Below, piece after piece: positions 1 through 64,000 of a stretch of DNA of 64,000 nt; the stretch's first letter is position 1; every line of letters begins with the position of its first letter. The stretch comes from Sandaracinus amylolyticus. GTDB lineage: Bacteria > Myxococcota_A > Polyangia > Polyangiales > Sandaracinaceae. The stretch is taken from assembly GCF_000737325.1 (NCBI RefSeq), contig NZ_CP011125.1, positions 1,674,001 through 1,738,000 of the forward strand, written 5' to 3'. The translations under genes and the position numbers were made by a program. Under the pieces are notes generated by a model that was not told the origin of the DNA, made no database searches, and worked only from the letters and a program-made list of their open reading frames with translations.

Positions 1-294
1 CGATGCCGAGAGCACGGGGCTCAGCGACGCGATCCCGCCCGACGTCGAGAGCGAGAGCGCGCCGCGCCGCACCTCGTGGTGGCCCTCGGCGGCCATCGCG
101 ACGTCGGTGAGCGTCGCGTCGGCCGGGTACATGTTCGCGGCGGACACGCCTCCGTGCTGCGAGAGGAACGCGACGAAGCTCGTGCGCCCGCGATCCTGCG
201 CGTGCGCGGTGCCTCCCTCGAGCAGCGACGGGAGGAACGGGATCGCGAGCGCAGCACCGCCGGCGCCGCGGAGGAACATCCTGCGGGAGATCAT
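1..294 (-). CDS. DUF1552 domain protein, N-terminal part (runs off the window)
   Basis: The ATG at 294 opens a frame that stays open to base 1, giving about 98 residues. The N-terminus reads MISRRMFLRGAGG followed by a hydrophobic stretch and an AHA-like cleavage site, which is a twin-arginine (Tat) signal (SRRMFLRG). The next residues, FVAFLSQHGGVSAANMYP, fit the start of DUF1552 secreted proteins of myxobacteria and planctomycetes. The start overlaps the stop of the upstream DUF1592 gene by four bases (ATGA), so the two are translationally coupled. DUF1552 genes commonly sit next to DUF1592 genes. Exact activity is unknown; the C-terminal part lies outside the window. Confidence 0.82.
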   Translation of the reverse strand, partial: MISRRMFLRGAGGAALAIPFLPSLLEGGTAHAQDRGRTSFVAFLSQHGGVSAANMYPADATLTDVAMAAEGHHEVRRGALSLSTSGGIASLSPVLSAS

Positions 295-2081
295 TCGAAG
301 CTCCTCTCTCGGAACGTGCGCAGGCGCGCGCTGCTCGCGAAGATCTCGGTGAGCGAGGCGCCGCCGAGCACCGCCTCCTCGATCGCTGCGAGCGAGCAGC
401 CGTCGTCGCGCGCGTCCTCGGTCCTCTGGAACGTGAAGCGGAAGTACTCGCGCGCCATGCACGAGTGCACGCGACCGCTCTCGTCGAGGAGACGCGTGAG
501 ATCCTCGGCGCCCTCGGCCTCCATCGGGTCGCCGAAGATCACGCTCGGCACGACGTGCGTGTCGATCGGGAGCTCCGCGAGGAGCGCGCCGTCCTCTCCG
601 AAGATGCGCTCGACGGTGCGCTCGCGGCCGAGCGCGTCGAAGCCCTCGGTCGCGAAGCCGAGCGGGTTGATCGCGGTGGCGTGACAGCCGGCGCACGACG
701 TGCCGGGCGCTTCGGTGAGCGCCTCGGTCGCCTCGCGCGTCGTCGCGAGCGCGCTCGCCTCGGGCCGTACCGCGTCGGCGTTGGCCGGGGGCGACGGCAC
801 GGCCTCGCACATCAAGGCCATGCGCACGAGCACGCCCTTCATGATCGGCCGTGTCGTGGGCGTGCCGGTCGCGAGGAACGCGGGGCGCGTCAGCAGGCCG
901 GCGCGGGCGCCCGGCGGCGTCGGAGGCTCGCCGGATCCGTCCCACGGGCTCGTGCCGTAGATGCGCGCGAGCAGCGGGTCGCGCGTGTAGGAGCGTCGAT
1001 CGAACAGGAGATCGGAGAGGCTCGATCCGGCGCGCAGGTTGGCGCGCGCGGCGTCGAGCACGTCGTCGATCATCGCCGTGCGGAGCTCGGGTGTCGGAAC
1101 GTCGGCGCCCGCGAACGCGTCGAAGCGCGGCCGTCCGACCTGGACGTCGAGCTCGGCGACCTCGCCGAGCCGGAGCCAATCGGAGAAGAACTCGGCGAAC
1201 GCCTCGTCGGCGCGCGCATCGGCGACGAGGCGATCGAGCTGGCGCTCGTACTCGTCGCTTCGGAGCAGCGCGCCGGTGCGCGCCGCCTCGAGCAGCTCGT
1301 CGTCGGGAGGCGCGCCCCAGAAGTGATAGGAGAGCCGCGCCGCGAGCTCGAACGCGTCGAGCGGAACGGTGGCACCGACGGCGCCGTCCGCGCCGTGCTC
1401 GGGCAGGTAGAACAGCTCGGGCGAGTTCACGATCAGCGCGACGACGTTCGCGAGCGCGTCCGCGGAGAGCGGCAGCGGATCGGCCGCGCTCGCGAGGAGC
1501 TCGACGTCCTCGTCGGTCAAAGGGCGCCGGAACGCGCGCTCGCCGAAGACGCGGACGAACGACCGCACGCACACGCCGTCGTTCGAATCGTCGTCGTCGG
1601 ACGCGCACGCGCCGAAGATCTCGCCGACGCGCGACGGATCCGCGGTGAACGCGGCGCCGAGCGCGACCCCGACGTCGTAGAGCACCTCGACGTGCTGCTG
1701 CTGCACGGCCTGATCGAGCCTGCGAAACCCGGCGTGCCGCGATCCCTCGGCGCTCGCGCCGGAGTCGGCGGGCAGCCGCTCCATCGCGGGCGCGATCGAG
1801 GCGAGGATCGCGGCGCTGCTCGACGGCGCGCTCGACTCGACGAGCTGCACCAGCGTGTTGCGGAGCTGAGTGCTCGTCAGCCGGCGCAGCGGGAGCTCGG
1901 GCGCGACCGCGCTGGGATCGTCGCAGGCGTAGAGCGGTGCGCGCGGCGGGCGGGTCGTCCCTGGCGGTCGGGGAACGGGATCGCCGCCCCGCGGGCCCGC
2001 GGGGGCATCATCGAGGTCGCCGATGCACGCTCCGAGCGCGAGCGCGGCGACGACGCAGATGGATCTCGTGCGAAGGGACAT
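291..2081 (-). CDS. DUF1592/DUF1588/DUF1585/DUF1595/DUF1587 secreted lipoprotein
   Basis: A 596-residue protein. I start it at the ATG at 2081 because this gives a lipoprotein signal (MSLRTRSICVVAALALGAC, lipobox ALGAC); an upstream in-frame ATG at 2222 adds 47 residues of non-protein-like sequence. Visible blocks in order are a DUF1587 motif (RRLTSTQLRNTL), DUF1595 (FGERAFRRPLTDEDVELL), DUF1592 (FELAARLSYHFWGAPPDDELL), DUF1588 with ATGTPTTRPIMKG and a CAGCHATINPLGF-like c-type haem motif (CxxCH), and DUF1585 near the end (CMAREYFRFTFQR). This domain string is typical of planctomycete and myxobacterial exported proteins of unknown, possibly redox, role. It is coupled to the DUF1552 gene downstream. 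Confidence 0.9.
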   Translation of the reverse strand: MSLRTRSICVVAALALGACIGDLDDAPAGPRGGDPVPRPPGTTRPPRAPLYACDDPSAVAPELPLRRLTSTQLRNTLVQLVESSAPSSSAAILASIAPAMERLPADSGASAEGSRHAGFRRLDQAVQQQHVEVLYDVGVALGAAFTADPSRVGEIFGACASDDDDSNDGVCVRSFVRVFGERAFRRPLTDEDVELLASAADPLPLSADALANVVALIVNSPELFYLPEHGADGAVGATVPLDAFELAARLSYHFWGAPPDDELLEAARTGALLRSDEYERQLDRLVADARADEAFAEFFSDWLRLGEVAELDVQVGRPRFDAFAGADVPTPELRTAMIDDVLDAARANLRAGSSLSDLLFDRRSYTRDPLLARIYGTSPWDGSGEPPTPPGARAGLLTRPAFLATGTPTTRPIMKGVLVRMALMCEAVPSPPANADAVRPEASALATTREATEALTEAPGTSCAGCHATAINPLGFATEGFDALGRERTVERIFGEDGALLAELPIDTHVVPSVIFGDPMEAEGAEDLTRLLDESGRVHSCMAREYFRFTFQRTEDARDDGCSLAAIEEAVLGGASLTEIFASSARLRTFRERSFE

Positions 2082-2272
2082 CGCGCCTCCTGCGCGGCGT
2101 GATTCGCAAGCCGCGATCCACGGCAGGACGTCGCGGGACCGCGGCGATCGTGCGGGGATCGCGGCGCGGGCTGTTGGGCCGAGACAACAGACGGGCGCGT
2201 CGGCCCGTTGGGCGCGGACCACGGCGCCGAGCTCTCCTGCTCGAGGAGCAGACGCACGCGATCGACGGGCAA

Positions 2273-2535
2273 CACGCGCGTCGCCGCGAGCGCCCGAGCG
2301 GCGATCGCGACTCCCACGTGTGTCGGCGCCCCGATCCGCGCGGCGCGCGGCGACGACGCAGCCGTCGGCGACCCGACCCGCGCCCGATCTCGCAACGACA
2401 CCTGCGTCGACCGCCCGATCCCGGCGGGTCCGGTCGAAGGCGCGCGCGTCGACCGCGTGTTCCCCGCGGGGTCGGCCGGTGACGCGTGCGTCGGTGACGA
2501 AAGCTGCGCGGGGTCGGCCGCCGACGCGTGTGCAA
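2273..2535. repeat. Degenerate 42-bp tandem repeat (about six units)
   Basis: Units start at 2273, 2315, 2357, 2399, 2441 and 2483, with a partial unit from 2525. The spacing is exactly 42 bp, and each full unit carries GTC at its positions 8-10 (CGTC in most). Most end in GA. Units 2441 and 2483 share CGGGGTCGGCC at the same offset. A 42-bp period keeps frame (14 codons). The array lies in the 516-base space between the DUF1592 gene (start 2081) and a frameshifted gene (stop 2598); all overlapping frames look non-coding. It may be the fossil of a 14-residue-repeat protein or a minisatellite. I see no other gene in 2082-2597. Confidence 0.7.
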
Positions 2536-2597
2536 GTCGGCGGAATCCCACTGGTTGTCTCGTGATCTCCGGGGGATCTCGCTCCGGCGGGATCTCT

Positions 2598-3283
2598 TCA
2601 GGCGTCGTTCGGGTCGCCGCCCGCCGGGGTGGCCTTCCGAGACGCGGGGCGATCCGGGATGACGGAGTGGATCTCGGCCTCGCTGAAGCCGTTCGCCTTG
2701 TAGGCGCGCTTCAGCGACGCGAGGCCCGCATGCGCGACGCGGCCGAGCGCGACGTGGACCTTCTCGAGCAGCGCGACGGTCCGCGCCGGGGCCGCCGCCG
2801 CGCCGACGTGGGCCCGCAAGCTCTCCGCCTGACCGCGGACCTCGGTGGCGTACGCGCGCGCGGCGTCGGCGCGAAGTCGCGGATGGATGCCCGACTCGAG
2901 CAGCTCGGCGAGCAGGAGCATGCGCTCTGGCTGCTCGGTCACGTCGCCGTCGGCGTAGTACGCGATGCCGCCCGGGAAGAGGATCGAGAGCGCGCCGTCG
3001 TGCGCGGGGCGCCCGACGTCGTTCCAGATCGAGTCCGCGATGCGGCCGAGGAACTTGTCGGCGAGGTCGTCCTGGGTCGCGAGGGCCGCGGCGAGCGGCT
3101 CGAGCTCGCGGCGCGCGGCGGTGAGCCGAGCCTCGATCGTCGCGGCGAGCGCCAGTGTCGACCCGAGCCTCTGGTCCGCCTCGGACTCCCACTCTCCGCC
3201 CGGCTCCTCGCGCGGGTGAGCGCGGTGCTCGCGTCGGCGAGGATGTCGGCGGCCGCGGCGGTCTTGCGAATCGTCTCTCCCAT
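2598..3283 (-). pseudogene. Helical unknown protein, interrupted by one frameshift
   Basis: The ATG at 3283 (preceded by a GGGGG ribosome site and, further up at 3336-3331, a perfect TTGACA) encodes MGETIRKTAAAADILADAST. Near 3205-3215 the sensible protein moves to the frame ending at 2598: residues such as EADQRLGSTLALAATIEARL and KFLGRIADSIWNDVGRPAHD follow, ending PAGGDPNDA. The joined product would be about 228 residues, Ala/Leu-rich and mostly helical, with no domain I recognise. The shift is one base in a CCCGCGCGAGGAG stretch. It could be a real mutation, a sequencing error, or less likely programmed frameshifting. The downstream frame alone has only an internal ATG at 2942. Confidence 0.6.
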
Positions 3284-3378
3284 GATCTGCCCCCGTGTGA
3301 GAGCGCGATGGAGCCGGCTCGAGCGGGGAGTGTCAAGGACCGCCTCCGACCTCGACGCGACGTCCGCGGCGACTGAGG

Positions 3379-3998
3379 ATGCGCGCGGTGTTCCGATGGC
3401 CAGCGCTCCTGGTTTGCGCGTTGATCGTGAGCGCGTGCGGCGGCCGGACCGGGCTCTCGACCGGGAGCCGCCGCGAGCCGTCGATGGATGCGTCGTCGAG
3501 CGACGCGGGCGTCCTCGACGCGGGCTTCGATGCGAGTGCGCGAGATGCGGGCTCGTTCGACGGTGGCGTCGAAGAAGATGCGGGCCCGCCCGACGGTGGG
3601 CCGCTCGATGGCGGCGCGCGCGATGCCGCTCCCGGCGATGCGGGGCAGGGTGATGCGGGTCCGCGTGATGCCGGTCCACGCGATGGTGCTGGGGCACCGG
3701 ACCGAACCTCGGGATCGGCGATCCGCTGGCGCGTACCTGGATGCCGATTCGGGTCGCGTCGCTCGATCGCATCGTCGCGATCGAGCGCGACGTGGCCTCG
3801 ATGTGCGCGCTGCGCGACGACGGCAGCGCGTGGTGCTGGACCGGATCGACGGGATGGCAGCGCTCGCAGCGGGCGGGCCTCGCCGCACGATCGGGCAGTG
3901 ACGCACGCGTGGACTCTTCCCCATGCTCGCGGGCCCTGCGCCCCGGTGGTCGTCGGTTTGCCCGACTCCGCCGTGCCGGCTACCTGGGGCCCCCGCCC
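3379..3998 (+). pseudogene. Truncated RCC1-repeat lipoprotein remnant
   Basis: The ATG at 3379 gives a lipoprotein signal (PALLVCALIVSAC) followed by a low-complexity Asp-Ala-Gly/Asp-Gly-Gly linker to about 3690, a pattern common in myxobacterial surface lipoproteins. After about 3700 the frame loses sense. In the +2 frame (relative to the start) the sequence PNLGIGDPLARTW and then VAIERDVASMCALRDDGSAWCW appears, which is a classic RCC1-type repeat. Only about one repeat survives before the ABC-F gene begins at 3999, while intact family members carry several. I read this as a gene broken by a frameshift near 3690-3715 and cut off at its 3' end. Confidence 0.6.
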
Positions 3999-5612
3999 AT
4001 GATCTCCAGCGAACAGCTCTCGCTCTCCTATGGCAGTCGCGTCCTCTTCGAGAACGTCGACATCAAGTTCACCCCCGGAAACTGCTACGGCCTGATCGGC
4101 GCGAACGGCGCGGGGAAGTCCACGTTCCTGCGCTGTCTCGCGGGCGAGCAGGAGCCCACCTCGGGGCGCGTCGTCGTCGGCAAGAGCCAGCGCCTCAGCA
4201 TGCTGCGCCAGAACCACTTCGCTTACGACGACGTCGAGGCGCTGACCGCGGTGCTGATGGGCCACGCGCGGCTGCACCAGGTGATGGTCGAGAAGGACGC
4301 GATCTACGCGAAGCCCGACTTCACCGATGAAGACGGCACTCGAGCGGCCGAGCTCGAGGCCGAGTTCGGCGAGCTCGATGGATGGAACGCCGAGGCCAAC
4401 GCGGGCAGTCTCCTGAACGCCCTCGGCATCACCGACGACAAGCACCAGAAGCTCGTCAAGGACCTGGACGACGGCGAGAAGGTGCGCGTCCTGCTCGCAC
4501 AGGCGCTCTTCGGCGATCCCGACATCCTCCTGCTCGACGAGCCGACGAACCATCTCGACGTCGACTCGATCCTCTGGCTCGAGGAGTTCCTCCTCGAGTT
4601 CAAGAACACCGTGATCGTCGTCTCCCACGATCGCCATTTCCTCGACAAGGTCTGCACTCACGTCGCAGACGTCGACTTCCAGAAGGTCCAGCTCTTCAGC
4701 GGCAACTACAGCTTCTGGTACGAGAGCAGTCAGCTCGCGCTCCGCCAGCGGCAAGACGCCAATCGCCGCAAGGAAGACAAGATCAAGGAGCTGAAGGCGT
4801 TCGTGCAGCGCTTCAGCGCCAATGCGTCGAAGTCGCGACAGGCATCCTCGCGCCGCAGTCAGCTGGAGAAGATCACGCTCGACGACATCAAGCCGTCGTC
4901 CCGCAAGTATCCGTACATCGTTTTCGACACGCAGCGAGAGCTGGGCAAGGAAGTCCTCTTCGTCGACGGGATCACCAAGCGCGTCGACGGAGTGACGCTC
5001 TTCGAGAACCTGCGTTTCTCGATCAGCAAGGGCGAGAAGGTCGCGATCGCGGGCAGCGATCTCGCGACTTCGACGCTGCTCCAGGTGCTCGCCGGAGAGG
5101 TCGCGCCCGACGAGGGCGAGCTGCGCTGGGGCCGCTCGGCGAACCTCGGGTACTTCCCGAAGGAGCACGATCGCTTCTTCTCGACGCAGCTCAACCTGAT
5201 CGAGTGGATGCGTCAGTTCAGCACGAACCAAGAGGAGAACTTCGTCCGCAGCTTCCTCGGACGGATGCTGTTCTCCGGCGAAGAATCGAAGAAGAGCGCC
5301 AACGTGCTCTCGGGCGGCGAGAAGGTGCGCTGCATGCTCGCGCGTCTGATGCTCCAGGACCCCAACGTCCTGCTCCTCGACGGCCCGACCAACCACCTCG
5401 ACCTCGAGTCGATCACCGCGCTCAACAACGGCCTCCTGAAGTTCGGCGGCAGCATGGTCGTGAGCTCTCACGACGTGCAGTTCGTCGACTCGCTCGTCAC
5501 CCGCGTCATCGAGCTCGCGGGCGAGCGCTACTACGACCTCCACATGGGCTACGAGCAGTACCTCGCCGACGAAGCGCGCCTCGCGCGGGCCGGCAAGAGT
5601 CACGCGCCCTGA
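3999..5612 (+). CDS. ABC-F family ATPase, YbiT-like
   Basis: A 537-residue soluble protein with two ABC domains and no membrane segment, so an ABC-F translation factor type. I start at ATG 3999 (MISSEQLSLSYGSRVLF); the open frame continues upstream only into the RCC1 remnant. Domain 1 has Walker A GANGAGKST (residues 34-42) and Walker B LLLDEPTNHLD, but its signature is LVKDLDDGEKV rather than LSGGQ. Domain 2 has the signature LSGGEKV, but its Walker A reads GSDLATST without GK, and its Walker B ends LLLDGPTNHLD, with Gly where the catalytic Glu usually is. The linker between domains is the charged P-site-tRNA-interaction type. Likely acts on the ribosome; whether domain 2 hydrolyses ATP is doubtful. 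Confidence 0.88.
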   Translation: MISSEQLSLSYGSRVLFENVDIKFTPGNCYGLIGANGAGKSTFLRCLAGEQEPTSGRVVVGKSQRLSMLRQNHFAYDDVEALTAVLMGHARLHQVMVEKDAIYAKPDFTDEDGTRAAELEAEFGELDGWNAEANAGSLLNALGITDDKHQKLVKDLDDGEKVRVLLAQALFGDPDILLLDEPTNHLDVDSILWLEEFLLEFKNTVIVVSHDRHFLDKVCTHVADVDFQKVQLFSGNYSFWYESSQLALRQRQDANRRKEDKIKELKAFVQRFSANASKSRQASSRRSQLEKITLDDIKPSSRKYPYIVFDTQRELGKEVLFVDGITKRVDGVTLFENLRFSISKGEKVAIAGSDLATSTLLQVLAGEVAPDEGELRWGRSANLGYFPKEHDRFFSTQLNLIEWMRQFSTNQEENFVRSFLGRMLFSGEESKKSANVLSGGEKVRCMLARLMLQDPNVLLLDGPTNHLDLESITALNNGLLKFGGSMVVSSHDVQFVDSLVTRVIELAGERYYDLHMGYEQYLADEARLARAGKSHAP

Positions 5613-5625
5613 GTCATCGGACCAT

Positions 5626-5647
5626 CGCCCCCGAGCCTCGCGGGGCG
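5626..5647. terminator. Stem-loop between convergent genes
   Basis: CGCCCC (5626-5631) pairs with GGGGCG (5642-5647), with an inner CGA/TCG stem and one bulged C. It sits between the ABC-F stop (5612) and the PIN gene stop (5656), so it can serve both strands. There is no T-tract, so intrinsic termination is not certain. Confidence 0.45.
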
Positions 5648-5655
5648 ACGCGCGG

Positions 5656-6084
5656 TCAGCGCGGCCACTCGTCGGCGAGCAGCGCGGCCGGCGAGATCAC
5701 GTGCACCCCGAGCTCGATGGGGAAGTGCTTGACGTTGCCCGTGAGGAGCGCGTCGGCGCGACCGGCGCGCGCCACCTCGACGAAGCGTCGATCCGCGGGG
5801 TCGATCATCGCGATGTCGCACGCGACGCACTCCACGCGCTCCGCCGCGCAACCGAGCGCGTCGAGCAGACCATCCCGCCGCGCCGGATCGATCGAGGCGA
5901 ACTTCGGACGCCAGAGCACGTCGCGGTACTCCGCCTCGATCCGGTCGTCGATCAAGAGCGTCATTCCGCGCTCGATGACCTTCGCCAGCGCGCGATCCGG
6001 AGTGCGACCGGGGTGCAGCAGCGCGGCGACCAGGATGTTGGTGTCGATCACCAGTCGCCGCGGCGAGCGCTCTCGACGCGCCAT
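5656..6084 (-). CDS. PIN-domain nuclease (putative toxin type)
   Basis: A 142-residue protein of the COG1569/TIGR00305 PIN family, small Mg-dependent RNases often called toxin components. The first acidic residue is D14 in LVIDTNILVAAL. Others are E50/E52 (IEAEYRDVL), D98 (DPADRRFVE) and D111 with N117 (ADALLTGNVKHF), which together form the usual PIN acidic pocket. The upstream gene's stop overlaps this start by one base (TGATG), so it is translated with the Thg1-like protein. No separate antitoxin gene is seen on either side, which is unusual if it is a free toxin. The partner being a tRNA-end polymerase suggests RNA processing or repair instead. Confidence 0.85.
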   Translation of the reverse strand: MARRERSPRRLVIDTNILVAALLHPGRTPDRALAKVIERGMTLLIDDRIEAEYRDVLWRPKFASIDPARRDGLLDALGCAAERVECVACDIAMIDPADRRFVEVARAGRADALLTGNVKHFPIELGVHVISPAALLADEWPR

Positions 6085-6839
6085 CAGCCGATCCGCGCGC
6101 GAACGAACGCCTCGTAGGACTCCTTCATCGGGAGATCGAAATCGATGCGCAGCCGGCGCCGTGTCGAGAGCACGGGCGCGTCGGTGCGCGGATCGCGGCC
6201 CTCCTCGGTGCTCGTCTCCCAGTACGCGCCGATCCCCCGCTTCTGCCAATTGGGCAGCTCGTTGAACTGGATGCCGTGCTGGAAGAGCAGCTCGTTGCGC
6301 GCAGCGACCGAGACTCCGTCGAGGCGACGGGTCGCGGCGGCGTCGTCGAGCCCTTGGCGCCGCAGCAGCCAGTAGCAGTGACCGTTCAGCGCGTTGCGGT
6401 GCGCGTCCTCGTTCCGCCATCGGAAGTAGTCGACGACGTCGGCCTCGCTCGGCAGCTGGGAGATGCGGCTGTCGAACGCGGCCGGCGCGCCGAGCCGCAA
6501 CGAGAACGCGGCGCTCGCCTCGCCCGCGAGCACGGAGAGGTACTTCCGCAGCTTGCGTCCGAAGAGGCTCTCGTCGCGGCGGAAGAGCAGCGAGATCTCG
6601 TCGCTCTGCGTGTAGCCGTACGTCACCGCGAAGCCGCAGCCCATCAGGTGCTCGAGCGCCGCGACCATGCAGTCGCGGAAGCGCTCGTCGTAGGGCGCGT
6701 CGAACGCGTGGGCCACACGGGTGAGATGCGAGAACGACCGACCGTCGATCCGCGCGACCATGTAGACACCGGGGAGCACGCAGTGGTCGTGCGCGGTCTC
6801 GAAGACTCGCATCCGGCGATCGAGCTGCTCGAACTTCAT
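6084..6839 (-). CDS. Thg1-like protein (tRNA 3'-5' polymerase)
   Basis: A 251-residue homologue of tRNA-His guanylyltransferase, the only enzyme class that adds nucleotides in the 3'-to-5' direction. The start at ATG 6839 gives MKFEQLDRRMRVFE, the normal family N-terminus. Metal ligands are visible at D32 (ARIDGRSFSHLTR) and D80/E81 (TYGYTQSDEISLLF). The eukaryotic HINNLYN motif is replaced by NEDAHRNALNGHCYW, as expected for bacterial Thg1-like proteins, which repair 5'-truncated tRNAs in template-dependent fashion. Thg1-like proteins are sparse in bacteria but known in myxobacteria. It forms a two-gene unit with the PIN nuclease downstream. The 249 bases upstream (6840-7088) hold the presumed promoter. 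Confidence 0.9.
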   Translation of the reverse strand: MKFEQLDRRMRVFETAHDHCVLPGVYMVARIDGRSFSHLTRVAHAFDAPYDERFRDCMVAALEHLMGCGFAVTYGYTQSDEISLLFRRDESLFGRKLRKYLSVLAGEASAAFSLRLGAPAAFDSRISQLPSEADVVDYFRWRNEDAHRNALNGHCYWLLRRQGLDDAAATRRLDGVSVAARNELLFQHGIQFNELPNWQKRGIGAYWETSTEEGRDPRTDAPVLSTRRRLRIDFDLPMKESYEAFVRARIG

Positions 6840-7088
6840 GGGCGTTCCTGCGCCGCGAGCGGCGGCACGCATACGCAGATACACGAGGGAGCCGCGCGGC
6901 GCACGGCGAAGGTTCTGGGGCGCTCTCCTCGCGCGCGACTCTCGCGGTCGCACGCGTCACCGGGAGGTCGGCGGCGCACGCGAGCTCGGCAGCGTCGCAG
7001 ACCTCGCCGGGTCGCAGGCTGTGCACTGGCGATCACGAACGCCTCACCGGTTCGTCCCTCGCATACACTCGGCGAGCAACTCGACACC

Positions 7089-7817
7089 ATGGCTCGCCCC
7101 ACGAATCGCCAGAGCAGGAGCGTCGGGAACCTCGGCGATGTCCTCAAGCATGCCGCGCTGATCGCGCTGGCGGAGAGGCTCGCGCACACGAGGGTTCGCT
7201 ACGTCGACACGCACACGTTCCTCCTCCACGCGCCGCTCGCCGATCTCGAGCGGTGGAATGCCGATGTCGAGCGCCTCGTCTCCGAGCATCCCGCATACGC
7301 GCGATACATCGCGGCGGAGCGGGCGTCGCTCGCGCGCACGAGTCACTACCGCTGCTCGTCGGGGCTCGTGCTGGACGTGCTCGGGCACCAGCGCAGCACA
7401 CTCGTGCTCGGCGAAGCCAACGTCGTGACGCGCGCCGAGCTCAAAGAGCAGATCCGCGAGGAACGACTCGTGGGCGTGCACGTCGTCGACGAAGCCGTCG
7501 CCGCGCTGGAATATCGCTGGAGGGACACCGGTCCGCTTCTCGTCCACATCGACCCTTTCGCGCTCTCTCCTGAGCTGTGGCGCAGCCTCGCACCGGCACT
7601 GGATGCGCTCTGCGAGTCTTCGACCGATGTGGCGATCGTCGTCTATCGATATACGCGCAACGCGCGCTCACCCTGGCCCGTTGCACCGCGCGGCACTCAC
7701 GGCCCCGTCGCGCAGACCCGCGGCGGCCCTCACGAGCTCGCGGCCTACGCCTCTCCCCGCATGACGAGCGCGGTGCAGGAAGCCTGCGCGTCGCTCGGAT
7801 GGCGCATCGAGCACTGA
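7089..7817 (+). CDS. RlmJ-like protein with altered methyltransferase motif
   Basis: A 242-residue protein. The N-terminus (SVGNLGDVLKHAALIALAERL) matches the GNxADVLKH motif that opens RlmJ, the 23S rRNA A2030 N6-methyltransferase, and YVDTHTFLLHAPL fits the RlmJ YLDTHAG SAM-binding strand. The catalytic DPPY motif of N6-adenine methyltransferases is replaced by IDPFALSPE. The TGAGxY region after DTHT is also lost. I infer a diverged relative that may bind rRNA or SAM but has lost or changed its chemistry. ATG 7089 is chosen because the family motif begins just after it, although the frame is open far upstream. Confidence 0.62.
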   Translation: MARPTNRQSRSVGNLGDVLKHAALIALAERLAHTRVRYVDTHTFLLHAPLADLERWNADVERLVSEHPAYARYIAAERASLARTSHYRCSSGLVLDVLGHQRSTLVLGEANVVTRAELKEQIREERLVGVHVVDEAVAALEYRWRDTGPLLVHIDPFALSPELWRSLAPALDALCESSTDVAIVVYRYTRNARSPWPVAPRGTHGPVAQTRGGPHELAAYASPRMTSAVQEACASLGWRIEH

Positions 7818-7920
7818 TACCAGGACGAAGGTTCGGACGCGCGCGACGCACGCCCCCGGCCGGCACGCCCGGTCGCCGCAGTCCGCCTTCGAGCCACTTC
7901 GTCGCGCGTATCTCCGGGCA

Positions 7921-8895
7921 TTGACGACGCAGCATCCGGCGGAGACCCAAGCGCACATCCGCGATGCCTATGGCCTCCTCTCGTCGTGGCCCCATCGCCG
8001 CCAGCGCGCTGCGGCTCCCGACCCCGCCGTCGTTGCCTCGGCGCTGCGATCCGACTCCCTCGCCGGCGCCTACCGTGCCCCACCGACCGACTCGCTGCTC
8101 GAGGCGCTCTGCCGTGCTTCCGAGTGGGGCGAGGTCGTGCTCGTGCTGATCGCGCGCGGCGAAGCCGACGCGGCGCGCCGAACGTGGACCGCGCTCGACG
8201 ACGCGCGCTCCGACTCGGACGAGCAGGCGCTCTATCTCCTCACGGGAGAGCTCGTCGCGGTGCACGCGGGCGTTCCTCTCGAGGTGCGCGCCGCGATCGC
8301 GCGAGCCATCCGCGCCGGCGACGTCATGTCCGCGCGCGACGCGCTCGTCTCGTTCGCCGAGCGCCACGGCGTCGCGGCGCGCGACCGCGTGCGACGGATC
8401 TTGGACGCGCACGCCGCGGCGATCGCCGCCGCGGTCGGCGACTTCGTCTGGCGCGAGCCGCCCCCGGCGAGCTTCCGCCCGCCGCTGAGCTTCGTGCTCC
8501 TCCTGATCGTCGGAGCGTTCACCGGCATCGGAGAGCCGCTGTCCGGCCCCCAGCTCGACGAGGAGCCAGCGGCGCCCACGATCCAGGAGCAGCTGCGCGA
8601 GATCCGCCCGCAGCGATCCGACGACGACGCGCACGGCGTGCTCGCCCCGATCGCAGCGGAGCTGCGCGACGATGCCGCCGCGTCGTTCTGCGAGCGCGCA
8701 GACGCGGAGCGGTGCCGCATCGCCCGGACGTGGGCGCGCGCTCTGCACGACGGCGATTGTGCAGGCGCGGCCCTCGCCCTCGCGCTGCTGCTGAGCGACG
8801 ACACGACGACGCCGATCGATGACGAGACGGCGTGCAACTTCCGCCGCGCACAGCGCATGGCGTGTCCCGACGTCGAAGATCCCGCGGCTCCGTGA
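7921..8895 (+). CDS. Unknown protein with one membrane segment
   Basis: A 324-residue frame starting at TTG 7921; no ATG gives a longer reasonable product and no strong ribosome site is visible. The first 180 residues are Ala-rich and helical. A single hydrophobic segment (PPLSFVLLLIVGAFTGIG) lies at about residues 190-207, followed by a polar C-terminal half with Cys residues (SFCERADAERC, GDCAGAALALALLL). This predicts an anchored protein with domains on both sides of the membrane. No family recognised. Codon use is typical of the window, which supports it being real; the start is uncertain. Confidence 0.6.
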   Translation: MTTQHPAETQAHIRDAYGLLSSWPHRRQRAAAPDPAVVASALRSDSLAGAYRAPPTDSLLEALCRASEWGEVVLVLIARGEADAARRTWTALDDARSDSDEQALYLLTGELVAVHAGVPLEVRAAIARAIRAGDVMSARDALVSFAERHGVAARDRVRRILDAHAAAIAAAVGDFVWREPPPASFRPPLSFVLLLIVGAFTGIGEPLSGPQLDEEPAAPTIQEQLREIRPQRSDDDAHGVLAPIAAELRDDAAASFCERADAERCRIARTWARALHDGDCAGAALALALLLSDDTTTPIDDETACNFRRAQRMACPDVEDPAAP

Positions 8896-11421
<2,526 letters not shown>

Positions 11422-11449
11422 CGACATCGACCCAGCGGAGACGCACATC

Positions 11450-11480
11450 GAGAGCCCTGCGCGTGAGCGCGGGGCTTCTC
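11450..11480 (+). terminator. Stem-loop after katG
   Basis: GAGAGCCCTGCGC and GCGCGGGGCTTCTC pair around a GTGA loop with one bulge and one G-T wobble, 29 bases after the katG stop. A T-run is absent, so it may act as an mRNA-stabilising 3' hairpin rather than a classic terminator. Confidence 0.5.
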
Positions 11481-11639
11481 GCCGCACGCTGTTCCGAGCC
11501 CCGCCGTTGCGTTCAAGCGCCTCGTCCGAGCGCCGAGCACGCTCCGACACATGCACTCTCATCCGCTCGAGACCGTCCCGCCGAAGCACTCCGACCGACA
11601 CGCGCACACGCTCGACGAATCGTGCGAGGGAGCGTGACC

Positions 11640-12128
11640 ATGCTGCCCCTCGAGACCCTCGTCACGCACGTCGCGTGGGCCAACCGACAGCTCTTCGCCT
11701 CGCTCCGCGACGTCGACTCGTTCGAGTCGCGGAGCGGCGCAGACCTGATCTTGCGCGTCCTCGATCACGTCCACGTCGTGAGCCGCATCTTCCAGGCTCA
11801 TCTCCAGGGCGTGTCGCACGGGCACGCGTCGACGCAGAGCCCCGTCCTACCCTCGCTCGACGAGCTCGATCACGGCTCGGAGACGATCGACCGGTGGTAC
11901 GTGGAGACGGCAGTGTCGATGCGGCCCGACGAGCTCGCGCGACCGCGTGAAGTGCGCTTCACCGATGGAAAGCTCGTGACCATGAGCGCTGCGACGATGA
12001 TCCTCCACGTCGTCACGCACACGACTCAACACCGCGGGAACGTCGACGCGATCATGTACCAGTGCGGCATGCCGCGGCGGAGGGACGGATTTCCCGAGTT
12101 CCTCGTCAGTCGAGCGTCCGCCACGTGA
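11640..12128 (+). CDS. DinB-family metal-binding protein
   Basis: A 162-residue four-helix-bundle protein of the DinB/DUF664 superfamily. The start MLPLETLVTHVAWANRQLF is the usual DinB helix 1 (HxxWANxxL). The metal-site histidines are visible in the LDHVHVVSRIF segment and near the end in ILHVVTHTTQHRGNV, the family's HxxxHxxQHR pattern. Members include mycothiol or bacillithiol transferases and damage-induced proteins; the substrate here cannot be told. The last 23 bases overlap the 3' end of the convergent AraC-type regulator. Confidence 0.85.
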   Translation: MLPLETLVTHVAWANRQLFASLRDVDSFESRSGADLILRVLDHVHVVSRIFQAHLQGVSHGHASTQSPVLPSLDELDHGSETIDRWYVETAVSMRPDELARPREVRFTDGKLVTMSAATMILHVVTHTTQHRGNVDAIMYQCGMPRRRDGFPEFLVSRASAT

Positions 12129-12828
12129 TCGCGGTGAGCCCCTGCGTCGGCGTCATGCCGAACTGCTCGCGGAACACGCGGCTCAGGTGGGCGCTGTCGG
12201 CGAACCCCGCGGCGGCTGCCGCCGCGCTCAGGCTCGCTCCCGCTTCCACCGCGGCGATGGCGCGGCGCAGGCGCTTCCATCGCTGATAGGCGCGCATCGG
12301 GAGCCCGACGTCGCGCGCGAACGCATGACGCATCTGTCGCGGCGAGAGCCCCGCCTCCTGCGACAGGCTCGCGAGGCTGTCGTGATCGGAGCCATCGAGC
12401 GCCGCGCACATCCGGCGCGCCGCCGGATGTCGCGGCTCCGGCGGCTGTCGGACGTCGACTGCGGACAAGATCGACGCGATGAGCGCGCGCGCCATCTCGC
12501 GCGTCGGATCGCGCGGCACGCTCACGTCGAGCGCGTCTCGGCGCCACGTCGCGCAACGCGGCTCGGCCGCGCGAGAGAGCGCTCGGCTCGCCACGTCGTC
12601 TCCGTCGAGGAAGAGGAGCGCAGCGTGCCCGCTCGCACCGTGTCCGTGCGGCACGCGCGGCGGGATCACGGCGGCCCGGGTGTGGATGCGCTCCTCCGCG
12701 CCGTCCTCGACGTACAGACCCTGCGGTGCGATGACGATCTGGGCCGCGTGATGCGCGTGGAGCGTCGTGGCGACGAGAGGGCCCACGTACAGCAATCGCG
12801 TCTCCGACACGAACAGCGTGCCATCCAA
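12106..12828 (-). CDS. AraC-family transcription regulator
   Basis: A 240-residue regulator. The N-terminal 100 residues form a cupin-like sensing domain (TTLHAHHAAQIVIAPQGLYVED, IPPRVPHGH). The C-terminal 100 residues hold two helix-turn-helix motifs (LASLSQEAGLSPRQMRHAF and LSAAAAAAGFADSAHLSRVF, ending FGMTPTQ), the classic AraC DNA-binding signature. It reads toward the DinB-like gene and overlaps its end; the target genes are not evident. Confidence 0.9.
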   Translation of the reverse strand: MDGTLFVSETRLLYVGPLVATTLHAHHAAQIVIAPQGLYVEDGAEERIHTRAAVIPPRVPHGHGASGHAALLFLDGDDVASRALSRAAEPRCATWRRDALDVSVPRDPTREMARALIASILSAVDVRQPPEPRHPAARRMCAALDGSDHDSLASLSQEAGLSPRQMRHAFARDVGLPMRAYQRWKRLRRAIAAVEAGASLSAAAAAAGFADSAHLSRVFREQFGMTPTQGLTAITWRTLD

Positions 12829-12963
12829 CCGTGCCTGTGAGCTCGACAGTTCGCAGCTCCCTCGACGGACAGAGCGAATGTCCGTCGGGGGTCACTCTAG
12901 CAGGCTGGCGCGCGACGTCCGCCGCGACGAGCGCGCCAGTCGAGCTGCTCCGCAGCGCGGCAA

Positions 12964-13749
12964 TCAGCGCCGCGCGTTCTCACGAGTGCCGAGCAGATGA
13001 TCCCAGAGCGTCAGTGCCTCGCCGAAATTCACCTCGGCATTCGCGTGGTGGCGGTTGTGGAACGCCGACGTGTTGACGAACAGCCGAGGGAGCACCGCCT
13101 CCGCGAGGCGCGAGGCGACGCCCGAGTGCAGGTAGAAGTTGAGCGCGACGAACGCCGCGACCAACGCGAAGTACACCGGCGCGTAGTGCGGCGCCCACGG
13201 GAACGCGACGAGGACGATCGGCCAGAACGTCAGCACCGACTCCACGGGGCCGACGGCGAACGACGAGAGCGACGTGGGGTCGCGATAGACGTGGTGCGCA
13301 CGATGGAACGGGAAGAAGAGGCGCGTGTGCAGCAAGCGGTGCTTCCAGTAGAGCCACGCGTCGAGCACGAGCACCGCGGCGAGGTTCCCGACGAGGACCG
13401 TGCCGGGCCCGCCGGCCTCGGGGAGCGTCCACACCAGCCCGGTCGGCTCACCGGCCCACATCCGCGCGAGCGGCCACGCGAGCAAGCTCGCGGCGACGAG
13501 CGCCGCGACGGCGGTGTCGCGCGCGCCACGCAGCGCGAGCCGCGGCCTGCGCCGCGGGCCCTGCAGACGCGCCGGGCTGCGCTCCGCGAGCCATGCCGCG
13601 AACGACGCGAGCGCGATGACCGAGCCTGCGATCCCCACGAAGCTCACTGCGAGCGCGCCGTACCAGCGCAATGGGCCCTCGGGGCACGCGAGCCCCGCGC
13701 CGACGAGCACGACGAGGACGGCCCCCTCGATCCACCGTGTGTTCCCCAT
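12964..13749 (-). CDS. Fatty-acid hydroxylase / sterol desaturase family membrane protein
   Basis: A 261-residue integral membrane diiron enzyme. The three His clusters of the superfamily are visible: WKHRLLHTR, FHRAHHVY and HNRHHANAEVNFG, followed by the conserved WDHLLGT. About five hydrophobic segments surround them. The start MGNTRWIEGAVL at 13749 places the gene divergent from a TetR regulator 108 bases away, with a palindrome between them. It probably hydroxylates or desaturates a lipid; substrate unknown. Regulation by the divergent TetR protein is likely. Confidence 0.88.
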   Translation of the reverse strand: MGNTRWIEGAVLVVLVGAGLACPEGPLRWYGALAVSFVGIAGSVIALASFAAWLAERSPARLQGPRRRPRLALRGARDTAVAALVAASLLAWPLARMWAGEPTGLVWTLPEAGGPGTVLVGNLAAVLVLDAWLYWKHRLLHTRLFFPFHRAHHVYRDPTSLSSFAVGPVESVLTFWPIVLVAFPWAPHYAPVYFALVAAFVALNFYLHSGVASRLAEAVLPRLFVNTSAFHNRHHANAEVNFGEALTLWDHLLGTRENARR

Positions 13750-13782
13750 GACGAATGCTCCGGACACCGCGTCGCGCGTGTC

Positions 13783-13796
13783 GTTACACAGCGTAA
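13783..13796. promoter_or_regulatory. Putative TetR operator palindrome
   Basis: GTTAC (13783-13787) and GTAAC (13792-13796) form an inverted repeat with a 4-base ACAG spacer in the 108-base divergent intergenic region. The AT-rich palindrome stands out from the GC-rich background and sits where it could repress both the fatty-acid hydroxylase and the TetR gene. Confidence 0.55.
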
Positions 13797-13857
13797 CAGT
13801 GCTCGTGACGGTGCGAAACCGGTCGTGCTCGTCGCGGTGCGCTACGTTCCGCCCGCG

Positions 13858-14541
13858 ATGGCGAGGCCGAGCCACGGCGCCGGAACGAAGAAGAAGACGC
13901 GCACGAAGCGGGTCACGACGCGCCGCGTTCCTCCGGACGCGCGCCGGCGCCAGCTGCTCGACGAAGCCGCGCGCATCCTCACGGACGAGGGCCTCGAGCG
14001 CCTGCAGGTCACCGAGCTCGCGGAGCGCGCCGGTGTCTCGCGCCCGCTCGTGTATCGCGTGTTCCCCACGCGGCACGCGCTCGTCCGCGCCATCCTCGAC
14101 GACTTCACGGCGGCGATCGCGGAGCGCTTCCAGCGCGCGCTCTTCCGCGCGCTCCCGGGGACGATCGAGAGCATCACGACTGCCTTCGTCGAAGCGTGTT
14201 GCGACGTGATCGATCAGAAGGGAGCCGGTCCCTGGCTGCTCCTCCTCGACGCGCGCGGCGCGGACCCCGAGGTGGCGCGCATCGGGCGCGAGGTCCTCGG
14301 GCACCTGCTCGAGCCTTGGCAGGAGCGGCTCGCTGCGTTCACCGGCACGCCCGTTCGTCGCGCCGGCAACTATCTCTGGATCATCGTCGCGGCGGGTCGC
14401 GCCGCGCTCGCCGGATGGATCGACGGAACGCTCTCGCGCGAGGAAGCGGTCGGCGACGCGACGCGCGCCGTGAGCGCGCTCGTGGCCGCGTTCCAGGCGC
14501 CTTGCACCGATGTCGTCGCTCGCGCTCCGGCGCGTCGTTAG
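13858..14541 (+). CDS. TetR/AcrR-family regulator
   Basis: A 227-residue repressor. After a Lys/Arg-rich N-terminal tail, the HTH is clear at residues about 35-80: RRQLLDEAARILTDEG, then LQVTELAERAGVSRPLVYRVF. The ligand domain that follows is helical (LLLLDARGADPEVARIGREVL). Start ATG 13858 is the first that precedes the HTH within the short divergent space; the basic tail KKKTRTKR could contact DNA. Likely autoregulated and controlling the fatty-acid hydroxylase. Confidence 0.9.
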   Translation: MARPSHGAGTKKKTRTKRVTTRRVPPDARRRQLLDEAARILTDEGLERLQVTELAERAGVSRPLVYRVFPTRHALVRAILDDFTAAIAERFQRALFRALPGTIESITTAFVEACCDVIDQKGAGPWLLLLDARGADPEVARIGREVLGHLLEPWQERLAAFTGTPVRRAGNYLWIIVAAGRAALAGWIDGTLSREEAVGDATRAVSALVAAFQAPCTDVVARAPARR

Positions 14542-14605
14542 TGGCGCTCGACGGACTGCCCGTCTCACTGCGCCGGATCATGCTCGCGCGAATCGAGAGG
14601 ACGTG

Positions 14606-15106
14606 ATGCCTGGACTTCGAACCATCGTGTTGCTCGCGGCGACGACCGCGACGGGGCTCGCCGCCGGGCTCTTCTACGGATACGTGTGCTCGGTGATGCC
14701 GGGGCTCGCGCGCGCCGACGACCGCACGTTCGTCACGACGATGCAGGAGATCAACGTCGCGATCCTGAACGGTTGGTTCGCGCTCTCGTTCGGCGGCTCG
14801 TTGGTGCTCACGATCGCCGCTGCCGTGATGCATCGCTCCGCGGACGCGCGTCCGGTCCTGCCGTGGATCGTGGCGGCGGCGGTGCTCTACGCGCTGGTGC
14901 TCGTGATCACGATCGCCTTCAACGTTCCGCTCAACGATCGACTCGCCGCGGCCGGACCGGTCGATCGGATCGCGGACCTCGCCGCCGTGCGACGCGCGTT
15001 CGAAGCGCCGTGGGTTCGCTGGAACCTCGCACGCGCGATCGCGAACGTCGCGTCGTTCGTGTGCCTCGTGTGGGCGCTCGTGCTCGAAGGGCGGATCCAC
15101 GATTGA
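14606..15106 (+). CDS. DUF1772 membrane protein (anthrone-oxygenase-like)
   Basis: A 166-residue four-helix membrane protein. ATG 14606 follows a GAGAGG ribosome site. Features of DUF1772 are the first helix with GLAAGLFYGYVCSVMPGL, the middle helix, and NVPLNDRLA followed by W(V)RWNLAR near the last helix. The family includes anthrone oxygenases and many unknown membrane proteins, often beside TetR regulators. It lies 64 bases after the TetR gene on the same strand and may be co-transcribed with it. Confidence 0.85.
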   Translation: MPGLRTIVLLAATTATGLAAGLFYGYVCSVMPGLARADDRTFVTTMQEINVAILNGWFALSFGGSLVLTIAAAVMHRSADARPVLPWIVAAAVLYALVLVITIAFNVPLNDRLAAAGPVDRIADLAAVRRAFEAPWVRWNLARAIANVASFVCLVWALVLEGRIHD

Positions 15107-15322
15107 TCCTCGCGGTCGAGCGCGACGTTCCGCGCTCGAGCTCGGGCGTCGAAACGTCGTAGCAGCGGACAAGCGAACGCGCTGCCTGCTGTTCGTGCTC
15201 GTGCTGGTCGGCGGTGGTGATGACGCGGTCGCGCCGGTAGCGGCGCGCGGACCGGCGGTCGGCTCCTGCCCTCGGAGTCCGGCGCCGTCGCGCCCGCCAC
15301 GCCGTTCCGGCTCGAGATCGAA

Positions 15323-15616
15323 ATGCGCGTCGACTCGGTGGCCACGCACAACACCTCCGACGGCGGCGCTGTGATCCTCGGCGCGTTCACCGCGCGCTAC
15401 GGCGTCGGCCCCGTCGCGATCACGAACGGCGCGTATCACACGTTCGTTCTCGCCGTCGACGCGAGCGGGAACGCGCAGCTCTCGATCGATGGGTCGCCCG
15501 CGCTCACGCGCGCCGGATTCAGCGTCAGCGGCACGATCGCGATCGGAGACCAGACGAACGATCCGGGCGTCGACTCGACGCTGCGCATCCGCTCGGTCCG
15601 CCTGCTCTGTCCGTAG
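15323..15616 (+). pseudogene. Fragment resembling a laminin-G/lectin-like domain
   Basis: The frame from ATG 15323 encodes 97 residues with beta-rich, extracellular-looking sequence (FVLAVDASGNAQLSIDG, TLRIRSVRLLCP) similar to the end of concanavalin-type domains. The sensible sequence continues upstream (PFRLEIEM) with no start. A signal-like hydrophobic run (LLFVLVLVGGGDDAV) occurs at about 15180-15225 in another frame, which suggests one gene broken by a frameshift near 15230-15290. It ends next to the convergent haem-oxygenase-like gene. Could also be a partly sequenced-wrong intact lipoprotein. Confidence 0.4.
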
Positions 15617-16378
15617 TCACGTCGCGCGCGCGACGAGCGGCTCTTCGCCGATGCGCTCCGCCGTCGAGAGCCCCCACGAGCCCGGCGCGTCCGCGTCGGC
15701 GAACGCGGCCTCGATCATCCGAGCGTAGAGCCGGCCCGTCACACGCATCGCGTAGAGGACGGTCGCGAGGTCGCGCTCGCTGCGGATCAGCGCCCGTGCG
15801 TAGTCCTCCATCATCCGGTTGTGGTGGACGTCGATGGTCGTGTGATCGTGGAGGAACCGCATCGCGCTCCGCGGCACGCCCGCGCGCTCGAGGGCGGTCA
15901 TGATCTGCGCGCCGTGTCCGGTCGGGAGGAACTCGAGGAAATACAAGTACCCGAGGTAGCCAATCGGATCGAGGTTCTGGATTTGATAGAACGGAAACGC
16001 GATCAGCGCGCAGGTCTCGGGAAGCGGGTTCTCGAAAGGCAGCGACTCACGCGCTGCGCCGAGCTCGCGTAGGTCGTCCAGCGCGAGTCGATCGTGGCCG
16101 ATCTCCGATGTCGCGTGGCGGAAGAACGGCTTGATCAGCTCGCGCTGCGCTCCGCGGAAGTACACCGTCGCGAGCGCCTGGATCTGCGGGTTCTCGCGCG
16201 TGTGATGGAAGACCTGGGACAGGTACGAGGCGTAGTGCGAGAGACCGATGCCGCCCGCGGCGACGCGGCGGAGCGCCGCGGACGCCAAGAACTCTGCCTG
16301 CACGGAGCGAAACGACGACTGCAGCTCTTCGAATGCGTTCATGTCGGGATTCCTCGATGGAAAGAGATTCGCGCTCAC
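15617..16378 (-). CDS. Haem-oxygenase-like diiron protein (Haem_oxygenas_2 / iron-containing redox enzyme family)
   Basis: A 253-residue all-helical protein. Candidate iron ligands are in SEIGHDRLALDDL, LPTGHGAQIM and HDHTTIDVHHNRMMED, spaced as in haem-oxygenase-like diiron oxidases and oxygenases, a superfamily of N-oxygenases and C-C lyases in natural-product pathways. The start overlaps the stop of the upstream acyltransferase by four bases (ATGA), so they form one operon. Substrate unknown. The family and the position 1.7 kb from the RiPP operon make a tailoring role possible, but a TetR remnant and an opposite-strand gene separate them. Confidence 0.8.
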   Translation of the reverse strand: MSANLFPSRNPDMNAFEELQSSFRSVQAEFLASAALRRVAAGGIGLSHYASYLSQVFHHTRENPQIQALATVYFRGAQRELIKPFFRHATSEIGHDRLALDDLRELGAARESLPFENPLPETCALIAFPFYQIQNLDPIGYLGYLYFLEFLPTGHGAQIMTALERAGVPRSAMRFLHDHTTIDVHHNRMMEDYARALIRSERDLATVLYAMRVTGRLYARMIEAAFADADAPGSWGLSTAERIGEEPLVARAT

Positions 16379-16959
16379 GCGGCGTCGCTGGACGAGAGAT
16401 CGAGGAACGGCGAGCCGACGCGCCCGAAGTGCTCGCGGTCGTGCAGGTCGAGCGACATCACCACGACACGGCCGTACTCGGGGTGCTGCAGCTCGGGCAC
16501 GTGGACGCGGTACCCGAGGTGCTCGAAGAACGGAATGCGCGCCGGGTACACGTCGATGAAGTCGTGGCGCACGCCGTCGGCGAGGCCTCGTCGATACGTC
16601 GCGAGGGCGAGCGCGCGGGCGACGCTCATCAGACGATGATCACGGAGCACCAGGAGCTTGGTCGTGATGCTCGTGTGCCGCGGGTGATCGCGGCCGACGC
16701 GAGCCATCTGATAGAGCTCCGGGTAGTCGCCGAGATCGCATCGCCACGCGTAGCTCGAGCGGACCGTGCCCACGAGCTGATCGCCGTCGTACGCCGCCCA
16801 GAGCATGCAGTCGCGATCGAGCGGCTCCTCGATCGTCTTGCGATCGTGATCCGCGTGTCGCTGCGTGCGCCCGAGCTCTTCGACGTACACGCGGTAACGC
16901 AAGCGGTACACGGCTCGTGCTTCGGCCTCGGACCGGACGAGACGCACTTCGATGGGCAT
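16375..16959 (-). CDS. GNAT-fold N-acyltransferase, FeeM / autoinducer-synthase-like
   Basis: A 194-residue protein. ATG 16959 gives MPIEVRLVRSEAEARAVYRLRYRVYVEEL, the opening of N-acyl amino acid synthases (FeeM type) and LuxI-like folds. Further motifs are AAYDGDQLVGTVRSSYAW, a basic patch SITTKLLVLRDHRLMS and IPFFEHLGYRV. Such enzymes join an acyl group from acyl-ACP to an amino acid or amine. It is translationally coupled to the haem-oxygenase-like gene downstream. A small acylated metabolite or signal, then oxidised, is a plausible product; this is inference. Confidence 0.72.
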   Translation of the reverse strand: MPIEVRLVRSEAEARAVYRLRYRVYVEELGRTQRHADHDRKTIEEPLDRDCMLWAAYDGDQLVGTVRSSYAWRCDLGDYPELYQMARVGRDHPRHTSITTKLLVLRDHRLMSVARALALATYRRGLADGVRHDFIDVYPARIPFFEHLGYRVHVPELQHPEYGRVVVMSLDLHDREHFGRVGSPFLDLSSSDAA

Positions 16960-17202
16960 GAGACGGCCTCTCGTGACGGCACTGGAGCAGTGCCGCGCTC
17001 GTGACGAGACTCGAGCGCACGACGCATCGACTCGAGTCGAGCTCACGCCGTGCGCTGGAGTGTCGATCTCCATCGCACTCGGGACGGCAGACGTTTCAGC
17101 ACGCCCAATGCCATCGTCGACGACGCCGGAAATCGAGCAGAGCGCGTCACGCGATGCGCAGACGATCCGGGCGGCCCATGTGCGCGCACATGGGCGTCGC
17201 GA

Positions 17203-17504
17203 TCATCGTCGCACCCATGCGCAGCGGTCGGCTCGCAGGTCACCGGTGTCCTCGAGCCCGACGTCGTCGGGCAGCACGCGTCCCTCGAGCACGCACTCCG
17301 CGACGAGCTCGCGCTTGGTCGGCGACCAACGGTAGATCGTCTGCTTTCCGACCCCGGCCGCGTCCGCGATCTGCTGGATCGAGAGCCGCTCGTACCGTGC
17401 GCCGCGAGATGATCGCGCGGCGGATCGAGGATCGCGCGACGTGCGCGGACGGCCTCGTCGGGCTTGACCCGGCTCACGCGCGTCGATACAGCAAACCGAA
17501 TCAC
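17203..17504 (-). pseudogene. TetR-family regulator remnant
   Basis: The frame ending at 17043 contains the TetR opening (VKPDEAVRARRAILD, RDHLAAHG). Only after a one-base loss at a GGTACGAG site does the frame ending at 17203 give the HTH (YERLSIQQIADAAGVGKQTIYRW, in two parts: YERLSIQQIADAAG and VGKQTIYRWSPTKREL). The second frame stops after DLRADRCAWVRR, so the whole ligand-binding domain is missing. I read it as a decayed regulator; a single sequencing error could explain the first shift but not the missing C-terminus. Confidence 0.6.
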
Positions 17505-17549
17505 GAGACTCTACGGCTCGAAAAGCGCGCGCCGCGCGGGAGATGGCTG

Positions 17550-18146
17550 ATGGACCAGCACGCTTCACCGACGTCGGCTCCGACCCCACTCGCCCGCACA
17601 TCGCTCGTCGCGTGCTTGCTCGCGATCGGGCTGATCGCCGTCGTGACCTGCCCTCGCTCAGGCCGCGCGCAGGCCGCGTCGGTCCCCGCCACGCTCGCGG
17701 GCACGTGGGTGCTCGATGGCGATCCGGCGCGCGCCGCGCGCACCATCGAGGCGGCGTTCGCGCCGAGCATCGCGACGCTCCCGGAGCTGCTCCAGGGGTT
17801 CGCGCGCGACCGCATCCGGAGCAGCATGCAGCCGCCGCGGCGCGTGCTCGTGACGATCGACGGCTCGCGCGTCCGCGTCACGCTCGAGTCGCAGCGGACG
17901 ACCGTGGTCGACGGAGCGCTCGGCGCTTCCGCGCGCGTCACGGGCGTCGAGGACGGGACCCGCGTCACTCCGCGCCTGCAGGGCGGATGGCTCGAGCTGC
18001 TGTACGAGGGCGAGGGCTCGGTGCTCCAGCAGCTGTGCTCGACCGAGCCCGATGGCGCGCGGATGCACCTGGACTTCACCGTCGTGAGCGCGCGTCTGCC
18101 CGCACCGGTGCGATATCGCCTCGACTACGTGCGTCCGCGCTCCTGA
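17550..18146 (+). CDS. Secreted unknown protein
   Basis: A 198-residue protein with a signal peptide (SLVACLLAIGLIAVV, cleavage near GRAQA). ATG 17550 is preceded by a GGGAGA-type ribosome site. The mature part has TLAGTWVLDGDPARAARTIE and LLYEGEGSVLQQLCSTEPDGARMHLDF, a pattern like small beta-barrel proteins of lipocalin type (GTWxLD). No named family recognised. Its last 22 bases overlap the 3' end of the convergent methyltransferase gene. Confidence 0.75.
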   Translation: MDQHASPTSAPTPLARTSLVACLLAIGLIAVVTCPRSGRAQAASVPATLAGTWVLDGDPARAARTIEAAFAPSIATLPELLQGFARDRIRSSMQPPRRVLVTIDGSRVRVTLESQRTTVVDGALGASARVTGVEDGTRVTPRLQGGWLELLYEGEGSVLQQLCSTEPDGARMHLDFTVVSARLPAPVRYRLDYVRPRS

Positions 18147-19000
18147 CCCGAGTCTCCGAGCAGTCGAAGCGACTCGTCGTATCCCGTGGTCAGCACGATC
18201 CACTCGAGATCGAGCGATGCACAATCGCCCTCGCGCACCGGCTCGAGCGCCTCCCACAGGCGTGCATCGAGCTCGCGTCGCTGCGCGGCGTCGAGCAGCG
18301 TGAGCGCGTAATACGCACTGCCCGCGAGCGAGCGAACGAGCGCCCAATACTCCTCCGGCGAGCCGAACTCGGCGGTGAACGCGTGCCGCCGCATCGAGAA
18401 GCGCGTGAATCCGGCGCGCGTCAGGACGCCGCGCATGTAACGCGGCGTGACGCCGAACGGGCCGCGATAGCCCTCCGGCATGTGCATGCCGGTCACGTAC
18501 TCGGCGAGCAGCGTCGCGCCGACCATCAGCAGACTGCAGTCCTCGGCCGAGCTCCAGAGCTGGATCACGAGATCGCCGTTCGGTGCGAGCACGCGCCGGA
18601 GCTCGCGCGATGCGGCGGGGATGTCGGGCAGACACCAGATCGTCTTGAGCACCGTGATCACGTCGAACGATCGATCGGGCAGATCGAGCGCGGCGACGTC
18701 CATCGCGCGGAAGGAGACGCGCCCGCGCACGTCGGGATCCCGGAGCTTCTCGTCTGCATTGGCGGCGGCGAGCCGGACCCCTGGCTCCGTGATGTCGATG
18801 CCGAGCGCCTCTGCGCCCGCGAGCGCCGCGCGGATCGGCAGATTCCCGTTGCCGGTGCCCACGTCGAGCAGTCGACGCCGCGTGAGCGCGCGGCCCTCGA
18901 GCATCGACGCTCCGAGCGCGACGCTGACGTCGGTCGACGCGGCTCCGCGCACGCCCGCGACACGATCCCAGTGATCGCGAGTGCCGTAGACGATGGTCAT
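18125..19000 (-). CDS. SAM-type (carboxy)methyltransferase of the RiPP operon
   Basis: A 291-residue class I methyltransferase. Motif I is LLDVGTGNGNLPIRAALAGA, followed by the acidic ligand GIDITEPGV and motif II FDVITVLKTIWCLPD; the C-terminal part has TPRYMRGVLTRAGFTRFSM. It is the last gene of the minus-strand operon and overlaps the CmoA-like gene by four bases (ATGA). With a carboxy-SAM synthase directly upstream, I infer it transfers a carboxymethyl group, as CmoB does to tRNA, here to a peptide thiol. Plain methylation with ordinary SAM remains possible. Confidence 0.85.
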   Translation of the reverse strand: MTIVYGTRDHWDRVAGVRGAASTDVSVALGASMLEGRALTRRRLLDVGTGNGNLPIRAALAGAEALGIDITEPGVRLAAANADEKLRDPDVRGRVSFRAMDVAALDLPDRSFDVITVLKTIWCLPDIPAASRELRRVLAPNGDLVIQLWSSAEDCSLLMVGATLLAEYVTGMHMPEGYRGPFGVTPRYMRGVLTRAGFTRFSMRRHAFTAEFGSPEEYWALVRSLAGSAYYALTLLDAAQRRELDARLWEALEPVREGDCASLDLEWIVLTTGYDESLRLLGDSGQERGRT

Positions 19001-19758
19001 TTGATCGCCACGAAGCCTTCGAAACAGACGTACTTCATGATCGACATGACGTCGGTGAAGCCCGCGCGGCGGAGCAAATCGAGGTTGCCCTGGGTCGAGA
19101 ACGGCTCGAGCACGCCTTTCAGGCTGCGCGTCTTCGCGACGATCTCTTCCGGAGCGAACTGCTGACGGATCTTGAACTCCGTGTACAGCGTGGTCGCGAT
19201 GTCCTGGAAGCGCGCGTCACAGGCGCGCACCTTCTCGAAGAGCACGAGCGCGCCGCCCCAATTGAGCGACTCGTAGAGCTTCGTCAGCAGCTCCTGGCGC
19301 CATTTCGGCGGCACGAATTGCAGCGAATAGTACGAGACGATGAAGTCCGACTTCTCGAACTCGTAGTGGACCGCATCGGCGACCTGGAGCGAGACGTTCG
19401 GGAGCCCCTCGAGGTTCTCGCGCGCCTTCTCGATCATGCGCGGCTCGACGTCGATGCCGACCCACCGCGCGTCCTTGGTGCGATTGTGCCGCGCGAGCTT
19501 CGCGACGAGGTCGCCCGCCGAGACGCCGATCTCGTAACAGATGGACTCGTTGCGAACGAAGAAGTCGCTGAGCTGACAGACGAGATCGTGCCCGACGTCG
19601 TAGAGCGGGACCGAGCGACGAACGTGCGCGCTGAACGTCTTGGGCACGTCGGCCCCGAACGTCCAAGACGCGTTCCCCGCAGCGATGCCGTCGCCGACGG
19701 TCGCGCTGGTGTCACCGGGGTCGTGCGGGGCAGTGTCTGCGACGAGGCGATGAGTCAT
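18997..19758 (-). CDS. CmoA-like carboxy-SAM synthase
   Basis: A 253-residue SAM-fold protein whose architecture matches CmoA, which makes carboxy-SAM from SAM and prephenate. Matches include FGADVPKTFSAHVRRSVPLYD (cf. CmoA VxxVFxxMVxRSVPGY), the glycine loop EIGVSAGDLVAKL, GIDVEPRMIEKARENL, IVSYYSLQFVPPKWRQELL, LNWGGALVLFEKV and the C-terminal RAGFTDVMS followed by FEGFVAIK (CmoA: CFNFxSxxAxK). It overlaps the chorismate mutase stop by four bases, an arrangement that would feed prephenate straight to it. tRNA wobble modification is unlikely because no cmoB is beside it and the neighbours are RiPP enzymes. Confidence 0.8.
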   Translation of the reverse strand: MTHRLVADTAPHDPGDTSATVGDGIAAGNASWTFGADVPKTFSAHVRRSVPLYDVGHDLVCQLSDFFVRNESICYEIGVSAGDLVAKLARHNRTKDARWVGIDVEPRMIEKARENLEGLPNVSLQVADAVHYEFEKSDFIVSYYSLQFVPPKWRQELLTKLYESLNWGGALVLFEKVRACDARFQDIATTLYTEFKIRQQFAPEEIVAKTRSLKGVLEPFSTQGNLDLLRRAGFTDVMSIMKYVCFEGFVAIK

Positions 19759-20054
19759 TTCGAGAGGGTCTCCTCGATGCGTGCGACACCGAGCTGATCT
19801 GCGATCGCCTGCTCGTGGATGCGCTCGAACAGCGCGCGCACGAGCACAGGAGACAGACCGAGGCTCAGTCCGGTCGCGATTCGATCGTCGACGAGCGCGA
19901 GAAACCGATTGGGCTGCACCACGGCGATTCCGGAGCGGCGTTTGACCTCGGCGATCGCCAGGACCACCCGTCGTCTCGCCGCGAGCGCCTCGAGCAGCGC
20001 CCGATCCGCGTCGTCGACTCGGCGCCTCAGCTCTTCGAGCGATTCCGTGCTCAT
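19755..20054 (-). CDS. AroQ-type chorismate mutase
   Basis: A 99-residue three-helix protein of AroQ type: LEELRRRVDDADRALLEAL, AARRRVVLAIAEVKRRSG and a third helix with RALFERIHEQAIADQ. It would convert chorismate to prephenate. Conserved residues include the first-helix Arg, the Arg of AARRR and the Lys of EVKRR. The segment equivalent to DPxRE reads QPNRF, so Asp and the catalytic Glu are changed, and the Ser of HEESI is Ala. These changes may tune the activity or indicate a related pericyclic reaction. Prephenate supply for the next enzyme is the clear contextual role. Confidence 0.85.
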   Translation of the reverse strand: MSTESLEELRRRVDDADRALLEALAARRRVVLAIAEVKRRSGIAVVQPNRFLALVDDRIATGLSLGLSPVLVRALFERIHEQAIADQLGVARIEETLSK

Positions 20055-20064
20055 CGCGATCGCT

Positions 20065-20394
20065 CTAGTCGACGATGAAGAGCGTGGCGCCGCCCGGCGC
20101 CGACGAGCGATGCGGCTCCGCGCCTTCCGCGACGACGTACGTCATGCCTTCGGTCAGCGTGAGCACACGACCGTCGGCGAGGTGCGTGACGAGCGTGCCC
20201 TCGAGCACGTGGAGCACGTGGCCGCGCTCGCACCAATGGTCGGCTTCGTAGCCGGGCGTGTACTCGACGCGTCGCACCCGGACGTTGCCCATCTCGAACG
20301 TGCGCCAGATGGCCTCGCCGCGGAGGCCCGCGTGGATCGTCGGCGCGATCGTCCGGAGATCCGTGGTCGTGAACGGGACGGACTCGATCTTCAT
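20065..20394 (-). CDS. Small cupin of the DHCW-motif family
   Basis: A 109-residue single cupin. The first motif reads ADHWCERGHVLHVLEGTL, the DHCW-type signature, and the second contains EGMTYVVAEGAEPHRSSA. Such cupins are annotated as metal-binding proteins of unknown role. The start overlaps the stop of the partner gene by four bases, and chorismate mutase begins ten bases after its stop. In this setting it may be a tailoring enzyme or a chaperone for a labile intermediate; function unproven. Confidence 0.8.
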   Translation of the reverse strand: MKIESVPFTTTDLRTIAPTIHAGLRGEAIWRTFEMGNVRVRRVEYTPGYEADHWCERGHVLHVLEGTLVTHLADGRVLTLTEGMTYVVAEGAEPHRSSAPGGATLFIVD

Positions 20395-21221
20395 GACGTC
20401 ATCTCCGCGCGCACGACGCCGAGGCTCAGGAACGTCTCGAGCGCCGCGTCGTGCTCGTCGTCGTCGTCGGGGGGCAGGGAGGATCGGACCTCGTCGAACG
20501 AGCGAGGCGACGCGAGCGCGTCGAAGAGCTGCTTCGCAGTGCGCGAGAGCTCGGCGATGTCGTAGTCGCTATCGACCGAGGGCACGTAGACGAGGAAGTG
20601 CTCGGGCTCCGCTGCGGCGGTGTTCGCAGCGACGAGCTCGGGCTGCGCGAGCCACGAGGCGAGCGCGTGCGTCGTCGAGACGACGCGGCCCGTGCCCGAC
20701 TGCACGTAGCGTCGCGGCTGCGGCTCGCCCTCGCTCGGGCGTGCAGGCCACGAGGACTCGGGCGCGTCGGCCAGCTGCCGAATCAGCGACACGACGGTGC
20801 TCTCGAGCGCGATCGTGTCGACGAGCTCGCGCACTGGCGCGCTCGGCGGGTGACGACGGAGGAAATCGAGGAAGGCCGCGCACGACCGATAGACGTGCGG
20901 TCCGTCGTCTCCATACCCGACCGAGCGCAGGTATCGTCGCGCGACCTCGCGCGTGTCGACACCCGCGGACTCCAGGAGACGCAGCGTGAGAGGCGCGCCC
21001 GTGCCCAGCGCGAAGAGCGCGCCGCGCTCGAGGCGGAATCGATACGTCTCCACTGCCCAGCGCGTCATCTTGCTGTGCGCTGCATAGTCCGCGGCGATGC
21101 GCGCCTCTTCGGGAGAGAGACCATGGGCGCGGCCATCGATCGCCCCTGCGAGCACACTCTCGTGCAGCTCGGGCTCACGCAGGATGCGCCGCCACGTCTT
21201 CCAGACGAGCTCAGCGTCCAT
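20391..21221 (-). CDS. MNIO partner protein with RRE-like C-terminal domain
   Basis: A 276-residue protein placed directly after the MNIO gene, where MNIO partners (MbnC, TglI type) usually lie. Start ATG 21221 is inside the last 11 bases of the MNIO frame and follows GAGAGG; a start at 21272 would overlap 62 bases. Residues 1-170 are helical (VWKTWRRILREPEL, FLDFLRRHPPSAP). The last about 75 residues have the winged-helix pattern of RiPP recognition elements: EHFLVYVPSVDSDYDIAEL, AKQLFDALASPRSFDEVRS, then ALETFLSLGVVRAE. It is likely to bind the precursor leader. Sequence similarity to a named family is not obvious by eye. Confidence 0.72.
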   Translation of the reverse strand: MDAELVWKTWRRILREPELHESVLAGAIDGRAHGLSPEEARIAADYAAHSKMTRWAVETYRFRLERGALFALGTGAPLTLRLLESAGVDTREVARRYLRSVGYGDDGPHVYRSCAAFLDFLRRHPPSAPVRELVDTIALESTVVSLIRQLADAPESSWPARPSEGEPQPRRYVQSGTGRVVSTTHALASWLAQPELVAANTAAAEPEHFLVYVPSVDSDYDIAELSRTAKQLFDALASPRSFDEVRSSLPPDDDDEHDAALETFLSLGVVRAEMTS

Positions 21222-22170
21222 GACATGCCTCTCGCGCCCCGGCGCGCGTCGTGCGGCGGCTCCGCGGACCATAAGCCGCGTCCCACGTCCGCCGCGCCCT
21301 CGTGAGGTCGGCGAGGATCATGTCGAGATCGCGCTCGCGATCGAGCACTCGAGTCGCGTCGTGGTGGCCACGACCCTGGAATTCGAGGAACACGGCGCCG
21401 ACTCGGGTATGCTCGAGGACGTGCTGGAGCATCTCCCAGACGGGCTCCGGAACCGCGCTGTCGTGCCAGTCGTGATAGACGCCGTCGTGGAGGCTCCCGC
21501 CCGCGAGATGAATGGCGATCACGCGCTCGAGCGGGATGGTCGCGAGATAATCCCACGCGTCGAACCCGGGATGGTTCACCGAGTTCGTGTAGACGTTGTG
21601 GAGGTCGAGATGCAGGTACGTCCCTGCGCGCTCGACCAGCGCCGCGAGGAACTCGGCCTCGCGCATCTCGCTGCCCGGACAGACGACGTAATATGCAGCG
21701 TTCTCGTGCGCGAGCGGGATCCCGTAGAGATCTCCGAGCGCGCGCGCACGGCGGCCGACTCGCTCCACCTCCGACCGGGAGAACTGGAGCGGACTGCTCC
21801 AGATGTCCGACCACGAGGCGTCCGCATAGAAGCAGTGGTTGGACACCCACGGGCTCCCGATGTGCCGTGCGATGGGCACGTGTCGGCGAACCGCGGGCGT
21901 GCTCTCGAGCGGGTCGAACCCGAAGTCGCAGCCGTAGTTCGAGTGCGCGACGAGCGGCGCTCGTTTCGCCAGCTCCTCAAGCTGCTCGGCGGCTCCGGGC
22001 GCCATCACGACGCGCCCGTCGAGAGGGGCCATGACCGCGTCGAGCAACACCTCGAACGCGTCGACCTCGTGCTGGGCGAAGGGGAACCAGTCGTAGATCT
22101 CGGGATTGAACTGCAGGCCGACGCCGAGCTGCGGAACGGAGAGGTCGGAGACTGTCGTGCTCGTAGTCAC
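21211..22170 (-). CDS. DUF692 multinuclear non-haem iron oxygenase (MNIO) RiPP enzyme
   Basis: A 319-residue TIM-barrel protein of the MbnB/TglH class, which oxidatively remodels Cys or other residues of peptides. Family motifs are LVAHSNYG (H76), WVSNHCFY (H112; the family usually has SEH), LAHENAAYYVVCPGSEM (E156), LHLDLHNVYTNSVNH (D189, N192, H200), IAIHLAGG (H221), HDWHDSAVPEPVW (H233, D234, H236) and FLEFQ (E263). The first His of the GLRxxH motif is replaced: GLQFNPEI (N22). The gene follows the 26-residue peptide by 78 bases containing a stem-loop. The product probably acts on the terminal Cys of that peptide. Confidence 0.9.
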   Translation of the reverse strand: MTTSTTVSDLSVPQLGVGLQFNPEIYDWFPFAQHEVDAFEVLLDAVMAPLDGRVVMAPGAAEQLEELAKRAPLVAHSNYGCDFGFDPLESTPAVRRHVPIARHIGSPWVSNHCFYADASWSDIWSSPLQFSRSEVERVGRRARALGDLYGIPLAHENAAYYVVCPGSEMREAEFLAALVERAGTYLHLDLHNVYTNSVNHPGFDAWDYLATIPLERVIAIHLAGGSLHDGVYHDWHDSAVPEPVWEMLQHVLEHTRVGAVFLEFQGRGHHDATRVLDRERDLDMILADLTRARRTWDAAYGPRSRRTTRAGAREACHGR

Positions 22171-22211
22171 TCGCTCTGCTCTCGGTCTCGATCGAATCCA
22201 GGGATGGTGAG

Positions 22212-22242
22212 TGCGGGCGACGGGTGCACTCCGTCGCCCGCA
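22212..22242 (-). terminator. Perfect stem-loop between precursor gene and MNIO gene
   Basis: GCGGGCGACGG (22213-22223) and CCGTCGCCCGC (22231-22241) are exact inverted repeats around a 7-base loop; a T-A pair extends the stem to 12 bp. It lies between the precursor stop (22249) and the MNIO start (22170). No T-run follows. A partial terminator or 3' stabiliser here would give more precursor mRNA than enzyme mRNA, as is usual in RiPP operons. Confidence 0.7.
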
Positions 22243-22248
22243 ATCAAA

Positions 22249-22329
22249 TCAGCAGACGACGATCGGACGGGCGACGCCCGCGCGGAGACCGGTCTTGACC
22301 ACGAGCTTCTTCGCCTTCTTGCTGTTCAT
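22249..22329 (-). CDS. 26-residue RiPP precursor peptide ending in Cys
   Basis: ATG 22329 opens an 81-base frame ending TGC TGA. The peptide begins MNSKKAKKLVVK, continues TGLRAG, and ends VARPIVVC. A purine-rich stretch (AAGAAAGAGAAAGACG) lies just before the ATG and contains a weak ribosome site. The N-terminal half is strongly basic (six Lys) and the C-terminal half is hydrophobic with the only Cys at the last position. Position directly upstream of an MNIO operon and the terminal Cys fit a substrate for Cys-directed MNIO chemistry. A Leu at -4 from AG could serve C39 cleavage after Gly18, leaving an eight-residue core. It could conceivably be chance, but size, place and Cys argue otherwise. 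Confidence 0.78.
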   Translation of the reverse strand: MNSKKAKKLVVKTGLRAGVARPIVVC

Positions 22330-22755
22330 CGTCTTTCTCTTTCTTTCTTACTGCACAGGAGTGTTGTCGGCCTATCCGACATCACCCTGTCGCACATTGA
22401 AATCAGTTCTCGATGACGTCAATCGTGAATTCGAGAGCGCAGTTTGGAAAGGGAGAGTCGAGGTCAGATTTACAGCGCGCCTGGAGTGTGTGATTCAGCG
22501 GGGTTCTTGCGCGCGCGAGGTCGCCGATTGGCGACGCGTCCGTGGCAATTCGAGATCGCGGCTGACGGTGCGACGAGTCCCTTGCCGCGGCGCTCGGTTC
22601 CAATGCGGGCTCACTTGTGAACGAAGTGCTGCCGCACTCCTGGTACACGGCACTCGCTGCGGTCCAATCGCGCAATCTCGATTGGGCCCCCGACCGCGGT
22701 GACGGTGACGCGAGAGTCGCGCTGATCGCTGGCAATGCGAACGACGATGCTATGA
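22330..22755. promoter_or_regulatory. Divergent promoter region of the RiPP locus
   Basis: 426 bases between the precursor and the HlyD gene, clearly lower in GC than the neighbours. On the minus strand a TTGACG lies in an exact TGACGTCA palindrome (22414-22421), 85 bases before the precursor ATG; the matching -10 (CAATGT) is weak. A 69-residue plus-strand frame from GTG 22617 runs through the right part but looks unlike a protein. The two operons are probably controlled together from here; no dedicated regulator gene is present in the cluster. Confidence 0.45.
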
Positions 22756-23964
22756 TTGGCGCTCTTCCGGGGCGGGCGTCGATTGGCGACTCATTTTTCT
22801 CGATCGATTCGCGCTCTCGAGGGTGAGCGCGCGCGAGGTGCATCACTGATCGTCGTGGGAATCGGCGCGGTGATCGTGGCCTGGGTCGTATGGGGCGCGT
22901 TCGCGCGAGTGACGCTCTGGGACGTTTCCGCGGACTCACGCGTGGAGTCGAGCGCGGCGGCGCACGTCGTCGGAGCGCCCCTCGCCGGACGTGTTCTCTC
23001 GGTCCACGTCGAGCTCGGGCAGCCGGTCGCCGCGGGGGACGTCCTGCTCGAGCTCGAGTCCGCGGAAATTCGCGCGGCGGAGCGCGAATCGGTCGCGACC
23101 CGCGACGCGCTCGCGGCACAGCTCGCCGCGATCGACGAGGAGATCGATGCTGCGCGAGGGCTCGTCGACGCGATCGGACGGGGCTCGCGCGGCGCGGTCG
23201 CCGAGGCCGATGCGGAGCGTGAGCGCGCGGACGCGGAGGCGCGCTGGGCGCGCGTCGAGCAGGCGCGCATCGCTCGTCTGGGCTCGGCAGGCGCGACCTC
23301 CGAGCGTGATCTCGCGCGCGCGGTGCTCGAGGCCGAGATGCACACGTCGCAGGCGCTGGCGGCCGCCCACGCGACGCAGCGCATCGCCGCGGACGCGCGC
23401 ACCCGCGCGGCCGACGCGGTGGTCCGCCTCGAGAGCCTGCGACGCGAGCGGGTGCGTCTGCGCGGCGAGCACGCCGCGGAAGAAGCGCAGATCCAGCGCC
23501 TCGAGGTCGAGCTCGCGCGCCGCCGCATCGTCGCGCCGATCGCGGGGACCGTCGGGGAGCTCTCGGCGCTGCGGCCGGGCTCGGTCGTGACCGAAGGTGA
23601 GCGCTTGGTCGCGCTGGTGCCCGACGGGCCGCTGCGGGTCGTCGGGCATTTCGCCGCGAGCAGCGCGCTGGGGCGCGTGTCCCCGGGCCAGCGCGCGCAG
23701 ATGCGCATGGACGCGTTCCCGTGGACGCGGTTCGGGATGATCGGGCTCGTCGTCGCGCGGGTGGGCAACGAGCCGCGCGACGGCCTCGTGCGCGTCGAGC
23801 TCGAGGTGACGCACGCGCCGAGCTCGATTCCGATCGCGCACGGGCTCGAGGGCAGCGTCGAAGTCGCGGTCGAGCGAGTGAGCCCGATCGAGCTCGTGCT
23901 GCGCGCGGTGGGTCAGGCGCTCGACGGCGACGTCGAGACCGGGCGCGGAGGAGCATCGCGATGA
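22756..23964 (+). CDS. HlyD-family membrane fusion protein (bacteriocin/RiPP export)
   Basis: A 402-residue periplasmic adaptor with one N-terminal membrane segment (ASLIVVGIGAVIVAWVVWGAF). A lipoyl-like half (VVGAPLAGRVLSVHVELGQPV), a long Ala/Arg/Glu-rich coiled coil (about residues 105-255) and the second lipoyl half (RRRIVAPIAGTVGELSALRPG) follow, then the beta-barrel (VVGHFAASSALGRVSPGQRAQM). The only in-frame starts before the membrane segment are TTG 22756 and TTG 22783; ATG 22752 is in another frame. The gene overlaps the C39 exporter by four bases (ATGA) and would link it to an outer-membrane exit duct, which is not encoded here. Confidence 0.85.
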   Translation: MALFRGGRRLATHFSRSIRALEGERARGASLIVVGIGAVIVAWVVWGAFARVTLWDVSADSRVESSAAAHVVGAPLAGRVLSVHVELGQPVAAGDVLLELESAEIRAAERESVATRDALAAQLAAIDEEIDAARGLVDAIGRGSRGAVAEADAERERADAEARWARVEQARIARLGSAGATSERDLARAVLEAEMHTSQALAAAHATQRIAADARTRAADAVVRLESLRRERVRLRGEHAAEEAQIQRLEVELARRRIVAPIAGTVGELSALRPGSVVTEGERLVALVPDGPLRVVGHFAASSALGRVSPGQRAQMRMDAFPWTRFGMIGLVVARVGNEPRDGLVRVELEVTHAPSSIPIAHGLEGSVEVAVERVSPIELVLRAVGQALDGDVETGRGGASR

Positions 23965-26606
23965 GATGGCTCGCTCCGGAGGTCGTGCAGACGTCGTCGA
24001 TGGACTGCGGCCCTGCAGCGCTGAAGTGCCTCCTCGAAGGGTTCGGCGTGCACGTGGGGTACGGACGCCTGCGCGAGGCTTGTCACACCGACGTCGATGG
24101 GACGTCGATCGACACGCTCGAGGACGTCGCGCGTGCGCTCGGCCTCGACGCCGAGCAGCTGCTCGTTCCCTACGATCACGTGCTCGCGCCCGAGAGCGGA
24201 TCGCTGCCCGCGATCGTGATCGTGCGACTCCCGAGCGGCTTCACGCACTTCGTCGTGATCTACCGCCGTCACGGGCCCTTCGTGCAGGTGATGGATCCCG
24301 CGACGGGGCGGCGGTGGACGACCGTCGCGCTGCTCCAGCGCGATCTCTACCAACACCGGATGGCGGTGCCGGCCGCTGCATTTCGCGAGTACGCGGTCTC
24401 GAAGGAGATGTCGGCGGTGCTCGATCGACGCATGGCGTCGATCGGCATCGAGAGCGCGGAGCGCGCGGCGCTGTGGGCGACCGCGATCGCCGATCCCGGG
24501 CCGTGGGGCATCGCGGCGCTCGACGCGGCCGTGCGCGTCGTGGCGGCGCTCGCGACCGCGGGAGAGCTCGAGCGCGGATCGGCATCGACGATCGTCGCGG
24601 CGCTCGCGCGACGCGCCGCCGAACATCCGAACGTCATTCCCGAGCGCATGTGGACTGCGCACCTGTGTCCGGCGGACGACGCCGACGAGCCGCACGTGAT
24701 GATGCGCGGCGCGGTGGTGCTGCGCGCGAAAGGACTGATCGCGAAGACGGAAGGCGACGCGCTCGACACGCCCGACGCTGCCGAGTCCGAGGTCCTGCGT
24801 CGCGCGCTCGACGAGGCTCGCCCCGCCGCGCTCCGTGAGCTCGTCCGCGTGCTCGCGAAGGACGGTGTGGTCGCGCCGATCGCGTGCACGATCGCGATCG
24901 CGATGGCCGCGATCGGCGCGCTCGTGGAAGCGCTGCTCCTGCGAGGCATGCTCGATCTCGGGGTGATGCTCCCGCTGCGCGAGCAGCGCATCGCCGCGGT
25001 GCTCGCGATGATCGCGCTCCTGGCGACCACGATGGCGCTGGAGCTGCCACAGACCGCGATGGTGCAGACGCTGGGAAGGCGCCTCGAAGCGCGGCTCCGG
25101 GTCGCGCTCCAGACGAAGATCCCGCGCCTGCCCGATCGCTTCTTCCAGAGCCGGCTCACGTCGGACATGGCGCAGAGGAGCCACTCTTTGTCGTCGCTCC
25201 AAGCATTGCCGCGGCTCGGCGGGTCGTTGCTCGCGTCGTTCTTCGGATTGATCGCGACCGTGACCGGGCTCGTGTGGCTCGACCCTGCGGGCGCACCGAT
25301 CGCGATCGAGTCGGCGGTGCTCGCGATCGTCCTTCCGCTCGTCTTCGTGCCGGTGCTCTCGGAGCGCGAGCTGCGCGTGCAGACGCACCTCGGCGCGATC
25401 GCGCGGTATTACCTCGACGCGCTCCTCGGGATCACCGCGGTGCGCGCGCACTCCGCGGAGCGTGCGGTGCGGCGCGAGCACGAGAGCCTGCTCGTCGAGT
25501 GGCAGCGATCCGCGCGCGCGATGTCGAGCGCGGCCGTGCGCGTCGACACGCTCGTCGCGCTCGCGGGCGCGGCGCTCGCCATCGTGTCGATCGCGGGATA
25601 TCTCGCGCGCGGCGGCGCGCTCGGAGGGTCGCTGTTGGTCGCCTATTGGGCGCTCGCGATTCCGATGCTCGGTGAGCAAGTCGCGCTCTCGGCGCGCCTC
25701 TATCCGCACGTGCGCGGCACGTTCTTGCGACTGCTCGAGCCGCTCGACGCGCCCGAAGATCCGGTGCCCGACGTCGTCGCGAGCGGCGCGGCGCAGGACG
25801 CGGTCGCGCTCCGGTTCGACGCGGTCGAGGTGCGCGCGGGAGGCCACCGCGTGCTGCACGACGTCGAGCTCACGATCGCGGCTGGCGAGCACGTCGCGAT
25901 CGTCGGGCAGTCGGGCGCGGGGAAGAGCTCGTTGCTCGCGACGCTCCTCGGCTTCTACACACCGATTCACGGAGAGGTGCGCGTCGATGGCGCGCCGCTC
26001 GATCCTGCGCGCCTCGCGTCGCTCCGTCGGGAGCTCGCGTGGATCGACCCCGCGGTGCAGCTCTGGAATCGATCGCTGCTCGCGAACCTTCGCTACGGCG
26101 CGGACGATCCTGCGATCGCGCCGGGGCGGGTGCTCGACGAGGCGCACCTCCTTCCGATCCTCGAGCGTCTGCCTGACGGCCTCGCGACGCCGCTCGGCGA
26201 AGGCGGCGCGCTGCTGTCCGGCGGCGAGGGGCAGCGCGTGCGCGCGGCGCGCGCGTTCCTGCGCTCGAACGTCCGGCTCGCGCTGCTCGACGAGCCGTTC
26301 CGTGGCCTCGACCGCGACGCGCGGCGCACGCTGACCGAGCGCGCGCGGCACATCTTCCGCGAGGCGACGCTGCTCGCGGTCACGCACGACGTGCGCGACA
26401 CGTCGAGCTTCGATCGTGTTGTGGTGATCGAAGACGGGCAGGTCATCGAGGACGGTGCGCCCGCCGAGCTGCTCGCCGCCGAGGGCTCTCGGTATCGAGC
26501 GCTCTTCGACGCCGACGTGGCGCTCGCGGATCGGCTCTGGGGGGAGGGCGTCTTTCGCCGCATCCACGTCTCGTGCGGCGCGCTGCGCGAGGAGCGTGCG
26601 CAATGA
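23961..26606 (+). CDS. C39-peptidase ABC exporter (processing and secretion)
   Basis: An 881-residue exporter. The N-terminal peptidase C39 domain has all active-site residues: Q10, C16 (SSMDCGPAALKCLL), H96 (GFTHFVVIYR) and D112 (VMDPATG). A winged-helix-like insert of about 170 residues comes next, then the membrane domain (about residues 300-570). The ATPase has Walker A GQSGAGKSS, signature LLSGGEGQRV, Walker B LALLDEPFRGLD and the switch His in LAVTHDV. It likely removes the leader of the 26-residue peptide during export. Coupled by ATGA overlaps to HlyD before it and the second ABC gene after it. The extra insert is unusual compared with classical double-glycine exporters. Confidence 0.92.
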   Translation: MRWLAPEVVQTSSMDCGPAALKCLLEGFGVHVGYGRLREACHTDVDGTSIDTLEDVARALGLDAEQLLVPYDHVLAPESGSLPAIVIVRLPSGFTHFVVIYRRHGPFVQVMDPATGRRWTTVALLQRDLYQHRMAVPAAAFREYAVSKEMSAVLDRRMASIGIESAERAALWATAIADPGPWGIAALDAAVRVVAALATAGELERGSASTIVAALARRAAEHPNVIPERMWTAHLCPADDADEPHVMMRGAVVLRAKGLIAKTEGDALDTPDAAESEVLRRALDEARPAALRELVRVLAKDGVVAPIACTIAIAMAAIGALVEALLLRGMLDLGVMLPLREQRIAAVLAMIALLATTMALELPQTAMVQTLGRRLEARLRVALQTKIPRLPDRFFQSRLTSDMAQRSHSLSSLQALPRLGGSLLASFFGLIATVTGLVWLDPAGAPIAIESAVLAIVLPLVFVPVLSERELRVQTHLGAIARYYLDALLGITAVRAHSAERAVRREHESLLVEWQRSARAMSSAAVRVDTLVALAGAALAIVSIAGYLARGGALGGSLLVAYWALAIPMLGEQVALSARLYPHVRGTFLRLLEPLDAPEDPVPDVVASGAAQDAVALRFDAVEVRAGGHRVLHDVELTIAAGEHVAIVGQSGAGKSSLLATLLGFYTPIHGEVRVDGAPLDPARLASLRRELAWIDPAVQLWNRSLLANLRYGADDPAIAPGRVLDEAHLLPILERLPDGLATPLGEGGALLSGGEGQRVRAARAFLRSNVRLALLDEPFRGLDRDARRTLTERARHIFREATLLAVTHDVRDTSSFDRVVVIEDGQVIEDGAPAELLAAEGSRYRALFDADVALADRLWGEGVFRRIHVSCGALREERAQ

Positions 26607-28726
26607 CCGACGCGCTCGAGCGCGCGTCGTGGCCCATCGAGCGCGTGCACGAGGCGATGGCTGCGCTCGCGAGTCGCGCCGGGCTCGCGCAGGACCCGCT
26701 GCCTCACGGGATCGTGGTGCCGTCGCGGGCGCGCCTCGTCGGGCGAGCGGTCGACCGATGGCTCGAGCGCGTCGCCGACGTGCTCCGCATCGACGCGGAG
26801 TCGGTCGATGCGCGTTATCCCGAGACGGCGCGGATGCTCGCGAGCGTGGCGCCCGCGATCGTGTCGATCGACGAGCACGAGCATCGATGGCTCGCCGTGA
26901 TCCGGCGCGAAGGCGACCGGCTGCGCGTTCTCCTGCCCGACGACGAGACGCGCACGTTCCACATCGAGGAAGTACGCGCGCGCGTCGCCGGAGAATTCGA
27001 CGCGCTCGGCGACCAGCTCGTCGATGGCCTGCTCGAGTCGGCGAACGTCACCGCGCGGAGTGGCTCGCGCGCGCGTCGCGCGCTTCGTGATCGGCTCGTC
27101 GCGCACGCGCACGTTCGTCGCGCGTTCATGATCCGCGCGCATCCCTCGGCGCCGCTGCGCACGCTCGTCCGCGATGCGCGCCTCGTGGCGCCGCTGGTCT
27201 CGCTGCTGCTCGCGCACGTGCTGGGATCGATCGCGCTCGTGCTGGCGTGGGTCGCGCTCGGGAGCGGCGTGCTCGGTGGGCGCGTCGACCCCGGGTGGCT
27301 CACGGCGGCGGCGCTGCTCGCGCTCACGCGCGTTCCGCTGCGCGCGGCAGCGGCCACGGCGCAGGGGCGCTTCGCGATCCGCTGTGCACGCCTCCTCAAG
27401 CAGCGCTTGCTGTGGGGCGCGCTGCGCATCGATCGCGACGCGATCCGACGCGAGGGCGCGGGCCAGCTCCTCGCACGCGTGCTGGAGTCCGAAGCGGTCG
27501 AGTCGCTCGCGCTCGACGGCGGTGTCGCGTCGGCGCTCGCGCTCGTCGAGCTCGCGGTCGCCGCGGTCGTGCTCGCGCTCGGCGGCGCATATCCGCTCCT
27601 CGCGGCGATGGGCGTGGTGATCGTCGTCGGCGCCGTCGCGATCGGCCGGTTCGTGAGGCGGCGGCGTGCGTGGATCGATGCGCGGATCGGGCTCACGCAC
27701 GACCTCGTGGAGCACATGGTCGGGCACCGCACACGGCTCGCGCAGGAGCCCTCCGATCGCTGGCACGAGGAGGAAGACGTCGCGCTCGGCGCCGCGATGT
27801 CGCTCGCGCGCAGCAGCGACGCGGCCGAGCTCCCGCTGCGCGTCCTCTCGCGCGCGTATCTGGTGCTCGCGATCGCCGCGCTCGCACATCCGTTCATCGT
27901 GGGTGCCAGTCAGACGTCGCTCGCGGTGGCGGTGTTCGGAGCGCTCCTCGCGCAGCGGGCGCTCGCGGCGCTCGGCAGCGGCGTCGAGCAGCTCGCGCGC
28001 GCGGCGATCGGCGCGGATCGGCTCGCGGTGCTCCTGCGCGCCGGCGAGACCCGTGGAGCTCCCGGCGATCCGTCGCTCGCGATCGCGCCCGAGAACGTCG
28101 ACGGCGCGGACGTCGCGACGCTGGAGGTGCGCGGCGCGACGCTGCGCTACGAGGGACGCCTCGAGCCCGCGCTGCAGCACGCGACGCTGCGGATCGCCGC
28201 GAACGATCGGATCTTGTGCGTGGGCCCGTCGGGCGGTGGGAAGAGCACGCTCGCGCAGCTGCTCGCGGCGGTGCGGCGGCCGAGCGCCGGGCTGGTGCTC
28301 TGCCACGGGCTCGATACCAAGACGCTCGGCGAGGACGAGTGGCGGCGGCGCGTGGCGCTCGTCCCGCAATTCCACGACAACCACGTGTTCGCGGGCACGC
28401 TCGGGTTCAATCTCCTGCTCGGTGATCGATGGCCCGCGACGGGCGCCGATCTCGCTCGCGCCGAGGAGGTGTGCCGTGCGCTCGGGCTGGGGTCGTTGAT
28501 CGATCGGATGCCTGCCGGGCTCATGCAGCAGGTCGGCGACAGCGGCTGGCAGCTCTCCCACGGAGAACGCAGTCGCGTGTTCCTCGCGCGCGCGCTGCTC
28601 GCGCAGAGCGCGCGCGTGCTCGTCCTGGACGAGAGCTTCGGCGCGCTCGATCCGGAGACGCTCGAGCACTGCGTGCACGCCACCCTGGAGCGCGCGCCGG
28701 CGGTGATGGTGATCGCGCACCCGTAG
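26603..28726 (+). CDS. Second ABC exporter with degenerate N-terminal domain (NHLM-type)
   Basis: A 707-residue ABC transporter of the type found as the second ATPase in NHLM-like bacteriocin systems. The N-terminal 130 residues resemble a C39 fold without the catalytic Cys or His (APAIVSIDEHEHRWLAVI, LRVLLPDDETRTFHIEEV). Membrane helices lie at about 200-470. The ATPase has Walker A GPSGGGKST, a changed signature LSHGERSR, and Walker B VLVLDESFGALD. The protein stops at VMVIAHP, right after the switch His, so the usual last 30-40 residues are missing. It probably works with the C39 exporter as a heterodimer. Confidence 0.88.
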   Translation: MTDALERASWPIERVHEAMAALASRAGLAQDPLPHGIVVPSRARLVGRAVDRWLERVADVLRIDAESVDARYPETARMLASVAPAIVSIDEHEHRWLAVIRREGDRLRVLLPDDETRTFHIEEVRARVAGEFDALGDQLVDGLLESANVTARSGSRARRALRDRLVAHAHVRRAFMIRAHPSAPLRTLVRDARLVAPLVSLLLAHVLGSIALVLAWVALGSGVLGGRVDPGWLTAAALLALTRVPLRAAAATAQGRFAIRCARLLKQRLLWGALRIDRDAIRREGAGQLLARVLESEAVESLALDGGVASALALVELAVAAVVLALGGAYPLLAAMGVVIVVGAVAIGRFVRRRRAWIDARIGLTHDLVEHMVGHRTRLAQEPSDRWHEEEDVALGAAMSLARSSDAAELPLRVLSRAYLVLAIAALAHPFIVGASQTSLAVAVFGALLAQRALAALGSGVEQLARAAIGADRLAVLLRAGETRGAPGDPSLAIAPENVDGADVATLEVRGATLRYEGRLEPALQHATLRIAANDRILCVGPSGGGKSTLAQLLAAVRRPSAGLVLCHGLDTKTLGEDEWRRRVALVPQFHDNHVFAGTLGFNLLLGDRWPATGADLARAEEVCRALGLGSLIDRMPAGLMQQVGDSGWQLSHGERSRVFLARALLAQSARVLVLDESFGALDPETLEHCVHATLERAPAVMVIAHP

Positions 28727-28738
28727 GTGCCGCGCCGC

Positions 28739-30211
28739 TCACGCGCGCGTGCGTGCCGCGCGGGCGACGACGCCGACGGCGCGCGTGAGCTCGCGCTCGT
28801 CGAGCGAGCCGAAGCCGAAGCGCGCGAAGGGCAGGCTGCGGCGGTCGAACGTGAAGTCGCGCGCGACGAAGAACATCACGCCGCGCTCGAGCGCGCGGTC
28901 ACGGATGCGCTCGACGTCGGCGTCGAGCTTCGCCCAGAGCGCGAGCCCGCCCGAGCGCTCCTCGATGTGGATGCGCTCGCCGAACGCTCTGCGGAGCTCG
29001 GCGCGGAGCACGTCGCGTCGCGCGAGATAGACGCGGCGCACGCGGCGCACGTGACGCGCGAGCTCGCCGTCGTCGATCAACGACGCGACGGCGGCCTCCT
29101 TCGCGTGATCGCCCTGTCGATCGGAGGCGAACCGCACGCGCACGAGATCCTCGAGCAGGTCGCGCGGCGGGACGACGAAGCCGAGCCGCAGCCCCGGCGC
29201 GAGCATCTTCGACAGCGAGCCCACGTACACGACGGAGCCGTGCACGTCGGCGCTCGCGAGCGGCAGCACCGGGCGACCTTCGAAGTGGAACTCGTGATCG
29301 TAGTCGTCCTCGATGATCGCGAACCGGCGGCGACGCGCGAGCGCGAGCAGCGCCTGGCGGCGCTCGGGCGCCATCACGACCATCGTCGGATACTGATGGT
29401 GCGGAGTGACGTAGAGCGCGCGAATCGGCGCTTCGTCACAAGCGCGCTCGAGCGCCGAGAGGTCGAGCCCGCGCGCGTCCACGGGAATCGGGACCAGCGC
29501 GGCTCCGGAGAGACGGAAGGTCTGGCGCGCGGGCGGATATCCCGGGTCCTCGATCGCGACGCGATCGCCGGGACGCACGATGGTCCGCGCGACGAGATCG
29601 ATCGCGTGCTGACTGCCGTGCGTGACCAGCACCCCGTCGGCGTCGGTCGCGATCGCGCGCTGCTCGCCCAGCATGCAGGCGAGGGCGCGACGCAGCGTCG
29701 CTTCTCCGCGCGCGTCGCCGTAGTCGAGGCGTGTTCGCGGGGAGGTGCGGAGGACGCGGCGATGCGCGCGCGCGAGCGCTTCGCGCGGCACGAGGCGCAC
29801 GTCGGGCACCCCGCCGCCCAGGTAGATCGTGGCCGGGGAGAGCGCTTCGACCGGGCCGATGGAGAGCGGAGGTCGCGCGAACGCAGCGTGCTCGGGGACC
29901 GCGGTCCGCGTCGTCGAGGGACGTCGGACCGTGCGCTCGGGCAGCTCCGCCGCGACGAAGGTGCCGGACTGCGGGCGGCTCGCGAGCCAGCCCTCGGCGA
30001 CGAGCTCCGCGAACGCGCGCACGACCGTGTCGCGCTCGACCTCGAGCGACGCGGCGAGCGCGCGCGTGCCGGGCAGCCGCTGCCCGGGGCGGAGCCGACC
30101 GCGCCGAATTTCGCTCACGAGGAGGTTCGCGACGCGCGCTGCGAGGCTCGGGCCGCGCGTGCGCCGGAGCTCGTCGGGATCGAGCGCGAGGGCTTCTTCG
30201 TGGCGCGACAA
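28739..30211 (-). CDS. MocR/PdxR-family regulator (GntR HTH plus aminotransferase fold)
   Basis: A 490-residue fusion. The N-terminal winged helix (residues about 25-90: IRRGRLRPGQRLPGTRALAASL, DTVVRAFAELVAEGWLASR) is GntR type. The rest is a fold-type I PLP aminotransferase domain with YVTPHHQYPTM, IIEDDYDHEFHF and the PLP Lys in VGSLSKMLAPGLRLGF. Such proteins sense PLP or amino-acid adducts. It is divergent from a flavin/PNPOx-like gene, with two direct repeats between them, the classic MocR arrangement, and probably regulates that gene and itself. Confidence 0.93.
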   Translation of the reverse strand: MSRHEEALALDPDELRRTRGPSLAARVANLLVSEIRRGRLRPGQRLPGTRALAASLEVERDTVVRAFAELVAEGWLASRPQSGTFVAAELPERTVRRPSTTRTAVPEHAAFARPPLSIGPVEALSPATIYLGGGVPDVRLVPREALARAHRRVLRTSPRTRLDYGDARGEATLRRALACMLGEQRAIATDADGVLVTHGSQHAIDLVARTIVRPGDRVAIEDPGYPPARQTFRLSGAALVPIPVDARGLDLSALERACDEAPIRALYVTPHHQYPTMVVMAPERRQALLALARRRRFAIIEDDYDHEFHFEGRPVLPLASADVHGSVVYVGSLSKMLAPGLRLGFVVPPRDLLEDLVRVRFASDRQGDHAKEAAVASLIDDGELARHVRRVRRVYLARRDVLRAELRRAFGERIHIEERSGGLALWAKLDADVERIRDRALERGVMFFVARDFTFDRRSLPFARFGFGSLDERELTRAVGVVARAARTRA

Positions 30212-30224
30212 CTGGAGGTGTCTC

Positions 30225-30265
30225 CACGTGCATTCTGGACGTACACGACCATCCAGTCACGTGCA
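30225..30265. promoter_or_regulatory. MocR operator candidate: two direct repeats
   Basis: CACGTGCA occurs at 30225-30232 and again at 30258-30265, 33 bp apart (three helical turns), in the 65-base space between the divergent MocR and PNPOx-like genes. MocR proteins are known to bind direct repeats on one DNA face. Confidence 0.55.
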
Positions 30266-30276
30266 GAGTCGACGCC

Positions 30277-30924
30277 ATGAGCAACGTGTACCCGGCCTCC
30301 GACGCGACGCGGATCAAGCGACACCCCGAGCGCGGGAGCTACGACCGCGACGTCGTGCACGCGATCCTCGACGAAGCGTTGATCTGCCATCTCGCGTGCT
30401 CGACCGGGCAGCACGTGATCGCGATGCCGACCGCCTTCGCCCGCGCGGGAGAGACGATCTACGTGCACGGCGCGATCGCGAATCGCTCGCTCGATGGACT
30501 GCTCGGCGGCGCGCCGTTCTCGATCACGGTGACGCTGCTCGACGGGCTGGTGCTCGCGCGCAGCGCGTTCCACCACTCGATGAACTATCGCTCGGTCGTG
30601 CTCACCGGGAAGGCGCGTCTCGTCGAAGGCCGTGACGAGAAGGGCGAGGCGATGACGCTGCTCGTCGACCGCATGGCGCGCGGGCGCAGTCGCGAGACGC
30701 GCGCGCCGTACGACTGGGAGCTCGATGCGACGAAGGTGATCGCCGTGGAGATCGAGCACGCGTCGGCGAAGATCCGCAGCGGCGGTCCGATCGACGATGC
30801 CGACGACATGAAGGAGCCGTGCTGGGCCGGCGTGGTGCCGCTCCGCCTCGTCGCGAGCGATCCGGAGCCCGAGGCCGACAGCACGACGCGGCCGACGCCG
30901 GACGTGCCCGCGCAGCTCCGCTGA
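30277..30924 (+). CDS. Pyridoxamine 5'-phosphate oxidase-like FMN-binding protein
   Basis: A 215-residue flavin-split-barrel protein. Motifs are the opening SDATRIKRHPERGSYDRDVVHAIL, the strand ICHLACSTGQHVIAMPTAFARAG and the conserved YVHGAIANRSL, followed by HHSMNYRSVVLTGKARLV, all typical of the COG3467 (NimA/PNPOx-related) group. These proteins bind FMN or a similar cofactor; the exact substrate is unknown. The divergent MocR regulator likely controls it. A stem-loop lies just after the stop. Confidence 0.88.
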   Translation: MSNVYPASDATRIKRHPERGSYDRDVVHAILDEALICHLACSTGQHVIAMPTAFARAGETIYVHGAIANRSLDGLLGGAPFSITVTLLDGLVLARSAFHHSMNYRSVVLTGKARLVEGRDEKGEAMTLLVDRMARGRSRETRAPYDWELDATKVIAVEIEHASAKIRSGGPIDDADDMKEPCWAGVVPLRLVASDPEPEADSTTRPTPDVPAQLR

Positions 30925-30932
30925 TCGCATTC

Positions 30933-30959
30933 GTCGGAGTGGCGTCGCCACCACTCGAC
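30933..30959 (+). terminator. Stem-loop after the PNPOx-like gene
   Basis: GTC-G-GAGTGG pairs with CCACTCGAC around CGTCGCCA, with one bulged G, eight bases after the stop at 30924. No T-run follows. Confidence 0.45.
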
Positions 30960-30997
30960 GTCGCGCGTCGCGCGAGGCTCGCAGCGCGCGCTCGGAT

Positions 30998-31026
30998 TTG
31001 ACATCGCACCTCCGCTCGCTCAGGGT
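30998..31026 (+). promoter_or_regulatory. Candidate promoter for the cobalamin operon
   Basis: A perfect TTGACA (30998-31003) lies 17 bases before CAGGGT (31021-31026), a poor -10. Initiation about 7 bases later would place the transcript start just before the riboswitch, which supports it despite the weak -10. Confidence 0.4.
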
Positions 31027-31027
31027 C

Positions 31028-31225
31028 CGGCCCGCCAGCGGTGCGATCGGAGTGACCGATCGCCCCGAGGGAACCCGGTGAGAATCCGGGGCTGCCCCGC
31101 AGCGGTGTGCAGGAACGACCGTCGCGACGACCACTGCGCGTTCTCCATCGCGAGGCGCGCGGGAAGGCGCGACCAGTAGGTGGGCCGATCCCGGCCCGCG
31201 CCTGCGAGCCCGAAGACCTGCCGTT
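31028..31225 (+). ncRNA. Cobalamin (B12) riboswitch
   Basis: The class I aptamer core is clear: GGGAACCCGGTGAGAATCC at 31069-31087, then GGGCTGCCCCGC and GCGGTGTGC, the CCACTG box near 31132, GGGAAGGCGCGACCAGTAGG at about 31160-31180, and the closing GAGCCCGAAGACCTGCC (B12 box) at 31205-31221. All conserved blocks are in the right order and spacing. It lies in the leader of btuB and the following cobalamin genes, so adenosylcobalamin should lower their expression. The 93 bases between the B12 box and the GTG start could hold the expression platform. Confidence 0.95.
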
Positions 31226-31318
31226 GGTGTCGTGCGGTCGATCGCACGGCGTGCCTCGGGCCTCGAGGGAAGGCCCGCGCACCGGCGGCGTGCGCTCGCG
31301 CGTCGCCGCGGAGGTCGC

Positions 31319-33310
31319 GTGGCGTTCGTGCGTCTCGTGCTCGCGTGGTGGCTCGTCGGGTCGGTCGTGTCGTGCGCGCTGGCGCGCGCGCAGGACGGCG
31401 GCGATGCGACGTTCCGCGCGCGTGCCGAGGTCGAGCGGCCGATCGCGTCACGCACGCCGCTCGATCCCACGGCGTCGAGCACGCGGGTGGAGATCGACAC
31501 GACGCGCGTGGAGTCGATGCGCGACGTGCTCGCGCGGGTGCCCGGCGCGCGTGCGCTCGGGACCGGGGCGTTCGGTCAGCCGCTCGGGCTGAGCCTGCGC
31601 GGCGCGGACGTCGCGCACTCGACGGTGATGCTCGGTGATCTCCCGCTCACCGGGCCCGATCTCGGGGCGTTCGATCTGGGCGCGATCGACCTCGGCTCGA
31701 TCGCGGCGATCGAGGTCTATCGCGGCGGCGCGCCGGCGATGCTCGGCGAGGGCGCGATCGGCGGCGTGATCCGGCTCGTGCCCTCGCGCGCCGAGGGCCG
31801 TCGCGCGGGCGCATCGGTCTCGTACGGATCGTTCGACACCGGGATCGCGCGGGCGTGGGGCGCGGTGCGCGGTGACGGGCTCTCGTCGCTCGTCGCGCTC
31901 TCGTTCGACGCCGCCGACAACGATCATCCCTTCGTCGACGACGGCGGCACGCGGCTCGATCCGACCGACGATCGCGAGCGCGCGCGCCGCAACGCGGGCA
32001 CGCGCGGCGCGAGCGGCCTGCTCCACCTCGAGGTGCCGCTCGACGTCGGCGAGCTCGAGGCGGTGATGCTCTGGGTGAGCCGCGCCTCGGGCGTGCCCGG
32101 CGCGGGATCGCAGCTCGCGAGCGAAGCGCGGCGCGCGACCGATCGTTACGCGGGCAGCGTCGCGTATCGGCTCGGAGGACCGTCGCTCTCGCTCGAGGTG
32201 ATGGGCGGCGGTTGGTACGGGCGCGCGGCGTTCCTCGATCGCCTCAACGAGCTCGGCACCGGACAGCACGCGAGCGACGATCGGCAGCTCCGCGCGTTCG
32301 GTCGCATCGCCGGGAGCTGGTCACCGGTGCGCGAGCTCGCAGTGCGCGCCCTGCTCACCGCGCGTCACGATCGGCTCGAGCCCGACGATCCGCTGGTGCG
32401 CACGTCGCTCGGCGCGTCGCATCGCGACGGGCTCGTCGCGGTGCTCGAGGGGGCGATCGATCCGCGCATCGATCACCTGCGCATCGCGCTGCGGCCCTCG
32501 GTGCGCCTCGAGTGGAGCGACGCGCACCTCGAGCAGCTCGAGCTCGTGTCGCGGCTCGCGCGCAGCGTGGAGGTGATCGCGCCCACGTTCCGACTGGGCG
32601 CGGCGATCGCGCCGATCGCCGGGATCGCGATCTCGGCGTCGATCGCGCACGGCACGCGCATCCCGTCGATGATCGAGCTCTTCGGCGATCGCGCGACGCT
32701 GGTGGCGAACGTGCGCCTCGAGCCCGAGCGCGCGACCTCGATCGACGCGGGTGTGACGGTGCAGGAGCGCATCGTGCCCGGCCTCGAGCTCGAGGCCGAG
32801 CTGCGCGGGTTCGTGTCGCTCGCGGAGTCGCTGATCCGGTATCGACGCACGGCGCAGTACACCGCAGTCGCCGAGAACGTGGCGAGCGCGACGATCGCGG
32901 GGCTCGAGCTCGGCGTCGATCTCCGCGCGCTCGACCACGTGCGGCTCGAGGGCGCGCTCACGTTCCTCGACGCGCGCGACGAGCTCGGCCGGCTGCTCCC
33001 GTTCCGGCCGCAGTGGCACGGCTTCGCGCGAGTCGAGGCGAGCACCGGGCGCGCGCTCGATCGCGACGTCGCGCTCTCCGGCTTCGTCAGCGCGAGCTAC
33101 ACGGCGGCGAACGCGGTCGATCCCGCGAACCTCGTCGTGATCGGCGATCGCACGTGGATCGACCTCGGCGCGCGCGTGGCGCTCTTCGGCGTGATCGGCA
33201 TCTCGTGCGCGGTGCGCGACCTGCTCGACGCGCGTGGCCAGGACTACCTCGGCCTCCCTCTTCCCGGCCGGCGCTTCGTCGCGCAGGCCGACATCCAAGG
33301 AGACCTCTGA
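31319..33310 (+). CDS. btuB: TonB-dependent cobalamin receptor BtuB
   Basis: A 663-residue outer-membrane receptor. GTG 31319 is preferred over ATG 31232: it is 5-6 bases after GGAGG and gives a signal peptide (RLVLAWWLVGSVVSCALARAQ). The plug domain shows VESMRDVLARVPGARAL, LSLRGADVAHSTVMLGDLPL and AAIEVYRGGAPAMLGEGAIGG; the barrel ends in an aromatic-poor strand (RRFVAQADIQGDL). It takes cobalamin or cobinamide across the outer membrane with TonB energy. It is the first gene after the riboswitch and overlaps the next by one base (TGATG). Confidence 0.92.
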   Translation: MAFVRLVLAWWLVGSVVSCALARAQDGGDATFRARAEVERPIASRTPLDPTASSTRVEIDTTRVESMRDVLARVPGARALGTGAFGQPLGLSLRGADVAHSTVMLGDLPLTGPDLGAFDLGAIDLGSIAAIEVYRGGAPAMLGEGAIGGVIRLVPSRAEGRRAGASVSYGSFDTGIARAWGAVRGDGLSSLVALSFDAADNDHPFVDDGGTRLDPTDDRERARRNAGTRGASGLLHLEVPLDVGELEAVMLWVSRASGVPGAGSQLASEARRATDRYAGSVAYRLGGPSLSLEVMGGGWYGRAAFLDRLNELGTGQHASDDRQLRAFGRIAGSWSPVRELAVRALLTARHDRLEPDDPLVRTSLGASHRDGLVAVLEGAIDPRIDHLRIALRPSVRLEWSDAHLEQLELVSRLARSVEVIAPTFRLGAAIAPIAGIAISASIAHGTRIPSMIELFGDRATLVANVRLEPERATSIDAGVTVQERIVPGLELEAELRGFVSLAESLIRYRRTAQYTAVAENVASATIAGLELGVDLRALDHVRLEGALTFLDARDELGRLLPFRPQWHGFARVEASTGRALDRDVALSGFVSASYTAANAVDPANLVVIGDRTWIDLGARVALFGVIGISCAVRDLLDARGQDYLGLPLPGRRFVAQADIQGDL

Positions 33311-34542
33311 TGCGACGTGGGATCGGGCTCGCGGTGCTGGTGATCGGGTGCGGCGGCGGCGCGGAGCCGGCGGGGATCGCACCGCTCGCGGAGGAGCCGG
33401 CCTACGCGGTCGTACTGAGCGATTACGCGAGCACCGCGATCGCGATGGTGCGCGCGGACGGGACCGCGGTGGACGATCGATGGGTGACGTCGGGCACCGT
33501 GTCGCCCGGTCTCGTCGCGGCGCTCTCGGGCGACGTCGCGATCCCGAGCGCGGGGATCGGCGACGGGACACTGTGGCTGCTCGATCGGTTCCGCACCGAC
33601 GTCCTCACGCGCATCGAGGTGCCGAGCGGCGAGGTGCTCGGGCAGGTGCGCACCCACGACGCGGCAGGCGGCGAGGGCGCATGGTCGTCGAACCCGCACG
33701 ACGTCGCGCTCGTCGCGGACGATCTCGCGTGGATCTCGCGCTTCGAGGCGAACCTCGATCCCGCTGCGCCGGAGCTCGAGCGCGGCAACGATCTCTACGC
33801 GATCGATCCCTCGTCGATGGCGCGGCGCGGGATGCGCATCGGCTTCGAGCAGTACGACGTCGAGGTCGCGGGCGCCGACGGATCGCGCGCGACCGCTCAC
33901 GCGCGACCGTCGTCGATCGTGCGGCTCGGCGACGTGCTCGTCGTCGGGCTCGCGCGGCTGACCGGCGCGTTCGACGGGGCAGGGGAGGGCGCGATCGTCG
34001 AGGTCTCGCTCGCGAGCCATGCGACGCGGCTGATCGCGCTCGAGGGTTTGCACGACTGCGCGCGCGTGGTGCCCGCGGGCGAGCGCGTGATCGTGGGATG
34101 CGCAGGGTTCGGCGACGCGGCGACGAAGCGCGCGACGGCCGGCATCGTCGTCGTCGAGCTCGTCGATGGCCGCGCAGAGGTCACGCAGACGCTGCGGTTC
34201 GGCGAGCACGAGCAGCTCCCGCTCGCATCGCAGGGTGTGGTGCACCTCGAGGGTGATCGGGTGCTCGCGCTCGGGTGGGGCTCGCTGGACCCGGTGGCCG
34301 GGGACCAGCTGTTCGAGATCGATCTCGCCACTGCGACGTCGGCCGAGATCGCGCGCTCGGCGGGCCCCTTCGAGCTCGGCGCGCCGCTCTTCGACGCGAC
34401 GCAGGATCTCGCGCTCGTGCCCGACGGATCGCGCGGCCTGCGACGTTTCGTGCGGCACGACGACGGCTCGTGGACGGAGATGGACGCGGTCGAGCTCGCG
34501 CCCGATCTCGCGCTGCCGGTGCGGCACATCGCGCGGCTCTGA
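33310..34542 (+). CDS. Beta-propeller lipoprotein in the B12 operon (BtuG-like candidate)
   Basis: A 410-residue lipoprotein (signal MRRGIGLAVLVIGCGGG, lipobox VIGC). The mature part has repeated beta-propeller blades: AVVLSDYASTAIAMVRADG, GTLWLLDRFRTDVLTRIEV, NDLYAIDPSSMARRGMRIG, GAIVEVSLASHATRLIALEG, QLFEIDLATATSAEIARS. It lies between btuB and btuF with TGATG overlaps on both sides. In Bacteroidetes, BtuG is a surface propeller lipoprotein that hands cobalamin to BtuB; the same place and fold suggest an equivalent role here, though sequence homology cannot be shown by eye. Confidence 0.8.
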   Translation: MRRGIGLAVLVIGCGGGAEPAGIAPLAEEPAYAVVLSDYASTAIAMVRADGTAVDDRWVTSGTVSPGLVAALSGDVAIPSAGIGDGTLWLLDRFRTDVLTRIEVPSGEVLGQVRTHDAAGGEGAWSSNPHDVALVADDLAWISRFEANLDPAAPELERGNDLYAIDPSSMARRGMRIGFEQYDVEVAGADGSRATAHARPSSIVRLGDVLVVGLARLTGAFDGAGEGAIVEVSLASHATRLIALEGLHDCARVVPAGERVIVGCAGFGDAATKRATAGIVVVELVDGRAEVTQTLRFGEHEQLPLASQGVVHLEGDRVLALGWGSLDPVAGDQLFEIDLATATSAEIARSAGPFELGAPLFDATQDLALVPDGSRGLRRFVRHDDGSWTEMDAVELAPDLALPVRHIARL

Positions 34543-35414
34543 TGATGCGCGCGCTGATCTCGACCTGGCTCGCGCTCCTCGTCGCGTGCGGTGCGCCGGA
34601 GCGCGAGCCGGGCTCGAGCACCATCTCCGTCGACGACGAGCGCGGTCGCACCGTGCGCCTCGCGCGCCCGGCGACGCGCATCGTGAGCCTGCTCGCGTCG
34701 CACACCGAGACGCTGGTCGCGCTCGGCGTCGGGGACCGCATCGTCGGGCGCGACACGTACAGCACGGGCTCGCCGCAGATCGAGGCGCTGCCCGATCTCG
34801 GCGGGCTCGAGCCCAACGTCGAGGCCGTCGCGGCGCTCGAGCCGGATCTGGTGATCGCCGCGGAGTACGGCACCCAGGCGGGCGTGCTCGAGCAAGCCGG
34901 GCTCACGGTGTGGGCGGGCAGCGCGCAGCGCTACGACGAGCTCTTCGAGGTGCTCGACGCGATCGCGCGGCTGGTCGGTCGCGCCGGCGAGGGTGAGCGC
35001 ATCGCGCGCGAGCTGCGCGAGCGGATCGCGCGCGTCGCGGCGCGGGCGCAGGGCGCGCCGCGGCTCCGCGTGTACTTCGAGGTCGATCCGACGCCGTACT
35101 CGGTCGGCCCACGCTCGTTCATCGGCGAGATGATCGCGCGCGCCGGCGGCGCGACGATCGCGCCCGAGCCGCTCGGAGAGTTCCCGCGGCTCGCGCTCGA
35201 GGAGATCGTGGTGCGCGACCCCGAGGTGATGATCGGGCTCTCGCTCGACGAGGCGCGCGGGCGTCCCGGATGGTCGAGCGTGACCGCGGTGCGACGAGGG
35301 CGCGTGCGCGCGCTGAGCGATGCGGAGCGCGACGTGATCGTGCGCGCGGGGACGCGCATCGACGAGGGCCTGCAGGTGCTGCTCGAGATCATCCACCCCG
35401 AGCTCGCGCCATGA
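34542..35414 (+). CDS. btuF: Cobalamin-binding periplasmic lipoprotein BtuF
   Basis: A 290-residue class III solute-binding protein with a lipoprotein signal (ISTWLALLVACG). Landmarks are RIVSLLASHTETLVALGVGDRIVGRDTYST, LPDLGGLEPNVEAVAALEPDLVIA and the C-terminal VTAVRRGRVRAL, the metal/corrinoid-binding ABC pattern. ATG 34542 overlaps the previous stop (TGATG); a second ATG follows at 34545. It delivers cobalamin to the BtuCD importer encoded next. Confidence 0.92.
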   Translation: MMRALISTWLALLVACGAPEREPGSSTISVDDERGRTVRLARPATRIVSLLASHTETLVALGVGDRIVGRDTYSTGSPQIEALPDLGGLEPNVEAVAALEPDLVIAAEYGTQAGVLEQAGLTVWAGSAQRYDELFEVLDAIARLVGRAGEGERIARELRERIARVAARAQGAPRLRVYFEVDPTPYSVGPRSFIGEMIARAGGATIAPEPLGEFPRLALEEIVVRDPEVMIGLSLDEARGRPGWSSVTAVRRGRVRALSDAERDVIVRAGTRIDEGLQVLLEIIHPELAP

Positions 35415-36418
35415 CTCGACGCGAGCTCGGAACGGTGGCGACGGGTGTCGCGCTCCTCGCGTGCGTGCTGGTGATCGCGGCGAGCATCGGCACCGTCACG
35501 ATCCCGATCCACGTGGTCCTCGAGGCGGTGCTCGACGGATCGGACGCGGGCCTCGCGCACGTCGTGTGGTCGGTGCGCCTGCCGCGCGTGGCGATGTCAG
35601 CGCTCGTCGGCGCGTGCCTCGGCGCGTCGGGCGCCGCGACGCAGGCGGTGTTCCGCAATCCGCTCGCCGATCCGTATCTGCTCGGCGCGGGCAGCGGCGC
35701 CGGGCTCGGCGCGATCGTGGGCTTCGAGCTCTCGGGTGAGCTCCCCGCCGATCTCGCCGCCGCGGGCGCGGTCTCGCCGGGCTCGATCGTGCCGCTCTGC
35801 GCGTTCGCGGGCGGGCTCGGCGCGGTGCTGCTCACGGCCGCGCTCGCGCGTGCTCGCGCGCGCCGCACCGAGTCGCTCGTCCTCGCGGGCGTCGTCGTCG
35901 GCAACATGCTCGCCGCGATCACCACGTTCCTCCTGCTGCGCGAGGGCGAGCGACTGCGCGCCGTGATCACGTGGACGCTCGGCAACCTCGCGCTCGCGAG
36001 CTGGCGACAAGTCGGCGAGCTCGCGCCGTACGTCGTGGTCTCGCTGCTCGCGCTGATGCTCGTCGCGCGTCCGCTCGATGCGCTGCAGCTCGGCGACGAG
36101 ACCGCCGAGACGCTCGGCGTGCGCGTGGTCGCGATCCGACGCATCACCCTCGCCGCCGCGACGCTCGCGACCAGCGCGTCGATCGCATACGTCGGGGTGA
36201 TCGGGTTCGTCGGCCTCGTCGCGCCGCACGTCGCGCGTCGGCTGATCGCGCCGACCCACCGCGCGCTCCTTCCCGCATCCGCGCTCTTCGGCGCGCTGCT
36301 CCTCGTGCTCGCCGATCTCGGTGCGCGCACCATCGTCCGTCCCGCCGAGCTCCCGGTCGGGATCGTGCTCACGCTCGTGGGCGGTCCCTTCGTGCTGCTC
36401 GTGCTGAGGTCGCGATGA
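35411..36418 (+). CDS. btuC: Cobalamin ABC permease BtuC
   Basis: A 335-residue FecCD-type permease with about ten membrane helices. Family motifs are VRLPRVAMSALVGACLGASGAATQAVFRNPLADPYLLG near the start (shown here in part: RLPRV, GAATQAVFRNPLADPYLLG), GVVVGNMLAAITTFLL, and GFVGLVAPHVARRL with the coupling-helix region GPTH/APTHRALLP. ATGA overlaps link it to btuF and btuD. Confidence 0.95.
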   Translation: MTRRELGTVATGVALLACVLVIAASIGTVTIPIHVVLEAVLDGSDAGLAHVVWSVRLPRVAMSALVGACLGASGAATQAVFRNPLADPYLLGAGSGAGLGAIVGFELSGELPADLAAAGAVSPGSIVPLCAFAGGLGAVLLTAALARARARRTESLVLAGVVVGNMLAAITTFLLLREGERLRAVITWTLGNLALASWRQVGELAPYVVVSLLALMLVARPLDALQLGDETAETLGVRVVAIRRITLAAATLATSASIAYVGVIGFVGLVAPHVARRLIAPTHRALLPASALFGALLLVLADLGARTIVRPAELPVGIVLTLVGGPFVLLVLRSR

Positions 36419-37179
36419 TCTCGTGTCGCGGGCTCGAGGTCCGCTATGGCGCGCGTCGTGTGCTCGCGGGGATCGATCTCGAGCTCGCGCCGGGCGAGCT
36501 CGTCGCGCTGATCGGTCCGAACGCGGTGGGCAAGAGCACGCTCGTGCGCGCGCTCGCGGGCGTGCTCCGGCCGAGCGCGGGCGAGGTCCTCGTGCGCGCG
36601 CCGCGGGCGCGCACCGTCGCGTACGTCGGGCAGAGCGAGCCGCTGCCGGCCGAGTTCACGGTGCACGACGTCGTCGGGCTCGGTCGGCTCCCGCACCACG
36701 GCGTGCTCGGCGCCGCGCACGGGGAGCGCGACCGCGCCGCGATCGCTCGCGCGCTCGAGGCGACCGGCACGAGCGCGCTCGCGTTTCGCAGGATCGGTGA
36801 GCTCTCGGGCGGAGAGCAGCAGCGCGTGGCGCTGGCGCGCGCGCTTGCGCAGGAAGCCCACGTGCTGCTGCTCGACGAGGCGCTCGCCCACCTCGACGTG
36901 CGGCACCGGCGCGACGTGCTCGGCACGTTGCGACGCGAGTCGGCGCGCGGGACCGCCGCGCTGTGCGTCGTCCACGAGCTCGCGCTCGCGACGTACGTGG
37001 ATCGCTGCGTGCTGCTCCACGCGGGCGCGGGCGGCGCGCGCATCGCCGCGGATGGCGCGCCTCGGGACGTGCTGCGCGCCGACCGGCTCGAGGACGTGTA
37101 CGGCGTGCCCTTCGACGTCGAGCTGCGCGATGGACGCGCGCGCGTCGCGGCCCGGATGGAATGGGAGGAGACGAGATGA
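36415..37179 (+). CDS. btuD: Cobalamin ABC ATPase BtuD
   Basis: A 254-residue ATPase of the iron-siderophore/B12 class. Walker A is GPNAVGKST (residues about 37-45), the signature LSGGEQQRVALARALAQ, Walker B VLLLDEALAHLD, and the switch His CVVHELALA. In the Walker B the usual DEPT is DEAL. It is coupled to btuC before it and cobU after it by ATGA overlaps. Confidence 0.94.
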   Translation: MISCRGLEVRYGARRVLAGIDLELAPGELVALIGPNAVGKSTLVRALAGVLRPSAGEVLVRAPRARTVAYVGQSEPLPAEFTVHDVVGLGRLPHHGVLGAAHGERDRAAIARALEATGTSALAFRRIGELSGGEQQRVALARALAQEAHVLLLDEALAHLDVRHRRDVLGTLRRESARGTAALCVVHELALATYVDRCVLLHAGAGGARIAADGAPRDVLRADRLEDVYGVPFDVELRDGRARVAARMEWEETR

Positions 37180-37715
37180 GCGGAGGACGGATCGTGCTCG
37201 TCGGCGGCGGCGCGCGCTCGGGCAAGAGCAGCTTCGCGCTGCGGCTCGCGCGAGAGCGTGGCGAGCGACGCGTGTTCGTGGCCACCGCGAAGGTCACCGA
37301 CGACGACATGGCAGCGCGCATCCGTCGCCATCGCGAGGAGCGCCCCGACTTCCGCACGATCGAGGAGCCCATCGCGCTCGCGAGCGCGGTTCGCACGATC
37401 ACCGACGCCGACGTCGTGGTGATCGACTGCATGACGTTCTTCGTGTCGAGCCTCATGCTCGCCGGCCACGATGGCGACGCGATCCTCGCGCACGTCGACG
37501 CGCTGGTCGCCGCGCTGCGCGACGCGCCGTTCACGTCGATCCTGGTCACGAACGAGGTCGGCATGTCGGTGCATCCCCCGACCGAGCTCGGGCGGCGATT
37601 CCAGGACTACGCGGGCTGGTGCAATCAGCGGCTCTCGCGCGCCGCGGACGAGGTCCATCTCGCGGTGATCGGGACGATCCTGCGCGTGCGCCCTTCGCCG
37701 GTCGAGGCGATGTGA
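37176..37715 (+). CDS. cobU: Adenosylcobinamide kinase / guanylyltransferase CobU
   Basis: A 179-residue nucleotide-binding enzyme that phosphorylates and guanylylates adenosylcobinamide. The P-loop is GGGARSGKSSFALRLA, followed by VFVATAKVTDDDMAARI, the HREERP motif with the guanylylated His, IDCMTFFVSSLM and ILVTNEVGMSVHPPTELGR. ATG 37176 gives the ATGA overlap with btuD; ATG 37161 in the same frame is an alternative five residues upstream. Its presence indicates salvage of imported cobinamide. Other cob genes are not in the window. Confidence 0.94.
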   Translation: MSGGRIVLVGGGARSGKSSFALRLARERGERRVFVATAKVTDDDMAARIRRHREERPDFRTIEEPIALASAVRTITDADVVVIDCMTFFVSSLMLAGHDGDAILAHVDALVAALRDAPFTSILVTNEVGMSVHPPTELGRRFQDYAGWCNQRLSRAADEVHLAVIGTILRVRPSPVEAM

Positions 37716-37796
37716 CGCGTCCTTCGCTCCGACGGGGAGGTGTGCGCCAGCGCTGGCCGTGACCAGGTGTCGAGTCTCGAGGGTCGCCGGCGTTCG

Positions 37797-39113
37797 ATGC
37801 TCATGGTTCGAGAGAAGCGGCTCGAGCGATCGCGCGCGTTGCCGAGCACGGGAGAGCGCATCGGGATCGTGGGCGGCGGGATCGCGGGGCTCACCGCCGC
37901 GCGTGCGCTCCGCGCCTCCGGTGCCGCGCGTGTGATCGTCTTCGAGCGCGAGGCCGACGTCGGCGGCAAGTGCTGCACCGTCCGCATCGCCGACCGCGAC
38001 TACGAGCTCGGCGCTGCGATCATCTCGCCGCTCTACACCCACGTCCGTCGCCTGATGCACGCGACGAGCACGAGCTGGAGCCCCGTCGCGTCGATCGCGT
38101 ACGTCTCGCCGAACGGCGCGATCCAGAGCTACGTGATCCCGCCCGGGATGGACCGACACTTCGTGTCGTTCGGCGCGGAGAGCGCGCGCTGTCTCGCCGA
38201 GATGCTCCGGGCTCGCGCGCTCTGGCGTCCCGGCTTCGCGCACCTCGCGGACGACCTCCACGTGCCGTTCGAGACGTGGGCCGAGCACCGCGGCTATCGC
38301 GAGCTCGCGGACATCGTGCGGCCGTGGTTCACGGGGTTCGGCTACGGGTATCTCGAAGAGATGCCCGCCGCGTACGTGCTCAAGTACATGACGGTGTGGG
38401 GCTTCCCGTTCGCGCAGCTGCCGGGCGTCGGCGTGCGCGGGCTGTGCGCGCGCGTCGCGCGCGAGCTCGACGACGTGCGGACCGGTACCGAGGTCCGCCG
38501 CATCGTGCGAGGCGACGACGGCGTGATGCTCGAGACGTCCGCAGGCCGCGTCGAGCTCGATCGGGTGGTGCTCGCGTGCCCGCTCGACGACGCGCTGGCG
38601 TTCCTCGACGCGACGGACGAAGAGCGCGCGCTCTTCCAGCGCATCCGCACGATCGACTTCCGCGTCGTCGCCGCGAGCGTCAGCGGGCTCCCCGCGCGTC
38701 CGTTCACGTTCTGCGTGCCGAACATGCACCGATCCGGCGCGGGTGAGCCGGTGTTCTGGTATCGGCGCTGGCCCGATCGGGACGTCGAGACGTTCTACGT
38801 GATCGAGGATGGCTCGCCGTCGCTCGATCGGACGGCGAAGCGCGTGGAGGACGCGGTGCGGCGGCTCGGGGGTCGCACGCACGAGATCCACGACGTGCGT
38901 GCGTGGCGATACTTCCCGCACGTCGACGGTGCGGCGATCGAGGAGGGCTTCTACGCGCGTCTCGAGTCGCTCCAGGGCGTCAATCGGACCTTCTACGCGG
39001 GAGAGCTGCTCTCGTTCCCGACGCTCGAGACGGTCACGAGCTACTCGTTCGATCTCGTCCGTCGCCACGTCGCAGCGCGCGCGCGCGGGCACCACGCCGC
39101 GCGCTGGACGTGA
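37797..39113 (+). CDS. FAD-dependent amine-oxidase-like oxidoreductase
   Basis: A 438-residue flavoprotein. The dinucleotide-binding motif is IGIVGGGIAGLTAARAL followed by VIVFEREADVGGKCCTV, the GG-doublet pattern of flavin amine oxidases and protoporphyrinogen-oxidase-like enzymes. The end LQGVNRTFYAGELLSFPTLE closes the FAD fold. I start at ATG 37797; GTG 37740 would add 19 residues. A middle region rich in aromatic residues (FETWAEHRGYRELAD, WFTGFGYGYL) forms the substrate side. Substrate unknown. It may belong to the end of the B12 operon transcript but is 81 bases away and not an obvious B12 enzyme. Confidence 0.82.
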   Translation: MLMVREKRLERSRALPSTGERIGIVGGGIAGLTAARALRASGAARVIVFEREADVGGKCCTVRIADRDYELGAAIISPLYTHVRRLMHATSTSWSPVASIAYVSPNGAIQSYVIPPGMDRHFVSFGAESARCLAEMLRARALWRPGFAHLADDLHVPFETWAEHRGYRELADIVRPWFTGFGYGYLEEMPAAYVLKYMTVWGFPFAQLPGVGVRGLCARVARELDDVRTGTEVRRIVRGDDGVMLETSAGRVELDRVVLACPLDDALAFLDATDEERALFQRIRTIDFRVVAASVSGLPARPFTFCVPNMHRSGAGEPVFWYRRWPDRDVETFYVIEDGSPSLDRTAKRVEDAVRRLGGRTHEIHDVRAWRYFPHVDGAAIEEGFYARLESLQGVNRTFYAGELLSFPTLETVTSYSFDLVRRHVAARARGHHAARWT

Positions 39114-39122
39114 CTGCGAGCA

Positions 39123-40691
39123 TCAGAATCCGCGTACGACTCCGGCGAATCCGAGCTCTCTCACGAGCGCAGCGGACTCCGGCTGTGCCGCGAGCCCACC
39201 ATTGAACTGCTGGAAGAACACGAATCGCTGCGGCGTGAGCGTGCGAGCGTCGACGCGGATCTCACCGCGGTAGTCGTTGGTCAGATTGTTCGCGAGATCT
39301 TCGATGATCAGGTGATTCGACGTTCCGTCGCCGTTGGGTGTCACGAACGCGGAGATCGGCGCGCTGCGATCGAACGAAGGCGCGATGATCACGCCGCGGA
39401 ACGCGCCGCTCGTGTGGTCGAGGACGAACTGCAGTCGCTTCGAGCCGGCGACGAGCACGACCGCTTCCTGCACGCCGTTCGCGAACGTCTGTCGCGACTC
39501 GAACGACACGCCGCCGAGCGTCGTGCGACGGACCTCGACGCGACGACCGCGCGCGTCGGTCTCGAACGTCGGGACCGTCACGTCGACGAAGCGCTGGAGA
39601 TCGTCGATCGCATTCCGCGCGACGGCGTTCACGACGCCGAAGATCGCACCGGAATTCCCGGGACTCCCGACGCGCGCCATGTCGAGCTGGAAGAAGCGCA
39701 GATCGAGGAGCGGCGGGAGCTCTCCCGCACCGACATCGCCACCACCGTCGTCTCCACCCGCGCCATCGTCTCCACCCGCGCCGTCGTCTCCGCCTGCACC
39801 GTCGTCGCCACCCCCACCGTCGTCTCCGCCCGCGCCGTCATCTCCACCCGCGCCGTCGTCTCCGCCCGCGCCGTCGTCTCCGCCGCCCGCGACCTCACCG
39901 CCCGCTGCCGCCACCGCCGCCGCCACCTTCTGTGCGAGGTCGCGCGAGGTCTGATCGAACGCCCGATCGACCTGCTCGAACTCGAGCAGTCGCAGCGGCT
40001 CGCGCACCGTGCCGAACAAGCCGATGTGCGTGTAATTCGCGCGCCCGTCGTTCAGGAGATCGTACGCACTGCCCTCGATGCGATTGCCGTCCTGCAGCGG
40101 GACCGCGATCATCCGATGCCGCGTGTCGCGATCCGCCGGAGTGCGGTACTCGCCGTCGAACGACGTCGTCGTCAGGTTCTGCACGAACGAGACGATCGTC
40201 ACGCCGTCGAGCACGATCGTGCCGGTGTACACGACCTCGCCCCCGACGAGCCGCGCGGTCTGCGTGAAGCGTGCGCGCGGCGCCGTCCGCGTCAGCGTCG
40301 CGACACCGCCCGAGACGTCGAAGACCTCGCTCTGCACCTGCGCTTCCTGCTGATCGAGGAACGCCTCCAGGTTGAGCGTATTGAAGACGAAGAGCTGGAG
40401 GATCCCCTGCCGGCGCCCTCCGTCGAACGTGAGCTCCGTGCCCTCGATCGCATCGCCGACGCGCGGGTCCATGTCCCAGACGCGCGCGTCGAAGATCGCT
40501 GGGAAGTCGTCCGCGGTCGTGCTCCCGCGCTCCACCGCCGCGCGCAGCTGCGCGTACTCGCGTGACAGTGCCCAGAAGTCCGAGTCGAGATCCGAGGTGG
40601 GGCTCGCACATCCCGCCGCGACGAGCGCGGCGATCAGGACGGCGAGCGACGCCCTCGGCGTCGCTTCGAAGGAGCTCCGGTGAGTGGTCAT
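39123..40691 (-). CDS. Surface lipoprotein with Asp/Gly repeat linker
   Basis: A 522-residue lipoprotein. ATG 40691 gives a signal with lipobox VAAGC (SLAVLIAALVAAGCASPT); a start at 40775 has no signal. The N-terminal half (about 40-280) is beta-rich (GILQLFVFNTLNLEAFLD, VVYTGTIVLDGVTIVSFV). A linker of eight GGDDGA-like hexapeptides follows, then a second beta-rich half (FQLDMARVGSPGNSGAIFG, ISAFVTPNGDGTSNHLIIEDL). I do not recognise a named domain. The acidic repeat may bind Ca2+ or simply act as a flexible spacer. Confidence 0.78.
   Translation of the reverse strand: MTTHRSSFEATPRASLAVLIAALVAAGCASPTSDLDSDFWALSREYAQLRAAVERGSTTADDFPAIFDARVWDMDPRVGDAIEGTELTFDGGRRQGILQLFVFNTLNLEAFLDQQEAQVQSEVFDVSGGVATLTRTAPRARFTQTARLVGGEVVYTGTIVLDGVTIVSFVQNLTTTSFDGEYRTPADRDTRHRMIAVPLQDGNRIEGSAYDLLNDGRANYTHIGLFGTVREPLRLLEFEQVDRAFDQTSRDLAQKVAAAVAAAGGEVAGGGDDGAGGDDGAGGDDGAGGDDGGGGDDGAGGDDGAGGDDGAGGDDGGGDVGAGELPPLLDLRFFQLDMARVGSPGNSGAIFGVVNAVARNAIDDLQRFVDVTVPTFETDARGRRVEVRRTTLGGVSFESRQTFANGVQEAVVLVAGSKRLQFVLDHTSGAFRGVIIAPSFDRSAPISAFVTPNGDGTSNHLIIEDLANNLTNDYRGEIRVDARTLTPQRFVFFQQFNGGLAAQPESAALVRELGFAGVVRGF
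39733..39890. repeat. 18-bp minisatellite coding for GGDDGA repeats
   Basis: About eight copies of an 18-base unit (consensus CCGTCGTCTCCGCCCGCG on the plus strand, with C-to-A and G-to-T variants) lie inside the lipoprotein gene and code for the hexapeptide GGDDGA or GGDDGG on the minus strand. The copy number keeps frame, so length variation between strains is expected. Confidence 0.85.
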
Positions 40692-40955
40692 GCTCTGGCC
40701 CTCGTGAGGTCGGCAGAGGCGCGACGCGGATCGTCGTCGGCTCGTCGAGTGCTCGTGTCGCTCGATTGGCAACATGCATGCCTCGAGCGGAGCATCGAAA
40801 TCGCCGCGATTTCGTGGGCGCGCGGGCCGGAGCGCAGCTCGCTCTCGGGGCGCAGCGCGCGTCCCGCGCGATGGGGACTCTCGTGCTCACCGCGCGGCGC
40901 GCGATCGTCCCGTGGTGGTTGTCCGCGGCGATGACGGCGCCCATGAGCGAGCGTC

Positions 40956-41843
40956 ATGGAATGGCCGGCCCGAACGGCGGCAGCGGTGCTCTCGGCGATG
41001 CTCGGTGCGTGCCTGGGCTCGGATCCAAGCGCGGGCGATGTGATCGACGGAAGCGTCGGCTCGACCGACGAAGATCTCTGCGAGACCTGGCTCCACCAGC
41101 CACCGCCCGCGCGATCGTGGTGCAGCGGTCTCGAGGTGATGGACGACCTCGACGGACGCCGCGTCGCGATCACGTTCGACGACGGTCCGTCGTCGCGCAC
41201 CACGCCCGCGATCCTCGAAGCGCTGCGCGCCGCGAACGTGCCCGCGACCTTCTTCGTCGTCGGCCGCATGCTCGAGGACGCGCGACAGCGCGAGCTCCTG
41301 CGCGAGATCCACGCGGACCCGCTCTTCCACGTCGCGAATCACTCGTACTCGCACCCCGACTCTCTGATGCTCAGCGCCGAAGAGCTCGAGTCGGAAGTCC
41401 ACGAGACGAACCAGGCGATCCGCGAGGCGCTCGGCGATCCTTGTTATTTCCCGCGCTATTTCCGCTTCCCGTACGGCTCCGCGAATTGCCGAGAGACGCG
41501 CGCGCCCGAGGCGTATGGGATGGCGGTCGCGGGGTTCGACATCGACGTAGCCGACTGGTGTTACGACGAGGAAGGTCGCTGCGAGGCGAGCCGCGCGACG
41601 TGGATCCCGCCGGAGTACCTCGACGACATGGTCGGGTTCCTCCTCGCGCGCCTCGAGCAGGAGGACGGCGGCATCGTCCTCCTCCACGACGTGATGCCGT
41701 ATACCGCTGCCGTGCTGCCCGAGCTGCTCGAGCGCGTGCGCGCCGCGGGGTTCACGTTCGTGCGGCTCGAGGATCTGCCGCGCCTCAACGACGCGGTGAA
41801 CGCGCCCGAGCCGCCGATGTGCTGCCGCGGCGAGATCCACTGA
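40956..41843 (+). CDS. Polysaccharide deacetylase (NodB/CE4) lipoprotein
   Basis: A 295-residue exported deacetylase. The lipobox is LGAC after a short hydrophobic signal. Carbohydrate esterase 4 motifs are all visible: motif 1 TFDDGPSS, motif 2 HSYSHPD (metal His pair), motif 3 RFPYGS, motif 4 FDIDVADW and motif 5 IVLLHDV. It would remove acetyl groups from chitin-like or peptidoglycan sugars at the cell surface. The gene is divergent from the Asp/Gly-repeat lipoprotein, with 264 bases between. Confidence 0.92.
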   Translation: MEWPARTAAAVLSAMLGACLGSDPSAGDVIDGSVGSTDEDLCETWLHQPPPARSWCSGLEVMDDLDGRRVAITFDDGPSSRTTPAILEALRAANVPATFFVVGRMLEDARQRELLREIHADPLFHVANHSYSHPDSLMLSAEELESEVHETNQAIREALGDPCYFPRYFRFPYGSANCRETRAPEAYGMAVAGFDIDVADWCYDEEGRCEASRATWIPPEYLDDMVGFLLARLEQEDGGIVLLHDVMPYTAAVLPELLERVRAAGFTFVRLEDLPRLNDAVNAPEPPMCCRGEIH

Positions 41844-41847
41844 TCGC

Positions 41848-43098
41848 TCAGATCCGGAACGGGTACTCGATCGTGAAGCTCTCGCGCGCGAAGCGCGTGA
41901 AGGTGACGCTGCGCACCGCGCGCGCGACGCACGAGCCCGCGGCCGTGCCCGCGAGCGGCCCCTCGACGACGGCGCTGGTGACGCGGCCGGTGTCGCCTCG
42001 CGCGGTGATGCGCACCATCGCGAGCCCGTGGCCGTGCTCGCCGCACGCGGCGACCGCCGTGTGCGCGCGCGTGAGGGCGTGATCGACGTCCTCGCGATCC
42101 GGCGTCACGGGCAGCGCGTCGGGCGCGGGCGCGGCAGGCGCGTCGGCTGCCTCGACGTCGGACGGAGCGCCCACCGCGGCCTCGATCAGCGCGTCGATGG
42201 TCGCGACCGGCGCCTCGCTCGTCTCCGGCGGCGCGACGATCTCGCTGGGCGTCGTCACCTCGACGACCTCGGGCGCGGCGGGCGCCTCCGCGACGATCTC
42301 GGGCGCGGGCGCTTCATCGCCACGCATCGCCGGCGCGGGCGAGGTCGCGACGCGCACCGGAGGCGGCGCGGCGACGATCTCAGGCGCGCCCTCGGCCTCG
42401 TCGAGCTCGACCGCGCTCGGTGCCGCGATCTCGGCGACGGCGGGCACGACGATCGCCGTGGGCGCCGCCGCTGCGGGCTGGACGAACATCGGCCCGGGCT
42501 CGAGCGGCGCGCTCGCGACGAGCACCGGGGCGGGCTCCGGCTCACCGGCGATCGACGCGAACGTCGGCGCGATCGCGATCACGGCTGCGAGACAAGCGCC
42601 GATCAGCGCCCCGCGCGCGAACGACCCGCCCCGCGGGCGCGCGACGTGGGCCGGCACCTCCGCGGGCGGGATGGTCGACTCGTTCGTCCTCGGCGCGGGG
42701 ACCCGCGCGGGCGCAAGCGCGCGCGACGTCGCGAGCAGCGCCGCGAGATCGACGCGGCCCGATCCGGTGAGCTCGTCGTGCCGCGCGAGATCCGGGATCG
42801 GCGCGGGCGGCGGGATCGTCGCAGCACGCACGCGCGGTCGAGCCGAGGCGCTCGCCGCGCGGATCGCGTCGACGACGTCCGGGATCTCGCGCGCGGGCGC
42901 CCACGCGTCGATCCCCTCGCGCCAGACCGGCGCATCGGCGCTGCCGGGATTTGCGCGCAGCGCGCTTCCGAGCTCGTCGCGCGTGATCGGTCCGATCAGC
43001 ATGCCGTCGAGCACGGCGTACCAACACGGCTCGCAGCGATCGCAGCGATCCCCCGCGGTGCGCCCCTCCGCGCCGCAACCTCCGCACACGAGATCCAT
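41848..43098 (-). CDS. Zinc-ribbon/GYF-domain protein with TonB-like C-terminus (AgmX/GltJ-like)
   Basis: A 416-residue protein. ATG 43098 follows GGGGGAG. In order: a Cys4 ribbon (CGGCGAEGRTAGDRCDRC), a GYF_2 domain (WYAVLDGMLIGPITRDELGSAL, with WREGIDAWAPAREI), a membrane helix at about 175-195 (GALIGACLAAVIAIAPT), a 150-residue Pro/Ala/Glu-rich linker and a C-terminal energy-transducer-like domain (GLAMVRITARGDTGRVTSAVVEG, AVRSVTFTRF). This layout matches AgmX/GltJ of the gliding-motility and polarity machinery. Other motility genes are absent nearby, so the exact role is inferred. Confidence 0.78.
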   Translation of the reverse strand: MDLVCGGCGAEGRTAGDRCDRCEPCWYAVLDGMLIGPITRDELGSALRANPGSADAPVWREGIDAWAPAREIPDVVDAIRAASASARPRVRAATIPPPAPIPDLARHDELTGSGRVDLAALLATSRALAPARVPAPRTNESTIPPAEVPAHVARPRGGSFARGALIGACLAAVIAIAPTFASIAGEPEPAPVLVASAPLEPGPMFVQPAAAAPTAIVVPAVAEIAAPSAVELDEAEGAPEIVAAPPPVRVATSPAPAMRGDEAPAPEIVAEAPAAPEVVEVTTPSEIVAPPETSEAPVATIDALIEAAVGAPSDVEAADAPAAPAPDALPVTPDREDVDHALTRAHTAVAACGEHGHGLAMVRITARGDTGRVTSAVVEGPLAGTAAGSCVARAVRSVTFTRFARESFTIEYPFRI

Positions 43099-43366
43099 CC
43101 GTGCTCCCCCCCGGCGCGCAATCGCACGCAGCGTCGCGATGCCTCGCGGCATCTCATGAGCACGATCCGGCGTGACGAGAAGTTCCCGTCGCGGCTGCAG
43201 ACGGTCTCCGCTCCGGGAGCGACGCGGACGTAAGCGCTTAGCTCATCCGTCCACCTTTCTCGCGCCGTCGCTCCGCGGCCAAGGTCCGCCCGCCGAGGGC
43301 AGCGGTGCGCGAGGGACGGCGCGCGCACGCATTCACCGATCGCGACGCGATTCGGGGGGAGCGACG

Positions 43367-46300
43367 ATGCTTGACCGATGGTGGGTGAGGACGACGGCGA
43401 TCGCCGTCGCAGGGATGGCTCTGTTCGTCGTCGGGTGCGGCGGAAACGGAGGTGACGATCCCGCGGACTCCGGCGCACCGGAGGACGCATGTGCGGACGG
43501 CGGGTGCACCGAGCCCGAGACGTGCGCGACGATCGTGGGCACCGATGCGTGCCCCGTGCGACGTCGCTGCGAGGACGCGCCCACCGGGCCGATCTGTCTG
43601 TCGGAGTGCGAGCCCGGCTTCGAGCTCGACGCGTCGAGCGGCGCGTGCACGCAGTGCGCGAATCCGTCGTGCACGCCGCCGCCGAGCTGCGATCCCGCCG
43701 CGCCCGGCAGCATCGCGAGCCGCTGCGCGATGGAGCACCGCGCGTGCGACGACGCGGCGTGCGGCGCGTGCCTCGAGGGCTTCGTCGAGCGCGACGGCGT
43801 CTGCGTGATGCAGGTCGTGTGCGGCGGCGAGGTGTGTCGCGACGACGAGATGGCGATGCCGCTCGAGCGCGACCCCGCGCGGTGCGAGTGCGTGCCGATG
43901 CCGTGCGGCGCGGGCGAGGCGTTCTCCACCGCGCTCGACCGCTGCGTCACGTGCGCGGTGCGCTGCGACGGCGAAGGCGAGCGCGGCATCCACCCGCTCA
44001 CCGACGTCGCCGGCGCGTGCGTCTGCGACACCGAGAGCGGTTGGTTCTGGCCCGCCGCGGACGCGGCGCGCGCACGGCGCTGCGACGCCGACGGCGACGC
44101 ATGGATCGCGCAGAGCGCGATGCGCGCGCTCTCGCACGACGACCCCGCGATCCGCGCCGTCGCGGAGGCGAGCTGTCCCGCGCCGCGCGTCGATCGCGTG
44201 CAGCTGCAGAACGAGTATCGACAGCAGCTCACGATCCATCTCTGCGAGGACGGCCCGAGCCGCGAGGACTGTCCTGCGACGCGCGCACCGCTCGCGCTGG
44301 TCGAGTCCGATCGCAACGACGACGACGCGCAGCTCGCGATCGCGACGGAGCGCGCGCCGATCTACGGCTACGGCGAGATCGGTCGTCCGCTGCGCGCCGC
44401 CGAGGTGAACGGCCTGACGAAGGGCTGCGTGAGCGTCGAGGCGGACTACGACGACGACGGCACCGAGGACCTGCTGCAGGCGCACCCGACGCATCGCGCG
44501 GGGCGCGCGGACTGGTCGGCGTTCTCGTACTTCTTCGAGCTGCACGACAGCCTCTACGTGCCGGGCACGCCGGGGCAGCTCGTCATCCGCGAGCGCAGCC
44601 GCTGCTCGCAGGTGCTCGACGCGGGCGGCGCGTGGCCGCTGGTGCCGCTGCAGTACGGCGCGGGCGCGGGCAGCCACTGGCGTCACTGCGCGCGACAGCG
44701 CGACGCGCGCTTCGACCCCGCGCCGGCGAGCGGTGATCCCGCGCCGGGCTTCGACTTCGCCGAGCACACGTGCGAGGGCGGCGGTGCGTGCGAGGTGCCG
44801 GTCCCGCCGGTCGAGCCGGCGCCCGGCAGCGACGAGCCGCCGCTCCACGGGCTCTGCCAGATCCGCGCGTGGGAGAGCGCCGAGGACGCGTGGCGCGGCT
44901 TCGGCCATCACAGCCAGTTCAAGTGCCTGCTCGTCGGCGACGAGCCGGTGCCGCACGCCGCGCCCGAGCTCGCGTTCGACCCGGCGCGCGGATCGCTGGA
45001 GTTCCAGGAGTGCCACGCCGGCGCGGGCACGGAGCTGCGCTGTGACGTGAGCCCGTTCCCGACCGCAGGGAGCGTCGGCTGGGCCGCGGTGCGCTACGTC
45101 GACGCGACGCGGAACGTCGCCGGATGCGTCGACGAGTCGCAGTGGCCCGAGCTCTGTCCGCCGTCGAGCGCGACCGGCTTCGTCGAGGCGTTCGCGGATG
45201 CGTCCGACTTCGGTCGCCTCGAGTGCGGCTGCGACGGCGCGGAGATCGTGTTCTATCGCGACGCCGACGAGGACGGCTTCGGCGATGCGGCCGATCGCGT
45301 CCTCGCGTGCGTCGAGCCCACGCACCTCGGGGCGCGCTTCGCGACGGTCGCGGGCGACTGCGCGCCGAGCGATCCCGACGCGCATCCGAGCGCGCCCGAC
45401 GTGCCCGACCCCGCGTCGCTCGACCGCAACTGCGACGGCATCGACGGCGACCTGCGCGATCTGATCTTCGTCGCGGCGAACGGCAGCGACCCGTCGGGCG
45501 ACGGCTCGCGCCAGTTCCCGTACGCGACGATCCAGCGGGGCATCACCGCGGCCGCGGGGCGCGGCATCGGTCACGTCGCGGTGAGCGCGGGCACGTACCG
45601 CGAGCGCGTGCAGCTCGCGAGCGGTGTCTCGATCCACGGCGGCTACGATCGCGCGAGCGGCTGGTCGCGCAGCGCATCGACCACGACGACGATCGAGCAG
45701 CAGCACGTCGACGTCGCGGGCGGACGCGTGGAAGCGCTCGCGGCGATCGGCGTGACGAACGAGACCATCGTCGAGCGCTTCACGATCCGCGCGGGCTCGA
45801 GCGCCGCGCCGCCGCAAGCAGGCGCGTCGGTGTACGCGGTGCGCATCGTCGACTCGAGCGGTGGGGTCGTGTTGCGTCACGTGATCGCAAATGCGGGGCG
45901 CGGCGCCGACGGCATCTCGGGCGCGGATCGGTCGAGCGGCGCATCGGGCGGGAACGGCAGCAACGGGAGCCGGCCGGGCGGCGGCGCGGGCGGCGGATCG
46001 AGCTGCGGCGTCGCCGGTGGTCACGGCGGCAGCGGCGGCGGAGACAACGCCGGCGGCGCGTGCGGCGGCACGTACAGCGGCGGCAACGGCGGCGCGCCGC
46101 AAGGCGACGGAGGCTGCGGCGGCGGTGGCGGCGGCGTCTCCGCGTACAGCTGCCCGGTGCCCGGCACGTGGGCGAGCGATGGCGGTGGTGGACAGTCGTG
46201 CGGCGGCGACGGCGCGCTGGGCGCGAGCGCGTGGGCGATCACGCGCAGCGGCGCCGTGAGCAGCGGCCTCTGGTCGGCGCTGAGCGGTCACGGGAACGGC

Positions 46301-46897
46301 AGCGCGGGTGGCGCGGGCCGCGGTGGCAGCGGCGGCGCGGGCGGCGGAGGCGGTGACTGCGACACCGTCTGCGGCGGCGCGCTCGGCGGCGGAGGCGGCG
46401 GTGGTGGCGCGGGCGGCTGCGGTGGTGCGCCGGGCGGCGGCGGCACGGCGGCCGGTGGCTCGTTCGGGCTCGTCGTGGTCGCGTCGACGGGCGTCGTGGT
46501 GGAGAGCTCCACGTTCGCCAGTGGCCAGGGCGGTCGCGGCGGCGACGGCGGCGATGGCGGCGCGGGCGGAGCCGGCGGCGCGGGCGGCGCAGGCGCGTCG
46601 GGCGCTCGCACGTTCGAGTCGTGGTGCTGCGCGATCGACGCGCGCGACAGCGCGGGTGGCGGCCGCGGCGGTGACGGCCGGCGCGGCGGCGCGGGCGGTG
46701 GTGGCGGCGGCGGTGCGGCGGGCCCGTCGATCGCGCAGCTCGTGTGCCGCAGCAGCGTGCTCGGTCTCGCCGCGTCGACCGGCAGCGCGGGCGTCGCGGG
46801 CGCGCCCGGCGCGGGCGGCTGGCCGAACGGTCCGACCGCGCCGAGGGCTCCGTCGTCGAGCCTGCTGATCCTCGAGACGTCCGACTGCGCGCTCTGA
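43367..46897 (+). CDS. Large MopE-type/DUF1565 Gly-rich surface lipoprotein
   Basis: A 1176-residue lipoprotein (ATG 43367 after GGGGGGA; lipobox VVGC). Residues about 20-260 are Cys-rich with EGF-like spacing (CLSECEPGFELDASSGACTQC). A central unknown region follows. At about residues 625-695 a putative metal-binding MopE motif occurs (YRDADEDGFGDAADRVLAC, GDCAPSDPDAHPSA, DRNCDGIDGD). A DUF1565 parallel-beta-helix opening comes next (FVAANGSDPSGDGSRQFPYATIQ). The last 350 residues are extremely Gly-rich with Cys (GGSSCGVAGGHGGSGGGDN) interspersed with helix rungs. Likely a cell-surface adhesin or matrix protein of unknown ligand. Confidence 0.87.
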   Translation: MLDRWWVRTTAIAVAGMALFVVGCGGNGGDDPADSGAPEDACADGGCTEPETCATIVGTDACPVRRRCEDAPTGPICLSECEPGFELDASSGACTQCANPSCTPPPSCDPAAPGSIASRCAMEHRACDDAACGACLEGFVERDGVCVMQVVCGGEVCRDDEMAMPLERDPARCECVPMPCGAGEAFSTALDRCVTCAVRCDGEGERGIHPLTDVAGACVCDTESGWFWPAADAARARRCDADGDAWIAQSAMRALSHDDPAIRAVAEASCPAPRVDRVQLQNEYRQQLTIHLCEDGPSREDCPATRAPLALVESDRNDDDAQLAIATERAPIYGYGEIGRPLRAAEVNGLTKGCVSVEADYDDDGTEDLLQAHPTHRAGRADWSAFSYFFELHDSLYVPGTPGQLVIRERSRCSQVLDAGGAWPLVPLQYGAGAGSHWRHCARQRDARFDPAPASGDPAPGFDFAEHTCEGGGACEVPVPPVEPAPGSDEPPLHGLCQIRAWESAEDAWRGFGHHSQFKCLLVGDEPVPHAAPELAFDPARGSLEFQECHAGAGTELRCDVSPFPTAGSVGWAAVRYVDATRNVAGCVDESQWPELCPPSSATGFVEAFADASDFGRLECGCDGAEIVFYRDADEDGFGDAADRVLACVEPTHLGARFATVAGDCAPSDPDAHPSAPDVPDPASLDRNCDGIDGDLRDLIFVAANGSDPSGDGSRQFPYATIQRGITAAAGRGIGHVAVSAGTYRERVQLASGVSIHGGYDRASGWSRSASTTTTIEQQHVDVAGGRVEALAAIGVTNETIVERFTIRAGSSAAPPQAGASVYAVRIVDSSGGVVLRHVIANAGRGADGISGADRSSGASGGNGSNGSRPGGGAGGGSSCGVAGGHGGSGGGDNAGGACGGTYSGGNGGAPQGDGGCGGGGGGVSAYSCPVPGTWASDGGGGQSCGGDGALGASAWAITRSGAVSSGLWSALSGHGNGSAGGAGRGGSGGAGGGGGDCDTVCGGALGGGGGGGGAGGCGGAPGGGGTAAGGSFGLVVVASTGVVVESSTFASGQGGRGGDGGDGGAGGAGGAGGAGASGARTFESWCCAIDARDSAGGGRGGDGRRGGAGGGGGGGAAGPSIAQLVCRSSVLGLAASTGSAGVAGAPGAGGWPNGPTAPRAPSSSLLILETSDCAL

Positions 46898-46907
46898 ACC
46901 GAGCGCG

Positions 46908-46946
46908 TCGAGCGGCAGCGCGCTCACGCGGCGCGCTGTCGCTCGA
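46908..46946. terminator. Strong bidirectional stem-loop
   Basis: GAGCGGCAGCGCGC (46910-46923) pairs with GCGCGCTGTCGCTC (46931-46944) with one G-T wobble and extends by two more pairs to 46908-46946. It spans the space between the convergent lipoprotein and histidine-kinase genes and includes the kinase stop codon. No T-run. Confidence 0.55.
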
Positions 46947-48624
46947 TCGTCTCGGCGATCGTCGCCCACAGCGTCGCGCCGCTCACCGGCTTGCGCAGCA
47001 CCGCCGCCGCGCGGTGCTCCTCGGGCACGTCGACGTCGCCGGTCAGCAGGATCACCGGACGATCGATCCGCTGCGCGAGATCGACGCCGCTCAGCGCGCC
47101 CGGCAGACGCAGATCGCTCACCACCGCGTCGGGCGCGCACCCTGCGCGCAGCGCGTCGAGGGCCTCCTCCGCGCTCCCCACGACGTGCACCTCGCACCCG
47201 CACTGCTCGAGCCACCCCTCGAGCGCCTGGCGCACCAGCACGTCGTCGTCGACGAGCAGGATCCTCACGGCGCGCGTCGCGGGCGGCACGCTGCGACTCG
47301 GCTCGCGCGTCGGGGCGCTCGTCGCGAGCGGAAGCTCGACGGTGAACACGCTCCCGCGCCCGACGTCGCTGCGCAGCGAGAGCGACCACCCCGCGAGCGC
47401 GCAGATGCGCCGCACCATCGAGAGCCCGAGCCCGAGCCCCTTCGTGCGATCGCGCTCCGGGTTCCCGAGCTGCACGAACTCCTCGAAGATGCGCTCGCGC
47501 GCGTCGAGCGGGATCCCTGCGCCCTGGTCGAAGATCTGGAGCCACGCGCGATCTCCGCGCCGTCGCGTCGCGATCAGCACGCGCCCGCGGCCGCCGTGCC
47601 GCACCGCGTTCGCCGCGAGGTTGTGCGCGACGCGCGCGAGCAGCGCGGGATCGGCGTGTACGTCGAGCACGGGGCCCGCCGCGCTCAGCGTCACGCCGCG
47701 CGCGTCCGCTTCGTCGTGCAGGGCCGCGATCACCTCGCCGACGATCGGCGCGAGCGACACGACCTGAGGCTCCGCGACGACGATCCCTGCGTCGAGCCGC
47801 GAGAGGTCGAGCAGCCCTTCGAGCATCGAGCGCAGCGCGTGCACCGTGCGCACGAGCGCGTCCGTCGCGGCACGACGTCGCGCCTCGGGCACCGGCGGCT
47901 CGGTCGCGAGCACGTCGGCGAAGAGCGAGAGCGCTTGGAGCGGCTGGCGCAGGTCGTGGCTCGCGGCGGCGAGGAAGCGCGTCTTCGCGAGCGCGGCCGA
48001 CTCGGCGTTGGCGCGCGCCGCGTCGGCGGCCTCGCGATCCGCGATCGCGCGCGCGAGCAGCTCCGCGTTCTCGAAGCGCAGCGAGAGCGCGGCGCGCAGC
48101 ACCACGGCGTTCTGCCAGACCATGAAGAACGACGCGCCGAGGAACGCCGCGAGCAACCCTGCCGTCCACCACCGCGGCCCCGCCGACGCCGCGACGTCGG
48201 GGCCGAGCGCGGTGATCGCGAACATCGCGTAGCCGATCGGATCCGCAGCGAGCGTGCTCGTCGCCGACGCCGCGAGCCCCGCGAGGCAGAACGACATCGC
48301 GATGCCGGTGCCGAACTCCGCGTGCATCGGCCACACGAGCCCGCCGAGGCCCCATCCGACGCCGACGAGCAGCGTGCCCCCACGCCGCGCCCACATCGCG
48401 CGATCAGGCTCGAAGCGCCCGCGCCGGTACGCGACGAGGATCGCGACGTTCGCCGCGATCGCGAGCCCCTGCAGCGCGATCCACCACGAGAGGTGCACGC
48501 TGCCGCCGGTGCCGCACGCGGTGATCGCGAAGAGCGCGGTCACGGTCGCCGATCCCGCGAGCGCGCCCGGCAGCTGCGCGTACGCGTGCGCGATGCGCTC
48601 TTCGCGGAGAGTGGGATCGAACAT
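46924..48624 (-). CDS. Hybrid sensor histidine kinase with receiver domain
   Basis: A 566-residue protein (from ATG 48624; ATG 48654 would add ten residues). Five or six membrane helices occupy residues 20-175. The dimerisation motif LAAASHDLRQPLQALSLFADVL has the phospho-His at H223. The ATPase shows HNLAANAVRHG (N box), FDQGAGIPLD (G1) and GLGLGLSMVRR (G2). A C-terminal receiver (RILLVDDDVLVRQALEGWL, AVVSDLRLPG, ending VLRKPV) makes it a hybrid kinase. ASHDLRQP is the DLRQP subclass. It is divergent from a LuxR-type response regulator, with two long direct repeats between. Confidence 0.94.
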   Translation of the reverse strand: MFDPTLREERIAHAYAQLPGALAGSATVTALFAITACGTGGSVHLSWWIALQGLAIAANVAILVAYRRGRFEPDRAMWARRGGTLLVGVGWGLGGLVWPMHAEFGTGIAMSFCLAGLAASATSTLAADPIGYAMFAITALGPDVAASAGPRWWTAGLLAAFLGASFFMVWQNAVVLRAALSLRFENAELLARAIADREAADAARANAESAALAKTRFLAAASHDLRQPLQALSLFADVLATEPPVPEARRRAATDALVRTVHALRSMLEGLLDLSRLDAGIVVAEPQVVSLAPIVGEVIAALHDEADARGVTLSAAGPVLDVHADPALLARVAHNLAANAVRHGGRGRVLIATRRRGDRAWLQIFDQGAGIPLDARERIFEEFVQLGNPERDRTKGLGLGLSMVRRICALAGWSLSLRSDVGRGSVFTVELPLATSAPTREPSRSVPPATRAVRILLVDDDVLVRQALEGWLEQCGCEVHVVGSAEEALDALRAGCAPDAVVSDLRLPGALSGVDLAQRIDRPVILLTGDVDVPEEHRAAAVLRKPVSGATLWATIAETIERQRAA

Positions 48625-48657
48625 GTGCGCGCACACTGACCGGAGCGCGCCCATCGA

Positions 48658-48699
48658 ACGAGTGGACTACGCGCTCCTGCGACGAATGGACTACGCGCT
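48658..48699. promoter_or_regulatory. 18-bp direct repeats between sensor and regulator genes
   Basis: ACGARTGGACTACGCGCT occurs at 48658-48675 and 48682-48699 with one mismatch and a 24-bp period, in the 117-base divergent space between the hybrid kinase and the regulator. It is the best candidate for a transcription-factor binding site in this region, probably for the regulator's own HTH. Confidence 0.6.
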
Positions 48700-48741
48700 T
48701 CGTCTTGTTCGGCTCAGGCGCGTGGGCTAGGTCGGGCGCCC

Positions 48742-49398
48742 ATGCACGCGCTTCTCGTAGAGGACCACGCACTGGTTCGCGAAGGGCTGCGCATGATGCT
48801 GGAGGGCACGGGCCAGTTCGCGCAGTGCCACGAGCGCGCATCGCTCGCCGCGGGCCTCGACGCGGCGCGCACGATCGGATCGGCGCTGGGGCTCGTGCTG
48901 CTCGATCCAGGTCTTCCCGACGCCGATGGGCTCGGTGGGCTCGCGCGCTTCCTCGAGGTCGTGCCCGACGTGCCGATCGTCCTCGTGTCGGGCGGCGACG
49001 ACGCGTCGTTCATCGACGCCGCGTTCGCGCGCGGCGCGCGCGGCTACGTGCCCAAGAGCTCGTCCGCGCCCGCGCTGCGCGCCGCGATCGACGTGGTGCT
49101 GCGCGGCGAGCTCTACGTGCCGCCGCACGTGCTCCCGAGCCGTGCGCGCGCTCCGCGCGCCGTGCCGAGCGACGCGCCGGTCGCGCGCCTCACGCCGCGT
49201 CAGGCCGACGTGCTCGTGCTGCTCGCGCGTGGCCTCGCGAACAAGGAGATCGCGGACGCGCTGCAGATGAGCGCGTCGACGGTACGCGTCCACGTGAGCG
49301 CGATCCTGAAGCTCCTCGGCGCGGAGAACCGCACCCAGGCCGCGACGAGCCACACCGCGCAGATCCTCCTCGGAGCGAGCGACTCGCGACGTGGATAG
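48742..49398 (+). CDS. NarL/LuxR-type response regulator
   Basis: A 218-residue regulator. The receiver has the acidic pair in LLVEDHALVREGL, the phosphoacceptor D55 (LVLLDPGLPDADG), and the Lys of GYVPKSSS. The LuxR HTH is ARLTPRQADVLVLLARGLANKEIADALQM followed by SASTVRVHVSAILKLLG (quoted in parts). It is divergent from a hybrid kinase and likely forms a phosphorelay with it; the receiver of the hybrid would pass phosphate through a Hpt protein not seen here, or the kinase may act directly. Confidence 0.94.
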   Translation: MHALLVEDHALVREGLRMMLEGTGQFAQCHERASLAAGLDAARTIGSALGLVLLDPGLPDADGLGGLARFLEVVPDVPIVLVSGGDDASFIDAAFARGARGYVPKSSSAPALRAAIDVVLRGELYVPPHVLPSRARAPRAVPSDAPVARLTPRQADVLVLLARGLANKEIADALQMSASTVRVHVSAILKLLGAENRTQAATSHTAQILLGASDSRRG

Positions 49399-49425
49399 GC
49401 GGCAGGGGCAGTCGCGGGTGGAATC

Positions 49426-49614
49426 GTGAAGACGTGGTTGCGAAAGCAACCTTCTGCACGAGATCGCGACACCGTCCAGGTCTGCATCGAGAGCCCCGAG
49501 GTCACCGACGTCACGCTCAGTCGCACGCTCGGTGTCGGCGAGGCGGTCTATCGCGCGGTCGCGAACGTCGCGATTCCCGAGGACGCCTGCTTCGCAGTTC
49601 CGTTCCGACTGTGA
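49426..49614 (+). CDS. Small unknown protein, 62 residues
   Basis: GTG 49426 opens a frame with the segments VQVCIESPEVTDVTLSRTLG and VANVAIPEDACFAVPFRL. It has two Cys and a beta-like pattern but no signal peptide. Codon use is acceptable. It ends just before a bidirectional hairpin. It could be a small protein or the tail of a decayed gene. Confidence 0.4.
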   Translation: MKTWLRKQPSARDRDTVQVCIESPEVTDVTLSRTLGVGEAVYRAVANVAIPEDACFAVPFRL

Positions 49615-49632
49615 TCTCGATCGTCGCGCGGC

Positions 49633-49664
49633 GCCCTCTGCGTGTCGGTCCGAGCGCAGAGGGC
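49633..49664. terminator. Perfect 10-bp stem-loop between convergent genes
   Basis: GCCCTCTGCG (49633-49642) and CGCAGAGGGC (49655-49664) pair exactly around a 12-base loop. It lies between the small frame ending 49614 and the TPR/PEGA gene ending 49675 and can serve both. Confidence 0.55.
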
Positions 49665-49674
49665 CTTCGTCCGA

Positions 49675-50619
49675 TCAGAACCTGCCGCGCACCCCGAGGC
49701 CGCCGGGGCGCAGCTCGAGCCGTGCTTCGGGCTGCTCGGCTTCGCGACCATCGTCGTCGCTCGTCGCGGCGAGCACGATGACGAACGCGGCCGCCGACGC
49801 GATCGCCACGCCGCCGAGGATGTCTGCCGCGAGCGATGACGCGCGCAGCTGATCGCGCGCCGACTCCACGGTGCTCGCGTCCGCAGGGAACGTCCCGAGC
49901 GCCGCGTCGAGATCGGTGTCGGCGTCGTATGCGAACCCGAACGCGACCCCCGCGCCCGCGCCGGTGAGCAGCGCCGTCGCGCCGAGCGCCCACAGCGCGG
50001 CCGCGCGACCCGAGCCGCCGTCGGATCGCGCGTCGTCCGGCGGCGTCGCGCCCGCGCCCGACTCGAGCACGATCGAGAGCTCGACCTCTTCGCGCGATGC
50101 GACCGTGATGCGCCGCGTGTCGCTGCGATATCCCGCGGCGTCGACGCGCAGCACGTGGCGCCCGATGTCGATCACCAGCGGCTCGAGCGGCGTCGTCCCG
50201 ATCGCGACGTCGTCGAGCAGCACCGTCGCGCCCTCGACGTTCACTTCGAGCACCAGCGTCCCGACGCGCTCGCGCAGCGTCGCGACGTCGCGCTCGACCG
50301 CGCGCCGTCGCTCGGCGGGGATCTCGTCGCCGCCCTCTTCGAGGTAGCGCTCGAAGGTGCGCAGCGCCTCCGCGTAGTCGTGGAGCTGGAAGTAGATCTG
50401 CCCGAGGTTGAACAGGATGCGGTAGCTCGGCGCGAGCTCGTACGCCTGCTGGAACTCGACGAGCGCCGCGTCGAACCCGCCCTCTTCGTACAGCGCGACG
50501 CCGCGCTCGAAGTGCTCGCGTGCTCGCTCGACGTCGGGCTCGTCGGCGCGCGCGGAGAGCGGCGCGAGCGCCGCGAGCACGAACGCGAGCACGAGGAACG
50601 CTCGTTCAACGCGAGACAT
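49675..50619 (-). CDS. Secreted TPR and PEGA-domain protein with C-terminal membrane helices
   Basis: A 314-residue protein. ATG 50619 overlaps the upstream lipoprotein stop by 14 bases and gives a signal peptide (FLVLAFVLAALAPLSARA). TPR repeats follow (HFERGVALYEEGGFDAALVEFQQAY, quoted in parts: RGVALYEEGG, AALVEFQQAYEL; YRILFNLGQIYFQLHDYAEAL). A PEGA domain (TLVLEVNVEGATVLLDDVAIG, TTPLEPLVIDIGRHVLRVDA) and two hydrophobic segments (AAALWALGATALLTGAGAGV and DILGGVAIASAAAFVIVLA) end it. This layout is common next to myxobacterial Ser/Thr kinases. Last gene of the kinase operon. Confidence 0.85.
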   Translation of the reverse strand: MSRVERAFLVLAFVLAALAPLSARADEPDVERAREHFERGVALYEEGGFDAALVEFQQAYELAPSYRILFNLGQIYFQLHDYAEALRTFERYLEEGGDEIPAERRRAVERDVATLRERVGTLVLEVNVEGATVLLDDVAIGTTPLEPLVIDIGRHVLRVDAAGYRSDTRRITVASREEVELSIVLESGAGATPPDDARSDGGSGRAAALWALGATALLTGAGAGVAFGFAYDADTDLDAALGTFPADASTVESARDQLRASSLAADILGGVAIASAAAFVIVLAATSDDDGREAEQPEARLELRPGGLGVRGRF

Positions 50620-51454
50620 CGTCACCGCCGAAGCCGACCGACGTGATCCATCCACGACGCGTGAGGAACGGGACGCGTCCGAGCATCTCGCCGGTCGCGC
50701 TGTCGGTCGCGATCAGCGTGACGATGCCCTCGGGCAGGTTCACGAAGCCCGCGCGCCCCGACGGATCGGTGCGATCGAGCGAGAGCGACGGAACGCCCGC
50801 TTGCAGGTAGTAGCGCGCGGTCGTGCTGAGGGTCCGATCGACCTCGAAGCTCACGCCGGCCGCGGACTCGCCGGGGCACGCGAAGATGCCGATGAACGCG
50901 TGGCCCGCGTTCGCGAGATCGGGCGGCGTGCCCGCCGCGACGCCGAGCTGCGCGTAGCCCTCGGCCGTCACCTGCGGCTGCGGCGAGGGCGTCGTCTCGC
51001 TGACCGCGGCGGGGCTGAGCACGATGACGTTCGGCAGGTGCGTCTCCGACGTGACCTGCAGGAACCCCTCGAAACCACTGGTGATCTCGAGGGTGACGAG
51101 GCCGTTCGCGTCGCTCGACACCGGACCGAACGCCGGCGACGCGCACGTCGCGTCGAGGCCGTTGCACACGCGCACTTCGACCTGCACCGGGGCGCCCGAC
51201 TGCAGATCGACGAACGCGCGGTGGAGCGTGATCGGCACCGCCGGGCTCGGCAGCTCGGGGCGGCCCGCGCAGTACCACCGATCGTCGGCGCGGCCGGTGC
51301 ACAGGCCCGACACGCACGTCAGCCCGGGCTGCCCGGTGACCTCGGCGCTGCAGTCGTCGTCGCTGGCGCACTGCGCGCGATCGGGATCGAAGAGCGCGGA
51401 GCAGCCGCCGAGCATCACGAGCGCCCCCAGCACGAGCGCGCGCTCAGTCGCCAA
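50606..51454 (-). CDS. Unknown lipoprotein of the kinase operon
   Basis: A 282-residue lipoprotein (LVLGALVMLGGCSALFDPD, lipobox LGGC). An N-terminal Cys-rich segment (CASDDDCSAEVTG, TCVSGLCTGR) precedes a beta-sandwich-like body (PVQVEVRVCNGLDATC, GLVTLEITSGFEGFLQVT). CSxxF-DPxxxxCxxDxDC openings recur in myxobacterial lipoproteins encoded next to kinases. Its start overlaps the kinase stop by 11 bases. Ligand unknown; it may report an envelope signal. Confidence 0.78.
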   Translation of the reverse strand: MATERALVLGALVMLGGCSALFDPDRAQCASDDDCSAEVTGQPGLTCVSGLCTGRADDRWYCAGRPELPSPAVPITLHRAFVDLQSGAPVQVEVRVCNGLDATCASPAFGPVSSDANGLVTLEITSGFEGFLQVTSETHLPNVIVLSPAAVSETTPSPQPQVTAEGYAQLGVAAGTPPDLANAGHAFIGIFACPGESAAGVSFEVDRTLSTTARYYLQAGVPSLSLDRTDPSGRAGFVNLPEGIVTLIATDSATGEMLGRVPFLTRRGWITSVGFGGDDVSR

Positions 51455-53129
51455 ACGGATCCTCCGTGTCGATCGGACGCGGCGCGCGAGCGCGTCGCGC
51501 GAGCGAGCGATCGAAGTCGTGATCGTCGCCCACCGGCTCGGGCGTGGTCGCGGGCGCGGCGGGGAGCGCGGGCTCGCTCGCGACCGACGCGGCGACGTGC
51601 GCGGCCGGAGGAGGGCTCGCGGCGCGACGGCGCGACGAGCTCGCGGGCCGCGACGACGAAGCGCGCGGCTGCGTGCGGGTCAGCGTCATCGCGGCGTGCA
51701 CGTCGCGATCGAAGCGCACCTCGATCGTCTGGGGCTCGTGGCCGGGCGCGCGAGCTCGCACGACGTGGCTCGCGTCGTCGCGCTCGGTCCGCAGCTCGAC
51801 CGGGTTGCCCTCGACCGCGCGACCGTCGATCTCGATGCGCGCGTCGAGCGGCTCGACGGCGATGCGCACCGTGACGCGCTCGGGCAGCGCGCCCGGCGCG
51901 CTCGACGCCGACTGCGCGACCGGCAGCACCGCTGCCGGCGCGGGCTCCGCCGGGCGAGACGAGACCACCCACACCGCGAGCGCCGCGACGACGCCGATCG
52001 CGACCGCGGCGATCACACGCGGTGCGCGGCTCGGGGCCGCGGGCGCCGGCGTGATCGACCCCGTGCCGGTCGTCGTCGGTGCGGGCGCTTCGAGGCTCGC
52101 CACCGACGGCGAGGTGCGATCGACGAGCGCGACGTCGCCCGACGCGAGCTCGCGCGCGACCTGCTCGCGCAGCCCGCGACAGCTCTCGCCCGCGTGCTCG
52201 TCGACCACCGCCGCGAGCTGGTCGGTGCCGTACGCGATGCCGGCCTCGTCCATCGCGCGTCGCAGCGCGTCGCGCATCTCGAGCGCGGTCGCGAAGCGCG
52301 CCGCGGGCTCGCGCTCGAGCGCCTTCAGCGCGACCGCCTCGAGCACGCTCGGCACCTTCGGGTCGAAGCGCGACGGCGGCGGGACCGCGCCCGCGACCGT
52401 GCTGTGCATGATCGCGGCGTCTTCCTTGCCGGCCCACATGCGCTGTCCCGCGAGCACTTCCCAGAGCATCGCGCCCGCCATGTACACGTCGGCGCGGCGA
52501 TCGACGCGCTCCGCGAGCAGCGCCTCGGGCGCCATGTAGCGCACCGTCCCCTTGAACACGCCGGTGCGCGTCTCCGACACGTTGGCGCGCGTCTTCGCGA
52601 TGCCGAAGTCGAGCACCTTCACCTGGCCGTCGAGCGTCAGGTAGATGTTGTTCGGCGTGAAGTCGCGGTGGACGAGATCGAGCGAGCTGCCGTCGTAGTC
52701 GGGCAGCTCGTGCGCGTAGTGGAGCCCGGTGAGCGCCTCGCTCAGCACGTGCAGCCCGGCGGCGAGCGGGAGCTTGCGCTCGTCGCGCTCCGCGAGCCGC
52801 CGCAGGCGGCCCCACGACGCGCCCTCGAGGTACTCCATCACGATCGCGTAGCGCGTGTCCGCGCGACCGACCTCGTACGTCTGCACGACGTTGCGATGGT
52901 TGAGGCGCGCAGCGAGCCGCGCCTCGTCGAGGAACATCGTGACGGCGTGCGGGTCCTCGGCGAGCGACTCGCGCAACAGCTTCAGCACGAGCAGCTTGTG
53001 GAAGCCCGGCGTGTGATCGGCTGTGGCGAGGAAGACCTCGGCCATGCCTCCCTCGCCCAGCTTTCCGAGCACGCGATACTTGCCCACGCGGGCAGCGCCG
53101 CTCGAGAGGGCTGGTAACGCGCGAAACAT
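51444..53129 (-). CDS. Membrane Ser/Thr protein kinase (Pkn type)
   Basis: A 561-residue kinase. I use ATG 53129 (MFRALPALSSGAARVGKYRVL), which sets the glycine loop LGKLGEGGMAEVFLA near residue 22. The catalytic Lys is in LLVLKLL, the loop is VHRDFTPNNIYL (myxobacterial HRDF variant), the Mg motif LDFGIAK and the APE motif RYMAPEALL. A juxtamembrane domain follows and a membrane helix near residues 390-410 (VIAAVAIGVVAALAVWVVS), then a PEGA-like external part (VRIAVEPLDARIEIDGRAVEG). The C-terminus is Ser/Ala/Pro-rich. It heads an operon with the lipoprotein and the TPR/PEGA protein. Confidence 0.93.
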   Translation of the reverse strand: MFRALPALSSGAARVGKYRVLGKLGEGGMAEVFLATADHTPGFHKLLVLKLLRESLAEDPHAVTMFLDEARLAARLNHRNVVQTYEVGRADTRYAIVMEYLEGASWGRLRRLAERDERKLPLAAGLHVLSEALTGLHYAHELPDYDGSSLDLVHRDFTPNNIYLTLDGQVKVLDFGIAKTRANVSETRTGVFKGTVRYMAPEALLAERVDRRADVYMAGAMLWEVLAGQRMWAGKEDAAIMHSTVAGAVPPPSRFDPKVPSVLEAVALKALEREPAARFATALEMRDALRRAMDEAGIAYGTDQLAAVVDEHAGESCRGLREQVARELASGDVALVDRTSPSVASLEAPAPTTTGTGSITPAPAAPSRAPRVIAAVAIGVVAALAVWVVSSRPAEPAPAAVLPVAQSASSAPGALPERVTVRIAVEPLDARIEIDGRAVEGNPVELRTERDDASHVVRARAPGHEPQTIEVRFDRDVHAAMTLTRTQPRASSSRPASSSRRRAASPPPAAHVAASVASEPALPAAPATTPEPVGDDHDFDRSLARRARAPRPIDTEDPFGD

Positions 53130-53232
53130 CGGGCGGAGGTCTAGCAGGTTCGTCCGAGCGCGGTATCGGCAGCGGATCGTCGCATCGCCGGCACACCCGC
53201 GCGCGCGATCGGCCACATCGACGCCTGACGCG

Positions 53233-54771
53233 TCAGCGCTCGTCGCCGGTCTCGTCGGGCGTGAGCCGGCCGTCGTCGTCGCGATCGAGCGCGTCGATCA
53301 CCACGCGCGCCGCGCTCTCCGACGGCGCTCCGACGGCGCGACCGATCGCGCCGGCGACCTCGTCGCGCGTGACGGCTCCGTCGTCGTCGCGATCGATCGC
53401 GTCGAAGCCGCCGAGCTGCGCCCAGAGCGTCGTGCAGAACGCGCTGACGAGCGCGGCCTTCACCTCGCGCCCGGTGGTCGCGGTCGGGATCTCGTCGGGG
53501 TGGGCGGCGGCGAACCGCACGAGCGGCTCGATCTCGTCCATGCCGTCGAAGAAGCTCCGCACCAGCGCGATGCGATAGATGCGCGCGGGATCGAACGGCG
53601 CGCCGGCGACCTGCACGAGCTGGTGTCGCGCGTCGACGATCATCCGATCGTCGACCTGGAGGAACCCTCCGGACTCGACCGGCGCATGCGCGCGCGACGT
53701 CGCGATCGCGTCGCGCAGCACCGCGCCCGGCAGCGGCGCCACGACGACCTCGTTGTCGAACGGGAGCTCGCCCTGCAGGTCGCCGTAGGTGAGCCGTCCT
53801 CGGTGCTTGCGCGCGCCGCGGATCCCGCCGCCGTTGAAGATCGCGCCGTCCGCCTCGAGCGCGTCGCGCAGGCGCGAGCAGATCAGCGTGCCCATCGAGG
53901 TCTGCCGCACGCGCGAGCCGATCGACGAGAGCGTCACGCCGGGCGGGAGGATCGCGACCGTGGCGGTCTCGAGATCGCGCACGAGCGAGAGGTGCTGGTC
54001 GACGCGCGCGCGCATCGCGTCGTCCTCGGGATGGTCCGCGACCGCCTCGAAGCGAGCGTGCACCTCGGGGAACGTGCCGCTCGTCCACACGAGATCGATC
54101 ACGGTCGCGCGCACCGCGTCGGACGGAGCCTTCGCGAGCCACGTCGCGCCGATCCGCTCGAGCAAGCCGTCGTGCTCGTGCCCGCCGAGGATCACGGGGA
54201 AGGGCGGCGTGGTGCGCGCGAGCGCGCGATCCTGGTCGGCGCGTTGATGGGTGATCGGCAGCACGCACGCGCAGCCGCTCGCGAGCAGCTCGTCGGCGAG
54301 GCGTCGCGCGGTCTCGTTCGCGGGGTCCACGCGCGCGCCGCCGAAGGGCGGACGTCGATAGAGCGACGGCTCTCCGCTCGTGACGCCGACGAGCCCGACG
54401 CGCACGCCCGCGACGTCGAGCACCTCGGTCTTCGGGAACGACTCGTCGAGGCCGTGCACGTTGCTCAGCAGCACGGTCGCGCGCAGCTCGTGCAAGCGCG
54501 CGCGGAGCTGATCGACCTCGATGTCGTCCTCGTGGTTGCCGAGGATCGCGTGGGTGATCGGCACGTGGCGCAGGCAGTCGACCATGCCGCGCCCCGAGTC
54601 GAGGCTCGAGAGCACGCTCGGCGCGACGAAGTCGCCGGCGACGACCACGAGCATCCGGTCCGCGGGATCGTGCGTCGCGTGGTGGCGCACGAGGCTCACG
54701 AGCCGCGGCAGGTGGTCGAGCGAGTAGACGTCGTTGACCGCGACGATCCGCAGTCGCGCGCGCAGCGTCAT
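53233..54771 (-). CDS. 5'-nucleotidase-like metallophosphoesterase with EF-hands
   Basis: A 512-residue enzyme. N-terminal calcineurin-like phosphatase motifs are IVAVNDVYSLDHLPRL, VVAGDFVAPSVLSSLDSG, ILGNHEDDIEVDQL and ILGGHEHDGLL; the nucleotidase C-terminal domain has FNGGGIRGARKHRGRLTYGDL and IYRIALVRSFFDG. Two EF-hand loops end the protein: DRDDDGAVTRDE and DRDDDGRLTPDE, both with intact Ca ligands. No signal peptide is visible, unlike secreted UshA. GTG 54780 would give a GTGA overlap with the parvulin gene and is an alternative start. Confidence 0.87.
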   Translation of the reverse strand: MTLRARLRIVAVNDVYSLDHLPRLVSLVRHHATHDPADRMLVVVAGDFVAPSVLSSLDSGRGMVDCLRHVPITHAILGNHEDDIEVDQLRARLHELRATVLLSNVHGLDESFPKTEVLDVAGVRVGLVGVTSGEPSLYRRPPFGGARVDPANETARRLADELLASGCACVLPITHQRADQDRALARTTPPFPVILGGHEHDGLLERIGATWLAKAPSDAVRATVIDLVWTSGTFPEVHARFEAVADHPEDDAMRARVDQHLSLVRDLETATVAILPPGVTLSSIGSRVRQTSMGTLICSRLRDALEADGAIFNGGGIRGARKHRGRLTYGDLQGELPFDNEVVVAPLPGAVLRDAIATSRAHAPVESGGFLQVDDRMIVDARHQLVQVAGAPFDPARIYRIALVRSFFDGMDEIEPLVRFAAAHPDEIPTATTGREVKAALVSAFCTTLWAQLGGFDAIDRDDDGAVTRDEVAGAIGRAVGAPSESAARVVIDALDRDDDGRLTPDETGDER

Positions 54772-54776
54772 GGCGG

Positions 54777-55592
54777 TCACTCGGGCAGGCGCTGGATCAC
54801 GTGGAAGCCGAACTCGGTCTCGATCGGCCCCGCGATCGCGTTCTCGTCGAGCGCGTACGCGGCATCCTCGAACGCCTGCGCGAGGCGGCCGCGGCCGGTC
54901 ACCCCGAGATCCCCGCCGCGCTCGGCGCTCGCGTCCTCGCTCTCCTCGCGCGCGATCGCCGCGAAGTCGGCGCCCGGCGCCTGCGCGCGCGCGAGCAGCT
55001 CGCGCGCCCTCGCTTCGGCCTCGCCGCGGGTGCGCGTGATCTCCGGGCCCGCGTTGCGCGCGCCCGCGTAGCGCACCAGCACGTGCCGCGTGTGCACGTG
55101 CTCCACCGCGCAGCGCTGCGCGACGACGTAGCCGTAGGGCGCCTCGAGCACGTCGCTGATCGCGCCGGTGCGCAGCGCCCAGACCGCATCGCGGATCGGC
55201 TCGTGCGCCGCGGGCCAGTCCTCGCGCGTGTAGGTGCCGAGCAGGCCTCCGCGCGGTCCGCTCGACGCCGCGTCGCTCTCGGTGCGCGCGAGCGTGGCGA
55301 GATCGTCGCTGCCCGCGACGAGGCGCGTGCGCAGCTGCTCCGCGCGAGCACGCGCTTCGTCCTGGGTGCGCGTGATCGATGCCGGTGCGTGCGCCGCGCC
55401 CGACCACGCGACGACGATCACGCGCGCGCACGCCTCCGCCGCGCTCGCCTCGTCGGGCGTCGCGCGCGTGTCCGGCGCGACCACCGCGGGCGGCGGCGCC
55501 TCGGTCGGGGCAGGCGGCGGCGGTGCGGGCTCCGCGGCGGGCGAGGAGCACGCGAGAGCGAGCAGGCACGAGAGAGCGAGGAACGCGCGCAT
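54777..55592 (-). CDS. Lipoprotein with two parvulin-type peptidyl-prolyl isomerase domains
   Basis: A 271-residue lipoprotein (LALSCLLALACSS). After a Pro-rich linker there are two rotamase blocks: the first with RTESDAASSGPRGGLLGTYTR and WALRTGAISDVLEAPYGYVV, the second with HTRHVLVRYAGAR, REESEDASAERGGDLGVTGRG and ETEFGFHVIQRLPE. Both keep the GGxLG and FGxHxI elements of SurA/PpiC. Likely a folding factor for envelope proteins. Operon with the metallophosphoesterase downstream. Confidence 0.9.
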   Translation of the reverse strand: MRAFLALSCLLALACSSPAAEPAPPPPAPTEAPPPAVVAPDTRATPDEASAAEACARVIVVAWSGAAHAPASITRTQDEARARAEQLRTRLVAGSDDLATLARTESDAASSGPRGGLLGTYTREDWPAAHEPIRDAVWALRTGAISDVLEAPYGYVVAQRCAVEHVHTRHVLVRYAGARNAGPEITRTRGEAEARARELLARAQAPGADFAAIAREESEDASAERGGDLGVTGRGRLAQAFEDAAYALDENAIAGPIETEFGFHVIQRLPE

Positions 55593-55611
55593 GCGCGCGA
55601 GGATATCTCGC

Positions 55612-55884
55612 TCACGCCATCACGGTCGCTTCGGGCGTGACGCTCGTCTGCTTCCGCGGCGGGATCACGTCGCCCGCGAAGAGCTCGTAGATCGCCTTCA
55701 GGCGCCCGACGAACGGAGTCATGTCGAGCGCCGTGTCCACGCCCCCGCGCAGCGCGCCCTTCGCGCGGATCCGCCGCACGACGTAGAACGCCGACGCGAG
55801 CACGCCGATCACCGGCAGCGCGCGCGCGACCTTCCAGAGCACGGCGTGCGCCGCGATGTCCTTCGCCATCCTTCGCTTGTCCAT
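55612..55884 (-). CDS. Small unknown protein with one hydrophobic segment
   Basis: A 90-residue frame from ATG 55884 (85 from ATG 55869). It has a hydrophobic helix (VARALPVIGVLASAFYVVRR) then GALRGGVDTALDMTPFVGRLK, resembling small proteins with a glycine-zipper-like hairpin. The divergent start lies beside the plus-strand unknown gene, so they share a short promoter region. Function unknown. Confidence 0.6.
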   Translation of the reverse strand: MDKRRMAKDIAAHAVLWKVARALPVIGVLASAFYVVRRIRAKGALRGGVDTALDMTPFVGRLKAIYELFAGDVIPPRKQTSVTPEATVMA

Positions 55885-55963
55885 GCCGCGTTTCGCTGCC
55901 GCCGACGTGCCTCGGTCGGCGCGTCGATTGCTCCGTCGCGGCGCCGAGGAGCGACGGGAGGAG

Positions 55964-56410
55964 ATGCCGTACAAGTCCGCCCTGACCGGGCGCGTGCTCG
56001 GCGTGCGCTGGATGGGCGCGCCCACCGCGGTCGACGTCGACCGCCTCGAGGCCGAGACGCACTCGGGCTTCGGTCGCGCGTCCGCGCCGCTGGTGCTCGT
56101 CGCGGTGCCGCGCTCGCTCGCGCCGCCCGGTGCCGACGTGCGCGCGTGCATCGCGAGCATGCTGCGGGTGACCGCCGCGCAGATCGAGCGGCTCTATCTC
56201 GTCATCGAGGGCTCGGGGCCGGGACGTGCGCTCGCGCGTGCTTTCGCTCGCGCGGCGATCACCGCGATCGGCTGGGGCGAGCGCGCGCGGGTCGCGCGAA
56301 CGGTCGAGGAGGCCGCGTGCGCGGCCGCGGCCGTCGCGGGAGAGCAGCCCGACCAGCTGCTCGCGGCATGGCGCTCCGAGGGCGTGTCGCCGATCTGCGC
56401 GAGCGCCTGA
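55964..56410 (+). CDS. Unknown protein, 148 residues
   Basis: ATG 55964 is preceded by GGGAGGAG; an ATG at 55883 would add 27 arginine-rich residues. The sequence (MPYKSALTGRVLGVRWMGAP, LVLVAVPRSLAPPGADVR, IERLYLVIEGSGPGRALAR) alternates strands and helices in the way of STAS-like or DUF domains seen in myxobacteria. No catalytic motif identified. Cytoplasmic. Confidence 0.6.
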   Translation: MPYKSALTGRVLGVRWMGAPTAVDVDRLEAETHSGFGRASAPLVLVAVPRSLAPPGADVRACIASMLRVTAAQIERLYLVIEGSGPGRALARAFARAAITAIGWGERARVARTVEEAACAAAAVAGEQPDQLLAAWRSEGVSPICASA

Positions 56411-56478
56411 GCGGGGCGCGTCGTCACGCACGCAGCCGCCATCGGGGCAGCGCGCCGCACCGACCGCGCGCGATCGCG

Positions 56479-57186
56479 TCAGCGCCCGCCCTGCACCTGC
56501 TGCAGCTGCTCCGGCGACGCGACCGGGAATTGATCGATGCGCTCCGCCGGGACCGCCACGCAGCTCGCCATCTGCAGGCTGCGCCCGATCTGCTCGCTCG
56601 TCGCGATGTAGAGCGTGACCGACGCGCGGTCGCCGTAGATCAGGAAGACGTCGCTGACGGTCGTGTACGAGCGGCGCCACGTGAACCGACGCGTGGGCAC
56701 GCCGCCGGTGGTCGGACAGTCCCAGACGCCCGTGGGCGTCCCGTAGGTATCACGCATCGCCGTGAGGTGCGGCGAGATCGCCCGCGTCGTCGGCAGCATG
56801 CTCAGCACCTGCACCTGCACGAGCCGCTGCGCCTGGCGATCGAAGCCGTACATCGCCTGGCCGCCGTTCGAGAGGCGCTCCTCCATCATGATGAGGCCCT
56901 CGCGGCTCGCGCCTCCCGCGGGCGCGATCGCCCGCCGCGCCGCGCGCACCTCGTCGATCGTGAGCCCGAGCGCGACGCCCTCGACCACCTCCGGCATCAG
57001 CGCGCGGCTCTCCTCGATCAGCCGCGCGACGCGCGCCTCGGCCTCGCGCATCCGCTCGGCGCGTCGCGCCTCGCGTCGCGACGCGTCGGCGCGCTCCTCG
57101 GCCTCGATCCACGCGTTCCAACCGACGATCGCTCCGCCGATCGCGAGCAGCACGAGCAAGAAGGCGATCCAACCGCGACGATCCAC
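56479..57186 (-). CDS. Membrane-anchored unknown protein with coiled coil
   Basis: A 235-residue protein. A single N-terminal membrane helix (IAFLLVLLAIGGAIVGWNAW) is followed by a charged coiled coil (EERADASRREARRAERMREA) and a C-terminal globular domain (FTWRRSYTTVSDVFLIYGDRASVTLYIATS). The short GVALGLTIDEVRAAR motif may be a repeat-type element. It is divergent from the GT5 gene. Function unknown. Confidence 0.7.
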   Translation of the reverse strand: MDRRGWIAFLLVLLAIGGAIVGWNAWIEAEERADASRREARRAERMREAEARVARLIEESRALMPEVVEGVALGLTIDEVRAARRAIAPAGGASREGLIMMEERLSNGGQAMYGFDRQAQRLVQVQVLSMLPTTRAISPHLTAMRDTYGTPTGVWDCPTTGGVPTRRFTWRRSYTTVSDVFLIYGDRASVTLYIATSEQIGRSLQMASCVAVPAERIDQFPVASPEQLQQVQGGR

Positions 57187-57256
57187 GGCGCGCAGCGTAA
57201 TCGCTCACGGGACGCATGTAGAGGTCCGGGCGTCGTCGTGGTATGCCCGGCGCCGC

Positions 57257-58792
57257 ATGGACATCCTCGTCGTCACCGCCGAGATCGCGCCCTACAGCCG
57301 CGCCACGAGCGCCGGCGAGACCGCGGCGGCGCTGCCCAAGGCGCTGCGCGGCCTCGGTCACAAGGTCACGGTGCTCTCGCCGCTGTGGGCGTCGATCGAT
57401 CCCGCGTCGAAGCACCTCGCGCGAAGGCTCGTGAAGATCGAGGTCGAGCTCGAAGGTCAGAAGCGCGCGCTCCCGCTCTTCGAGGGGCGCAGCTCGGGCG
57501 GCGTCGATCTCGCGTTCCTCGCCGAAGAGACGCTCTTCCCGCGCAACGCGAGCGCGACCGACACCGGGCCCGAGACCGCGGCGCGCTGGGGCGCGTTCGC
57601 GCGCGCGACGATCGAGCTGATGAAGCGCCGCGACGCGCTGCCCGAGGTCGTGCACTGCATCGGCTGGCAGACCGCGATCCTCCCGGTGCTGATGCGCGAA
57701 GACCCCGCGCTCGCCGCGATCCCGACGGTGCTCACGGTGCACGACCTGGGCGCGCACGGCCGCTACGATCGCGCGCAGCTCGCGACGTTCGGCGTGCCCG
57801 AGAAGTGGTGGCGCATCGACGGCGTCGAGTTCTACGGGAAGCTCTCGCCGCTCAAGGCCGGCATCCAGACCGCGTCGCGCATCACCACGCCGTCGCCGAC
57901 CTCGGCGCGCGAGGCGACGGAGAGCGCGGGCGGGCTCGAGGGCGCGCTGAGCGCGCGCGGCAAGGCGCTCGCCGGGATCCTCGAGGGCGTCGACGTCTCG
58001 GTGTGGAACGCGGCGACCGATCCCTGGCTCGAGGCGCGCTTCGACGCGATGGACGTCGCGGGGTCGCCCACCGAGAAGGGCAAGAGCGCGTACGGCAAGC
58101 AGCGCTGCAAGAGCGCGATGCAGAAGGAGCTCGGCCTCCCGGTGCGCGGCGACGTCGCGCTCGTCTCGGCGATCGGCGTGGCGACGGCGGGCAGCGGCTT
58201 CGACGTGCTCGCGGACGTCGGGACGAAGCTGCTCCGCAACGACGTGCAGATCGTCGTCGTGACCGAGCCCGGGAGCGATCCCGCGATCGTCTCGCGCTTC
58301 GTGGCGCTCGCGCAGCGCTGGTCGGATCGCATCGCGGTGCGGCACGACGCGGATCAGGGGATGGTCCACCGCGCGCTCGGCGCGAGCGATCTCGTCATCG
58401 TGCCGAGCCCCAGCGCCGGGCCGAACGCGGCCGCGCCCACCGAGAGCATGGGCGGCGCGCGCGCGATGCACGCGCATCGCTACGGCGCGCTCCCGATCGC
58501 GCGGCGCACCGGCGGCGTCGCGGACGCGGTCGTCGACTGCGATCCGCGTCTCAGCTCCGGCAGCGGCTTCCTCTGGGACGAGGACAGCGGTGACGCGATG
58601 CTCGCGGCGATCCAGCGCGGCATCGCGGCGTTCACCCAGCCCGCGACGTTCCGCGCGCTCCAGCACCGCGTGATGACGATCGATCACTCGTGGGATCGCA
58701 GCGCGCGTCTCTACGAGCGGCTCTACCGCTCGGCGCGCGGTCAGGGCACGCGCGAGGAGCCGGGCAGCACCGCGTCCGAGGCGCGCACGTAG
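57257..58792 (+). CDS. GT5 glycogen/starch synthase-like protein with altered donor motifs
   Basis: A 511-residue GT-B fold protein of glycogen-synthase (GlgA) type: MDILVVTAEIAPYSRATSAGE, VTVLSPLW, VVHCIGWQTAILPVLMR, TVLTVHDLGAHGRYD, ASRITTPSPTSA, GILEGVDVSVWNAATDP and HRYGALPIARRTGGVADAV. The N-terminal KxGGL motif that binds ADP-glucose is replaced by TSAGET, and the EPCGL motif that holds the catalytic Glu appears as SAGPNAAAPTES. Both are key donor and catalytic sites, so activity or donor may differ. Overlaps the convergent tsaB gene by 52 bases. No other glycogen genes are adjacent. Confidence 0.82.
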   Translation: MDILVVTAEIAPYSRATSAGETAAALPKALRGLGHKVTVLSPLWASIDPASKHLARRLVKIEVELEGQKRALPLFEGRSSGGVDLAFLAEETLFPRNASATDTGPETAARWGAFARATIELMKRRDALPEVVHCIGWQTAILPVLMREDPALAAIPTVLTVHDLGAHGRYDRAQLATFGVPEKWWRIDGVEFYGKLSPLKAGIQTASRITTPSPTSAREATESAGGLEGALSARGKALAGILEGVDVSVWNAATDPWLEARFDAMDVAGSPTEKGKSAYGKQRCKSAMQKELGLPVRGDVALVSAIGVATAGSGFDVLADVGTKLLRNDVQIVVVTEPGSDPAIVSRFVALAQRWSDRIAVRHDADQGMVHRALGASDLVIVPSPSAGPNAAAPTESMGGARAMHAHRYGALPIARRTGGVADAVVDCDPRLSSGSGFLWDEDSGDAMLAAIQRGIAAFTQPATFRALQHRVMTIDHSWDRSARLYERLYRSARGQGTREEPGSTASEART

Positions 58793-59457
58793 AGCGGCTC
58801 GAGCGACGCGAGGTCGTCGGGCCCGCGCGCCGCGAGCGCCTCTTCGGCCTCGAGCGCGAGCAGCGCGCCGCGCGGCACGTCGAGGGCGCGCGGCGCGGTG
58901 ATCAGCGGTCCGAGCACCGCGCTCACGCGATCGCCGTACACCGCGAGCCCACCGCCCGCGAGCACCGGCGTGCGCGAATCGGCCAGCACGTCGCCGATCG
59001 CGTCGCGGATCGCGCGCGCCGCGACCTCCGGCGGGCCGTGGGTCTCGTCGAGGCGCGTCGTCAGCGCACCGCGCGCGTCGGCTTCGTAGACCGCGACGAA
59101 CACCTCGCCCTTGTGCGCGTCGATCACCGGCACCCGCAGCGCGCCGAAGAGCCCGCGCGCGATCACCCGCGTGGTGCGCACCCCGACCACCGGCGTGCCG
59201 CGCGCGAGCGCGAGCCCCTTCACCGTCGAGACCCCGATGCGCACCCCGGTGAACGATCCCGGCCCGAGCCCGACCGCGAGCAGATCGATCGCCGCGACGT
59301 CGAGCTCCGCGAGCGCGAGCGCGCGCTCGATCGTCGGCAGCAGCGTCTCGCCGTGCCGCGAGCGGACGCGCGTGTGCATCTCGACGCGCACCTCTCCGCC
59401 GTCGGTGATCGCGACGACGCCGAGGTCGCCCGAAGTGTCGATCGCGAGCGTCCGCAT
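58741..59457 (-). CDS. tsaB: tRNA threonylcarbamoyladenosine protein TsaB
   Basis: A 238-residue protein of the t6A complex. ATG 59457 gives MRTLAIDTSGDLGVVAI, the standard start; longer frames add 32 residues. Family motifs are RHGETLLPTIERALALA, LLAVGLGPGSFTGVRIGVST and VIDAHKGEVFVAVYEA. It works with TsaD, TsaE and TsaC to modify A37 of tRNAs. The 3' end overlaps the GT5 gene by 52 bases. Confidence 0.95.
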   Translation of the reverse strand: MRTLAIDTSGDLGVVAITDGGEVRVEMHTRVRSRHGETLLPTIERALALAELDVAAIDLLAVGLGPGSFTGVRIGVSTVKGLALARGTPVVGVRTTRVIARGLFGALRVPVIDAHKGEVFVAVYEADARGALTTRLDETHGPPEVAARAIRDAIGDVLADSRTPVLAGGGLAVYGDRVSAVLGPLITAPRALDVPRGALLALEAEEALAARGPDDLASLEPLYVRASDAVLPGSSRVP

Positions 59458-59551
59458 ACGCGAGGCAGCGCGCCTCATACCACGCGGGCCCGGTTCCGGT
59501 ATCACTGAATCCACGCTCATCGGGGCTCGTCGGAGCCCGTGACGCGGTACC

Positions 59552-60058
59552 ATGTCCGACCCCGTGGAACGCGAGTCCGTTCAGGAGCGAGCGCTCTCGC
59601 GCATTCCCTTCGATCCGCGCGACGCGCGCATCGTCGAGGGCATGTCGCGCTGGATGGGCCTGCTCGGCCGGTTCCAGGTGCTCGCGGGCGGCGCGCTGAT
59701 GCTCACGGTGATGGGGATCGCCATCGCGTACGGCACCACCGAGGCCCTCGCGACCCCGAGCGCGACGCAGCCCGCCGACGCGACGCCGCCGCTGATCACG
59801 CTCGGCGAGGTCACGCTCGAGATGCTGCTCGGCGTCGGCCTCGCCGTGTCGCTGCTCGGCGCGCTGCTGCTCTGGGGCGGCGTGATGTTGATCGACGGCG
59901 CCGAGGATCTCGAGCGCGTGGTGCACGGCGACGAGCTCGATCGCCACCACCTCGAGAACGCGCTGCGGCGCATCCGCGGCTACTACCGCATCGAGGCCTT
60001 GTTCACGTTGCTCGCGCTCGCGGCGTTGCTCGCCTGGGCGATCCCGGGATGGGCGTGA
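59552..60058 (+). CDS. Unknown three-helix membrane protein
   Basis: A 168-residue protein. Hydrophobic helices lie at about 40-62 (FQVLAGGALMLTVMGIAIAY), 88-115 (EMLLGVGLAVSLLGALLLWG) and 148-167 (LFTLLALAALLAWAIPG). A conserved-looking cytosolic segment DLERVVHGDELDRHHLENAL sits between helix 2 and 3. The next gene begins within its last 10 bases, so both are made together. No family recognised. Confidence 0.75.
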   Translation: MSDPVERESVQERALSRIPFDPRDARIVEGMSRWMGLLGRFQVLAGGALMLTVMGIAIAYGTTEALATPSATQPADATPPLITLGEVTLEMLLGVGLAVSLLGALLLWGGVMLIDGAEDLERVVHGDELDRHHLENALRRIRGYYRIEALFTLLALAALLAWAIPGWA

Positions 60059-60672
60059 CCGGCGAGCCGCCGGAGGTGCGCGGGCGTCGGCGCGAAGAGA
60101 GCGCGCGCGAGCCCACGCCTGCGCCCGCGCCGCGTCGCCTCGAGCTCGTGCTCTCCGAGCCGCCGCCCGCGCCCGACTCGAGCGAGATCGCGATCCGCGA
60201 GTCGGACCCCTCGGTCCCCAAGACGCCGGCGCCGACGCCCGCGCCGATCGCGGAGCCCGAGCCCATCCCCGCGCCTGCCGTGCCGCGGGCCGAGCCGGTG
60301 CCGTTCGCGAAGTCCGAGGCGCGCATGGTGCGCTCGCTCGCGGGCTGGCTCGGCGTGACGGGCCTCGCGACGCTCGCGATCTGCGGCGTGTTCGCCGCGC
60401 AGTGGGCGCAGGGCCGCGGCAGCGTGCCGAGCGCCGCGCTCGCCGTGATCTCGGGGGCGATCGGGCTGTGGAGCCTGCTCGCGGGGTGGCACTTCGGGCG
60501 CGTGGTGCGACGTCATCGCGACGAGCGCACCGCGGACGCGCTGCACCAGCTCGTGAGCGCGTTCGGCCACCTGCGCAGCATCTTGATCCTGAAGGCGATC
60601 GGACTCTTCCTAGTGCTGGGCCTCAGCTGCTTCGCGTTCTCGATCGTCGCGAGCCTGCTCGCGCTGCTCTGA
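60049..60672 (+). CDS. Pro-rich membrane protein, unknown
   Basis: A 207-residue protein. The first about 95 residues are a Pro/Glu/Ala-rich, probably unstructured region (PAPAPRRLELVLSEPPPAPD). Three hydrophobic stretches follow (LGVTGLATLAICGVFAAQWA, ALAVISGAIGLWSLLAGWHF, AIGLFLVLGLSCFAFSIVAS). It resembles the preceding gene in its helix count and the DADALHQLVSAFGHLRSI motif, suggesting paralogy. Overlaps the previous gene by ten bases. Confidence 0.72.
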   Translation: MGVTGEPPEVRGRRREESAREPTPAPAPRRLELVLSEPPPAPDSSEIAIRESDPSVPKTPAPTPAPIAEPEPIPAPAVPRAEPVPFAKSEARMVRSLAGWLGVTGLATLAICGVFAAQWAQGRGSVPSAALAVISGAIGLWSLLAGWHFGRVVRRHRDERTADALHQLVSAFGHLRSILILKAIGLFLVLGLSCFAFSIVASLLALL

Positions 60673-60725
60673 TTTTCCTGCCTTCCTTGACCAGGAGGGG
60701 GCGTCGCAATAGCGTTCGGCGCCTC

Positions 60726-61310
60726 ATGCTGGGCCTGCTCGCACCCACCGACCGCGAATGGCTGCTCGCGGTCGAGGGAGACCTCGATCGCCTGCTCTCC
60801 GATCACGCGCACTGCGAGCTCAAGGCTGCTCACTCCGCGCTCTCGCTGGTCGGTCGCCACGGCGGCGAGATGCCCGAGATGGTCGCGCCGCTCGTCGCGC
60901 TCGCGCACGAGGAGACCGAGCACTTCCGCGAGGTCGAGGAGAAGCTCCGCGCGCGCGGCCGCACGCTCGGCATGCCCGCGACCGACGGCTACGTCGTCGC
61001 GCTGCGCAAGGTCGCGCGCGAGGACGCCGACGAGGTCCCCGCGCTCCTCGATCGACTGCTCATCTCCGCGCTGATCGAGGCGCGCTCGTGCGAGCGCTTC
61101 AAGCTGCTCGCGGAGGGCCTCGGCGACGGCACGATGCGCCTCTTCTACCGCGACCTCATGGCGTCCGAGGCGACGCACTACCGGCTCTTCGCGCGCCTCG
61201 CGGAGCAGCGCTTCGGCGAGTCCGACGCGCGCGCGCGCCTTCGCACCCTGGCCGAGCGCGAGGCACGCCTCGCCACCTCGCTCCCGCTCGGGCCCACGGT
61301 GCACGGATGA
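60726..61310 (+). CDS. miaE: MiaE-like tRNA-(2-methylthio-N6-isopentenyl-A37) hydroxylase
   Basis: A 194-residue ferritin-like diiron protein. Ligand motifs are HCELKAAHSALS, AHEETEHFREVEEKL (ExxH), EARSCERFKLLAEGL and ASEATHYRLFARLAEQRF (ExxH), the pattern of MiaE. It would hydroxylate ms2i6A37 of tRNA to ms2io6A37. A GGAGGGGG stretch and a possible TTGACC promoter lie upstream at 60686-60705. The ATGA overlap with lepB suggests a shared transcript. A general ferritin-like role cannot be excluded. Confidence 0.85.
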   Translation: MLGLLAPTDREWLLAVEGDLDRLLSDHAHCELKAAHSALSLVGRHGGEMPEMVAPLVALAHEETEHFREVEEKLRARGRTLGMPATDGYVVALRKVAREDADEVPALLDRLLISALIEARSCERFKLLAEGLGDGTMRLFYRDLMASEATHYRLFARLAEQRFGESDARARLRTLAEREARLATSLPLGPTVHG

Positions 61311-62104
61311 GCGAGGACCCCACGAAGCCGACGAAGCCCGCGGACCTGCGAAACGAGCTCGGCGAGATCGGCGTCCCGCGCGACCCCACCGCCGAGGCCA
61401 CCGCGAAGGCGGCCGCGGCCATCCGCGAGAGCGACGAGGAGCGCTGGCGCCGCACGAAGTCGAACATGAAGACGATCGGCGGCGCGGTGCTGCTCGCGTT
61501 CTTCATCCGCATCGTCCTCTTCGAGGCGTTCGAGATCGACGGGCCCTCGATGGAGCCCACGCTGCTCAACGGCGATCGCGTCGTCGTGGCGAAGTTCCCC
61601 TACGGGCTGTTCCTGCCGTTCACGAGCGACGCCGTCGTGAGCTGGGGCATGCCGAACCCCGGCGACGTCGTGATCGTGAAGAGCCCGTACGACGACATCG
61701 ACATCGTCAAGCGCGTGATCGGCGTGCCCGGCGATCGCATCGAGATCCGCGAGGACGTCGTGTGGCGCAACGGCGAGCCCATCCATCGCCGCGTGCTCGG
61801 GCCCTGCCTCGAGGAAGAGAGCAGCGAAGATCCGACCGACTGCGAGTGGATCGAGGAGGGCACGAACGGCGAGCTGTGGCGCACCAGCCACTCGATGCTG
61901 AGCGTGCCCGAGAGCATGTCCCCGGTCGTCGTGCCACCGGGCCACATCTTCGTGCTCGGTGATCACCGCGATCGCAGCAACGACAGCCGCAACCCGCGCG
62001 TCGGCATGATCCCGATCTCGCGCGTGAAGGGCCGCGCGCTCGCGATCTACTGGTCGAACGAGACCCACATTCGCTGGGATCGGATCTTCAGCGCGATCCA
62101 GTGA
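61307..62104 (+). CDS. lepB: Signal peptidase I LepB
   Basis: A 265-residue membrane serine/lysine protease. After a charged N-terminus there is one membrane helix (TIGGAVLLAFFIRIVLFEAF), then the catalytic Ser S81 in IDGPSMEPTLLNGDRV and the general-base Lys K135 in DIDIVKRVIGVPGDRI. The C-terminal box is GHIFVLGDHRDRSNDSR. Complete and typical for a single-helix LepB, apart from a small insert (LEEESSEDPTDCEW). ATGA overlap with the MiaE-like gene. Confidence 0.96.
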   Translation: MSEDPTKPTKPADLRNELGEIGVPRDPTAEATAKAAAAIRESDEERWRRTKSNMKTIGGAVLLAFFIRIVLFEAFEIDGPSMEPTLLNGDRVVVAKFPYGLFLPFTSDAVVSWGMPNPGDVVIVKSPYDDIDIVKRVIGVPGDRIEIREDVVWRNGEPIHRRVLGPCLEEESSEDPTDCEWIEEGTNGELWRTSHSMLSVPESMSPVVVPPGHIFVLGDHRDRSNDSRNPRVGMIPISRVKGRALAIYWSNETHIRWDRIFSAIQ

Positions 62105-62138
62105 ACGGTGCGTAGATGGGAGCGGCGGAGGCATCGCC

Positions 62139-62681
62139 GTGACCGCTCCTCGCGCATCCCTGCTCGTCGCGCTCGCGCTGCTCGTGATCGTGTCGATGGC
62201 GCGCGCCGATCCGCGCATCGGGGCGTTCGACCTCCCGACGCTCTTCTACATCGCGAAGTCGGACGACCGGAACCGCGTCGACTACGGCGTGAGGCTCGAC
62301 GAGCAGTGCTCGCCCGCGTCGCGCGCGCCGATCTACGCGTACTGGCGTCGCTTCGAGCCCGGGCAGGAGCCGCTCGCCGATCTCTCGATGCTCGATCATC
62401 GCGGCTATGGCATCGCGCACCAGTCCGTGCGCGTCAGCGAGCCCAACGGGAGCTGGATCGAGCTGCGCCTGCAGGCGTTCCCGCAGCGACGCCTGCTCGC
62501 GCTCGTGCAGCTCGCCGGCGACCGCTGCGTGGGCGCGGTGCACGCGGACATCGACGGTCGGGAGGCGGTGCTCGATCACGTGTTCGTGCACCTCGACGGA
62601 CCGATGCAGGTCCGCGAGATCGAGCTGCGCGGCGAGGAGCGCGCGACCGGTCGTCCGCTCGTCGAGCGGCTGCGCCCCTGA
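62139..62681 (+). CDS. DUF4833 secreted protein
   Basis: A 180-residue protein with a signal peptide (SLLVALALLVIVSMARA). GTG 62139 follows a GGAGCGGCGGAGG ribosome site. The body has DLPTLFYIAKSDDRNRVDYGV, APIYAYWRRFEPGQ and a beta-rich C-terminus, which fit DUF4833 of bacterial envelopes. Function unknown. Same strand as lepB, 34 bases apart. Confidence 0.8.
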   Translation: MTAPRASLLVALALLVIVSMARADPRIGAFDLPTLFYIAKSDDRNRVDYGVRLDEQCSPASRAPIYAYWRRFEPGQEPLADLSMLDHRGYGIAHQSVRVSEPNGSWIELRLQAFPQRRLLALVQLAGDRCVGAVHADIDGREAVLDHVFVHLDGPMQVREIELRGEERATGRPLVERLRP

Positions 62682-62920
62682 GGCCCGATCTCAACGGCTC
62701 GCTGCGCCGCCAGCGCCCGTCCGCGCCCGAGACGGGCGCTCCCGTCCGCCGGCTGCTTCGCGAGCACTCCAGCCGCGTCCCGAATTCTCGTCCACGCCTG
62801 CGTTCTTGTGGGCTCTCGGCGTGATCCCACGTAGCTGCCGAGAGCGCACCGAGGTGCGCGAGACGACCGCACGCGCGCTCGGGCAGGGCGCGCGGGGCGA
62901 CGCGTCGTGGGAGCGGCAGC

Positions 62921-63901
62921 ATGCGCGCGTGCTCGCACGCGCTGCGCGAGGCCTGCGCGCGGACGTGCGCGAGCGCCTCGTCGTGGCGCGCAGCCATCGT
63001 CTCGATGACGTGGCTCGCGATCGTGTCGGTCGCGCACGCGGATCCACCGGTCCCACGCGACGGCCCCTTCGAGCTGAGGCTCGCGATCGAGAACGACAAC
63101 CTGCTCTTCGGGACCTACGCGCGCATGGCGGGGCCGGAGCTCGACGGGAACGATCTCGGGCGGACCCACGCGTCGTCGATCGGCATGTCCTACGACATCG
63201 CGGATCGCGGCGTCCTCGAGCTCGACCTCACGAGCGCGCTCTTCACGCGCTCGATCAGCGGCCTGCCTCCGATGCACGAGGCCACGCTGCCGATCCACTT
63301 CCACGAGCTCAGCCGACTGCGGCTCGGCGGCGGGATCCGGCGCGGCCTCGGGCCGTGGCGCATCCGCTGGGGCCTCGCCGTGGAGGTCTCGAACCGCGAG
63401 GAGGTCGTGGCGATCGGCGCGACCGGACAGCAGCGCTGGTGGCACGAGTTCAGCCGCTACGACCTCGACACCGGCGTGTGGCTCTACGAATACCACCCCG
63501 ATGGGCAGGGCATCCGCGTCGGTGTGGCGGCGGACGCGAGCGCGGGGGGATGGACGAGCTCGACGCTCGCGCCGTGGGCGTGGATCGAGGCCGAGGGCGA
63601 CGTCGGAGGTCGCGCCGGCACGCTGCCGGGCGCGTCATGGCTCGAGCCCTCGGGGCGCGTCGCGCTGAGCCTCGGGGACCCCGCGGGGGTGCGTCTCGTG
63701 CTCGGCCTCGAGCAGCGCGCGTTCGTGTGGATCGAGCAGCCCGGCGTCATGCTGCGCTCGACGATCGACGTCCGGCTCGACCTCTCGGCGGTGGTCGTCC
63801 AGCTCGCGCTGCACCGCTACGACGGCGACCAGAACGTGCGGTACTTCGCCTACGCGCTCCCCAACACGACGATGACCTTCGCGCTCTGGCTCCGGCTCTG
63901 A
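62921..63901 (+). CDS. Outer-membrane beta-barrel protein, unknown
   Basis: A frame of 326 residues. From ATG 63005 the N-terminus is a short signal (MTWLAIVSVAHADPP); ATG 62921 gives a longer, charged leader, so the true start is uncertain. The body is beta-rich with alternating aromatic strands (FELRLAIENDNLLFGTYA, GIGMSYDIADRGVLELDL, FSRYDLDTGVWLYEYH) and ends in LPNTTMTFALWLRL, an outer-membrane C-terminal signature with a terminal Leu. It resembles LpxR-type lipid A deacylases at the ENDN start only; I do not claim that function. Confidence 0.7.
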   Translation: MRACSHALREACARTCASASSWRAAIVSMTWLAIVSVAHADPPVPRDGPFELRLAIENDNLLFGTYARMAGPELDGNDLGRTHASSIGMSYDIADRGVLELDLTSALFTRSISGLPPMHEATLPIHFHELSRLRLGGGIRRGLGPWRIRWGLAVEVSNREEVVAIGATGQQRWWHEFSRYDLDTGVWLYEYHPDGQGIRVGVAADASAGGWTSSTLAPWAWIEAEGDVGGRAGTLPGASWLEPSGRVALSLGDPAGVRLVLGLEQRAFVWIEQPGVMLRSTIDVRLDLSAVVVQLALHRYDGDQNVRYFAYALPNTTMTFALWLRL

Positions 63902-63962
63902 ACCAGATCACGGGCCCGAGCTACCGCTCGGCGGGGCCCCGTCCCATACTCGGCGCTCGCGC

Positions 63963-64000
63963 ATGAAGCAGTCCTCCCACGCGAGCTCGCTGCGCGCGGT
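63963..64000 (+). CDS. Possible start of a gene running off the window
   Basis: ATG 63963 opens a frame (MKQSSHASSLRA) that is cut at the window end after 12 codons. No strong ribosome site precedes it, so it is only suggested by its place after a complete gene. Confidence 0.2.
   Translation, partial: MKQSSHASSLRA

Follow-up and report, generated by a model that had tools for sequence, protein, structure and literature searches.

A putative PEARL-free RiPP gene cluster with TglHI-type proteins, an encoded C-terminal cysteine and a peptidase-exporter in Sandaracinus amylolyticus

Genomic organization of the cluster

The window analyzed here is a 64,000-nucleotide stretch of the genome of the soil myxobacterium Sandaracinus amylolyticus, in which two divergent operons lie on either side of a control region (22330..22755). 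The minus-strand operon begins with a 26-codon ORF for a candidate precursor peptide (22249..22329), followed by predicted genes for a TglH-type MNIO (21211..22170), its TglI-type partner (20391..21221), a DHCW-motif cupin (20065..20394), a chorismate-mutase-like protein of the AroQ family (19755..20054), a TglE/CmoA-like carboxy-SAM synthase (18997..19758) and a TmoS-like class I methyltransferase that we propose as an S-(carboxy)methyltransferase (18125..19000). On the plus strand are encoded an HlyD-family membrane fusion protein (22756..23964; PF13437), an ABC exporter with an N-terminal C39 leader peptidase (23961..26606; PF03412, PF00005 and PF00664) and a second ABC exporter subunit (permease/ATPase, 26603..28726) with PF00005 and NHLM_micro_ABC2/CydC-type matches. 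All the genes named in the first-pass annotation were found in place, and the overlapping arrangement that it described was borne out at four minus-strand junctions and at both plus-strand junctions; the cupin and chorismate-mutase-like genes are spaced by 10 bases. Its limits for the locus match the ends of similarity to the sister genome, at 18162 and 28724. The 426 bases that it gave for the control region hold if HlyD starts at TTG 22756, but the start may be at 22783, because the -10 element of a promoter-like site for the exporter operon (22729-22756, plus strand) ends at that TTG and the aligned sister-species DNA looks, by eye, shifted upstream of about 22783.

Precursor peptide and its conservation

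The candidate precursor, MNSKKAKKLVVKTGLRAGVARPIVVC, carries a KKLVVK leader and ends in an encoded Cys. The whole cluster is kept in the same order in another genome of the genus (locus L058), where the peptide ORF is identical at 81 of 81 nucleotides and the neighboring genes are about 84-86% identical. Given the 0.718 identity of identical-residue codons in the neighbors, the chance of such complete identity is about 2.5e-4, in an estimate that treats codons as independent. The recurrence in the same order and the unchanged peptide ORF indicate that the cluster is not a product of chance, and the locus is real and coherent, although the conservation of the peptide is drawn from only two genomes of one genus and is in part kinship. 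Between the peptide and MNIO genes lies an RNA hairpin (22212..22242, minus strand) with a 12-pair stem and no clear U tract, with a z of -6.2 in the window and -5.1 in L058; one of its stem pairs is G-C in the window and A-U in L058. Profile searches returned no known-family match for the peptide ORF, and a genome search for further KKLVVKTGL-bearing peptides gave none that was convincing. The distance from leader to Cys is 15-17 residues, compared with 15 (Phe to Cys) in TglA-Cys.

The MNIO and its TglI partner

The MNIO matches PF05114 (151 bits) and PDB 8hci_D (413 bits, E 6.8e-123) and shares 59% identity with P. syringae TglH across 284 residues; its active-site residues and its place in the tree also point to a TglH orthologue. 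The iron ligands of TglH are His71, His107, Glu151, Asp184, Asn187, His216, Asp229, His231 and Glu258 (PMC10880893), and the ligands of the window MNIO, H76, H112, E156, D189, N192, H221, D234, H236 and E263, are all invariant in the alignment. Asn73, reported solely in TglH and its orthologues (PMC10880893), has as its equivalent N78, likewise invariant.

The partner first described as RRE-like is predicted to be a peptide-binding RRE protein, and more exactly a TglI orthologue: it matches PDB 8hci_C (E 5.5e-33) and its homology is full-length, though its 132 bits with NF058584 lie under the equivalog cutoff of 450. In tgl-type TglI the groove has R183/K185 and a basic strand, whereas with KKLSVK/KKLVVK leaders it has E/P or A/P and an acidic strand. 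The groove that takes the substrate has thus changed its charge from basic to acidic, and the leader has changed the opposite way, FDLDDIE being acidic and KKLVVK basic; judged on the sequences, leader and TglI charges are complementary and the two switches match. The role of the peptide as precursor, and its recognition through the leader, are suggested by the conserved ORF together with this charge match. Homology and covariation give good support to the core of the earlier proposal, in which an MNIO and partner of the TglHI type act at an encoded C-terminal Cys, at a locus with a TglE-like synthase and no PEARL.

Predicted tailoring enzymes

By homology, the CmoA-like protein is a probable counterpart of TglE, which makes carboxy-SAM (PMC10491745), and it is 59% identical to the TglE-position protein of locus L022. 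It falls short of a canonical CmoA, scoring 138 bits with TIGR00740 (cutoff 193) in a genome where neither a CmoB over the cutoff nor a canonical CmoA elsewhere was found. Against its reading as a carboxy-SAM synthase, it has Thr at the position of Arg199 in E. coli CmoA; the same Thr is present in the L022 protein. CmoA-like proteins were encoded at all 15 tgl-type loci and all 13 Cys-repeat loci, and at none of the three tmo-like loci.

The chorismate-mutase-like protein (PF01817, 57.6 bits) retains Arg11, Arg28, Lys39, Arg51 and Gln88 (E. coli numbering) of the AroQ catalytic set R11, R28, K39, D48, R51, E52 and Q88. The set is incomplete, with Asp48 replaced by Gln and Glu52 by Phe, and both residues are present in the two other chorismate mutases of the organism, so the cluster's "own prephenate supply" claimed at first pass is not established. 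It is quite conceivable that this protein has another activity, for instance isochorismate-lyase-like or regulatory, and that housekeeping enzymes supply prephenate: the loss of Glu52 and Asp48 is shared with PchB, which is also the best match among solved structures, if a weak one. The five retained residues speak against this, as does the overlap of the gene with the CmoA-like gene, whose product would need prephenate. Such a change of activity concerns one step only and is compatible with the pathway preferred below.

The transferase named at first pass is present, but it is 26-35% identical to the methyltransferase of tmo-like actinobacterial clusters and does not resemble TglF; the S-carboxymethyl step assigned to it is not established, its closest relatives being TmoS-like S-methyltransferases. 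Its AlphaFold model is mediocre (pLDDT 63), and the fold matches of the model are generic class I methyltransferases. Lys119, directly after a predicted strand (112-118) and found in the two window-type proteins only, was considered as a residue binding the carboxylate of carboxy-SAM and kept as a mere hint, because TglF also lacks it. TmoS S-methylates the thiol of excised Cys with SAM (PMC9303977), and the homologous enzyme here could do the same after the same excision, giving a peptide with a C-terminal S-methyl-2-mercaptoglycine and leaving the CmoA-like protein to act elsewhere or as a vestige. We regard this as unlikely: tmo-like loci lack CmoA, but at this locus a CmoA-like gene is present, overlaps the methyltransferase gene and shows 92% identity to its sister-species counterpart, and no radical SAM follow-on enzyme was found at the locus. 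The S-methyl product would have a net mass shift of zero, so the proposed mass test (-14, then +58 Da) fits carboxymethyl only. The cupin (NF038084, 150.5 bits, cutoff 70) occurs in other TglHI-type clusters too.

Comparison with known systems

The tgl (3-thiaglutamate) pearlin pathway of Pseudomonas syringae and relatives shares TglH-, TglI- and TglE-type proteins with the cluster, and with them Cys C-beta excision and, as expected here, thiol carboxymethylation. Unlike tgl, the window and L058 lack the PEARL TglB, the M50 protease TglG that releases the amino acid, and the carboxymethyltransferase TglF, in whose place stands the TmoS-like enzyme; PF04738, which detects TglB, had zero matches in the genome. 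The present cluster also differs in encoding its Cys, in a short basic leader instead of FDLDDIE, and in the addition of C39/HlyD/ABC export and the chorismate-mutase-like gene. The tmo (3-thiahomoleucine) pathway of Tistrella shares the TglHI-type pair and, for the step after excision, a related methyltransferase; TmoHI works without any PEARL on a C-terminal Cys that is genetically encoded (PMC9303977). Compared with tmo, our cluster has no B12-dependent radical SAM enzyme (TmoD), PEARL or protease at the locus and has instead a CmoA-like protein and an exporter. Loci similar to tmo were found in Actinokineospora, with the B12 radical SAM enzyme, and in part in Streptomyces.

The Cys-repeat TglHI loci (type II) of Burkholderia, Bradyrhizobium, Sphingomonas and others share the absence of a PEARL, a basic KKLSVK leader, a CmoA-like protein and often the DHCW cupin. 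They differ in a radical SAM enzyme, a TglI-linked methyltransferase, the absence next door of a chorismate-mutase-like gene and C39 exporter, and 6-10 internal Cys, mostly heptad-spaced, which mark them as a wider family. Methanobactin and bufferin pathways share an MNIO and partner acting on encoded Cys, but with MNIOs of other subfamilies, oxazolone/thiooxazole products and no carboxy-SAM enzymes.

The combination of MNIO, TglI and CmoA is widespread, at loci with a Cys-supplying PEARL or internal-Cys precursors. When related loci were surveyed for the same gene set without a Cys-ending frame, the full set, chorismate mutase and exporter included, was found to recur only once, with the identical Cys-ending peptide. 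Two draws from Myxococcota (331 genomes for the partner protein; for the MNIO, 318 genomes of the class) yielded only the sister species, a Sorangium MAG with a full tgl cluster (L007; the contig L059 has the same 17,598 bases), and a pair of distant loci: L060, adjoining a large reading frame that looks PEARL-like by eye, and L061, with 46% identity. The viral contigs searched held zero relatives, and a CmoA-like match in Phocaeicola was rejected as no MNIO lay nearby. A search of the open-access literature turned up no account of a TglHI system that lacks a PEARL and has an encoded Cys.

Proposed pathway and significance

We interpret the locus as probably a PEARL-free RiPP cluster that uses pearlin chemistry and exports the modified peptide itself; the encoded C-terminal Cys is most likely converted to 2-mercaptoglycine and then to 3-thiaglutamate on the exported peptide. 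In this pathway, whose individual reactions, carboxy-SAM donor, leader cleavage site and export step are all predicted from sequence features, the basic KKLVVK segment of the 26-residue peptide would bind the TglI-like partner and so position Cys26 within the iron site of the MNIO. This TglH-like enzyme would expel the beta-carbon of the Cys in the form of formate (-14 Da), so that the peptide would end in 2-mercaptoglycine. Carboxy-SAM would be formed from SAM and prephenate by the TglE/CmoA-like protein, and the methyltransferase would use it to alkylate the thiol, turning the last residue into 3-thiaglutamate (net +44 Da). The exporter's C39 peptidase would cut the leader, perhaps at ..LRAG/VARPIVV-, and the modified peptide would be secreted with no free amino acid released. 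Against this explanation stand the presumed C39 site, Ala-Gly and not the usual Gly-Gly, a transferase resembling the S-methyltransferases of CmoA-less tmo-type clusters and not TglF, and a chorismate-mutase-like protein without Asp48 and Glu52. The weak links are the donor of the methyltransferase (carboxy-SAM or SAM) and the making of prephenate by the chorismate-mutase-like protein.

In every TglHI pathway studied biochemically, an amino acid is released at the end (PMC9016710, PMC9303977), and the peptide could likewise be a scaffold from which a protease encoded elsewhere frees 3-thiaglutamate, the exporter carrying either this amino acid or some unrelated peptide. This is quite improbable, as the PEARL to reload the scaffold and, at the locus, TglG are absent and a leader-peptidase exporter is conserved beside the peptide gene in both genomes. 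A different peptide as the substrate of the TglHI pair is more improbable still: the 26-codon ORF is short and has no known-family match, but it is conserved down to its synonymous sites, precedes the MNIO gene as in other types, and has the right leader-to-Cys distance and a basic leader matching the acidic TglI groove.

The predicted secreted peptide with a 3-thiaglutamate end may be the first with such a modified terminus, and the cluster, a new combination of TglHI, carboxy-SAM and TmoS-type enzymes, is best read as a cross between pearlin chemistry and the logic of an ordinary RiPP. The TglHI pathways known so far release individual thia-amino acids. Peptides as products were considered and argued against, as known clusters lacked transporters, but modified peptides as the real products of TglHI pathways could not be ruled out (PMC9303977). 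The present cluster supplies such a case, with the PEARL and releasing protease absent, the Cys encoded and a peptidase-exporter adjoining. Tentatively, the C-terminal 3-thiaglutamate thiahemiaminal of a short exported peptide might serve as a warhead, cleavage by a protease or carboxypeptidase giving a reactive species. The 26-residue substrate is short enough for synthesis, which makes the peptide-as-product question testable, and the charge switch seen in leader and partner gives a means of predicting which precursor pairs with which TglI.

Organization and limits of the cluster

All ten genes listed by the first-pass annotation were recovered in the window at unchanged positions. The reverse strand encodes the 26-residue peptide (22249-22329), the MNIO (21211-22170), a TglI-like protein (20391-21221), a DHCW cupin (20065-20394), a chorismate-mutase-like protein (19755-20054), a CmoA-like protein (18997-19758) and a methyltransferase (18125-19000), and the forward strand encodes HlyD (ending at 23964), a C39-ABC protein (23961-26606) and a further ABC protein (26603-28726). 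The whole cluster, with its order kept, was also found in a second genome of the genus (G573, locus L058), and similarity between window and sister genome ends at 18162 and 28724, so that the cluster is delimited independently by the latter. Fragments of the upstream flank of the window lie 5 to 12 kb past the cluster in G573, which indicates that the genomic position is roughly shared.

The host genome consists of a single 10,327,335-base contig. Since PF04738 detects TglB (79.8 bits), the PEARL of the P. syringae 3-thiaglutamate (tgl) pathway, but matched nothing anywhere in this genome, the host probably has no PEARL of this type. Neither the window nor L058 gave a match to TglG, TglF, the type II radical SAM protein or TmoD (the B12 radical SAM enzyme of the 3-thiahomoleucine, tmo, pathway); the same homology search readily recovered the tgl proteins in control loci. 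Two further MNIO genes are present in the host genome (G000:C1:8798324-8799115 and 4957558-4958427), one of them a strong PF05114 match.

Survey of related loci

When about 85,000 species genomes were scanned with an MNIO alignment, 31 loci were obtained; these were classified together with the sister genome and locus L006, on a Burkholderia plasmid. Type I (tgl-type) comprises 15 loci, all with TglB, TglG, TglF and CmoA; where small frames were read, their precursors mostly end in ..FDLDDIEV.ESKVFA. The 13 type II (Cys-repeat) loci (L006, L010, L011, L019, L023, L024, L028-L034) carry CmoA, a radical SAM protein and a TglI-linked methyltransferase and lack PEARL and TglG. Three actinobacterial, tmo-like loci have a PEARL, TglG and a methyltransferase related to that of the window, and lack CmoA. 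Type III consists of the window and L058, the sole two surveyed loci with chorismate-mutase-like, HlyD and C39 genes, from which TglB, TglG, TglF and the radical SAM protein are absent. In the MNIO tree, type II (93), the actinobacterial loci (97) and the window pair (99) each form a single branch; the position of the window pair relative to the other groups stays unresolved.

Type II precursors are Ala-rich, with a KKLS[V/I]K-like leader and 6-10 internal Cys placed mostly every seven residues (CAAxAAx), and these clusters suggest several 3-thiaglutamate-like residues on one helix face. No family match was found for the L006 precursor. Two Sphingomonas type II loci have a TglF homologue in addition, and the near-identical clusters L030 and L031, from MAGs classified as Xanthobacteraceae and Candidatus Binataceae, probably reflect mis-binning. 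Outside Pseudomonas, a Sorangium MAG (L007), of the same order as the host, has a complete tgl-type cluster (TglF, TglG, TglA, TglH, TglI, TglB, TglE and the DHCW cupin). In a gammaproteobacterial MAG (L021), MNIO (TglH) and TglI homologues occur, and neither CmoA nor a PEARL nor a recognisable precursor lies within 10 kb.

The peptide and its MNIO

As judged from sequence, the cluster would apply known TglHI/carboxy-SAM chemistry; compared with the tgl pathway, its target would no longer be a scaffold that is recycled but an encoded peptide that is apparently exported. The MNIO matches P. syringae TglH (PDB 8hci_D; E 6.8e-123; 59% identity in alignment A1), and all nine iron ligands of TglH (His71, His107, Glu151, Asp184, Asn187, His216, Asp229, His231 and Glu258), together with the essential, TglH-specific Asn73 (PMC10880893), are invariant in the MNIO alignment with numbering shifted by five. 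The partner matches TglI at E 5.5e-33 (NCBIfam TglI 132 bits, below cutoff).

TglI residues Arg183, Lys185, Tyr203 and Lys212 are implicated in recognition of TglA (PMC10880893), whose recognition motif is acidic. Among the tgl-type TglI proteins (n=15, plus the PDB sequence), residue 185 is Lys in all and 183 is Arg in all except one. These positions are Glu (Lys in one) at 183 and Pro at 185 in type II proteins, with their KKLSVK-like leader, and Ala and Pro in the window pair, where the leader is KKLVVK. Segment 206-214 reads SVDSDYDIA or SLESDYDIA (net -3) in the window pair and TLQARHKFT (net +2) in a tgl-type example. Leader and TglI thus change charge together, which ties the 26-residue peptide to the TglI-like partner of the same cluster. 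TglHI requires a defined spacing (PMC9016710); the motif Phe lies 15 residues from Cys in TglA-Cys, and Leu9 and Val11 lie 17 and 15 residues from Cys26 here. A genetically encoded C-terminal Cys is processed by a TglHI-type pair without PEARL in TmoA-Cys (PMC9303977).

Proposed S-alkylation and export

In the proposed pathway, the C-beta of Cys26 would be excised as formate and the thiol then S-alkylated, after which the C39 domain would remove the leader, at Ala-Gly rather than Gly-Gly, and the modified peptide would be exported. TglE is reported to produce carboxy-SAM (PMC10491745); the CmoA-like protein shares about 59% identity with its counterpart at the TglE position in Pseudomonas locus L022 and is the only protein in the host genome with TIGR00740 similarity above trace level, and none exceeds the CmoB cutoff. 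At the TglF position of that Pseudomonas locus (L022:7925-8596) is a UbiG-like protein without a CmoB match at E 1e-4, unlike the high similarity of TglE/F to CmoA/B stated in a review.

The window methyltransferase was ruled out as TglF. Its closest survey relatives are the methyltransferases encoded in PEARL loci of Actinokineospora and Streptomyces, and two of these loci also encode a B12 radical SAM enzyme. Such an enzyme belongs to the tmo pathway too, in which TmoS S-methylates peptidyl 2-mercaptoglycine (PMC9303977). A Lys after its predicted fourth strand, weighed as a clue to the donor it uses, is private to both window-type proteins but missing from TglF as well. An S-methyl end is the rival outcome, and its product would return to 2765.66, so that mass alone cannot tell it from the starting peptide; along the carboxymethyl path the computed 26-mer masses are 2765.66, 2751.65 and 2809.65. 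Carboxymethyl is most likely the added group, given that the CmoA-like and methyltransferase genes overlap and that the former is 92% identical in the sister genome.

Of the catalytic residues in E. coli numbering, the chorismate-mutase-like protein retains R11, R28, K39, R51 and Q88 and has Gln at 48 and Phe at 52; the host's two other chorismate mutases have Asp and Glu there. PchB, an isochorismate lyase, is likewise without Asp48 and Glu52, so that a prephenate supply of the cluster's own is at most possible. The earlier interpretation mostly holds, above all for TglHI/carboxy-SAM-type enzymes predicted to act with an encoded Cys peptide and no PEARL; its prephenate supply and its S-carboxymethyl step are the weaker points.

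Conservation of the peptide ORF and a hairpin

Cluster proteins are 76-96% identical between window and L058, and 2024 of 2819 codons for identical residues (0.718) are themselves identical. The peptide ORF is identical at 81/81 positions (22249-22329 against L058 8705-8785), including 25/25 degenerate codons, for which the chance is about 2.5e-4 if codons are independent; the flanking DNA is less conserved. With about 28% of identical-residue codons changed in the neighbouring genes, this lack of synonymous changes hints that the nucleotide sequence itself is under constraint. Between the peptide and MNIO genes lies a hairpin with a 12-pair stem (22212-22242; z -6.2 in the window, -5.1 in L058) and no clear U tract, one stem pair being G-C in the window and A-U in the sister species. 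It may be a processing or attenuation element that allows the peptide to be produced in excess.
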